Assembly: GCA_943357285.1 (NCBI GenBank)
Contig: CALRGJ010000011.1
Location: 1-36,306, forward strand
Origin: Candidatus Peribacteria bacterium
Lineage (GTDB): Bacteria > Patescibacteriota > Gracilibacteria > UBA1369 > LOWO2-01-FULL-3
Direction: 5' to 3'
Length of the DNA: 36,306 nt
A model generated the notes under the pieces. The model was not told where the DNA came from and did not search any database. It saw nothing but the letters and a program-made list of their open reading frames with translations. The translations under genes and the position numbers were made by a program. Of the stretch, positions 1 to 36,306 are shown in pieces (position 1 is the first letter of the stretch; the number at the start of each line of letters is the position of its first letter).

Positions 1-3
1 GTT

Positions 4-426
4 TTATTCACTCAAAAAGTTTTTTGCTTTTTTTACAAGATTCTTTGCGTTATCAAAAGTAAGCTTATTATAGGCGGCTTCATATGGAAGCCATTTATAA
101 TCATGATGTTCATGAGATAATTTTACTTTTTCCAATACAGTTTTTCCTAGAAAAAATACTACCTGTTTATTAGACATTTTTTTATTTCTACGATACTTGT
201 AAGAAATTTCTTCGCGGAATCCATCTACAAAATGCACATCAGCAATCCCCGTCTCTTCTAAGAGTTCGCGAGCAGCAGTTTGATGTTCTGTCTCATTTAC
301 TTCCACGTGACCCTTCACCAAATCCCAGTGACCGCTTGGATAATTCAAAAGCAGATAAAGATTAATGCCATCTTTTTCTCTGAATAGAACTACACCACAA
401 GATTTTTCGTCGTATTTGATTACCAT
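4..426 (-). CDS. Nudix hydrolase, Ap4A hydrolase-like
   Basis: A 140-residue Nudix hydrolase, which would cleave nucleoside diphosphates linked to another moiety. The full Nudix box is visible at about residues 39-61: GHVEVNE, then REL and EETGI, matching GX5EX7REUXEEXGU. The preceding SGHWDLVKGHVE and the N-terminal CGVVLF strand resemble the diadenosine tetraphosphate hydrolase subgroup, so that substrate is an inference from family resemblance. It is the last gene of the yceD-rpmF-nusB-rnc cluster; its ATG overlaps the rnc stop by 7 nt, suggesting translational coupling. There is no separate ribosome binding site at a useful distance. The stop lies 4 bases from the window edge. Confident of the family, less so of the substrate. 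Confidence 0.9.
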   Translation of the reverse strand: MVIKYDEKSCGVVLFREKDGINLYLLLNYPSGHWDLVKGHVEVNETEHQTAARELLEETGIADVHFVDGFREEISYKYRRNKKMSNKQVVFFLGKTVLEKVKLSHEHHDYKWLPYEAAYNKLTFDNAKNLVKKAKNFLSE

Positions 427-1109
427 CCTTTTGCTTTTAATGCGTTCTTTGCTGCTTCCTCCTCGGCTTTCTGCTTACTACTTCCGTTTCCATTGGCGAT
501 AAGAACACCGTTTATATAGGCCCCCATAATAAAATTTTTGTCATGATCCGGTCCGTGCTCTTCTAATACTTCGTAGTATGGAGTGAAGTCCTCTTTCTCT
601 TGGCAAATTTCTTGAAATTGAGATTTTGCATCGATGTATTTTCCGCCGGCAATAATCTCATCCAATCTTGTAAGAATAAATTTATTAATAAATTCCTCGG
701 CAGTGTCATATCCATGTTCCAAATAAATAGCTCCAATAAGTGCCTCCAGAACATTAGCTAGAATATATTTTTTATCCCTACCTCCAGATCTTTCTTCACC
801 ATTACTGAGATAAAGATATTTTCCTAATTTCAGTGATTCAGCAATTTCTGCAAGATGTTTACCTTTTACTAAGGCTGAACGGAAGGAAGTCATTTCGCCT
901 TCATTCTTGTCATCACATTTTTCAAAAAGATGTTTAGTTGCCGCCAATTCAAGAACAGCATCACCCAAAAATTCCATACGCTCATTATCCTTGATTCCTT
1001 CTCCCCTATGCTCATTAACATACGAACGATGCACAAAAGCATTATCAAGTAGTGCAAGATTTACAAATTTTACACCGATAACCTCCTCTAATTCTTTATA
1101 ATTTTTCAT
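420..1109 (-). CDS. rnc: Ribonuclease III
   Basis: Cuts double-stranded RNA in rRNA and mRNA maturation. At 229 residues it has the usual length: an N-terminal endonuclease domain (about 1-150) with the signature NERMEFLGDAVLEL, and a C-terminal double-stranded-RNA-binding domain (about 157-227) ending in KQKAEEEAAKNALKAKGW. The second active-site stretch reads LANVLEALIGAIYLEHG, so the position of E. coli Asp114 is Asn here while the essential Glu117 equivalent is kept. I believe Asn also occurs in other RNase III proteins, so this is probably not inactivating. It overlaps nusB upstream by 14 nt and the Nudix gene downstream by 7 nt, consistent with one polycistronic mRNA. Confidence 0.95.
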   Translation of the reverse strand: MKNYKELEEVIGVKFVNLALLDNAFVHRSYVNEHRGEGIKDNERMEFLGDAVLELAATKHLFEKCDDKNEGEMTSFRSALVKGKHLAEIAESLKLGKYLYLSNGEERSGGRDKKYILANVLEALIGAIYLEHGYDTAEEFINKFILTRLDEIIAGGKYIDAKSQFQEICQEKEDFTPYYEVLEEHGPDHDKNFIMGAYINGVLIANGNGSSKQKAEEEAAKNALKAKGW

Positions 1110-1545
1110 GATGTTTTTTCATCACACTGCTCAGAACTCCATTGATGAATTTCTGACTGTTATTATCCCCGAAATGCTTAGCAATTTCAACAGCTTCATT
1201 AATGGCTACCACAGGCGGCACTTCGTCTGAGAAGGCAATTTCATAAACACCAATTTCTAAAATGGCTCTATCAATACGAGCAATTTTATCGATTGGCCAC
1301 TCCGGTGCGAATTTTGAAATTGTATCAAGAATCTCCTTATGAAAAGCAACTACGCCCTCGAGAGTTTTTTTGGCGAATTCCTTTTCCGTAAGTTTTGGAG
1401 CAAATTCATTTAAAATAGAGGCTAAGATGTCCTGAGGAGCTATCTCTTTTGCCTCGCTTTCACAACTGAATGGCCCCGTACGAAACTCCATCTCGAAAAT
1501 GGTCTGCATTACGCATGTACGAGCAAGATGCCTATAACTAGCCAT
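1096..1545 (-). CDS. nusB: Transcription antitermination protein NusB
   Basis: NusB family protein of 149 residues, a normal length. It binds boxA RNA with ribosomal protein S10 to support rRNA transcription. It begins with the typical helix MASYRHLARTCVMQTIFEME and has the conserved C-terminal segments DKIARIDRAILEIGVYE and VVAINEAVEIAKHFGDNNS, ending KFINGVLSSVMKK. It starts 2 nt after the rpmF stop and overlaps rnc by 14 nt, so it is embedded in an rRNA- and ribosome-centred operon, which fits its function. An all-alpha protein with no signal peptide. Confidence 0.95.
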   Translation of the reverse strand: MASYRHLARTCVMQTIFEMEFRTGPFSCESEAKEIAPQDILASILNEFAPKLTEKEFAKKTLEGVVAFHKEILDTISKFAPEWPIDKIARIDRAILEIGVYEIAFSDEVPPVVAINEAVEIAKHFGDNNSQKFINGVLSSVMKKHHEKL

Positions 1546-1547
1546 AC

Positions 1548-1787
1548 TTAAGCTTTAATTTTTGTGATCTTTTCGATCTTTTTCTTCTTGTCTATTACTT
1601 GGCGACCACGATACTTTCCACAGTCTGGACAAGCACTATGAGCAACACATTTAGAACCGCAGCTCTTGCATGTTACCAAAGTAGCAATGTTTACAAGCTT
1701 TCTCTGTGTTTTAGTCTTAAAACTTGCGTAACGACGTTTACCACGGGCTTTCGACGTTTTCTTCTTGGGTGTAGGATGTTTAGACAT
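1548..1787 (-). CDS. rpmF: 50S ribosomal protein L32 (bL32)
   Basis: Component of the large ribosomal subunit. The N-terminal HPTPKKKTSKARGKRRYAS matches the basic start of bL32, and two CXXC pairs, CKSCGSKC and CPDCGKYRG, form the zinc-ribbon version of the protein. At 79 residues it is longer than the usual 57-62, with an extended linker between the basic start and the zinc knuckle and a lysine-rich tail. It lies directly downstream of yceD, the classic yceD-rpmF pair, with a 33-nt gap that contains a GC-rich palindrome. Confidence 0.95.
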   Translation of the reverse strand: MSKHPTPKKKTSKARGKRRYASFKTKTQRKLVNIATLVTCKSCGSKCVAHSACPDCGKYRGRQVIDKKKKIEKITKIKA

Positions 1788-1804
1788 GTCTTGTTAGTTA
1801 GATA

Positions 1805-1818
1805 GCCTGCAGGCAGGC
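1805..1818. repeat. GC-rich palindrome between yceD and rpmF
   Basis: The 14 bases GCCTGCAGGCAGGC contain a perfect 8-bp palindrome (CCTGCAGG). As RNA on the minus strand they can fold into a 5-6 bp GC hairpin. No T-tract follows, so it does not look like an intrinsic terminator. It stands out in an AT-rich intergenic stretch; an mRNA processing or stability element, or a dispersed palindromic repeat, are both possible. Confidence 0.5.
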
Positions 1819-1820
1819 GT

Positions 1821-2357
1821 TTATTTGAGTAAATCTTTAAGTGCTGCTAAAGGTTTGTATTCCTCTTCGAATTCCACAATTTTGCAGTGACAATCTTTCT
1901 TATTCCTGTCCTTACCACAAACTGGGCAGAGCCCTTTACAGCTTTTAGAGCATACTGGAATTAAAGGGAAATGCAAGATTATTTCTTGACGAAGAAACTC
2001 CCCTATGTCGATAGTTTGATCTTTCTTATGCACGAGATACACATCATTCACGTCTACTTTCTCTGTGGATTCGTCTGGTGGAGTCATTAAATATTGTCTT
2101 TCAGCCATTTCTACAACCACTTCCTTATCTGTTTTCTTGAGACATCTGTCGCATTCACATTCAACCATTACTTTCAGATCTGTAACCTTGGCATTAAAAC
2201 CATCTTCAATCTTCATAATCTCCACCTTTCCTGAGGTATTAGAATTAAGAGTAACCCCTTCAAATTCAAGGGGAACCTCAAAGGAATAGGTTTCACGAGA
2301 ACCGGTTGAAGCCTCCATTAAAGGAGCTAAATTGAATATTAATGATGAGTTGGACAT
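1821..2357 (-). CDS. yceD: YceD/DUF177 family protein
   Basis: DUF177 (YceD) protein of 178 residues, the usual neighbour of rpmF; family members have been linked to 23S rRNA accumulation. The family core is seen in the N-terminal half, with CECDRCLKK at about residues 88-96 marking the conserved central Cys motif. The C-terminal third has a second Cys cluster, CSKSCKGLCPVCGKDRNKK followed by CHC, which probably binds zinc. It begins 20 nt after the Bax-inhibitor gene and precedes rpmF by 33 nt. The start ATG is the only one that gives a full-length N-terminus. Function in this organism is inferred from the family and the rpmF linkage. Confidence 0.85.
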   Translation of the reverse strand: MSNSSLIFNLAPLMEASTGSRETYSFEVPLEFEGVTLNSNTSGKVEIMKIEDGFNAKVTDLKVMVECECDRCLKKTDKEVVVEMAERQYLMTPPDESTEKVDVNDVYLVHKKDQTIDIGEFLRQEIILHFPLIPVCSKSCKGLCPVCGKDRNKKDCHCKIVEFEEEYKPLAALKDLLK

Positions 2358-2377
2358 TTGAATTGGATTACTATTGA

Positions 2378-3058
2378 TTAACGTCTATTCATAGACAAAA
2401 TCAGGCGCAAAATGTACATGAATAAGTTGAAAATGTCCAAGTATAATATTAAAGCGGCATCGATGTAACGATCTTCTGGATACTGTTTAATCTTCTGGAA
2501 GTCATAAGAAATGAATCCAGTGAAGAGTAGAACACCAATACCTGAGTAGATCATTTCAGTAGTATTGCTCCAAGGAATAAATATACCTATTAAACCTACT
2601 ACTATCATTCCAATAAGGCCTATCATTAAAAATCCACGCATACCTGATAAGTCTATTTTTGTAGTCCATCCAAAAGCAGCAGTGGCTGTGAACATTATTC
2701 CTGTCGCAAGTAGTGCCTTAGTAAGAATTCCAACTCCCTCAGGAGTATTAGCTAAAACTCCAATCAAAGGTGCAGCCGTAACACCAGTAATAAAAGTAAA
2801 AAACACGAAAAGAAATCTATTCAAAGGAATCTTTGTGCTCCACATACGAGCGGTAAGGACTATTGCCAACTCGACAATCATTACAACGTAGATAAGCGCT
2901 GGCTGCTGATAGAAATAATCCATCCAATATGTAGTAGTGATGTACATACCAGCCGCAGAACTTAAAATGGCTAAGGCAAAAAATGTCATAACCTTACCAA
3001 AAAAGGTAGGTTCAATGCCGGTTTTAACGGATGAGATGTGATTATTGTTTTCGAACAT
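2378..3058 (-). CDS. Bax inhibitor-1/YccA family membrane protein
   Basis: A 226-residue integral membrane protein of the BI-1 (UPF0005/TMBIM) family. A short cytosolic N-terminus (about 1-18) is followed by roughly seven hydrophobic helices. Family hallmarks are the central glycine-rich helices (LLATGIMFTATAAFGWTT), the IPWSN/SGIGVLLFTGFISYD region, and the conserved end DAALILYLDIFNLFMYILRL. Homologues act as pH-sensitive calcium leak channels or protease modulators; the role here is unknown. It is the first gene of the leftward cluster and has its own promoter just upstream, divergent from alr. Confidence 0.9.
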   Translation of the reverse strand: MFENNNHISSVKTGIEPTFFGKVMTFFALAILSSAAGMYITTTYWMDYFYQQPALIYVVMIVELAIVLTARMWSTKIPLNRFLFVFFTFITGVTAAPLIGVLANTPEGVGILTKALLATGIMFTATAAFGWTTKIDLSGMRGFLMIGLIGMIVVGLIGIFIPWSNTTEMIYSGIGVLLFTGFISYDFQKIKQYPEDRYIDAALILYLDIFNLFMYILRLILSMNRR

Positions 3059-3095
3059 AATTTTGATTGTTAATTAACTACTTCGTCAATTAAGG

Positions 3096-3124
3096 ATTAT
3101 AGGGAAATGTTTGCATTTTGACAA
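3096..3124 (-). promoter_or_regulatory. Promoter for the BI-1/yceD/rpmF cluster
   Basis: On the minus strand TTGTCA (3119-3124) is followed after 17 bp by a perfect TATAAT (3096-3101), about 37 nt before the BI-1 start codon. It lies in the divergent gap with alr and overlaps the region where the alr transcript must start. Confidence 0.7.
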
Positions 3125-3146
3125 CATGCTGGCTAAGCTTTGCCAC

Positions 3147-4283
3147 ATGAATAATTTGAGCCGTGGCCTTAATTGGGTAGAGATTTCTAAAGAGGCATTA
3201 AGCAATAATGTGAAGCAGTTTAGACGGATTATTGGCGAGAATGTTTTGTTGTGTCCTTGTGTAAAAGCCAATGCTTATGGACACGGACTATTGGAATGCT
3301 CAAAAACTTTTATTGAGGCTGGAGCAAATTGGTTGGCGGTGAATTCTTTGTATGAAGCTGAAGCTTTAAGAGCTGGTGGCGTCGTAGCTCCAATTTATAT
3401 TTTGGGATATGTGGAAATGAGCGAATTGGTAAGAGCAGTGGAATTGGAATGTAGACTTGTGGCTTATAATAGAGAAATGATTGAAGCCTTGGGTGCAATT
3501 GGTAAGCCGGCGAAAATTCATATAAAAGTGGAGACTGGAAATAATAGACAGGGCGTTTTCGTGAAGGATCTAATTGAATTCGTAGAGTTCGTAAAAAGTT
3601 TCGGAAATATAGAAATAGAAGGACTGACTACTCATTTTGCGAATGTGGAGGATACGACAGATCATTCATATGCTGAGTTACAGTTGGCGAAATTTAACGA
3701 AGGAATTAAAAAGTTAGAAAGTATAGGTGTAGATGTGCCAATCAAGCATTGTGCTAATTCTGCCGCAGCAATTTTGTTTCCAAAAACTCATTTCCAATTG
3801 GTTAGAGTGGGAATTGCCAGCTATGGAATGTGGCCTTCAAATGAGACTTATTTATCATATTTAAAAGAAGTTGGTGATGGATTTAAACTGATGCCAGCGC
3901 TTACATGGAAGACAAAAATTGCGCAAATAAAAACTATTCCGGCTGGTGAATATATTGGCTATGGATGCACTTATAAGACTGGACATGAAACTAAGCTGGC
4001 AATTTTGCCTGTAGGATATTATGACGGCTACGATAGAGGCATAAACGGCGGACATGTTTTGATTTGCGGCAAACGTGCTCCAGTGAGAGGCAGAGTTTGT
4101 ATGAATATTATTATGGTGGAAGTGACAGATATTCCTGAGGCAAAACTAGAAGATGAAGTAATATTAATTGGCTGCAGCGGCGACGAAGAAATAAGTGCCG
4201 AACAATTTGGTAAATGGGCGGGCACAATTAATTACGAAGTGACGACTAGAATAAACGAAAGGGTACCGAGGATTTTTGTTTAA
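3147..4283 (+). CDS. alr: Alanine racemase
   Basis: PLP-dependent racemase that makes D-Ala for peptidoglycan. With the ATG at 3147 it has 378 residues. Visible hallmarks: LNWVEISKEALSNNV at the N-terminus, CVKANAYGHG carrying the PLP lysine near residue 37, HCANSAAAI and RVGIASYGMWPS in the middle, GYGCTYKT with the catalytic tyrosine, and RVCMNIIMVEVTD. The C-terminal beta domain is complete. An upstream TTG at 3111 preceded by AGGG is in frame and would add 12 residues; homology favours 3147, but no ribosome binding site decides it. The last 4 nt overlap the convergent tandem ligase gene. Together these two genes supply the D-Ala-D-Ala dipeptide. Confidence 0.93.
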   Translation: MNNLSRGLNWVEISKEALSNNVKQFRRIIGENVLLCPCVKANAYGHGLLECSKTFIEAGANWLAVNSLYEAEALRAGGVVAPIYILGYVEMSELVRAVELECRLVAYNREMIEALGAIGKPAKIHIKVETGNNRQGVFVKDLIEFVEFVKSFGNIEIEGLTTHFANVEDTTDHSYAELQLAKFNEGIKKLESIGVDVPIKHCANSAAAILFPKTHFQLVRVGIASYGMWPSNETYLSYLKEVGDGFKLMPALTWKTKIAQIKTIPAGEYIGYGCTYKTGHETKLAILPVGYYDGYDRGINGGHVLICGKRAPVRGRVCMNIIMVEVTDIPEAKLEDEVILIGCSGDEEISAEQFGKWAGTINYEVTTRINERVPRIFV

Positions 4284-6676
4284 GAATTTTCAATAATTTT
4301 TTCCAAAAATTCTACCGGATACATTTTAGGATTTTCGCTGAGCGCCTGGTGAAAAATTACGGTGGAAGGAGTTAGGGCTGGAGTGGAATTTGCCTCGATA
4401 ATCATTAGCTCTCCTGAATTCACATCCATAAAGGCATCGATACGAGCGTAGCCGGAAATGCCAAGTTTTTTTGCGACAATTTCCATAAGACGACGAGAAT
4501 TTTCAATGGCTTTCAATTTCACATAGGGTTGCGGTGGTGGAGTAATATTAACTCCAGTTCCACCTTGGAATTTCTCCTCGAGAGTGAGGACGGTGCCACG
4601 AGCCACCGTAAGACTTGGATTCATTGCTTTAATCTTCTCCCCTTTCCCATAAACTCCCATAGTAATTTCTATTTGCCCGGAAATTCTCTGCCACTTCAAT
4701 TTATTTTTAATCACTGAAACTTTATCGGTGTGAATAAATTGTTCAAACATTAAATTCTTAGGTCTATTAATTGGCATTTCCATCATGTCATGCTGACGAG
4801 GACCAAAAGTAAATTTAGGAACGCTGGTAATACCTTTGTGAATTAGATCCATATAAATAATAAGATCCTGAGCCTTGGTCAATTTCACAATTCCGGTAGA
4901 ACATCCATCCTCAGGAGGCTTCACAATTATGGAATTATTTCCCAATTGATCTTTCAAATGTTTCCAGAATTTTACCAGTTCAGAATTTTTTAATTTAAGA
5001 AGTTTTTCCGTACTTACTAACTCTTTTTTGGGAATATGAATCCCCTCTTTTTCTAAACCTTCAAGAATTTTTCCGCTTGCATATTTGTCCATGCAGAGAC
5101 GAGAGGCAGCGGAGCTGGAACCATTAAAAAGAACATGACACTGTTCCAGCATTCTTTGAAGTTCGCCGTTTTCTCCAATACCTCCATGCAGGCCAATAAA
5201 GATATATTCTTGAGCGCTTCGCGCTCTGTTTATAAAATCATTGAGAGTCATTTTTTCTGGCACAAAAAGTTCTTCATTTAAATGTCCCGGAAGAGCAGCA
5301 ATTTTTTCCAAAACGCGACGGCGCAAAGGCTGAAGTGTCTTTTCAGAATCCTGAGCAGCGCGACAACTTTCGGAAATTTCCTCAACAGTGTGATTGAGAG
5401 TTTTCGAGTAAGGTAAGCGCCAAACCGTTCTATCATCAAGGTCGAGTAAATATGGATGAGGCTGATATTTTTTTGATTTGCGAAGCTTGAGCCAAGCGTT
5501 GGTACCACTCATGACAGAGACTTGACGCTCAGAAGTTTTTCCTCCAAAAATTACATTTATAGGTTTCTTATTTGCCTGTAGATTTTTATGAATTTCCGGA
5601 AATTTTATGCCGTATCTTTGACAAGCATTGCGAACAATAAAATGCAGCAAATCACTATGACTAAATCCTACTTGAGATGATTGAAGAAAAAGAAAACTAT
5701 TCTGTTCCATACCGCTAATCGGATTGAAATCAGAAAACCAAAGATTCCCATCTTTCATTAACCAGCCATCAAAACGGGCAAAGTCTTTCATGCCGAGAGT
5801 TTTGAAAAGTTGTTCGGCTTGAATTTGAATTTTTTCAATAATTTCCGAAGAAAAACGTGGAGGACAATGATAAGTCACTTGTCTAGTCGCGAGATATTTT
5901 TTGCGGAAATCAAAAATTTGATTTTTCGAATAGTCGGTTTCGATCTCAGTCGGAAAAAGGGCCACTGGAAGACCAAAACGATTTTGTAAAATAATTACGG
6001 TGAACTCTGTTCCGGTACAAAATGGCTCAACTACAACTCTTGTATCAATGCGTTTTTTGAAAATAGTTTTTGTTGCTTCTACTGCCTCCTCTACCGTATT
6101 CACGGAATAGACACCAATGCTTGAGCCACCTGTTGCCGGCTTTACAATGGCGCGAGTTATCTGATGTGCAGCAAAAAAATCTTGAATATTTTTTTTGAAA
6201 GTTTTTGGTTCGTGAATTTTTAAGACTGTCGAAGGCAAAGTGTAAAAGCCTTGTTCTTTGATGAATTCGTTAGAACGATATTTATCGAAACAATTGCGAC
6301 AAGCAGGACGATCAGAGCCGATATAAGGAATTTTGTATTTTTCCAAAATGCTTTGAATTTGACCATCTTCACCGAAAGATCCATGAATCACAGGAAAAAC
6401 TATGTCTGTAGATTTAAGAAGCTTAATAAGCGAAGCTCTACTTAAAGGTTTGGAAGTTTGATTCAACTTAAAATCAAAATCCGAAGGAGTATTAGAATAG
6501 AGCTGATCTCTGGAAATGGCATATGGACGCTTAAAGTGGTCGAAGTACACCGGAACCACTTCGATGTCATCAGAATAGAGATGGTCACAAACTGAGCGCG
6601 CGGAATTCAAGGAAATACCTCTCTCTAAAGATGGTCCTCCACATAAAACTGCGATTTTGAATTTATTTTCTTCCAT
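4280..6676 (-). CDS. ddl: Tandem D-alanine-D-alanine ligase fusion
   Basis: A single 798-residue frame holding two complete Ddl/ATP-grasp units, more than twice the usual 300-360 residues. Unit 1 (about 7-360): GGPSLERGISL (13-23), HGSFGEDGQIQ (98-108), KPATGGSSIGV (179-189), ARFDGW (300-305) and SDFNPISGM (315-323), where the usual metal-binding Glu of the EXN motif is Asp. Unit 2 (about 372-798): FGGKTSERQVSVMSG (377-391), LHGGIGENGELQ (496-507), KPPEDGCSTGI (586-596), GYARID (742-747) and IIEANSTPAL (759-768), with the EXN motif intact but the family's SPGMT altered to STPALT. Unit 2 has insertions around 425-480 and 610-700. Ligation of D-Ala to D-Ala is the expected reaction; which unit does it is unclear. 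It converges on alr. Confidence 0.88.
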   Translation of the reverse strand: MEENKFKIAVLCGGPSLERGISLNSARSVCDHLYSDDIEVVPVYFDHFKRPYAISRDQLYSNTPSDFDFKLNQTSKPLSRASLIKLLKSTDIVFPVIHGSFGEDGQIQSILEKYKIPYIGSDRPACRNCFDKYRSNEFIKEQGFYTLPSTVLKIHEPKTFKKNIQDFFAAHQITRAIVKPATGGSSIGVYSVNTVEEAVEATKTIFKKRIDTRVVVEPFCTGTEFTVIILQNRFGLPVALFPTEIETDYSKNQIFDFRKKYLATRQVTYHCPPRFSSEIIEKIQIQAEQLFKTLGMKDFARFDGWLMKDGNLWFSDFNPISGMEQNSFLFLQSSQVGFSHSDLLHFIVRNACQRYGIKFPEIHKNLQANKKPINVIFGGKTSERQVSVMSGTNAWLKLRKSKKYQPHPYLLDLDDRTVWRLPYSKTLNHTVEEISESCRAAQDSEKTLQPLRRRVLEKIAALPGHLNEELFVPEKMTLNDFINRARSAQEYIFIGLHGGIGENGELQRMLEQCHVLFNGSSSAASRLCMDKYASGKILEGLEKEGIHIPKKELVSTEKLLKLKNSELVKFWKHLKDQLGNNSIIVKPPEDGCSTGIVKLTKAQDLIIYMDLIHKGITSVPKFTFGPRQHDMMEMPINRPKNLMFEQFIHTDKVSVIKNKLKWQRISGQIEITMGVYGKGEKIKAMNPSLTVARGTVLTLEEKFQGGTGVNITPPPQPYVKLKAIENSRRLMEIVAKKLGISGYARIDAFMDVNSGELMIIEANSTPALTPSTVIFHQALSENPKMYPVEFLEKIIENS

Positions 6677-6687
6677 TTGTGTTAAAA

Positions 6688-6715
6688 AGTATAGCAGTGA
6701 TTTGCCCTAAAACAA
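6688..6715 (-). promoter_or_regulatory. Promoter of the tandem Ddl gene
   Basis: Minus strand TTGTTT (6710-6715), 16 bp, then TATACT (6688-6693) preceded by TGC, making an extended -10. Only 11 nt separate the -10 from the ATG, giving a predicted leader of about 5 nt and no room for a Shine-Dalgarno site. Confidence 0.6.
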
Positions 6716-6950
6716 GCGGATTTCTAAGACCTATTGGGTTTTTGTCAAGATCGGATGATGTTTTTGTGATTTTTTAAAACTAAATCTGATCGTTGGTTGG
6801 ATTCATAACTAGCACAATGTCGTGTCAAAAATGACGTCAAAATGCCATCAAAATTTACAAGGATTAAATCATTGCTAAGGATGACTATATGCCCTCTAAA
6901 AGCAAACTTCAGGTTTCAATTCGGTCGCGTACTCTGTGCTGACACTCGCC

Positions 6951-6979
6951 TTGATTTTTACTCCCATTTTCCGTATATT
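6951..6979 (+). promoter_or_regulatory. Promoter of ftsA
   Basis: TTGATT (6951-6956), 17 bp, TATATT (6974-6979). The ATG at 6990 begins 10 nt after the -10, so transcription should start about 4 nt before the start codon. This argues for the ATG at 6990 rather than the in-frame GTG at 6936, which lies upstream of the promoter. Confidence 0.65.
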
Positions 6980-6989
6980 TCACACACTT

Positions 6990-8240
6990 ATGAGACTTTT
7001 TCGTGGAATAAAAAAAAGATCTAGTGAAGCTCACTTTCTAGCCTTAGATATTGGTACAGATTACGTGAAGGCTTTAATATGCGAGGCTGAAGGCACCAAA
7101 AAAGCCAAGGTCCTTGGTGTGGGTCGCAGACAACAGAAGCTTGGCGATATGAATAGTGGAGTGGTAACTGATATTGCTGCTGTTATTGCCAATTGTCACA
7201 GTGCTATTCGTGATGCTGAAAACATGGCAGGTATAACAGCTGGAAAGATGATTATCGGTATTTCTGGAGAATTGGTAAAAGGAGCAACAATTACTACTAG
7301 CTATGTGAGGAGTGATGCGAATACTAAGATTGATCTAGCTGAATTAAAAAATATCGTTCACAAAGTACAATGGAGAGCTTTTGATCAAGTAAGAAGCCAA
7401 TTATCAGAAGAAACCGGATATAGCGAAATTGATGTCAAATTAGTGAATGCAGCAATCGTAGATGTAAGAATTGATGGATATAAAGTAATAAATCCTACCG
7501 GATTCCAGGGTAAAGAAGTTACTCTAGGAATTTTCAATGCTTTTGCACCTTTGGTCCACTATGGAGCTTTGCAGACTATTGCTTGCGAAATTGATAAAGA
7601 ACTTTTGGCTATTGCCGCTGAACCATATGCTTTGACTAGATGTCTAGATGACGAAGGTCAGTTTGGAGCTATCTTCCTTGATGTAGGAGGAGGCACTACA
7701 AATGTGGCAGTGGTAAGAGATGGAACAGTAGAAGGCACAAAGATGTTCACACTTGGTGGACGTACTTTTACAAAAAGACTTTCCCAAGCATTAAATATTT
7801 CATTTAAAGAAGCTGAAGAGATTAAGATGCTCTACAGCGAAGACAAACTAGAAAGACAATCACACAAAATTGTGCGCGAAGCGATGAAGAGCGATTGCGA
7901 TGTGTGGCTTTCAGGAGTCATTCTATCATTGGAATCTTTCCAACACGTAGACGTTTTACCATCTAGAATTTATCTTTCCGGCGGTGGTGCACATCTTCCT
8001 GAAATAAAAGAAACTTTAGAATCTATGGAATGGGTAAAGATGCTCCCGTTCACAAGAAAACCTCAAATCAGTTTCCTCAACCCAAAAATGGTCACCAATG
8101 TTTCCGATGAAACAAAACTTTTAAAGGATCAGCAAGATATTATGCCGATGGCTTTGGCTAACCTTGCACTTGGCTTTATGGGCGAGGAACAGCCACTTTC
8201 TAAACTTCTAAAGAAAGTGGTGCGCTTGATGCAAATATAA
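6990..8240 (+). CDS. ftsA: FtsA-like actin-fold cell division protein
   Basis: Actin/HSP70-fold ATPase, 416 residues from the ATG at 6990. Phosphate-1 motif ALDIGTDYVKALI (about 18-30), phosphate-2 motif DVGGGTTNVAVV (from Asp231) and the adenosine motif YLSGGGAHLPEI are all in order. The insert GYKVINPTGFQGKEVTLGIF matches the 1C/SHS2 subdomain of FtsA, which distinguishes it from MreB. FtsA tethers FtsZ to the membrane; the basic C-terminal end LSKLLKKVVRLMQI could be an amphipathic membrane-targeting helix. PilM of type IV pilus systems is the main alternative, but no PilN/O/Q gene follows. ftsZ is not in the window. The next gene starts 10 nt later, so they are probably cotranscribed. Confidence 0.82.
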   Translation: MRLFRGIKKRSSEAHFLALDIGTDYVKALICEAEGTKKAKVLGVGRRQQKLGDMNSGVVTDIAAVIANCHSAIRDAENMAGITAGKMIIGISGELVKGATITTSYVRSDANTKIDLAELKNIVHKVQWRAFDQVRSQLSEETGYSEIDVKLVNAAIVDVRIDGYKVINPTGFQGKEVTLGIFNAFAPLVHYGALQTIACEIDKELLAIAAEPYALTRCLDDEGQFGAIFLDVGGGTTNVAVVRDGTVEGTKMFTLGGRTFTKRLSQALNISFKEAEEIKMLYSEDKLERQSHKIVREAMKSDCDVWLSGVILSLESFQHVDVLPSRIYLSGGGAHLPEIKETLESMEWVKMLPFTRKPQISFLNPKMVTNVSDETKLLKDQQDIMPMALANLALGFMGEEQPLSKLLKKVVRLMQI

Positions 8241-8250
8241 AGCAAACTTA

Positions 8251-10074
8251 ATGGTCGCTAAAAAAAAACAGAACGAAAAAAAACCTGTCAGTTCTTCTGG
8301 TGATGAAGACAATTCCAAGTTGGTGCCACCAAAAAAAGTGGTATACGCGGAGATTGATGATGAAGTCACAACACTCTACGATAAGGTCAAACAAACCAAT
8401 TCAAAAGGAATTTATATAGTCGTGCCAAAGCGTGCGATTCTTTTTCAAAGCTTAGTTAATTTACAAATTCTAAAAAGAAAAGCGGAAGATGATGGCAAAG
8501 AAATTTTTCTTATTACGAATGATAAGAATGGAATTCATTTAGCTCAGAAAATAGGAATTGAAGTATACGATAAAGCAAATCCGGAGGGAAAATCTTCGCT
8601 CTTTGCCTCTGAAGGAGAAGATGAAAAATTAAAAATAACGCCACTTAAAGCTAGCATTAATGCTGTGGATGAGGAAGCTCCTACTCGTATGGCTGAAAAG
8701 AAACTTTCGATCGGTGAAATTTTGCGCAAAATCAAAGGCAGAACTTCAATTGATATTTCTAAAATCAAAACCGCAGAGAAAAAGCAGGATACTCAAAAGC
8801 CTAAATCCAAATTTGTAATAATAGCACCAAATAGACACGCCTTGATCGCGATGGTTTCCATTACTTTGATTATTTTATTGGTGATTATTTATGTGGCCCT
8901 ACCAGGTGTGACAATTTATTTAACACCTACCGCTAGCGTCCTTGAAAAATCTGTAAATATTACACTCGCTGATGCTCAGAGAAATCGTGCTGAATTGGAG
9001 ACTCACCCGTCTCATGAAATTGCCAGCTACCCTATTTCGACAAGAGTCTCAAAGGCAATTACACAACCAGCTACTGGCAAGAAATTTTCTGACAAAGGAG
9101 CAAATGCTGGTGGAAATATAATTATCTATAACACACTTAATACTGATAGACCTCTTGTCACTCAGACTCGTTTTCAAACAAAAGATGGAATAGTATTCAG
9201 AATTGCAGATGACGTAATCGTGCCTGGAGCTGATAGCACCGGCCCCGGTCAGATTGAGGCTTATGTAATTGCTGATCAGCTAGACTCTACCGGATCCATT
9301 GTTGGTGCTCGTGGGAATATAGAACCAACAAGATTTTTCCTACCTGGATTAAAGGGAGAAAATCAAAACAAGGTATACGCTGAAAGCAAGGTGGCAATGA
9401 AAGGAGGAGTTACTGATTACATGACTTTTGTGACTCAGCAAGACGTAGAGGCAGCAAAAACCAGAATCAAGGATGAACTCACTAAAACAGCAATTGAAGA
9501 ATTGAGAAAGGCCATCAAGGACAAGGCTGCCATAGCTGGCCAAACTTCTACCTATGATTTGTTACAGGGAGATAGCCAGGCAATCACTACCGGCGAAGTG
9601 GCGATTCAAGTAGATGAGACATTAATTGATAAGCAAATTTCTGAATTTCAAGTAACCGGATATATGGACGTAAGTGGAGTTTACTATGATCACGATGCAA
9701 TGTTGGAGATTCTGAAAGATGAACTTTTATTAAAGAAGAGTCCACAGAAGGAGCTTTTGAGAATCAATGAAGGTTCGACAACTTATAGAATTTTCCAAAG
9801 AGATGAAGCGGCAGGAAAAATTAAAATAACTGCTAATATCAAAGGTGTGGAGCAGTATCAAATTGATCCAGAAAAAGAAAACGGAGCACAATTGCTCGAG
9901 AAGATTCGTGAACATGTTGCCGGATTAGATATAGAAGAGGCTAAAGTTTATATTCAAAATTTACCGGAAATCAATAAGGTGGAGATTAATAGCTGGCCAG
10001 CCTGGTCCCCTACTATTCCTAGCCTCACAGACAACATAGACTTCAAGATTAGCGATGCCGTTGAAGCGCAGTAA
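8251..10074 (+). CDS. Membrane-anchored baseplate J-like protein
   Basis: A 607-residue protein. Residues about 30-110 form an alpha/beta domain (IYIVVPKRAILFQSLVNLQ, then IFLITNDKNGIHLAQKIGI) of a type I associate with Patescibacteria membrane proteins. A charged linker follows, then one transmembrane helix at about 196-217. The remainder lies outside: the stretch from about 285 (GGNIIIYNTLN, LVTQTRFQTKDGIVFRI, IVPGAD, NIEPTRFFLPGLKG) resembles the baseplate J/gp47 fold, and about 400-600 is mixed alpha/beta. The predicted topology is N-in. Position 10 nt behind ftsA suggests an envelope or division role, which is inference. No phage genes are nearby, so it is not part of a tail module. Confidence 0.7.
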   Translation: MVAKKKQNEKKPVSSSGDEDNSKLVPPKKVVYAEIDDEVTTLYDKVKQTNSKGIYIVVPKRAILFQSLVNLQILKRKAEDDGKEIFLITNDKNGIHLAQKIGIEVYDKANPEGKSSLFASEGEDEKLKITPLKASINAVDEEAPTRMAEKKLSIGEILRKIKGRTSIDISKIKTAEKKQDTQKPKSKFVIIAPNRHALIAMVSITLIILLVIIYVALPGVTIYLTPTASVLEKSVNITLADAQRNRAELETHPSHEIASYPISTRVSKAITQPATGKKFSDKGANAGGNIIIYNTLNTDRPLVTQTRFQTKDGIVFRIADDVIVPGADSTGPGQIEAYVIADQLDSTGSIVGARGNIEPTRFFLPGLKGENQNKVYAESKVAMKGGVTDYMTFVTQQDVEAAKTRIKDELTKTAIEELRKAIKDKAAIAGQTSTYDLLQGDSQAITTGEVAIQVDETLIDKQISEFQVTGYMDVSGVYYDHDAMLEILKDELLLKKSPQKELLRINEGSTTYRIFQRDEAAGKIKITANIKGVEQYQIDPEKENGAQLLEKIREHVAGLDIEEAKVYIQNLPEINKVEINSWPAWSPTIPSLTDNIDFKISDAVEAQ

Positions 10075-10100
10075 GAAGGGGGATAATGGACAATAACGGC

Positions 10101-10135
10101 GATGGTTGATAGTTGACTATAAACTATAAACCATC
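10101..10135. promoter_or_regulatory. Inverted repeat operator within the PRTase promoter
   Basis: GATGGTTGATAGTT (10101-10114) and AACTATAAACCATC (10122-10135) form a 14-bp inverted repeat with 13 of 14 positions matching, separated by 7 bp. It covers the -35 element and fills the spacer up to the -10 of the promoter at 10113-10141. No T-tract follows on the plus strand, so it is not a terminator for the gene upstream. It is best read as a dimer binding site, perhaps for the HTH protein encoded next. Confidence 0.6.
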
Positions 10136-10141
10136 TATACT
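10113..10141 (+). promoter_or_regulatory. Promoter of the HTH-PRTase gene
   Basis: TTGACT (10113-10118), 17 bp, TATACT (10136-10141). The ATG at 10148 begins 7 nt after the -10, at the predicted transcription start, implying a leaderless mRNA. No Shine-Dalgarno sequence is present. Confidence 0.7.
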
Positions 10142-10147
10142 GAAGTC

Positions 10148-11131
10148 ATGACAACAGACACGGCAAAAAAAATAGAAGAATATATAGAAAAAAACAGGCA
10201 AGCAACGGCAAAGGAATTAGCTGGGTTTTTGGAAATAAGTCCACAGGCACTATTTAAGCAACTTCTTAAACTTCAAACAAAGGGAACTATATATAAGATT
10301 GGAACTCCACCAAAAGTCTTTTATCTTAGAAAGGAAAAAATTCAAACAAATATTACTCCAACCGATGAAATAGACAAAGATGCTGAAAAAATAATTGAAG
10401 AAAATTATCTTTTTATTACACCATCAGGGGAAAGAAAAGAGGGACTTCAAGGATTTAAATTTTGGTGCAATAAAACAAAGCAGCCTATTGATAAAACTGC
10501 GCTTGAATACGCAAAGTGTTGGCAAAAATATGATGCATATAAGAAAAATGGGGTTATAGATGGCACCTTCAAATTAAAATCAACCTTCCCTATTATCTAT
10601 TTGAATAAACTCTATTATCTGGATTTTTACAGTATAGAAAGATTTGGAAAAACAAAACTTGGACAACTACTCCTTTACGCTAAACAGAGCCAAAACGTGA
10701 AGATGATAAAGGATCTTATCACTAATATAAAACCTACCGTTCAGCTACTAATCAAGAAATTCCAGATTGATGCTGTTCTTTTTGTCCCTCCCACGGTTAG
10801 AAGAGAAATACAATTTATGAAAGAGCTGGAAAAGCATCTAACCCTAAATATAGAAAAAATTCCAGTCTTCAAAATCAAAACAGAGATAGCAGTGCCACAA
10901 AAGACTTTAAATAAACTTGAAGATAGGATTGAAAATGCAAAAAACACAATTTTAATTGAATCAATAAGTCATTATAATAATATTCTAATTATAGATGACG
11001 CAGTGGGATCAGGAGCAACAATAAATGAAGTAGCAGCACAAATTAAGAATAAAAAATTGTCTAAAGGCAAAATCATAGGACTGGCAATTACAGGAAGTTT
11101 CAAGGGATTTGATGTAATTAGCGAGGTATAG
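10148..11131 (+). CDS. HTH-phosphoribosyltransferase fusion protein
   Basis: A 327-residue two-domain protein. Residues 1-62 look like a winged helix-turn-helix (TAKELAGFLEISPQALFKQL, then GTIYKIG), a DNA-binding module. Residues about 160-327 are a type I phosphoribosyltransferase fold with a PRPP loop NILIIDDAVGSGATINE (Asp283, Asp284). The QKTLNKLEDRIENAKNTI segment recalls the ComF subgroup. Unlike the ComF protein at 15361-16074 it has no zinc ribbon. The middle (70-160) is unassigned. Lys and Ile content is high with frequent ATA codons, which may indicate transfer. It stands alone with its own promoter and palindrome. A regulator sensing a nucleotide or PRPP, or an accessory defence-type protein, are both possible; the substrate is unknown. 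Confidence 0.7.
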   Translation: MTTDTAKKIEEYIEKNRQATAKELAGFLEISPQALFKQLLKLQTKGTIYKIGTPPKVFYLRKEKIQTNITPTDEIDKDAEKIIEENYLFITPSGERKEGLQGFKFWCNKTKQPIDKTALEYAKCWQKYDAYKKNGVIDGTFKLKSTFPIIYLNKLYYLDFYSIERFGKTKLGQLLLYAKQSQNVKMIKDLITNIKPTVQLLIKKFQIDAVLFVPPTVRREIQFMKELEKHLTLNIEKIPVFKIKTEIAVPQKTLNKLEDRIENAKNTILIESISHYNNILIIDDAVGSGATINEVAAQIKNKKLSKGKIIGLAITGSFKGFDVISEV

Positions 11132-11140
11132 CGCATAGCC

Positions 11141-11169
11141 TTGCGATTTTGCCTCATTTTTGCTATAAT
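11141..11169 (+). promoter_or_regulatory. Promoter of the surface protein gene
   Basis: TTGCGA (11141-11146), 17 bp, TATAAT (11164-11169) with TGC immediately before it (extended -10). The start codon follows 29 nt later after an A-rich leader that lacks a Shine-Dalgarno site. Confidence 0.75.
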
Positions 11170-11198
11170 TTAGGTAATAAAAAAATAAAAATAAAAAC

Positions 11199-12653
11199 AT
11201 GAAAAACTCTCATTTAAAGAATTCTCTTATTGCTGCAGGAATTGCAGTTTTTGCCGGTGTCGTGACACTTGGTGCCAATGTGGCAATTAGTGCTACAACT
11301 CCAACGCAAACACCAGCTGCGGCTGGATTGGTGGGACCTACTTTTAGTGGGTTGGATGTTTATGGTGATGCGGACATTGGAGGTGATTTAACTGTTAGTT
11401 CTAGCTCAGAGATTATTTTAAGCAATCCAGTGACTGATGTTTCACTTAGTGCAGTTAACGGTGCGTTGAAAATTTTGGGAGATACAGTTATTTCACATAT
11501 TTTAACAGTAAATGCCGCTATTGATGCCCAATCATATATTACAAATACTAAAACTCAACATTTAACTCTTCAAGCTGGCAATATTGATTTAAATGGTATA
11601 ACAACTTTAACTAAAGATCTAAGCGTCAGTGGTTCAACTACTCTAAATGGCAATTTGACTTCCAGTTCAAATATAATCACAACTGGGGATTTGGACATGA
11701 AAAACGGAGCAATTAAAAATACTACTTCTACTTTTTCTCAACTTGGGGCATTAGTTGGAAATCCTGTAAAGATTGCTGATAGTTTGGCAGTGACTGGATC
11801 TACTATCACTACTGGAAAGACTCAAGCAAATGGTGGTTTAGATGTTAATGGTGATAAGTTGGCTGTTTCAACAGAAGCTCAATTCTCAGGTGGTATTTCA
11901 ATGTATGGTGGAGATATTCATGGAGCTGGAGTTGCACCTGTGGTTATTGGTAGTGATTTATATGCAAATAAAAACATAACATCAGAAGGAGAAATAAAGG
12001 CGAGCACATGGTTAAAAACAAAAGATTTTCAAAGCACTGGAGCACTATGGAGTGATGGATCTGCTTATTTTAAGCATCTAGAGGTTTTCAATGAAGGTGT
12101 TGGATCTGTATTTATGGAAAGTGGAAATATTAAAGCCTCAGGAAGTATTAAAGCTTCTGGAGATCTAACAATTGGTAAAGATTTTAAGGATCAAAAATTC
12201 CTAGTGCACACTAGACCGAATGGAAATGGAGATTTTCTACAAATTACTACTGATAAAGCAGATGGAAATTGGGATTGGAGCAACGGTATTATTATGAAGA
12301 GAGCCACTGCTGAAGGTAGTCCATCAACACAATTTCATGTAAATGGAAAAGTAACCTCTGCAACAGGCTTCGGTACATATACTTTCAGAGAATCTATTTA
12401 TAAAACATTAGGTGCAAATGCAACTGGATATGTCTATGCTTCTTGTAATGCAGGAGAACAAATAATTTCTTGCTATGGCAATGCCTATTCATCTGTTCCT
12501 ACAGTTGGTAATTTTTATTCTGGTGAGACATACGACGTTAATATGACTGCACTATATCCATACAATGGACAATGCGAAGCCAACTATAAAAACACAACAG
12601 GCTCTAACAGATATATAAAATCTGGAGCACTTTGCCTAAATCCTAGTCTCTAA
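11199..12653 (+). CDS. Secreted repetitive surface protein, shufflon/PilV-like
   Basis: A 484-residue exported protein. Residues 1-32 form a signal peptide (Lys/Asn N-region, then AAGIAVFAGVVTLGANVAIS) with likely cleavage near ISAT. Residues about 45-330 are Gly/Ser/Thr/Asn-rich and made of short strand-turn units such as GDADIGGDLTVS, GSTTLNGNLTSSSN, GDLDMKNGAIKN and KASGSIKASGDLTIGK, as expected for a beta-helix or stacked-strand stalk. From about 340 a compact domain follows, with four cysteines near 416, 425, 459 and 479 that could form two disulfides; it resembles the tips of PilV/shufflon-type adhesins. There is no LPXTG motif or C-terminal hydrophobic anchor. Attachment to other cells or surfaces is a reasonable inference. 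The stop overlaps the convergent lipoprotein gene (shared CTAA). Confidence 0.7.
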   Translation: MKNSHLKNSLIAAGIAVFAGVVTLGANVAISATTPTQTPAAAGLVGPTFSGLDVYGDADIGGDLTVSSSSEIILSNPVTDVSLSAVNGALKILGDTVISHILTVNAAIDAQSYITNTKTQHLTLQAGNIDLNGITTLTKDLSVSGSTTLNGNLTSSSNIITTGDLDMKNGAIKNTTSTFSQLGALVGNPVKIADSLAVTGSTITTGKTQANGGLDVNGDKLAVSTEAQFSGGISMYGGDIHGAGVAPVVIGSDLYANKNITSEGEIKASTWLKTKDFQSTGALWSDGSAYFKHLEVFNEGVGSVFMESGNIKASGSIKASGDLTIGKDFKDQKFLVHTRPNGNGDFLQITTDKADGNWDWSNGIIMKRATAEGSPSTQFHVNGKVTSATGFGTYTFRESIYKTLGANATGYVYASCNAGEQIISCYGNAYSSVPTVGNFYSGETYDVNMTALYPYNGQCEANYKNTTGSNRYIKSGALCLNPSL

Positions 12654-13171
12654 TTTTTAGAAGCCTTACATTTACTAACTAAAGCCGGTTGACCTATCTT
12701 TTCACAAAGAGATGGGTCTTTTGGTGTTAGCTCGCTGATAACCTCAAATTTGCAAATATCTTTCTGATTAGCATCAGCTATTTTGTCACAAATAGAATAA
12801 TCCTTCGTGTTATATGCTTGCTGTTGTAAGCTCAGCCTATCATTATCAGTGTTCTTATCTTCCGTCTTTGCATTCACCTGAGTTTCACATTCTTTTTTAT
12901 ATCTTTCGTCAGAAACTTTCTTGCATAATGCTTTATCCAAGGCTGACACTGCTGCATTTGTTGCAATTTGGTCATTAATAATCTGCTCGCAAGAAGCTTT
13001 GAGAGTTTTGTCTAAAATATCATTACATCTAGCTAAGTTGCCACCACTAGTAGCCTGAGTAAAAATGTCACTATCCAAAAGCTTATCGGAAGGTTTCGCT
13101 GGCTTGCTAGATCCGCCACAGGCAGTCAAAAATACGCCGGTCAAAAATAAAGCTGCGAGAGTTTTTTTCAT
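12650..13171 (-). CDS. Lipoprotein with four CX11C modules
   Basis: A 173-residue lipoprotein: signal MKKTLAALFLTGVFLTACGG with the lipobox LTAC and modified Cys18. The mature part is helical and contains four cysteine pairs, each with exactly 11 residues between the cysteines: 49/61, 83/95, 128/140 and 156/168. Each unit has a similar pattern (for example LCKKVSDERYKKEC and ICDKIADANQKDIC), so they look like repeated helix units stapled by a disulfide. The function is unrecognised. It is convergent with the surface protein gene and sits 73 nt beyond the end of the Pro-rich gene, so it could be transcribed with the latter; I see no clear promoter at a suitable distance. An upstream inverted repeat (TAAGAG/CTCTTA, about 13198-13216) lies in that gap. 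Confidence 0.75.
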   Translation of the reverse strand: MKKTLAALFLTGVFLTACGGSSKPAKPSDKLLDSDIFTQATSGGNLARCNDILDKTLKASCEQIINDQIATNAAVSALDKALCKKVSDERYKKECETQVNAKTEDKNTDNDRLSLQQQAYNTKDYSICDKIADANQKDICKFEVISELTPKDPSLCEKIGQPALVSKCKASKN

Positions 13172-13244
13172 ATAATATTTTTAGGAATGGGAAATGCTAA
13201 GAGGTTAGCTCTCTTAAGTTATTACAGACGGGAGTTTTTGGCAA

Positions 13245-14111
13245 CTATAATCCCAAAGACTTTCTGATAGCGTCAGCCTTGCTAGTATCTTCAGTTTTCT
13301 TTTGAGTCTGGCTCCACTCGTGTTCGAGTTCCATCCATTCGTCAAAATGTTGCTGAACAAGCTTATCTAGCTGAGGTACATGCTTCTTTGAAAGAGCGGC
13401 AAATTTCTGTTTCTCTTCTTCGAAAATGCGAACTAGCTCATCGATCTGAGCTTGTTTTAGTTTTGGAATTGATTCAATAATCTTTTTCTTCTCATCTTTA
13501 GAAAGAGAAATAGAACCAGCTAATAATCTAATAAAATATTCATCGTCAAACTTCAAATCACTCTTTGGCGCAGTCACATTTAATTTCGCTGGAAACTTAG
13601 TTCCCAATTGAAAATTTGCCGGAGCAGTATCTTCAGCTGGTGGCATTGGTGGATAGCCAGGCATTTGACCAGGCATAGCACCTTGAGGTGGCATTCCTGC
13701 ACCCATTGGCATTTGGCCTTGTGGTGGGAAACCAGGCATTCCTTGCGGAGCTGGATAGCCTGGAGGATACGCACCTGGTTGTGGGTAACCTTGTGGAGGC
13801 ATTCCCTGAGGTGGCATTTGGCCTTGTGGTGGATAATAATAACCCATTGGAGGGTAACCTTGTTGTTGAGCGTATGGATCAAACATTGGTGGATATCCTG
13901 GAGGGTAGGCACCTGGTTGAGGATAGCCCTGTGGGGGCATTCCTTGAGGTGGCATCGGAGGATAACCAGTTGGGGGCATTTGCTGTCCCTGAGCTCCTTG
14001 AACACCCTGAGCACCAGCTTGTGCGGGTGGAGGTGTCATTGGTTTTGGAGGTTGTACTTGAGCTGGTTTTTGACCCTGATTTGCGGCCGGATTGGTATTT
14101 TTTTGATCCAT
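13245..14111 (-). CDS. Pro/Gly/Gln/Met-rich protein with C-terminal helical domain
   Basis: A 288-residue protein in two parts. Residues 1-160 are low complexity (PPQG, GYPP and MPPQG units), with one 22-residue block occurring identically at 53-74 and 99-120; this half is probably disordered. Residues about 165-288 form a charged helical domain (DEYFIRLLAGSISLSKDEKK, IPKLKQAQIDELVRIFEEEK, then KKHVPQLDKLVQQHFDEWM). The same pattern appears in the protein at 25847-26368, so the two share a domain. There is no signal peptide or membrane segment; it is presumably cytosolic. Function unknown; a scaffold or condensate-forming protein is speculation. The promoter lies just upstream. Long antisense frames across the repeat region are shadows of its periodic composition. 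Confidence 0.75.
   Translation of the reverse strand: MDQKNTNPAANQGQKPAQVQPPKPMTPPPAQAGAQGVQGAQGQQMPPTGYPPMPPQGMPPQGYPQPGAYPPGYPPMFDPYAQQQGYPPMGYYYPPQGQMPPQGMPPQGYPQPGAYPPGYPAPQGMPGFPPQGQMPMGAGMPPQGAMPGQMPGYPPMPPAEDTAPANFQLGTKFPAKLNVTAPKSDLKFDDEYFIRLLAGSISLSKDEKKKIIESIPKLKQAQIDELVRIFEEEKQKFAALSKKHVPQLDKLVQQHFDEWMELEHEWSQTQKKTEDTSKADAIRKSLGL
13752..13955 (-). repeat. Two copies of a 22-codon repeat in the Pro-rich gene
   Basis: The peptide starting MPPQGMPPQGYPQPG and ending YPPGYP is encoded at 13890-13955 and again at 13752-13817, 46 codons apart, identical in protein but with some silent differences in the DNA. It suggests internal duplication followed by some drift. Confidence 0.75.
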
Positions 14112-14137
14112 ATGTTTTTATAGGCGTTAACTCTTAT

Positions 14138-14166
14138 ATTTTAGCCACATTTCAGGAATTCTTCAA
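14138..14166 (-). promoter_or_regulatory. Promoter of the Pro-rich protein gene
   Basis: Minus strand TTGAAG (14161-14166), 17 bp, TAAAAT (14138-14143) with TGGC just before it. The ATG lies 26 nt beyond the -10. Confidence 0.5.
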
Positions 14167-14181
14167 GGGACATTTAATAGA

Positions 14182-14209
14182 TTAGACAATTCATGGGATT
14201 GTTTATAGA
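14182..14209 (+). promoter_or_regulatory. Promoter of tRNA-Val and HAD gene
   Basis: TTAGAC (14182-14187), 16 bp, TATAGA (14204-14209). It is the only candidate between the divergent Pro-rich gene and the tRNA, whose first base is 14231. Confidence 0.5.
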
Positions 14210-14230
14210 ATGTGACGGCTAATTAAATAA

Positions 14231-14306
14231 GGGCGATTAGCTCAGTTGGTAGAGCGTCCGCTTGACTTGCGGAAGGCCAGTGGTTCGAACCCACTATCGC
14301 CCACCA
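14231..14306 (+). tRNA. tRNA-Val (anticodon GAC)
   Basis: A complete 76-nt cloverleaf. Acceptor GGGCGAT pairs with ATCGCCC, the D arm is GCTC-AGTTGGTA-GAGC, the anticodon stem TCCGC/GCGGA encloses the loop TTGACTT with anticodon GAC, the variable loop is AGGCC, and the T arm is AGTGG-TTCGAAC-CCACT. Discriminator A303 is followed by an encoded CCA (14304-14306). All stems pair fully. It reads valine GTC/GTT codons. The HAD gene starts 45 nt downstream without a visible terminator between, so the two may share a transcript. Confidence 0.95.
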
Positions 14307-14351
14307 GAAAACTCTATGGAACAGCAAGACATAAGCCGTGAAGGAGTGACA

Positions 14352-14972
14352 ATGGATAAGGCGTGGCAACTCGGAAGACTTTTTCGTCCGAAAAATAATC
14401 ATGCCATCGCGAAAGTGGAAAAGTTTGCGAACATTGATATTCAGAAATTAAATGAACTCCTTGGCGCTAATTTTAAAGGTGTTATTCTTGATGTAGATGA
14501 GTGCATTTCGCCACATCATGAAGAGGTTTTAGATGAGAATGTCGATGCAATAATTGAAATGATAAATCAAGGGATTAAGATCGTAATTTTCTCAAATATG
14601 AAGCTGAGCGATAGATACGTTCCCCTGATTGCAAAAGTGAAGGAATCAACTGGATTTGAAATAAAAATCATCACAAGTAAACACGCCAAACCAGATCCAC
14701 GAGGATTTGAAGAAAGCGTGGCGGCTCTAGAATTAAATGAAGGTGAAGATGTGCTTATGATTGGGGATAACTTCCTGACTGACGGTGGTGCAATCAGAGC
14801 AGGTATTCCATTCATTAAAGTGAAGCCAATTAAGACCGAGGGCGAAGGTATTAAGGGCGTAAAGAGATGGCCTCAGAGAGGGCTTAGAGCTACCTACTCC
14901 GGTGTATCAAATTTGTATGATTTATTAGGTCAGAGAAAGGTATTAAAAGATAAGGATTTCAGAAGAGAATAA
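14352..14972 (+). CDS. HAD-family phosphatase, YqeG-like
   Basis: HAD hydrolase of subfamily IIIA, 206 residues from the ATG at 14352. That start is chosen because AAGGAG at 14341-14346 sits 5 nt upstream, one of the few real Shine-Dalgarno sites in the window; an ATG at 14316 is possible, and earlier in-frame codons lie inside the tRNA. Motifs: LDVDEC with nucleophile Asp47 and Asp49 (the usual Thr of DXDXT is Cys), Ser81 in IFSNM, Lys113 in KPDPRGFEES, and GDNFLTDGG (138-146). This matches YqeG-type phosphatases, which include phosphatidylglycerophosphate phosphatases, but the substrate is not determined. It is likely cotranscribed with the upstream tRNA. Confidence 0.85.
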   Translation: MDKAWQLGRLFRPKNNHAIAKVEKFANIDIQKLNELLGANFKGVILDVDECISPHHEEVLDENVDAIIEMINQGIKIVIFSNMKLSDRYVPLIAKVKESTGFEIKIITSKHAKPDPRGFEESVAALELNEGEDVLMIGDNFLTDGGAIRAGIPFIKVKPIKTEGEGIKGVKRWPQRGLRATYSGVSNLYDLLGQRKVLKDKDFRRE

Positions 14973-14998
14973 GCCATTTTGAGATAGCAAGTCAGTGG

Positions 14999-15027
14999 TT
15001 GATTTTTTGGCGTTTTTGTTGTATAAT
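14999..15027 (+). promoter_or_regulatory. Promoter of small secreted protein gene
   Basis: TTGATT (14999-15004), 17 bp, perfect TATAAT (15022-15027). The ATG at 15052 follows 24 nt later after an A-rich, SD-less leader. An in-frame GTG at 14995 lies upstream of the promoter and is excluded. Confidence 0.75.
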
Positions 15028-15051
15028 GTTGTATTAGAAACAAAAACAAAA

Positions 15052-15312
15052 ATGTCTAAAAGTAAGCTCTGGAGATTTAAAACATTCTTGATTGTAGCCA
15101 TGCTGGTGCTGGTTGGTGTAGCTATTACGCCGGCAAGCGCAGTATATTTTTCTGATTCATTTAAAAAACCTGATAAACCGCAAGTATTAACAATTGTGGA
15201 CACACTTTTTAATATTCCAAATCTAATTTCTATAAATCTGGAAAAACTAACTGGAGTAAGCAAGGTGGAATTAGCTTCTTTTGGTAAAACAAATATTTTA
15301 GAAAAATTTTAA
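15052..15312 (+). CDS. Small exported protein of unknown function
   Basis: An 86-residue protein with a signal peptide: basic MSKSKLWRFK, a hydrophobic core TFLIVAMLVLVGVAI, and a likely cleavage after TPASA. The mature peptide of about 57 residues begins VYFSDSFKKPDKP and has no cysteines or recognisable domain. A strong promoter precedes it, and comF follows 48 nt after the stop. I do not recognise the family. A secreted or periplasmic peptide is all that the sequence supports. Confidence 0.6.
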   Translation: MSKSKLWRFKTFLIVAMLVLVGVAITPASAVYFSDSFKKPDKPQVLTIVDTLFNIPNLISINLEKLTGVSKVELASFGKTNILEKF

Positions 15313-15340
15313 GAAAATTTAATGTTTGGCTGCTAACTTA

Positions 15341-15361
15341 TAGTTATTAACAAAATAACTA
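15341..15361 (+). promoter_or_regulatory. Hairpin over the comF start codon
   Basis: TAGTTATT (15341-15348) pairs perfectly with AATAACTA (15354-15361) across a 5-nt loop. The 3' arm includes the A of the comF ATG. No Shine-Dalgarno site is present. It might limit initiation, but an 8-bp AT-rich stem is weak. Confidence 0.35.
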
Positions 15362-16074
15362 TGAAGTTTAATTATTTTCTAGATTACTTATTTCCGCGAA
15401 AATGCTTTGGTTGTGGTACTGAAGATTCCTATTTGTGCAGCTCTTGCAGCAGTGAAATTAAGCTACTAAAAAGGCAGTGTTGCCCTCGCTGTAGGAGATA
15501 TGAGGAAGATGGAAAGCCCTGCAGTAAAAGATGTGCGGAAGAATTCATTTTTGATCAGCTGCTTGTGTGCTTGGAATATGCAAAATCAAATTTAATCAGC
15601 AAAATGGTGGTGCAGTTTAAGTATAAATTTAGTGAAGACTTAGTTGGTATCCTTGGAAAAATCATGAAACATCAACTTGCCTGTTTTTCTCACAAGTTCA
15701 GAAATTCATCAGGAAACATTATTTTCATTCCTGTTCCTTTAAGTGAGAGGAGACTGAAATTTCGTGGTTTTAATCAATCACTACTTTTGGCCAAATACTT
15801 AAAAGATAGCTTCAATGATACAGAAATATATGATTGTATGAATAGAGAAAATGGAAGCGAGCAACAAGCTGGAAGGGCGCGAAATCAAAGATTGAAAAAC
15901 TTGGAGAATAAAATATTCGTGAAAGAAAATTGGAATGAGAGGCTTCGCAATAAAAATGTGATATTGATAGACGATATCGCCACAACGGGAACAACACTAA
16001 ATGAGTGTGCAAGGGCTCTAAAAACAGCTGGAGTAAATAAGGTGTGTGGACTAGTCTTGGCCAGAGGAAAATGA
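15361..16074 (+). CDS. comF: ComF family protein (zinc ribbon + phosphoribosyltransferase)
   Basis: A 237-residue ComF/GntX-type protein, of normal length for the family. The N-terminal zinc ribbon has CFGC (15-18), CSSC, CCPRC and a further Cys pair; the C-terminal half is a phosphoribosyltransferase domain with IPVPLSERRLKFRGFNQS and the PRPP loop VILIDDIATTGTTLNEC (Asp204, Asp205). ComF supports DNA uptake in competent bacteria, apparently at the step of handling incoming single strands. Other competence genes are not in the window. It ends in TGA, evidence that TGA is a stop codon here. The glycosyltransferase starts 12 nt downstream. Confidence 0.9.
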   Translation: MKFNYFLDYLFPRKCFGCGTEDSYLCSSCSSEIKLLKRQCCPRCRRYEEDGKPCSKRCAEEFIFDQLLVCLEYAKSNLISKMVVQFKYKFSEDLVGILGKIMKHQLACFSHKFRNSSGNIIFIPVPLSERRLKFRGFNQSLLLAKYLKDSFNDTEIYDCMNRENGSEQQAGRARNQRLKNLENKIFVKENWNERLRNKNVILIDDIATTGTTLNECARALKTAGVNKVCGLVLARGK

Positions 16075-16086
16075 TAGGATGTTATC

Positions 16087-17190
16087 ATGAAAATTGGAAT
16101 TGATGCATCTCGTTATAAACATGCCGAAGCGACCGGAGTGGAATGGTACAGCTGGCATATTATTAATGGGTTGATTGAAGAAATTACTGATTCAAAAGAA
16201 GATGAGATCGTTTTATATTCAAAAATTCCTCTAAATATTGGAAAGAAAAATGTGGTGAATAAATTGCTGGCGGCGAAGAGGCTTTGGACTCTGCGCTGTT
16301 TATCTAAAGAGATGTGGCAGAATCCTCCGGATGTTCTATTTGTGCCATCTCATACTTTGCCACTAAATTTACCGAAGAAAAGTGTGATAACTATTCATGA
16401 TGTGGCATTTAGACATCTCAAAAATGTATATTCATTTTCTGAATATCATCATTTAAATTGGAGTACAAAAATGGCGGTAAAAAATGGTACGAAGATAATT
16501 GTGCCAAGTCAGGCGACAAAAGATGATTTGATAAAATTCTTCGCTTGTAAGCCGGAAAAAGTAGTGGTAATCCCCCATGGCTTTGAAAAACCAAAGGATG
16601 TGAATGAAGAAGAAGTGATGAATAATTCAGATATCTTCAAGTATTTTGGAATTAATAAAGAAACAAAGTATGCGCTGTTTGTTGGCAGGCTTGAGAATAA
16701 AAAAAATCTGGTAAAGCTTGTGGAAGCCTTCGCTAAGTTCTCTGAGAATAATCCTGATTATCAATTAATTTTGGCTGGAAAAAGAGGATTGGGTTTTGAG
16801 AAAATATTAAAAACTGTGAATAAATTTAAATTGGCGGATAAAGTAATTATGCCCGGTTATATTACGGAAGAGGAGAAAGCAGTTCTATATATGAATAGTA
16901 AGTTTTTTGTCTTTCCTTCTCTATATGAAGGGTTTGGTTTACCTCTGTTGGAAGCTTTTTATTATGGCAAGGCTGTGCTTTGTTCCAACAATTCTTCATT
17001 GCCGGAAGTCGGTGGAGAGGCTGCACATTATATAAATCCACAGAGCGCAGAGGAAATAGCAGAGGGCTTGGAAAAATTGGCTAATGACGAAACATACGTA
17101 AATGATTTAGTTAAGAAAGGTTCTGAAAGATTAAAATTATTTAACTGGAAAGAAGCTGTTAAAAAAACTTTATGGACAATAAGGGAATAG
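16087..17190 (+). CDS. Glycosyltransferase family 4 (GT-B)
   Basis: A 367-residue GT-B glycosyltransferase. The N-terminal acceptor domain begins MKIGIDASRYKHAEATGVEW and contains VLFVPSHTLPL and SVITIHDVAF; the C-terminal sugar-nucleotide domain has YALFVGRLENKKNLVKLVEA, KVIMPGYITEEE, and the nucleotide-sugar motif FPSLYEGFGLPLLEAF with the EX7E pattern, then VGGEAAHYINP. Family 4 members use UDP-, GDP- or ADP-sugars with retention of configuration; donor and acceptor cannot be read from the sequence. It acts at the cytosolic face in envelope glycan or exopolysaccharide assembly. Its 3' end overlaps polX by 19 nt. Confidence 0.9.
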   Translation: MKIGIDASRYKHAEATGVEWYSWHIINGLIEEITDSKEDEIVLYSKIPLNIGKKNVVNKLLAAKRLWTLRCLSKEMWQNPPDVLFVPSHTLPLNLPKKSVITIHDVAFRHLKNVYSFSEYHHLNWSTKMAVKNGTKIIVPSQATKDDLIKFFACKPEKVVVIPHGFEKPKDVNEEEVMNNSDIFKYFGINKETKYALFVGRLENKKNLVKLVEAFAKFSENNPDYQLILAGKRGLGFEKILKTVNKFKLADKVIMPGYITEEEKAVLYMNSKFFVFPSLYEGFGLPLLEAFYYGKAVLCSNNSSLPEVGGEAAHYINPQSAEEIAEGLEKLANDETYVNDLVKKGSERLKLFNWKEAVKKTLWTIRE

Positions 17191-18902
17191 CTGCGGTATT
17201 TGAGGAGATTGGAAATATGCTGGATATAAACGGCGTAGATTTTTTCCGTGTAAATGCTTACAGAAAAGCCGCAAGAACTGTAGAAAATTTGGCAATTGAT
17301 TTGAGGCAGGTTGTAGATAGAAATCCTCAAGAGTTAGACAAAATTCCTGGTATTGGGAAAGTGTTGAAAGAAAAAATTATAGAGCTAGTGCAGACAGGAA
17401 AATGCAAAGAACATGAAGAGATGAAAAGCAGTTTTCCTCCTGGTCTTTTAGAGATGATGAATTTACGTGGAGTAGGACCAAAAAAAATTAAACTGTTTTT
17501 TTCAGAATTAAAAATCACTAATATTAAGAAGCTAAAGGAAGCTGCAGAAAAGCATCAGCTTAGAGGTCTGGAAAAAATGGGTGAAAAAAGCGAAGAAGAG
17601 ATTCTGAAAGCAATTGAAGAGTATGGCAGTTTTTCCAGCACTAGACACATCATTGATGAGGCTTTGCAAGAGGCAGAAAGCTACGTGGAATACATGAGAA
17701 AATGTGATGGCGTGCAGCAAATTCAATATGCCGGAAGCCTGAGAAGATGGCAGGAAACTATTGGAGATATTGATATTTTGGTAACAGTAAAAGATCCGGG
17801 GAAAAGTCACGAAAAAGTTATTAAATATTTCACCGAATATAGTGAGATTTTAAAAGTTGTTGCTGTCGGCGAAACCAGATCGGCTGTAATTCTTAAAAAA
17901 GGAATCAATGTTGATCTGAGAGTAGTGGCAGAAGAGAGTTTTGGAGCGGCTTTGCATTATTTCACAGGTGACAAAAACCACAATGTAAAGATTCGAGACC
18001 TTGCAAAAAAGAAAGGCTTAAAAGTAAATGAATATGGAGTTTTCAAAGGAGAGAAATCAATCGGTGGAAAAACCGAAGAGGAAATATTTAAAGCTGTGGG
18101 ACTTCCATTCATCATTCCGGAACTGCGAAAAAATGATGGAGAAATTGAGTATGGATTGGAGCATAAATCCTTTCCTAAATTCATTGAATTGTCTGACATA
18201 AAAGCGGATCTTCATTGTCACTCAACATACAGTGATGGGAAAAACTCCATAGAAGAGATGGCGGGAGTTTTTATAAAGAAGGGATATCAATATTTTGCGA
18301 TGACTGATCATTCTTCCATTATGGGAGTAACTGGTGGAATGGGAAGCAAAGAGATAAAACAACAATGGGAGGAAATTGAGAAACTAAATAAAAAACTGAA
18401 GGGTAAAATTCATATTCTAAAGGGATGTGAGGTAGATATTCTAAAAAATGGAGAATTAGATTTCAGTGATGATATTTTGAAACAATTGGATGTAGTGATT
18501 ATAAGCGCTCATATGTTCAATAGAATGACGTATGAGGAACAGACTAAACGTCTGATTGCTGCTATTGAAAATCCATACTCAATGATACTCGCCCACCCTA
18601 CCGGCAGACTTATCAATAAGCGCGCAGAAATGGAATTTGATATGGAGAAAATTATTGAAGCGTGTGTGCAAAATAAAGTCGCACTAGAAATAAATTCTAA
18701 TCCAAGCCGCTTAGATTTAACCGATAAATACGTGAGAATTGCAAAGACTAAGGGCGCGAAGTTTGTGATTGATACAGATTCTCATGCTTTGGATCATACA
18801 GGCTTCATGAAATTTGGTGTCGGGATAGCGCGTCGTGGTTGGCTGACAAAAGATGATGTGCTAAACACCAGAAACCTTGCCCAGTTTGACACCTGGCTTT
18901 AG
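17172..18902 (+). CDS. polX: Bacterial family X DNA polymerase with PHP domain (PolX)
   Basis: A 576-residue PolX. An 8-kDa-like helix-hairpin-helix region (IPGIGKVLKEKI at 58-69, LRGVGPKKIK at 98-107) precedes the polymerase palm with AGSLRRWQETIGDIDILV (Gly187-Ser189, metal ligands Asp199 and Asp201) and a third carboxylate in NVDLRVV. The PHP phosphoesterase domain starts about residue 345 with DLHCHSTYSDG and continues with MTDHS, GCEVDI, ISAHM, LAHPTG and DTDSHALDH, so the metal-binding His/Asp set is intact. Expected role: gap filling in base excision repair with 3'-5' exonuclease and AP-endonuclease activity from the PHP domain. The start overlaps the glycosyltransferase gene by 19 nt. 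Confidence 0.93.
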   Translation: MDNKGIAAVFEEIGNMLDINGVDFFRVNAYRKAARTVENLAIDLRQVVDRNPQELDKIPGIGKVLKEKIIELVQTGKCKEHEEMKSSFPPGLLEMMNLRGVGPKKIKLFFSELKITNIKKLKEAAEKHQLRGLEKMGEKSEEEILKAIEEYGSFSSTRHIIDEALQEAESYVEYMRKCDGVQQIQYAGSLRRWQETIGDIDILVTVKDPGKSHEKVIKYFTEYSEILKVVAVGETRSAVILKKGINVDLRVVAEESFGAALHYFTGDKNHNVKIRDLAKKKGLKVNEYGVFKGEKSIGGKTEEEIFKAVGLPFIIPELRKNDGEIEYGLEHKSFPKFIELSDIKADLHCHSTYSDGKNSIEEMAGVFIKKGYQYFAMTDHSSIMGVTGGMGSKEIKQQWEEIEKLNKKLKGKIHILKGCEVDILKNGELDFSDDILKQLDVVIISAHMFNRMTYEEQTKRLIAAIENPYSMILAHPTGRLINKRAEMEFDMEKIIEACVQNKVALEINSNPSRLDLTDKYVRIAKTKGAKFVIDTDSHALDHTGFMKFGVGIARRGWLTKDDVLNTRNLAQFDTWL

Positions 18903-18913
18903 TAAAGTATAAT
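18886..18913 (+). promoter_or_regulatory. Promoter of lipoprotein gene inside the polX end
   Basis: Perfect TTGACA (18886-18891), 16 bp, perfect TATAAT (18908-18913). The -35 lies within the last codons of polX. The ATG at 18942 follows 28 nt after the -10. This is the closest match to consensus in the window. Confidence 0.8.
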
Positions 18914-18941
18914 CAGATCACTTAATTCCTAATATTTTCAT

Positions 18942-19370
18942 ATGAAAAAGTTATTAACTGGTTTAATTCTCATACCAGTTGCATTGATCGGATGCACAGG
19001 CCAAAAGCCAGAGAAAGATCGTTTTATCAACGCTACTAAAGACATCACATGCTTGGTTCTAAAAGCTACTGATTTATTTGACCCAGCTTTGGAAAAGAAA
19101 TCTAAAGATATTTTCAAGGACTATGGTTTCAATCCTGAAGATGATAAAGAGATGCAGACACTTGCTGATAAATATAAAGATGATGCTGACGTGAAGACAG
19201 CAGTAGAAGGTGCAGTGAAAGAATGCGGCGGAGCTGACCTCACAAAGAAATTGGAGGGATTAACAGATGCTGTAGCTCCAGTTACAGATGAAAAAACTGA
19301 AGTGAAGACAGATGCTAAGACTGAAGTAAAAACAGACGAAGCAGCTAAGACTCCAGCAGCTAAAAAATAG
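18942..19370 (+). CDS. Lipoprotein with KTEVKTDA-type tail
   Basis: A 142-residue lipoprotein: signal MKKLLTGLILIPVALIGCTG with lipobox LIGC and modified Cys18. The mature domain (about 25-105) is helical and charged, with a possible disulfide pair Cys37/Cys95. The tail (about 110-142) is a low-complexity Lys/Thr/Glu/Val/Asp stretch containing EVKTDAKTEVKTD and ending in AAKTPAAKK. The lipoprotein at 31825-32028 has a very similar tail. No domain is recognised. The strong consensus promoter and the downstream terminator make it a monocistronic, probably abundant product. Confidence 0.75.
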   Translation: MKKLLTGLILIPVALIGCTGQKPEKDRFINATKDITCLVLKATDLFDPALEKKSKDIFKDYGFNPEDDKEMQTLADKYKDDADVKTAVEGAVKECGGADLTKKLEGLTDAVAPVTDEKTEVKTDAKTEVKTDEAAKTPAAKK

Positions 19371-19408
19371 TTCTGAGCTTGTTTAAGATCTGAAATTTAA
19401 GTAAATTG

Positions 19409-19436
19409 AAGGGCGACAAGGTGTCGCCCTTTTTTA
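19409..19436 (+). terminator. Intrinsic terminator after the lipoprotein gene
   Basis: GGGCGACA (19411-19418) pairs perfectly with TGTCGCCC (19422-19429) across a 3-nt loop and is followed by TTTTTT (19430-19435). It is the strongest hairpin terminator in the window. The next gene's ATG at 19451 is only 15 nt beyond it. Confidence 0.9.
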
Positions 19437-19450
19437 TTCCTCATTATCAT

Positions 19451-20542
19451 ATGAAGGTAGCAATTGTACATGATTTTCTGCTCAAACTAGGAGGTGCCGA
19501 AAGAGTTGTAAAGACTCTTGCGGATATCTTTCCCAAGGCTCCAATTTATACTTTATTATATGATGAAAAGGCTACCGGGCATGTCTTTCCAAAAGAAAGA
19601 GTTAGGACTTCTTTCTTGCAGGATTATCCTGAATTTATTCGCAAACGTTATCGTTTTCTGATTCATAAAATGCCAAGGGCAATTGAGGAACTCGATTTAG
19701 ACGAATATGATTTGGTTATTAGTTCCAGCACTGCTTTTTCGCACGGACTAATTACAAGTTTAAAAACGAAACATATTTGTTATTGTCACTCCCCTATGCG
19801 CTACGCATGGGATTGGGCGAATGAATATAGAGAAGAAAATAATTTAAATGGTTTAAAAGGTTTATTGTATGCGCCATTAATTAAATACTTGAGAGAATGG
19901 GATAGAATAGCGGCAGATAGACCGGATATGTATATTTCCAATTCAATGAATGTTCAGCAGCGTTTAAAAAAATATTACCAAGAAGATAGTGAAATAATTT
20001 ATCCTCCCGTAAATGTGGAAAGATTTAGAGCAACTGGACATAGTGAAAATTACTTTCTGATAGTCTCAACATTAACTCCGTATAAAAAAATTGATCTTGC
20101 CGTGCAACTTTTCAATAAGATAGGCCGTAAACTCGTGATTATCGGCGATGGTCCACACAGAAAATATTTAGAAAATATTGCCGGTGAAAATATAGAATTT
20201 CTTGGATTCAAAGATGATAGAACGGTAAAGGAATATATGGAAAACTGTCGGGCACTTATCTTTCCCGGGGAAGAAGATTTCGGCATTACTCCGGTAGAGG
20301 CTATGGCCTGCGGGAAGCCTGTTCTGGCTTATGGGAAAGGAGGTGTGACAGAGAGTGTTATTTCCGGAAAAACCGGTGAGTTCTTTTTTGAACCAAATGT
20401 AGAATCAATGGAGGACGGACTGGCTAGATTGATGTACAATGAAAAGTTTTATAAAGCTCAAACTATACGTCGCCACTCTTTCGAATTCTCTCGAGAAGTT
20501 TTTGAGAGAAAGTTGATGCAAAAAATTCGCAAGTTATGCTAG
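19451..20542 (+). CDS. Glycosyltransferase family 4 (GT-B)
   Basis: A 363-residue glycosyltransferase starting MKVAIVHDFLLKLGGAERV, the classic Gly-rich acceptor loop of GT4 enzymes. Then come YDLVISSSTAFSHGL, YCHSPMRYAWDW (typical of mannosyl- or rhamnosyltransferase-like GT4 proteins), SNSMNVQQRL, IYPPVNVERF, and in the donor domain YFLIVSTLTPYKKIDL, LVIIGDGP, and FPGEEDFGITPVEAMACGKPV with the EX7E motif. The start at 19451 is preferred because the in-frame codon at 19406 lies upstream of the terminator hairpin and would encode nothing like the family. No Shine-Dalgarno or clear promoter is visible. Donor and acceptor are unknown; envelope glycan synthesis is likely. Confidence 0.9.
   Translation: MKVAIVHDFLLKLGGAERVVKTLADIFPKAPIYTLLYDEKATGHVFPKERVRTSFLQDYPEFIRKRYRFLIHKMPRAIEELDLDEYDLVISSSTAFSHGLITSLKTKHICYCHSPMRYAWDWANEYREENNLNGLKGLLYAPLIKYLREWDRIAADRPDMYISNSMNVQQRLKKYYQEDSEIIYPPVNVERFRATGHSENYFLIVSTLTPYKKIDLAVQLFNKIGRKLVIIGDGPHRKYLENIAGENIEFLGFKDDRTVKEYMENCRALIFPGEEDFGITPVEAMACGKPVLAYGKGGVTESVISGKTGEFFFEPNVESMEDGLARLMYNEKFYKAQTIRRHSFEFSREVFERKLMQKIRKLC
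20513..20540 (+). promoter_or_regulatory. Promoter of dnaX
   Basis: TTGATG (20513-20518), 16 bp, TATGCT (20535-20540), inside the end of the upstream glycosyltransferase gene. The ATG at 20567 is 26 nt downstream of the -10. Readthrough from the glycosyltransferase gene is also possible. Confidence 0.5.
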
Positions 20543-20566
20543 TATGCAGTTCCACTAAGTAATCAT

Positions 20567-22102
20567 ATGGAGGAAATCTCTTTGTATCGTAAATATAGAC
20601 CACATAATTTTGACAACCTAGTTGGCCAAGATCATGTGAAAATTACTTTAATGAATGCCTTTAAATCTGGGCATGTTTCTCATGCTTACTTATTCACAGG
20701 GCCACGTGGTACCGGAAAAACTTCTACAGCTAGGCTTTTAGCTAAAGCCCTGAATTGTACCAATTTAAAAGATGGATTTGAGCCATGTGGTGAATGCGAA
20801 TTGTGCAAAGAAATTGGGGAAGGCAGGCTTATTGATTTGATTGAAATAGATGCAGCTTCAAATAGAGGTATTGATGAGGTTCGCGATTTGAAAGAAAAAA
20901 TAAATTTTGCTCCAACGAGATCAAAAGTAAAAGTATATATAATCGATGAGGTGCACATGATGACTAAGGAAGCTTTCAACGCTTTACTTAAGACTTTGGA
21001 AGAACCACCTGCTCACGCATATTTCATACTAGCAACAACTGAAGCTCACAAGATCCCTGAGACTATTATTTCTCGTTGTCAGAGGTTTGATTTTAAAAGG
21101 ATAACTCATAAGGCCTTGATGACAAGACTAGGCTATATCGCTCAATTAGAGGGCATTGTTGCAGAGGATCAAGCCTTGGAGGCAATAAGTAAATATGTAG
21201 ACGGTGGACTCAGAGATGCTATTGGATTGCTTGAGCAATTAACTTTAGACAATAAATTAAATTTAGAAAGAGTGCAGGGATTGTTGGGAATTAGCGGATT
21301 GAGTTTGCTGGAAAATATGTATGGAGCATTGATGGATAATAAGACCAAGGAAGCACTATCAATTGTGAATGAATTACATATACAAGGAAGCGATTTTAGA
21401 CAATTCTCTCACGAGTTTATAGACTTATTGAGAAATAAAATGTTGGAAGCTATGAACGCTGATAATAGAAGAAATGTAGCCAGAGCAATCAAAATGATTG
21501 AAGTTTTTCAAAAGGCTCAGCTTCGTCTGGATTCTGATATACCACAGCTTGCTTTGGAAATTGCTGTAATTGAACTAACTAATAACTTGGAAGAATTTCA
21601 AACTTTGAGGGTGGAAACCAGAGTAGAGCAAAAACCTGCAGAGGCGACTAGCGAAAAAGCTCCGTTGAAAGCTGCAGAAAAACTTGTGGAAAGAATAAAA
21701 GAAGTCAGCACTGCTCCAATAGATTTGACCATGGAGAATATTCTCAAAAACTGGCCAAGAGTTGTGGAGAGAATTAGAACTCCGTCTCTAAGAAATTCTC
21801 TTAAGAATGGAAAACCTGTGAGTCTAGATGGCGCAGAATTGACTTTGCAATTCGCTACTAATTTTCACAAGGACAAAGTATTCGAATCAGCTCATCGCAT
21901 AGAGCTAGAAGGCGTAATGGAAGAAATATTCAAACACGGTGTAAAGGCTGCTTTTTTAGTAAAAGCCGTAGAGATGAAATCAGTTGTAGCGGATGAATAT
22001 GAGCCAGTTAGAGAAAGAGCTCCTGATCCAACTCCTCCAGCTGAAGATTCTAGCGCTGTAGATGAAGCGTTGGAAATTTTTGGAGGACAGGTGATGGAAT
22101 AA
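20567..22102 (+). CDS. dnaX: DNA polymerase III subunit gamma/tau
   Basis: Clamp-loader ATPase of 511 residues. AAA+ elements in order: RKYRPHNFDNLVGQDHV, Walker A GPRGTGKTS (45-53), a four-Cys zinc module (CTNLKDGFEPCGECELC), IIDEVHMMT as Walker B, LLKTLEEPPAHAYFILATTE, and the SRC arginine-finger motif ISRCQRF. The lid and collar follow to about 340. The C-terminal 150 residues are shorter than in E. coli tau and include a predicted helical region. It loads the beta clamp at the replication fork. It ends 1 nt short of the convergent ligA stop, leaving no room for an intergenic terminator. Confidence 0.96.
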   Translation: MEEISLYRKYRPHNFDNLVGQDHVKITLMNAFKSGHVSHAYLFTGPRGTGKTSTARLLAKALNCTNLKDGFEPCGECELCKEIGEGRLIDLIEIDAASNRGIDEVRDLKEKINFAPTRSKVKVYIIDEVHMMTKEAFNALLKTLEEPPAHAYFILATTEAHKIPETIISRCQRFDFKRITHKALMTRLGYIAQLEGIVAEDQALEAISKYVDGGLRDAIGLLEQLTLDNKLNLERVQGLLGISGLSLLENMYGALMDNKTKEALSIVNELHIQGSDFRQFSHEFIDLLRNKMLEAMNADNRRNVARAIKMIEVFQKAQLRLDSDIPQLALEIAVIELTNNLEEFQTLRVETRVEQKPAEATSEKAPLKAAEKLVERIKEVSTAPIDLTMENILKNWPRVVERIRTPSLRNSLKNGKPVSLDGAELTLQFATNFHKDKVFESAHRIELEGVMEEIFKHGVKAAFLVKAVEMKSVVADEYEPVRERAPDPTPPAEDSSAVDEALEIFGGQVME

Positions 22103-22103
22103 A

Positions 22104-24177
<2,074 letters not shown>

Positions 24178-24199
24178 TATGAGATTAATTCAAATGATT

Positions 24200-25807
24200 A
24201 TGGCACCAGACGGTATACAACCAGAAATAAATCAAAGTTTAGACCCAGCTCCAAAAGCTGAGGAAGTTATGTCTAATGCTGATGCGGCACTTGTTGAACA
24301 TTCTGATAAACCTGCAATGAGCTTGGTGACGCCTGCAGATAAGGCAAAACCTGCTGAAGCTCCGAAGGCTCCTGATGCTCCAAAGCCAACTGAACCTGCA
24401 AAACCTGCTGAAGCTCCAAAGGCTCCTGAAGCCCCAAAAGCCCCTGAAGTAACTGCAGATAATCCAGAAGGTCTACCAAAGAATGAATGGGCCGACAGTT
24501 ATTATGCTCTAAAAAAGCAGCTTGAAGATTATCCGGAGATGAATGGCCCATTAATGACTTTTGCACTACAGGCATTGAGATTGGCAGCGAAGTATGCAAA
24601 ATATGCGGACATGGTTCCAGGAGTATTTGCTAAAAGTGTAGCAGACTCAGACGTAAGCATGGAAAAAGAAAAAGCTGAAAAATTGGCGGAAGCTCATTTG
24701 AAGCAGAAAACGAAGGAAGAAAAAGAGAAAACTGAAGCTGATGTAAAAAAATCATTAGTAGAACTTGAAGCCGCTGAGAAGCTAGCAAAACGTACATTTG
24801 GAGCTGAAAAAGCCTCAATTAAATTTGCTACAAGAACTCTATGGAATAATGACGATTTTGAAGATGCAAAAACCCTGTCTGCAAGTTTACTAAATACATC
24901 TAAATTTGGAGAACCTCTGTATAAACAGAAAACACCGGAAGAAATTTCACAGCTCAAACCTATTCCAGAAGGTACTCTGATTGTATTTATTCCAAATATG
25001 AAGAGTGCAGAAAAAGTTGTTGCATATGCGACAGGAGTCGGAGATGAATTTAAATACTATGATGTGGAAAATCCAGCTAACCCTATACAAACTTTTAGGT
25101 TTAACGATAAGGATTCCGTAATTAAAAAGACCGGCGTTCAGACTCTGATGATTTTGGCTCCTAATGTTCAATCATATAAAGATGCCAAGGAAACACTTAG
25201 CAATGAAGGTATAGAAGCAAAAGCCAATCAAGCCATCGAGAAGATGAAAGCTGATAATGAATCTATGGCTAAGGATATAGCCGAAAACAAAGCTAACCCC
25301 AATGACACTAAATTGGCAGATATCAAAGCAAAAGCTCTTAAAAACTTCACAGAAGCAGATGCCAGTTATAAGAGAATGTTGGAGAAATCAAATTCCGAGG
25401 AATACAATGTTAAAACATTGGAGGATGCTGAAAAGGTTGCAAAAGCCAAGTCTGAGGCACCAGTTTCTACAGATAAAGATAAAGCAGATTACGCTGAGGC
25501 TAGTAGAAAAAAGTTAGAGGCGATAAAATTCCAAGACAATTTACCTAAGTTTAAGGAAATAAGAGATGCAGCTAAGAAAAACTGTGATGATGTTGGTGTT
25601 GAGACAGCCAAACCTACAGAACCTGCTGCCAAGGTTGAGCCAGCGGCTCCAGTTATACAGAGTGCACCTGCGCCAGAAGTACAAGCATCTGTACCTGTAA
25701 TGACACAGCCTCCGGTTGCAGCAGAACCAAGCAAAGAAGCGAAAGCTGCGTGGGAAACAGTGAAGGGATGGGCTGGTAGTGTTTTAAATCTTTTCAAAAC
25801 TAAATAA
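24200..25807 (+). CDS. Ala/Pro/Lys/Glu-rich protein of unknown function
   Basis: A 535-residue protein from the ATG at 24200 (24194 is an alternative two codons earlier). Residues about 40-85 are a Pro/Ala/Lys spacer built from APKAPE-type units with a 54-bp period. Residues about 95-130 form a hydrophobic helical segment (LMTFALQALRLAAKYAKYA). Then come Lys/Glu-rich helices likely to be coiled coil, and at about 240-325 a small beta-rich region (GTLIVFIPNMKSAEKVVAYA to VQTLMILAPN). More charged helices and a second Pro/Ala stretch follow, with a final helix AAWETVKGWAGSVLNLF. There is no signal peptide. I do not recognise the family. It lies 39 nt ahead of the gene at 25847, which has its own promoter. 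Confidence 0.65.
   Translation: MAPDGIQPEINQSLDPAPKAEEVMSNADAALVEHSDKPAMSLVTPADKAKPAEAPKAPDAPKPTEPAKPAEAPKAPEAPKAPEVTADNPEGLPKNEWADSYYALKKQLEDYPEMNGPLMTFALQALRLAAKYAKYADMVPGVFAKSVADSDVSMEKEKAEKLAEAHLKQKTKEEKEKTEADVKKSLVELEAAEKLAKRTFGAEKASIKFATRTLWNNDDFEDAKTLSASLLNTSKFGEPLYKQKTPEEISQLKPIPEGTLIVFIPNMKSAEKVVAYATGVGDEFKYYDVENPANPIQTFRFNDKDSVIKKTGVQTLMILAPNVQSYKDAKETLSNEGIEAKANQAIEKMKADNESMAKDIAENKANPNDTKLADIKAKALKNFTEADASYKRMLEKSNSEEYNVKTLEDAEKVAKAKSEAPVSTDKDKADYAEASRKKLEAIKFQDNLPKFKEIRDAAKKNCDDVGVETAKPTEPAAKVEPAAPVIQSAPAPEVQASVPVMTQPPVAAEPSKEAKAAWETVKGWAGSVLNLFKTK
24344..24451 (+). repeat. Two 54-bp tandem units encoding a Pro/Ala/Lys spacer
   Basis: The sequence GCAAAACCTGCTGAAGCTCC begins at 24344 and again at 24398, 54 bp apart, each unit coding for 18 residues of the AKPAEAPKAP type. 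The units diverge towards their 3' ends. Confidence 0.7.
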
Positions 25808-25811
25808 CCGA

Positions 25812-25839
25812 TTGTTTTTAAACTCAAATAGCATAAAAT
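25812..25839 (+). promoter_or_regulatory. Promoter of the 25847 gene
   Basis: TTGTTT (25812-25817), 16 bp, TAAAAT (25834-25839). The ATG is 7 nt past the -10, at or next to the predicted transcription start, so the message would be leaderless. AAGAAG just before the ATG could act as a weak ribosome site if transcription started further upstream. Confidence 0.5.
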
Positions 25840-25846
25840 AAAGAAG

Positions 25847-26368
25847 ATGGCAGATACAACAACAACGACATCAACAACAACACAAGGCGCATCAGTAGGC
25901 GGTGCAATGCTTGGCCAGAAGGGAGTGAAGCAAGGCATGGCTGGAAATGATGGTATTGTCGTGGATAAAAATAAATCACAAGAGCAGTACATTGCAGATG
26001 CAGAAGCCAAATATATTATCCCTGCGATAGTCAGAGAAAAGTTTCCAGACCTCGTGAAATTGATCTACGAAACCGAATCAATGAACGAAGAAGAGCGCGA
26101 ATATTGGTTACAAATTATGCCAATTATGAGCGAAGACCAAATTGTTAAATTTAGAGAGATTTTGGTAAATGAAAGAGACCAATTAGCTAAGCTTGATAAG
26201 GAATACAATCATGAGATGAGCAAGATTGATAATAAAGCTCCTGTTCAACCTTTGGACGAGACTAAACGTTTGGAGGAAATAAACAAAATCAAGACAGCTG
26301 AGGCTGCTCAAAATAAGAAGGAAACTGGAGAAGAGGAAGCTCTACTTGGACAGCTCAATAGCCTTTAA
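25847..26368 (+). CDS. Unknown protein sharing the helical domain of the Pro-rich protein
   Basis: A 173-residue protein. Residues 1-35 are Thr- and Gly-rich and probably disordered (MADTTTTTSTTTQGAS). Residues about 48-125 form a helical domain: YIIPAIVREKFPDLVKLIYE, MNEEEREYWLQIMPIMSEDQ, IVKFREILVNERDQLAKLD. This lines up with the C-terminal domain of the protein at 13245-14111 in the order acidic helix, [N/S]-x-[E/D]-E, I-P-x-[M/L]-x-x-x-Q-I, [I/L]-x-x-E-[R/K]-x-x-x-A-x-L. The remaining tail is charged. No signal or membrane segment. It converges on the sortase gene with an 8-nt gap. Function unknown. Confidence 0.65.
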   Translation: MADTTTTTSTTTQGASVGGAMLGQKGVKQGMAGNDGIVVDKNKSQEQYIADAEAKYIIPAIVREKFPDLVKLIYETESMNEEEREYWLQIMPIMSEDQIVKFREILVNERDQLAKLDKEYNHEMSKIDNKAPVQPLDETKRLEEINKIKTAEAAQNKKETGEEEALLGQLNSL

Positions 26369-26380
26369 ATAAGGCTTTAT
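26360..26380. terminator. Weak bidirectional hairpin between convergent genes
   Basis: AGCCTT (26360-26365) and AAGGCT (26371-26376) form a 6-bp stem with a 5-nt loop that spans the stop codon of the 25847 gene, followed by TTATT. The stem is short, so termination would be inefficient. Confidence 0.4.
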
Positions 26381-27288
26381 TCTATGGCCTTGCCGTTTTT
26401 GCCTACCAGTTTTGCCGTAACTATTAATCTTTTCAAATTAGTTCCGACCGGAGTACAAGTAATTAGAGTAATACGATCATCAGGAGTCTGCTTTAAAATT
26501 TCAATATTATCAGGCATAACAATCTTGATATCATTTACTTCATATACATATTTATCTTGATTGAAGTAAACTACTATTCTGTCTCCTTTCACTACATCAT
26601 GAAGGAGGGCAAAAACATCTTTAAATTTACCTGGATCCCATGGGAAATATGAACTATGTCCTGTAACAACCACATTACCTGTTTGGCCAGGTAGACTAGT
26701 TCCAGGATAATGAACTACTCCATCTCTAAGTGCCTTCTGCATTTCATTTTCAAGCGCCTCCCAATCACGTTTAATTAAACTCTCACTGCTAACCTTTACG
26801 ATAGGTATATTCTGGTCAATTCGTGGAATAATAATACGATCATCAGATGGAGATATCTCCATTTCCAATGGTGGAATTTGTCTTTTTTGTATTGTGGGAT
26901 CGCTACTAGTTTGAAGATTTTGATTATTATAAATAACAGGTTTATTCTCAACTAATTGGGTTAATGGACTAGTTTTATCTGAACCAAACCAATTGTTCAA
27001 TTGCTTGTTTGCAATCTGATAATAAGCGGACCAATTTAATACTAAGAATCCTACAACTAGAATTACAAAACTTACCGCCAATTGACGTCCGGCATCTTTT
27101 AGGACTGTTTTCAAATCTCTTTTCTCCAGGTATGAATCATCCTCTTCCTTATGATCATGTAGGTGAGCAGAATGATGAAGAATAGCAGCTGGAGCAACAT
27201 TAACAGATAAAGGCGCATCCAAATGAAGCTTAAAATGATGATCTTTTCTTAGATCGTCCTCCTTGAATTTAGGGGTTTCTTCGCTCAT
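26377..27288 (-). CDS. Membrane-anchored sortase
   Basis: A 303-residue sortase, a cysteine transpeptidase that attaches proteins to cell-surface acceptors. A cytosolic N-terminus rich in His and acidic residues (LHHSAHLHDHKEEDD) precedes a single membrane helix (about 69-90). After a linker of about 50 residues the catalytic beta-barrel contains His211 in VVVTGHSSYF, Cys278 in ITLITCTPVGT and Arg287 in LKRLIV, the complete triad. The spacing and TGHSS/TLITC motifs are most like class D/E-type enzymes; the class is uncertain. No protein in the window carries an obvious LPXTG-like signal followed by a C-terminal hydrophobic segment, so substrates lie elsewhere. It is transcribed from its own promoter and converges with the unknown 25847 gene. 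Confidence 0.9.
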   Translation of the reverse strand: MSEETPKFKEDDLRKDHHFKLHLDAPLSVNVAPAAILHHSAHLHDHKEEDDSYLEKRDLKTVLKDAGRQLAVSFVILVVGFLVLNWSAYYQIANKQLNNWFGSDKTSPLTQLVENKPVIYNNQNLQTSSDPTIQKRQIPPLEMEISPSDDRIIIPRIDQNIPIVKVSSESLIKRDWEALENEMQKALRDGVVHYPGTSLPGQTGNVVVTGHSSYFPWDPGKFKDVFALLHDVVKGDRIVVYFNQDKYVYEVNDIKIVMPDNIEILKQTPDDRITLITCTPVGTNLKRLIVTAKLVGKNGKAIE

Positions 27289-27309
27289 TTAAATGTTTAA
27301 AATCTTCTC

Positions 27310-27338
27310 ATTATACCTGATTTGGGGTTATTTTTCAA
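27310..27338 (-). promoter_or_regulatory. Promoter of the sortase gene
   Basis: Minus strand TTGAAA (27333-27338), 17 bp, perfect TATAAT (27310-27315). The ATG lies 21 nt past the -10. Confidence 0.75.
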
Positions 27339-27426
27339 TCTAAAGACCCTAAAAGGATGAATATGGCTAAAATTTGCCTAAATCAGACTATTCTGGCATA
27401 CTTAAAGTCACATTTTCATAGAAATC

Positions 27427-29754
27427 ATGGCCACTATTTCTTACGAAAAATATTTCAGCATCTCCGCAATAACGGATCAAATAAAGACTTATTTGGCAAA
27501 TTTTGATGTAAAAAAATTCATAAAATCTTTTGAATTTGCCGAAGAAGCTCATCGTGGACAAATTCGCAAAGACGGAAAAACTCCATACATAGCCCATCCT
27601 ATGGAAGTGGTAAGGATACTGATGTCAATTCATGCTGATGAAGATACTCTTATCAGTGCCATTCTCCATGATGTACCTGAGGATACAACAAGAACTATAG
27701 AAGATGTTAAGGCCGCTTTCGGAGACAAGGTGGCTTTTTTGGTTGATGGTGTGACTAAACTTTCAAAAGTTCACTATCAGAATGACATGCCCCAGCACCA
27801 AGTAGAGTCATTAAAAAAACTCTTCCTACATAGCGGTGAAGACCTGAGGGTGATTTTGATTAAACTGGCTGATCGTCTTCATAACATGAGAACACTCGGC
27901 AATTTGAAGGATAATAATAAGAGATTACGTATTTCTCGGGAGACTCTAGAAATTTATGTACCAATTGCCAATTTGCTTGGCATTCAAGAATTGAAATCAC
28001 AGCTGGAAGATTTATGCTTCAAATATATCTACCCTGCTGAATACGATAATTTAGAAAAAAATCGCAAAAAAAGCAATAATAGAAGAGCTCAATTATCTAA
28101 AGATTTCAGCGACGCCTTAGAGGAGTGCTGCAAAGAAAACAGCATAGAAGTGAAAGTTGATAGAAAAAACAAAAGTTTATATAGCATCTATAAAAAAATA
28201 TCCGCGATTGGAAAATCTGCTGATGATATTGATGATAGAATTGCAGTAAAAATTAGCGTAAAAGATGTGAAAGACTGCTATCACGTTCTTGGAGTAATTC
28301 ACAGTAAATTTGTTCCGATTAATGACAGATTTAGAGATTACATAGCTAATCCAAAAAGTAATGGATATCAAAGTCTTCATACCACAGTATTTGGTGTAGA
28401 TGGAGTGATGACGGAGATTCAGATAAAAACTGAAAAAATGGATTTTGATGCGGATTACGGAATTGCCGCAAATTTCTTCGAAGACAATAATCCAATATCT
28501 GACGAGAAACGTTCAAAATGGGTAAATAAAATTCTAGAAATGGAAAATCATCAACAAAATAGTGATGACTTTTTACACAACATAAAAGCTGATATTTTTG
28601 AAGATAGAATATTCGTATTTACACCTAAGGGTATGCCGATTGATTTACCTAAAGGAGCTACCGCCTTAGACTTCGCATATTCAATACACAGTGACGTAGG
28701 AAATTACGCTTTGAAAGCAGATATAAGCGGTAAGATGAAACCAATAAGTGCCACACTAAGAACTGGAGATGTCGTGAAGATATTGGTTGCAAAAAGACCT
28801 GCGGCTGAACTCTCCTGGTTATCTTTGGTAAAGACAAATGCTGCAAAAAATAAGATTCTTGAATATTTCAAAACTGTTAACAAAAGTAAGAAAATTTCTG
28901 AAGGCTTCAAATTACTTCAAAAGGAGTTTGATATTGCGGGACTTGGACTGGTGGAAAACATTAATTTCAAAAAATTAATCTCAAAAATAAGGGATTTAAG
29001 CAGTCAAAGTTACGAGAATAAACAAGAAATATTCGCAGCTATTTCTGAAGGGAAAATCCGCACATCAGATATATCAAGATATGTAGCAAGTTCATCATTT
29101 AAAAAAGTCGATGGACAACCAGTAAGAGTAAATCTTCGCATTGTGGCAAAAAATAGATTTGGACTACTTAGAGATATTTCCGAAGTTTTATACAAAAATG
29201 TTTTAGATATATTTAGTTTGAAAGGATGGGCATCAAAGTATGAAGTAGATGCTTTTTTTAATGTAGAAATTCTTGTGCCAGATCTTGAAACCATTAGTCA
29301 TATATTTGATGAATTGGAACAAGTAGATGGAGTGACCGGGGTATATAGACTATCTGGTCGTGGAATTTTATTATTTAGTATTGCAGCTTCATTAACAGCC
29401 CTTATTTGGATTGGCCATGGATTTATAATCAAGCTAATAACTCTTTCCCCTCTCGGCTTAGATCATCCTATGTTGGCTGATTTCGTGATTTATTTAGGTT
29501 TGTTGATTCTGATAATAGCGGTTTTGTTTATGAGAAATTTGGCTCAAAAATACTTTCCGCTCATGAGAAAAAAGAAACTGCTTTGGATACTCACTTTCAT
29601 AATTCCAGTGGCGGCGACAATAGTTCTTTTCGAAGAGACACTTTATTTCGACCTACATTTAAGCTGGATCACCACGCTAGTGGAAATATGCTTTATTTAC
29701 GTTTATCTTCTAGTAAGTTATGTGAACTACAGAAAAACTATGAAGCAAACTTAA
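27427..29754 (+). CDS. relA: (p)ppGpp synthetase/hydrolase with C-terminal membrane domain
   Basis: Long RelA/SpoT homologue, 775 residues. The HD hydrolase domain is intact: Arg43 (AHRGQIRKDG), His57 (IAHP), HDVPED at 81-86, and KLADRLHNM with Asp149. The synthetase domain has YSIYKK, Asp270 (DDRIAVKI), RFRDYIANPKSNGYQSLHTT (301-320) and Glu330 in EIQIKT; the family's MH and IAAHW read MD and IAANF here. TGS domain at about 392-455 (FVFTPKGMPIDLPKGATALD), helical region to 560, ACT domain at about 565-643. After the ACT, where Rel proteins normally end, come four predicted membrane helices (about 646-670, 683-704, 718-736, 746-765). It should make and degrade the alarmone; membrane location is inferred. 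The 3' end overlaps ychF by 17 nt. Confidence 0.92.
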   Translation: MATISYEKYFSISAITDQIKTYLANFDVKKFIKSFEFAEEAHRGQIRKDGKTPYIAHPMEVVRILMSIHADEDTLISAILHDVPEDTTRTIEDVKAAFGDKVAFLVDGVTKLSKVHYQNDMPQHQVESLKKLFLHSGEDLRVILIKLADRLHNMRTLGNLKDNNKRLRISRETLEIYVPIANLLGIQELKSQLEDLCFKYIYPAEYDNLEKNRKKSNNRRAQLSKDFSDALEECCKENSIEVKVDRKNKSLYSIYKKISAIGKSADDIDDRIAVKISVKDVKDCYHVLGVIHSKFVPINDRFRDYIANPKSNGYQSLHTTVFGVDGVMTEIQIKTEKMDFDADYGIAANFFEDNNPISDEKRSKWVNKILEMENHQQNSDDFLHNIKADIFEDRIFVFTPKGMPIDLPKGATALDFAYSIHSDVGNYALKADISGKMKPISATLRTGDVVKILVAKRPAAELSWLSLVKTNAAKNKILEYFKTVNKSKKISEGFKLLQKEFDIAGLGLVENINFKKLISKIRDLSSQSYENKQEIFAAISEGKIRTSDISRYVASSSFKKVDGQPVRVNLRIVAKNRFGLLRDISEVLYKNVLDIFSLKGWASKYEVDAFFNVEILVPDLETISHIFDELEQVDGVTGVYRLSGRGILLFSIAASLTALIWIGHGFIIKLITLSPLGLDHPMLADFVIYLGLLILIIAVLFMRNLAQKYFPLMRKKKLLWILTFIIPVAATIVLFEETLYFDLHLSWITTLVEICFIYVYLLVSYVNYRKTMKQT

Positions 29755-30832
29755 AGTGCATTACGTCTCCGTCGCGAACGACGTACTCTTTTCCTTCGAG
29801 TCCCATTTTCCCCTGCTCTCTAGCTCCAGCCTCTCCATTGTACTTCACGAAATCTTCCCAGAAAATCACCTCAGCTTTCACAAAACCCTTTTCGAAATCT
29901 GTATGAATTACTCCTGCTGCTTGTGGAGCAAGTGTGCCTTTTCTGATTGTCCAAGCACGAGTTTCCATTTGTCCCGAGGTAAAATAAGTCATCAAACCCA
30001 AAGTGTTGTAGGCTGATCTAATTAAATGATTCAAACCAGTTTCCTTGATATTCAAATCTTTCAGATAATCTCCCACCTCGGCTTCATTTAGTTGACCTAA
30101 TTCTTCTTCGAGCTTGGCACAAATTGGAATAATTTTTTCTTGATCTGTAACTCCAAGAATTTCAGCATATTTAGCTACATCAATATTTTCCAATTCTGAT
30201 TCTGGAACGTTTATTATGTATAAATTTGGCTTCATTGTAAGAAGATGCAAATCATTCAAGGCATCTTTTTCTTCATCAGTAAGTTCGATATTAATAGCTA
30301 AAGTTCCAGCTCTCATTCCATTCAAAACCTTATTCAATAATTCAGCGTAAGCCTTTTTATCCTTGTCTCCAGATTTTGCGTCAGAATCAGCTTTTTTAGC
30401 ACGATTTTCCAAAGTCTGAATATCGCAAAGTAGAAGTTCTGATTCAATCACCTCTTTATCTAACTTTGGATCAATTCCACCATGCACATGAGTAATATTC
30501 GGATCATCAAAAATTCTCACAACGTGTCCAATTGCATTACATTCTCTGATATGAGAAAGAAATTTATTACCAAGTCCTTCTCCCACACTTGCTCCTTTTA
30601 CCAAACCAGCTACATCAACAAACTCCACCACAGCAGGAAGTATTTTTTCAGAACCAGAAACCTTTGATAACTCTTGAAGACGATGATCTGGCACCTCAAC
30701 AATTCCCACATTCGGATCAATAGTACAGAAAGGATAGTTTGCAGCATTGGCACTTTTAGTACGAGTAAGAGCATTGAATAGTGTAGATTTTCCCACGTTT
30801 GGTAGTCCGACGATGGCGATTTTGAGAGACAT
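29738..30832 (-). CDS. ychF: Ribosome-binding ATPase YchF
   Basis: Obg-related P-loop protein of 364 residues, a typical length. G1 GLPNVGKSTLFNALT (8-22), G2/G3 region with VDVAGLVKGASVGEGLGNKF, and NVPE in place of the NKXD guanine motif, which is why the family prefers ATP. A coiled-coil insertion lies at about 130-200, and the C-terminal TGS domain includes TYFTSGQMETRAWTIRKG and AAGVIHTDFEKGFVKAEV. YchF associates with ribosomes and is linked to stress responses. It starts 5 nt after the aroD stop, so the two are cotranscribed, and it ends inside the 3' end of the convergent rel gene. Confidence 0.95.
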   Translation of the reverse strand: MSLKIAIVGLPNVGKSTLFNALTRTKSANAANYPFCTIDPNVGIVEVPDHRLQELSKVSGSEKILPAVVEFVDVAGLVKGASVGEGLGNKFLSHIRECNAIGHVVRIFDDPNITHVHGGIDPKLDKEVIESELLLCDIQTLENRAKKADSDAKSGDKDKKAYAELLNKVLNGMRAGTLAINIELTDEEKDALNDLHLLTMKPNLYIINVPESELENIDVAKYAEILGVTDQEKIIPICAKLEEELGQLNEAEVGDYLKDLNIKETGLNHLIRSAYNTLGLMTYFTSGQMETRAWTIRKGTLAPQAAGVIHTDFEKGFVKAEVIFWEDFVKYNGEAGAREQGKMGLEGKEYVVRDGDVMHFKFAS

Positions 30833-30837
30833 GTGGA

Positions 30838-31485
30838 TTAGTTATTTGATTTGAGAATCTTTTTTAGTTCTTTAATAGTCAATTGGCCTGGTGCAGTGCT
30901 GTCTTTCTCTTCCAGAGGCGCATACATTAAATAATTACCAAGTAAATGTCCAGTAATCCTAGTAAGACGACCTGGTTCTCCCATACAGATACAAATAGCT
31001 TTTTTACCATCCTTGGTTAAATGGCTCAGAAAACTAAGCATTTTCAATGAATCAACAAGTGAGTTAGCAGTAGTGACAAGCTTCGCAATATCAGCACCTT
31101 TTGTAAACATTGTTTTTGCTAGCGATTCCAGCTCATTTTTCTCAGGAGTTTTTTTAAAATTGTGGCTCGAGATAATTAGCTGAATTTTCGGAAATTTTTT
31201 CTTAATATTTTTTAAAATATTATTGTCGGTCGCCACATCGAAATCTATGCACTTAATGTTTTCAAAAGTTCTCAAAAGTTGCTCAATTTTTGCTATATCA
31301 ATTTTCGTTACTTTATACAGCAAATCTTTCTTAGATTTTTTCTTAATTAGAAGCATGTTCAATTCATTGAGATCAATGATTTCATCAAACCAAATCTCAA
31401 CAAGGTCAGCTTCCTTTTCCGCTTTCTGAAGCCTTAAAAGAACATCCTGACTTTTAGACTGATTGATTGGAATACAAAGCTTCAT
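30838..31485 (-). CDS. aroD: Type I 3-dehydroquinate dehydratase
   Basis: Third enzyme of the shikimate pathway, 215 residues, near the lower end for the type I family. Catalytic His108 in ISSHNFKKTP, the Schiff-base lysine Lys135 in GADIAKLVTTAN, and the C-terminal substrate loop MGEPGRLTRITG with TAPGQLTI are present. The usual EIRLD strand near the N-terminus reads EIWFDE, replacing a commonly conserved Arg. No other shikimate genes are in the window. A possible promoter with TATAGA at 31494-31499 would give a very short leader. It precedes ychF by 5 nt. Confidence 0.85.
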   Translation of the reverse strand: MKLCIPINQSKSQDVLLRLQKAEKEADLVEIWFDEIIDLNELNMLLIKKKSKKDLLYKVTKIDIAKIEQLLRTFENIKCIDFDVATDNNILKNIKKKFPKIQLIISSHNFKKTPEKNELESLAKTMFTKGADIAKLVTTANSLVDSLKMLSFLSHLTKDGKKAICICMGEPGRLTRITGHLLGNYLMYAPLEEKDSTAPGQLTIKELKKILKSNN

Positions 31486-31498
31486 ACACCTAATCTAT

Positions 31499-31548
31499 AA
31501 AAAAATGACCCATGTAGCAAATTATAATAAGCTAATGAGTCATTTTTT
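31499..31548 (-). terminator. Long hairpin with flanking A and T runs upstream of aroD
   Basis: An interrupted stem of about 17 bp: A-run plus TGAC (to 31509), CAT (31511-31513) and TAGC (31515-31518) pair with GCTA (31531-31534), ATG (31535-31537) and GTCA plus T-run (31539-31548). Read on the minus strand it ends in seven Ts. It would terminate the small broken gene to its right before aroD. A TATAAT on the minus strand (31522-31527) lies in the loop and could drive aroD. Confidence 0.6.
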
Positions 31549-31575
31549 CAGATACCTCTTGAGAGGCAAAGCCTT

Positions 31576-31755
31576 TCAAAAGAATATCAGAGGGTTGCTT
31601 TCTATAGGATCCGAAGATTCTAGAGGAAGCGATGCAAGAGGGATAAAGTCTTGGGAGATAAAATCGTGTGATTCAACCACCCCCGACTCAGTCTCAATTG
31701 CAATATAATAATACCATTTTTTAGCCGAAAAATCAAGGCCTTGTACTTCATTTTC
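31576..31755 (-). pseudogene. Small protein frame, probably disabled by a one-base frameshift
   Basis: An open stretch of 59 codons between TAG and TGA with no usable start. The translation looks like real protein: VQGLDFSAKKWYYYIAIETE, then SGVVESHDFISQDFIPLASL, then a Ser/Pro/Glu-rich end. An ATG at 31751, preceded by AGGA and a promoter, is in another frame that gives only 43 codons of less convincing sequence. Inserting a single base right after the second A of its second codon would join that ATG to the long frame and give a protein of about 58 residues. A terminator-like hairpin follows the stop. I do not recognise the family. A genuine mutation, a sequencing indel, or frameshifting at the A-run near codon 11 are all possible. 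Confidence 0.45.
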
Positions 31756-31766
31756 CTATAAAGCTT

Positions 31767-31794
31767 AGTATAATTTTTGACCAGTGGTGCACAA
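31767..31794 (-). promoter_or_regulatory. Promoter of the small broken gene
   Basis: Minus strand TTGTGC (31789-31794), 16 bp, TATACT (31767-31772). The ATG at 31751 lies 15 nt past the -10. This -10 overlaps the plus-strand TATAAT at 31769-31774, so the two promoters face away from each other over shared bases. Confidence 0.5.
31769..31774 (+). promoter_or_regulatory. -10 element of the mini-lipoprotein gene
   Basis: Perfect TATAAT on the plus strand. No good -35 is visible at 16-18 bp. The ATG at 31825 follows about 50 nt later, an unusually long leader for this window. Confidence 0.5.
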
Positions 31795-31824
31795 GTACCA
31801 TTTTAATAATTAACCAAAAACAAT

Positions 31825-32028
31825 ATGAAGAAATTCATTGTTAGCCTAGCTACAGTTAGCATGGCTGCTCTTCTCTTCACAGCTTGCAACGGCGGTGAAA
31901 CAACTCCAGCTAAGACTGATGCTACTACAGTAACTCCAGACGTTAAGACTGAAGTTAAAACTGATGCAACTACTCCAGCTACTACAGAAGTAAAGACTGA
32001 AGTTAAAACTGACGCTAAAGTAAAATAA
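31825..32028 (+). CDS. Mini-lipoprotein with KTEVKTDA-type tail
   Basis: A 67-residue lipoprotein: signal MKKFIVSLATVSMAALLFTA with Cys21 as the modified residue (lipobox FTAC). The mature peptide of 47 residues consists almost only of Thr, Lys, Val, Glu, Asp, Ala and Pro (for example TPDVKTEVKTDA and TEVKTEVKTDAKVK), so it is probably an unstructured surface tether or brush. The repeat unit matches the tail of the lipoprotein at 18942-19370. It is followed by a strong terminator, so it is a single-gene unit. Confidence 0.75.
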   Translation: MKKFIVSLATVSMAALLFTACNGGETTPAKTDATTVTPDVKTEVKTDATTPATTEVKTEVKTDAKVK

Positions 32029-32048
32029 TTACTTTCGTGTTTAAAACT

Positions 32049-32077
32049 AAAAGACCTCGCCTTGGCGGGGTCTTTTT
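32049..32077. terminator. Bidirectional intrinsic terminator
   Basis: AAAAGACC then CGCC pairs with GGCG then GGTCTTTT, about 13 bp with one wobble and a very short loop, with an A-run on the left and T-run on the right. It serves both the mini-lipoprotein gene and the convergent hibernation factor gene. Confidence 0.85.
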
Positions 32078-32098
32078 AGTTCCAGTAGGAATGAGAAA

Positions 32099-32485
32099 TT
32101 ATTGTAAGAGCTCGTCGCTGACCAATAATGGATCGGCAACCTTTGCAGTTTCTTCACGAATTGATCGATGTGAGCGATCATGACGCAGACCGGCAATTTG
32201 TTTTTTTATTTGTGCTACTAACCTATCTTTTGATAAATCTACCGCTCTGGTTATTTGATGACTGGCTTCTGTGGCCATTAAAGTTTTTGTCGGCATTGTG
32301 AGACAGAGCTCCACCTGAAACGCATCATGCTTATTAAATTTTTCAATAGATACTTTGAGTAGAGTGGCGTCCTGAGAAAACTTAGTTAAGAGCTGTTCTA
32401 TTGCTGGAACCTTTTGGTTAACGTATTCGACGAAAGATCCTTCTTCTTTTTTGTTTAGATTTTTCTGAAAGAAAGTGATTTCCAT
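32099..32485 (-). CDS. hpf: Ribosome hibernation promoting factor (short HPF/RaiA family)
   Basis: A 128-residue protein from the ATG at 32485. MEITFFQKNLNKKEEGSFVE, then LLKVSIEKFNKHDAFQVELC and TEASHQITRAVDLSKDRLVA match the beta-alpha-beta-beta-beta-alpha fold of the S30AE/HPF family, ending with the basic stretch QIKKQIAGLRHDRSHRS. The C-terminal dimerisation domain of long HPF is absent, so this is the short form. It would bind the 30S decoding centre in starved cells, which fits with the (p)ppGpp enzyme in the window. An upstream in-frame TTG (32509) would add eight residues that do not fit the family. It has its own promoter. Confidence 0.85.
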   Translation of the reverse strand: MEITFFQKNLNKKEEGSFVEYVNQKVPAIEQLLTKFSQDATLLKVSIEKFNKHDAFQVELCLTMPTKTLMATEASHQITRAVDLSKDRLVAQIKKQIAGLRHDRSHRSIREETAKVADPLLVSDELLQ

Positions 32486-32522
32486 AAGCCAAATTGTTAA
32501 ATGATACAACTAAGCAACTTCT

Positions 32523-32550
32523 ATTATAGCACTATGGAAATTGAGCGCAA
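32523..32550 (-). promoter_or_regulatory. Promoter of hpf
   Basis: Minus strand TTGCGC (32545-32550), 16 bp, perfect TATAAT (32523-32528) preceded by TGC (extended -10). The leader to the ATG at 32485 is about 30 nt. Confidence 0.75.
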
Positions 32551-32552
32551 TT

Positions 32553-32561
32553 TGATAGAAT
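32553..32561 (+). promoter_or_regulatory. Extended -10 of the RNA methyltransferase gene
   Basis: TGATAGAAT, an extended -10 (TGn then TAGAAT at 32556-32561) with no -35 match, 9 nt before the ATG at 32571. The predicted leader is 2-4 nt. It lies beside the divergent hpf promoter. Confidence 0.5.
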
Positions 32562-32570
32562 CGTTTTAAC

Positions 32571-33503
32571 ATGATTAATATTACCCAGACAAAAAGATTA
32601 TTGGCTCCTGAATTGGTTAAACGATTTGAGACAAGCTACAACCAATTTGTGCTTGAAAATATTCTAAAAGGTTTTGTAGTCGAGCGCTCACCTGTTATCA
32701 GAATAAATACCCTGAAAACAGATAAGCAAGCTATGATGAATACTTTCAGAGAAATGAATGTAAGATTTGAAAGAATCCCCTTTTTGCCTGATTCATTAAT
32801 TATCATGAATCAGAATGAAAAGTATTTCGAGAAATTGCCGATGTACATCAAAGGAGAAATTTATTTTCAAGGTATATCTTCTCAATTGCCACCTCTTTTT
32901 TTGGATCCTAAGCCTGGAGAGAAGGTTTTGGATATGTGTGCAGCCCCCGGATCAAAGACCACTCAAATGGCCATTCAAATGAAGAATGAAGGGCAGATAG
33001 TGGCCAACGAGAAAGATCAAATACGTCATGAAAAATTGAAATACAATTTAGCGAAACAAGGAATTAAGATTGCTGAAACAATTCAAGGAGATGGAGGAGA
33101 GTTAGGTGAAAAATATGCCGGATATTTCGATAAAGTGCTTCTGGATGCACCGTGTTCGGCAGAAGGAAGAATGAATATGGAGGAACCAAGGACTTATAAA
33201 TTTTGGTCTGAAAAAGTGGTGGGTCAAAACGCAAAATTACAGAGAAGACTTTTTAGGTCAGCGGTGAAGGTATTGAAGCCTGGTGGAATATTAGTTTACT
33301 CTACTTGTACGCTTGCTCCTCAAGAAAATGAGATTCTGGTAAAGGGTGAGCTGGAAGAGTTCAAAGGAGTGATCGTACAAGAAAAAATTGATTTGGATTT
33401 CAAATTTAAATTGCCTCTGTTTGAAGGACTGACAGGTATGGTAAAAGCCATGCCAAGCAAAATTTCAGAGGGCTTCTTTGTGGCAAAGTTTAAAAAACTT
33501 TAA
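32571..33503 (+). CDS. RNA m5C methyltransferase, RsmB/RsmF/NOP2 family
   Basis: A 310-residue NSUN-type cytosine-C5 RNA methyltransferase. Substrate-side motif RSPVIRINTLKTDK, SAM site VLDMCAAPGSKTTQMA, LLDAPCSAEGRM with the product-release cysteine and YSTCTLAPQENE with the catalytic cysteine are all present, and the end SEGFFVAKFKKL is the family's usual C-terminus. It lacks the N-terminal NusB-like domain of RsmB and the C-terminal extension of RsmF, so 16S rRNA or tRNA are both possible substrates. It abuts the convergent znuB with no intervening base. Confidence 0.9.
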   Translation: MINITQTKRLLAPELVKRFETSYNQFVLENILKGFVVERSPVIRINTLKTDKQAMMNTFREMNVRFERIPFLPDSLIIMNQNEKYFEKLPMYIKGEIYFQGISSQLPPLFLDPKPGEKVLDMCAAPGSKTTQMAIQMKNEGQIVANEKDQIRHEKLKYNLAKQGIKIAETIQGDGGELGEKYAGYFDKVLLDAPCSAEGRMNMEEPRTYKFWSEKVVGQNAKLQRRLFRSAVKVLKPGGILVYSTCTLAPQENEILVKGELEEFKGVIVQEKIDLDFKFKLPLFEGLTGMVKAMPSKISEGFFVAKFKKL

Positions 33504-34307
33504 TTATTTGCTGCGTAGACTAAGAAGCGAGGATAGGAAGAAAACAAGAATAGCAATTAGTGTGATTGTTCCCCCACTGGCCCAGCCTAAATAGTATGCA
33601 GCAAAAAGTCCGGAGATTACTGAAAAAACAGAAATGAACACGGAAATTATCAAAGTTTTCAAAAAGCTTTTTTTGAATTGCATTGCAGCTATTACTGGAA
33701 TAACCATGAGCGCTCCCACAAGTAGTATTCCTACAATTCTCATTGAAAGTGAAACTATAATTGCAGCCAACACCACAAGTACTTGATTGAGTCTGCGCAC
33801 AGGCAAACCGCTCACGATTGCTAATTCTTCATCGAGAGAAATGGCAAAAAGCTGGCGATAAATTAAAAGGATAGTTATTACAACTACTAAGCCAAGTCCT
33901 AAAATAAGTTTTAAATCTGTTGGTGTCACGGTAGCAATGCTGCCAAAAAGTACACTTGAGAGATTTAAATTTATTCCTTTTGATGCGCTGATCAGCACTG
34001 AGGCAAGAGCGAGACCACCCGACAGAAAGATAGCCAGGCCGGCTTCGCCCAGGACCTTACCGGAGCTGCGTAATTTCTCTACAGTAAGTGCAGTGGTGAT
34101 AGACAAAGCAAGTGCGGCCAAAACTGGCTGTAGGCCTAATAGAGAAGCTCCAGCTACACCGGCTAGAGATACATGTGCCAAAGTATCAGCCATAAAGGAA
34201 TATCGACGAGTTACCAGAAAAATTCCAACTAGTGGCGCAATGATAGCTATGGCAAAACCAGCCACGAAAGCTCTGACCATGAAATCGTAATTAAATATTT
34301 CAAGCAT
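33504..34307 (-). CDS. znuB: Zinc/manganese ABC transporter permease
   Basis: A 267-residue ABC-3 family permease with about eight to nine membrane helices. Conserved features are the start FNYDFMVRAFVAGFAIAIIA, GIFLVTRRYSFMADTLAHVSLAG, the cytosolic EKLRSSGKVLGEAGLAIFLS loop that meets the ATPase, and GILLVGALMVIPVIAA. It forms the membrane channel for ZnuC and ZnuA. Its start overlaps the znuC stop by 8 nt. The zinc assignment rests on the Zur-like regulator and the His-rich ZnuC tail; manganese cannot be excluded. Confidence 0.88.
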   Translation of the reverse strand: MLEIFNYDFMVRAFVAGFAIAIIAPLVGIFLVTRRYSFMADTLAHVSLAGVAGASLLGLQPVLAALALSITTALTVEKLRSSGKVLGEAGLAIFLSGGLALASVLISASKGINLNLSSVLFGSIATVTPTDLKLILGLGLVVVITILLIYRQLFAISLDEELAIVSGLPVRRLNQVLVVLAAIIVSLSMRIVGILLVGALMVIPVIAAMQFKKSFLKTLIISVFISVFSVISGLFAAYYLGWASGGTITLIAILVFFLSSLLSLRSK

Positions 34308-35070
34308 GGTCGTGGTGGTGATGGATAATTGTCTTATCTGAGCCGTAAAGTGCGTTCAATATTTCCTTACTGTTATGTTTCATATCTTCGTGTTTGCATG
34401 TGGAAACCAATTCCCTATTCAGACAAAGAACGGAATCAACTTCCTTAGCTACCGCCTCAATATCATGAGAAACTATAATAATAGTCATCCCATGCCATTG
34501 ATTTAAATCTTTCAAAAGTGAGTAAAAATTTTTCGTAGCTTTCATGTCTACACCTGTTGTGGGCTCATCAAGAATCAAAATTGATGGCTCGGAAGCGAGA
34601 GCTCTGGCAATGAAGACGCGCTGTTTTTCTCCTCCCGATAAATCATCAATTGAACGATGACGAAATTTTTCAACGTCGGTATCGAGCATGGCGGTTTCGA
34701 TGGCTTTTAGATCTGATTTCCTGAAGTGACCACCAATTCCGATATTGCTTAATCTTCCACTGGTTACTACTTCTTCCACAGTGGCAGGACATTGAATATT
34801 TGCTTGAACAATGCGTTGAGGGACATAGCCGATTTTCCCTTTACGGCGTGCTTTTTCCGGAGTGAGTCCATGAATACGCACTTTACCTTTTTGAGAAGAA
34901 GTGAGTCCGGTAATTAATTTCAAAAGCGTAGTTTTTCCGCCGCCGTTTGGTCCTATAAGTCCTACATATTCACCCTGCTTTATTTCAAAGGAAACATTCT
35001 CCAGAATTCTAGTATTCTGATAAGAAAACGATAGCGACTCTACTTTTATTGCTGTTTCTTTTATTTGCAT
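34300..35070 (-). CDS. znuC: Zinc/manganese ABC transporter ATPase with His tail
   Basis: A 256-residue ABC ATPase. Walker A GPNGGGKTT (39-47), Q-loop YVPQRIVQAN, signature LSGGEKQR, Walker B ILILDEPTTGVD and the switch His in IIVSHD are intact. The C-terminus ends GSDKTIIHHHHDHA, a His-rich tail that could sense or buffer cytosolic zinc; similar His-rich ends occur in some ZnuC proteins. It energises import with ZnuB and ZnuA. It overlaps znuA by 10 nt and znuB by 8 nt. Confidence 0.92.
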   Translation of the reverse strand: MQIKETAIKVESLSFSYQNTRILENVSFEIKQGEYVGLIGPNGGGKTTLLKLITGLTSSQKGKVRIHGLTPEKARRKGKIGYVPQRIVQANIQCPATVEEVVTSGRLSNIGIGGHFRKSDLKAIETAMLDTDVEKFRHRSIDDLSGGEKQRVFIARALASEPSILILDEPTTGVDMKATKNFYSLLKDLNQWHGMTIIIVSHDIEAVAKEVDSVLCLNRELVSTCKHEDMKHNSKEILNALYGSDKTIIHHHHDHA

Positions 35071-35948
35071 TGCATTGCTGTTCGTAAATTTTTGAGATTT
35101 TCCTGCATGAGAACTAAATAGTCCTTACCCATCTTGGAATCTTCTTTAGTCAGACCTTCTATTGGATTCAAAACTAGAGACTTAGCACCAACTTCCTCTG
35201 ATATTGTGTCTGCTAATTTTGGGCTTACCAGTGTCTCAAAGAAAATATATTTAATATTATTTTTCTTTGCCAGATCGGAAAGATTTGCGAGACTTTTTGG
35301 TGATGGCTCCTCTTCTGGAGAGATGCCTGCAATCGGGAAGCTCTCAAATCCATACTGTGCAGACATATAGTGGAATGCGTCGTGAGACGTGATAATTTGT
35401 TTCAATTTACATTCCTTTAATCCTTCTCTGAATTCCCTATCAAGCGCCTTGAGATCATTCATAAGCCCTGCAGCATTGAGTTTATACTTCGCAGCATTCA
35501 TAGGATCAGCTTGAATAAAAGCATCACGAATCACCTCCACTTCCGATGAAAAATTTATTGGATTCAACCAAACATGCGGATCAGGATTTGTAGAATTTCC
35601 CATTTCAATTTTGCTTGTTGCTTTGACAGCTATCGTATCGTTTAGATTTGCAAAAACATTATCAGCCCAAGCATCTATTCCATATCCACTCATTATAAAT
35701 ATTTTGGAATCACTAACTACAGCAAGATCTTGAGGTGTAGGCTCGTAGTCGTGTGGCTCCACTCCCCCAGGAGTAATTTGGGTAACTTTCACTAATTTAC
35801 CTCCAACTTTTTGAGAAATATAAGCTAGCGGATAAAAGCTGACAGTCACATTCATTGGCTCAGGCTTTTCATTGGTTGGACGAGGATCTTTCACGGATGA
35901 ACATCCCGTTAAAGCTAGAATCAACATTGTTGCAAAAAATTTCTTCAT
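35061..35948 (-). CDS. znuA: Zinc/manganese-binding lipoprotein (cluster A-I)
   Basis: A 295-residue substrate-binding lipoprotein: signal MKKFFATMLILALTGCSS with modified Cys16. Metal ligands of the family are visible as His in GGVEPHDYEP, His in DPHVWLNP and His in TSHDAFHY, and an acidic ligand is expected in the FFETLVSP region. The His-rich mobile loop of some ZnuA proteins is missing. It captures the metal outside the membrane and delivers it to ZnuB. It starts 7 nt after the regulator gene, so the whole set is one operon. Confidence 0.9.
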   Translation of the reverse strand: MKKFFATMLILALTGCSSVKDPRPTNEKPEPMNVTVSFYPLAYISQKVGGKLVKVTQITPGGVEPHDYEPTPQDLAVVSDSKIFIMSGYGIDAWADNVFANLNDTIAVKATSKIEMGNSTNPDPHVWLNPINFSSEVEVIRDAFIQADPMNAAKYKLNAAGLMNDLKALDREFREGLKECKLKQIITSHDAFHYMSAQYGFESFPIAGISPEEEPSPKSLANLSDLAKKNNIKYIFFETLVSPKLADTISEEVGAKSLVLNPIEGLTKEDSKMGKDYLVLMQENLKNLRTAMQCK

Positions 35949-35955
35949 ATTAGTT

Positions 35956-36306
35956 TTATTTATTACAAGTGGCGCATTTTCCTAAAAATTCAAAGTAGTG
36001 ATTTTGAATCTTGAAATTAGGATTTTTAGCGCGAATAGATTTAATAAAATCGGTATCGTCCAGATGAATTTCTTCTACTTTATGGCATTTTTCACAGACT
36101 AATTGATGATGACAATGTTGCTCTTTTTTACATTCGAAATCTTTGCAGCAAAGGTATCCATTTTGTTCTTTGATAAAATGAACGAGGCCGAGTTTTTGGA
36201 AAGCTGCGAGAATGCGATAGGCGGTAGAAGTATCAATTGGGGTTTTCATTTTCTTTGACTCTGCCGCTATGTCATAAGCATTAAGACTCTTCTTTGATTT
36301 GGCTAA
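35956..36306 (-). CDS. zur: Fur-family regulator, probably Zur (N-terminus beyond window)
   Basis: Partial gene: the frame stays open to the window edge, so the ATG at 36249 is internal and not the start. The visible 116 residues begin in the winged helix (KKSLNAYDIAAESKK, then IDTSTAYRILAAFQKLGLVH with the recognition helix), followed by the dimerisation domain with HCHHQLVCEKCHKVEEIHLD and a second CXXC (CATCNK), the four-Cys structural zinc site. Position immediately upstream of znuA supports Zur, repressing zinc uptake when zinc is replete. The operator and promoter lie outside the window. About 20-30 residues are probably missing. Confidence 0.85.
   Translation of the reverse strand, partial: LAKSKKSLNAYDIAAESKKMKTPIDTSTAYRILAAFQKLGLVHFIKEQNGYLCCKDFECKKEQHCHHQLVCEKCHKVEEIHLDDTDFIKSIRAKNPNFKIQNHYFEFLGKCATCNK

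Follow-up and report, generated by a model that had tools for sequence, protein, structure and literature searches.

A single reading frame in a Candidatus Peribacteria genome encodes two unlike units of the D-alanine-D-alanine ligase (Ddl) family. We consider the chances about even that its product is a covalent pseudo-heterodimer with two ATP-using sites, in which unit 1 is a D-Ala-D-Ala ligase and unit 2 is a ligase of altered specificity. The window analyzed here is a stretch of 36,306 nucleotides, and its source is contig 11 of a 1.21-Mb genome that is 99% complete. The frame lies on the minus strand, with an ATG at 6676, a stop at 4280-4282 and 798 codons, and it overlaps the tail of the convergent alanine racemase gene (alr) by 4 bases. 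The nearest named relatives of the protein come from Peregrinibacteria/Peribacteria MAGs (94 and 90% identity). The two genes and the two units are as follows.

4280..6676, minus strand: double Ddl gene, stop codon included, 798 amino acids (frame and homologues)
3111..4283, plus strand: alr, alanine racemase, convergent neighbor (Ala_racemase_N and Ala_racemase_C matches)
5588..6676, minus strand: unit 1, residues 1-363 (Pfam, alignment and structure)
4283..5587, minus strand: unit 2, residues 364-798 (Pfam, alignment, PDB profile and structure)

Pfam domain analysis revealed a Dala_Dala_lig_N (PF01820) and a Dala_Dala_lig_C (PF07478) domain in each half, all above cut-off, at 93.6 and 104.8 bits in unit 1 and 61.7 and 37.9 bits in unit 2. 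Together with the Ddl fold of each half, this bears out the sequence-only reading that two Ddl units are arranged head to tail in one frame. Unlike single Ddls (DdlA/DdlB), each half on its own falls under the TIGR01205 cut-off of 245.65 (unit 1, 222.3; unit 2, 110.8), and the whole protein passes, at 327.7, only by the summing of its two halves. The automatic name D-alanine--D-alanine ligase is owed to that sum. Searched by sequence against the PDB, each half matched Ddl/Van chains only. An AlphaFold model of the whole protein had a mean pLDDT of 87.7 and a pTM of 0.87, and unit 2 modeled alone had a pLDDT of 87.4 and a pTM of 0.85; the omega loops were of low confidence in both units (pLDDT <50 at residues 254-263 and ~699-706). 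Comparison using VIA-align gave a Z of 38.3 for unit 1 with the Leuconostoc D-Ala-D-Lac ligase 1ehi (342 aligned residues, rmsd 2.6 A) and a Z of 35.0 for the unit 2 model with DdlA 3i12 (323 aligned residues, rmsd 2.5 A), and structure alignment of unit 1 with 3i12 gave a Z of 37.8. For unit 2, 50 of the 50 listed structural matches were Ddl or Van ligases, and a viral fold library returned distant ATP-grasp matches only. The possibility raised at the outset that unit 2 belongs to a different ATP-grasp family is ruled out, as its Pfam matches, PDB profile matches and fold are all Ddl/Van.

Ddl, the essential enzyme targeted by D-cycloserine, is a textbook example of a homodimer. Two observations, the confident model of both halves and the occurrence of the two units elsewhere as separate tandem genes (a and b, below), suggest that the fused chain probably folds like a Ddl dimer, and the covalent pseudo-dimer proposed from the sequence is plausible.

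Doubles of roughly 770-840 amino acids, sharing 41-95% identity, were found in many independent genomes; full-length copies in so many of them rule out chance or an assembly chimera of two genes. Using a unit-2 profile, we detected doubles in 41 of the 353 genomes of the class, a few of them truncated at a contig end; outside the class, the profile picked out four more genomes (G394, G407, G542 and G596). A frame of ~803 amino acids in G027 was rejected as a double; it is a different fusion, of an L-amino-acid-ligase half with a Ddl-like half. In this family (f1) and order there are also genomes with a canonical single Ddl, ~360 amino acids long. Among 89 genomes of the order, 28 have the double, 38 have a canonical Ddl match of >200 bits and 2 have both, against 12 expected, so that double and canonical single Ddl are nearly mutually exclusive in counts uncorrected for shared ancestry. 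The remaining PF07478 matches in the genome under study are CarB and a GshAB-like protein, which leaves the double as its only recognizable Ddl.

The locus tells a similar story of replacement. In G008, which has a single ddl only, that gene adjoins alr and lies between alr and the same FtsA-like gene as does the double; the double therefore occupies the single-ddl place of a lineage of the same family. The double also adjoins alr in G003, and alr and the double stand in the same order as in the window in G002. Neighbors of the double gene are common to G000, G002, G003, G009 and G010, and MurF-like and Mur-type ligase matches were present in all 16 of the 16 genomes tested.

To describe the two active sites, residue columns are given in DdlB numbering and conservation is counted over 25 homologues. 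Eight residues (E15, K97, K144, E187, K215, R255, D257 and N272) are invariant in both halves. In unit 1 the Glu15/Ser150/Tyr216 substrate cluster is complete (25/25 each): E18 and S185 are kept, the loop is of the Y type (K260-Y261), and S281 is kept as well. The metal site retains D303 and N318 (the D257 and N272 columns), and the EXN site reads D316-F-N318.

5729..5731, minus strand: D316 codon, Asp at the DdlB Glu270 column of unit 1 (25/25 homologues)

The Asp in place of the EXN Glu that was noted from the sequence alone is thus a fixed feature, present in 25 of 25 homologues. The substitution is conservative, yet it falls on a metal ligand, so that catalysis in unit 1 could be weakened. 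Pro275 is replaced by Ser and Thr278 by Glu, each in 23/25 homologues, and unit 1 reads SGMEQNS instead of SPGMT.

Changes in unit 2 affect the substrate cluster. The positions concerned, and the inserted segments, are as follows.

4901..4903, minus strand: C592 codon, Cys at the DdlB Ser150 column of unit 2 (25/25 homologues and all rows of pair gene b)
4568..4570, minus strand: F703 codon, Phe at the DdlB Tyr216 column of unit 2, in an invariant EEKF (alignment and PDB profile)
5252..5359, minus strand: insertion 1 of unit 2, residues ~440-475, an extra N-domain helix (secondary structure of the model; approximate)
4757..4831, minus strand: insertion 2 of unit 2, residues ~616-640 (homologues and model; approximate)
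4679..4732, minus strand: insertion 3 of unit 2, residues ~649-666, a beta hairpin (alignment and model)

Glu15 is kept in unit 2, and Ser150 is replaced by Cys and Tyr216 by Phe in 25/25 homologues; T772 stands at the Ser281 column, also in 25/25. Ser150 and Tyr216 are present in 18/18 of the order's canonical Ddls. In the PDB profile alignment, HKYQAG of Pseudomonas DdlA stands opposite EEKFQGG of unit 2, lending support to the assignment of the Tyr/Phe column. The residues E383, K586, R745, D747, E761 and N763 are kept, and the metal and phosphate residues (R255, D257, E270 and N272) are conserved in 25/25 homologues. On the strength of the Cys and Phe in its substrate cluster, we file unit 2 as a divergent Ddl-family unit and not as a standard D-Ala-D-Ala ligase. 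This half-specific Cys/Phe signature is the clearest one in the protein, and it did not figure in the sequence-only reading, nor did T772 or the unit 1 changes at Pro275 and Thr278. That reading had singled out STPALT, which follows E761-A-N763; most relatives have NTLP[AG]LT at this site, with the Pro and final Thr in 25/25 and Ala and Gly alternating 13/12, so that the departure is only a mild one. Large insertions in unit 2 had also been noted; we count three, each of roughly 18-36 residues, rather than two.

Separate Ddl genes resembling the two units, a followed by b on one strand, were found in G358, G379 and G417, which are Patescibacteria of two other classes. A peptide deformylase gene lies between a and b in G358 and G417, and an alanine racemase homologue lies directly upstream of the pair in G358. 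Alignment of four a and four b rows (two of which are the same G379 gene) revealed that b has Cys150, Phe216 and Thr281, as in unit 2, and that a has Tyr216 and Ser150, as in unit 1. The separate a differs from unit 1, however, in where its metal site is altered: the Asn272 column holds His in a, in which His63 is also replaced by Leu, and the substituted column in unit 1 is Glu270, occupied by Asp. The adjacent Ddl-like genes of G297 and G299 were rejected as precursors, since they score low against each of the four profiles.

A tree of 101 rows recovered unit 1, unit 2, a and b each as monophyletic. The four together stood apart from canonical Ddls with support of 93/83 and 100/97 in two trees, and b grouped with unit 2 with support of 100/95 in the 101-row tree and 99/94 in a 52-row tree. 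AU tests rejected neither a clade of unit 1 with a (p 0.436) nor one of unit 1 with unit 2 (p 0.197). Trees had been proposed as a way to see whether the duplication was local; because the closest grouping of unit 2 is with the b genes that stand alone, a local duplication inside the fused gene is not favored. Gene b both groups with unit 2 and shares its signature, which suggests that the double probably fused an ancient gene pair. The simplest origin would be an ancient duplication that gave the a/b pair, followed by one fusion in the ancestor of the doubles.

The two halves share one history. Their distances correlate (Mantel r 0.89, 0/2000 permutations) and their subtrees are similar. Pairwise dN/dS among G000, G002 and G003 was ~0.02-0.06 (0.015-0.024 for unit 1 and 0.034-0.059 for unit 2), rough values with dS near or past saturation, and the rate of evolution is somewhat higher in unit 2 than in unit 1. 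These ratios and the invariant sites in both halves rule out a decaying second copy.

Because genomes with the double usually have no other Ddl, and the gene lies beside alr, the dipeptide for MurF must come from one half or both; unit 1 is the likely maker because its Glu15/Ser150/Tyr216 cluster is complete. Unit 2 keeps all of the ATP, Mg and Arg255 residues, and with them what is required for binding ATP and Mg and phosphorylating a D-amino acid, but has a Cys/Phe/Thr pocket that is fixed across the family's full depth; it is probably a ligase site with a different acceptor, which is more likely than a dead subunit. The pseudo-heterodimer would then work as follows. The alanine racemase of the adjoining gene would supply D-Ala. 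Unit 1, with its standard Tyr/Ser/Glu cluster, would phosphorylate D-Ala and add a second D-Ala, yielding the dipeptide that is passed to MurF. Unit 2 would offer, in its altered pocket, a second ligase site for another acceptor, be it a hydroxy acid or another D-amino acid. The two Ddl-family subunits, with a short linker between them, would be the former a and b, now fused.

It is rather unlikely, but deserves to be weighed first, that only one half is catalytic, its partner being a pseudo-enzyme whose sole part is to complete the dimer interface or to regulate. Losses are seen on both sides (E270D, P275S and T278E in unit 1; S150C and Y216F in unit 2), and in the separate pair the metal site of gene a, in which His replaces Asn272 and Leu replaces His63, is more clearly altered. 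All the other ATP and metal residues (among them K97, K144, E187, R255 and D257) are nevertheless invariant in both halves across the 25 homologues, and purifying selection on both halves is strong. Furthermore, E. coli Y216F DdlB was crystallized with ADP and phosphoryl phosphinate (title of PDB 1iow), which indicates that the site is not necessarily lost with this change. The sequence-only reading had left a choice between a catalytic plus a regulatory unit and two specificities; with the ATP and metal residues kept in both halves (bar E270D in unit 1) and dN/dS low, the two specificities are favored.

As to the acceptor of unit 2, we know of no characterized enzyme with a counterpart of its EEKFxGGTG loop context or of its Cys150. 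D-Lactate is the obvious candidate from Phe216, and a possible one. In lactic acid bacteria, Phe versus Tyr at this column sets depsipeptide versus dipeptide activity, and unit 2 has the Phe of the F-type depsipeptide Ddls (PMC5996685). We nonetheless judge it improbable that unit 2 acts as a D-Ala-D-Lac ligase and that the protein yields a wall that is mixed or glycopeptide tolerant. The Phe that marks the depsipeptide enzymes occurs without exception in unit 2 and b, and both units have 1ehi among their best structural matches. On the other hand, the known Phe cases are single-site enzymes, and no D-Lac supply was found: the genome under study has no VanX-type (Peptidase_M15) match and no convincing D-2-hydroxyacid dehydrogenase, its only VanH-type candidates being weak partial 2-Hacid_dh_C matches (best, 26.9 bits, versus 201.7 for a full-length one in G027). 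Compared with the Leuconostoc enzyme LmDdl2 (1ehi), with which it has Phe216 in common, unit 2 adds Cys150, Thr281 and the GGTG loop and is fused to a Tyr-type unit.

Just as improbable is the reading that both halves make D-Ala-D-Ala and that the fusion is a mere convenience of a small genome. It would suit the replacement of a single ddl by the double at the same locus, where the double usually stands alone, but the substrate-binding positions carry a fixed signature that differs between the halves and holds in 25/25 homologues. Least probable of all is that the halves act in sequence in the manner of CarB, with unit 1 making the dipeptide and unit 2 extending or modifying it in a pocket that its inserts could enlarge, for which CarB is a precedent as a chain of tandem ATP-grasp halves, since MurF normally takes the dipeptide.

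We favor the pseudo-heterodimer of two ligase sites and compare it with known systems. It shares with single Ddls (DdlA/DdlB) the fold, the Ddl N and C domains, the ATP/Mg residues, the alr neighborhood and a presumed role ahead of MurF, and it differs from them in having two units per chain, active-site changes fixed separately in each half, and the inserts of unit 2. The MurC-Ddl fusion (PRK14573, as in Chlamydia) also places a Ddl within a large chain; the partner there is MurC and here a second Ddl. CarB, the large subunit of carbamoyl phosphate synthase, also has two homologous ATP-grasp halves with separate tasks, although its ATP-grasp family and chemistry differ from those of the double Ddl. 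In the open-license literature we found no papers on fused or paired Ddls or on Ddl in Patescibacteria, and the text of the Peribacteria genome paper does not mention Ddl. Automatic labels such as D-alanine--D-alanine ligase or Van-like resistance gene would hide a distinct enzyme.

An asymmetric fused Ddl with a separate-gene counterpart in related bacteria offers a direct route to the role of the second active site. It also opens the possibility, which can be put to the test, that stem peptides in these uncultured bacteria have an ending other than plain D-Ala-D-Ala. A broader proposal is doubtful, though worth stating: a lineage of the Patescibacteria may rely, for its peptidoglycan dipeptide, on an obligate pair of unlike Ddls, separate or fused depending on the group, whose second site makes a product other than D-Ala-D-Ala. 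If so, the cell wall would terminate in stem peptides of two kinds, or of a single kind that has yet to be described.

Several doubles depart from a simple intact frame. The double of G303 is split over two contig ends, and that of G347 has its two units in frames that overlap. In G069, TGA is read as a sense codon, with nine TGA inside unit 2, and translation with table 25 gives an open frame of 788 residues.

The separate Ddl genes a and b lie near each other in two other Patescibacteria classes, at loci L098 (genome G417), L099 (G358) and L116/L118 (G379). The two genes are separated by a peptide deformylase gene in G417 and G358, and the G358 locus is flanked upstream by a homologue of the alanine racemase gene alr and downstream by a signal peptidase. 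Gene a carries His in the column of the metal-site residue Asn272 (DdlB numbering). A further set of adjacent Ddl-like genes (L147 and L148) was found in G297 and G299, two genomes of the same order as the source genome; profile scores indicated that these are unrelated to a and b.

The double Ddl at L113 (G069, contig C86) contains in-frame TGA codons, and its frame is open when translated with table 25. At L100 (G347, contig C60), units 1 and 2 occupy two overlapping frames, reflecting a frameshift, a split gene or an assembly error. In the window, a TATACT hexamer (within 6680-6715) ends approximately a dozen bases upstream of the double-gene ATG, and the transcript is possibly leaderless.

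Other ATP-grasp fusions also were observed. An 803-aa tandem protein distinct from the double Ddl (L105:1136-3544; G027, contig C22) joins an L-amino-acid-ligase half (ATP-grasp_4, LAL_C2) to a Ddl_C-like half, and Ddl_C matches in frames of similar length recur across the class (G005, G023, G055 and G059). The small source genome (G000) encodes, at L106 on contig C6, a GshAB-like fusion of glutamate-cysteine ligase with an ATP-grasp domain.

Elsewhere in the window, a repetitive, Pro/Gln/Gly-rich stretch (13245-14123) has long overlapping frames on both strands, of which only the 288-aa minus-strand frame looks protein-like.
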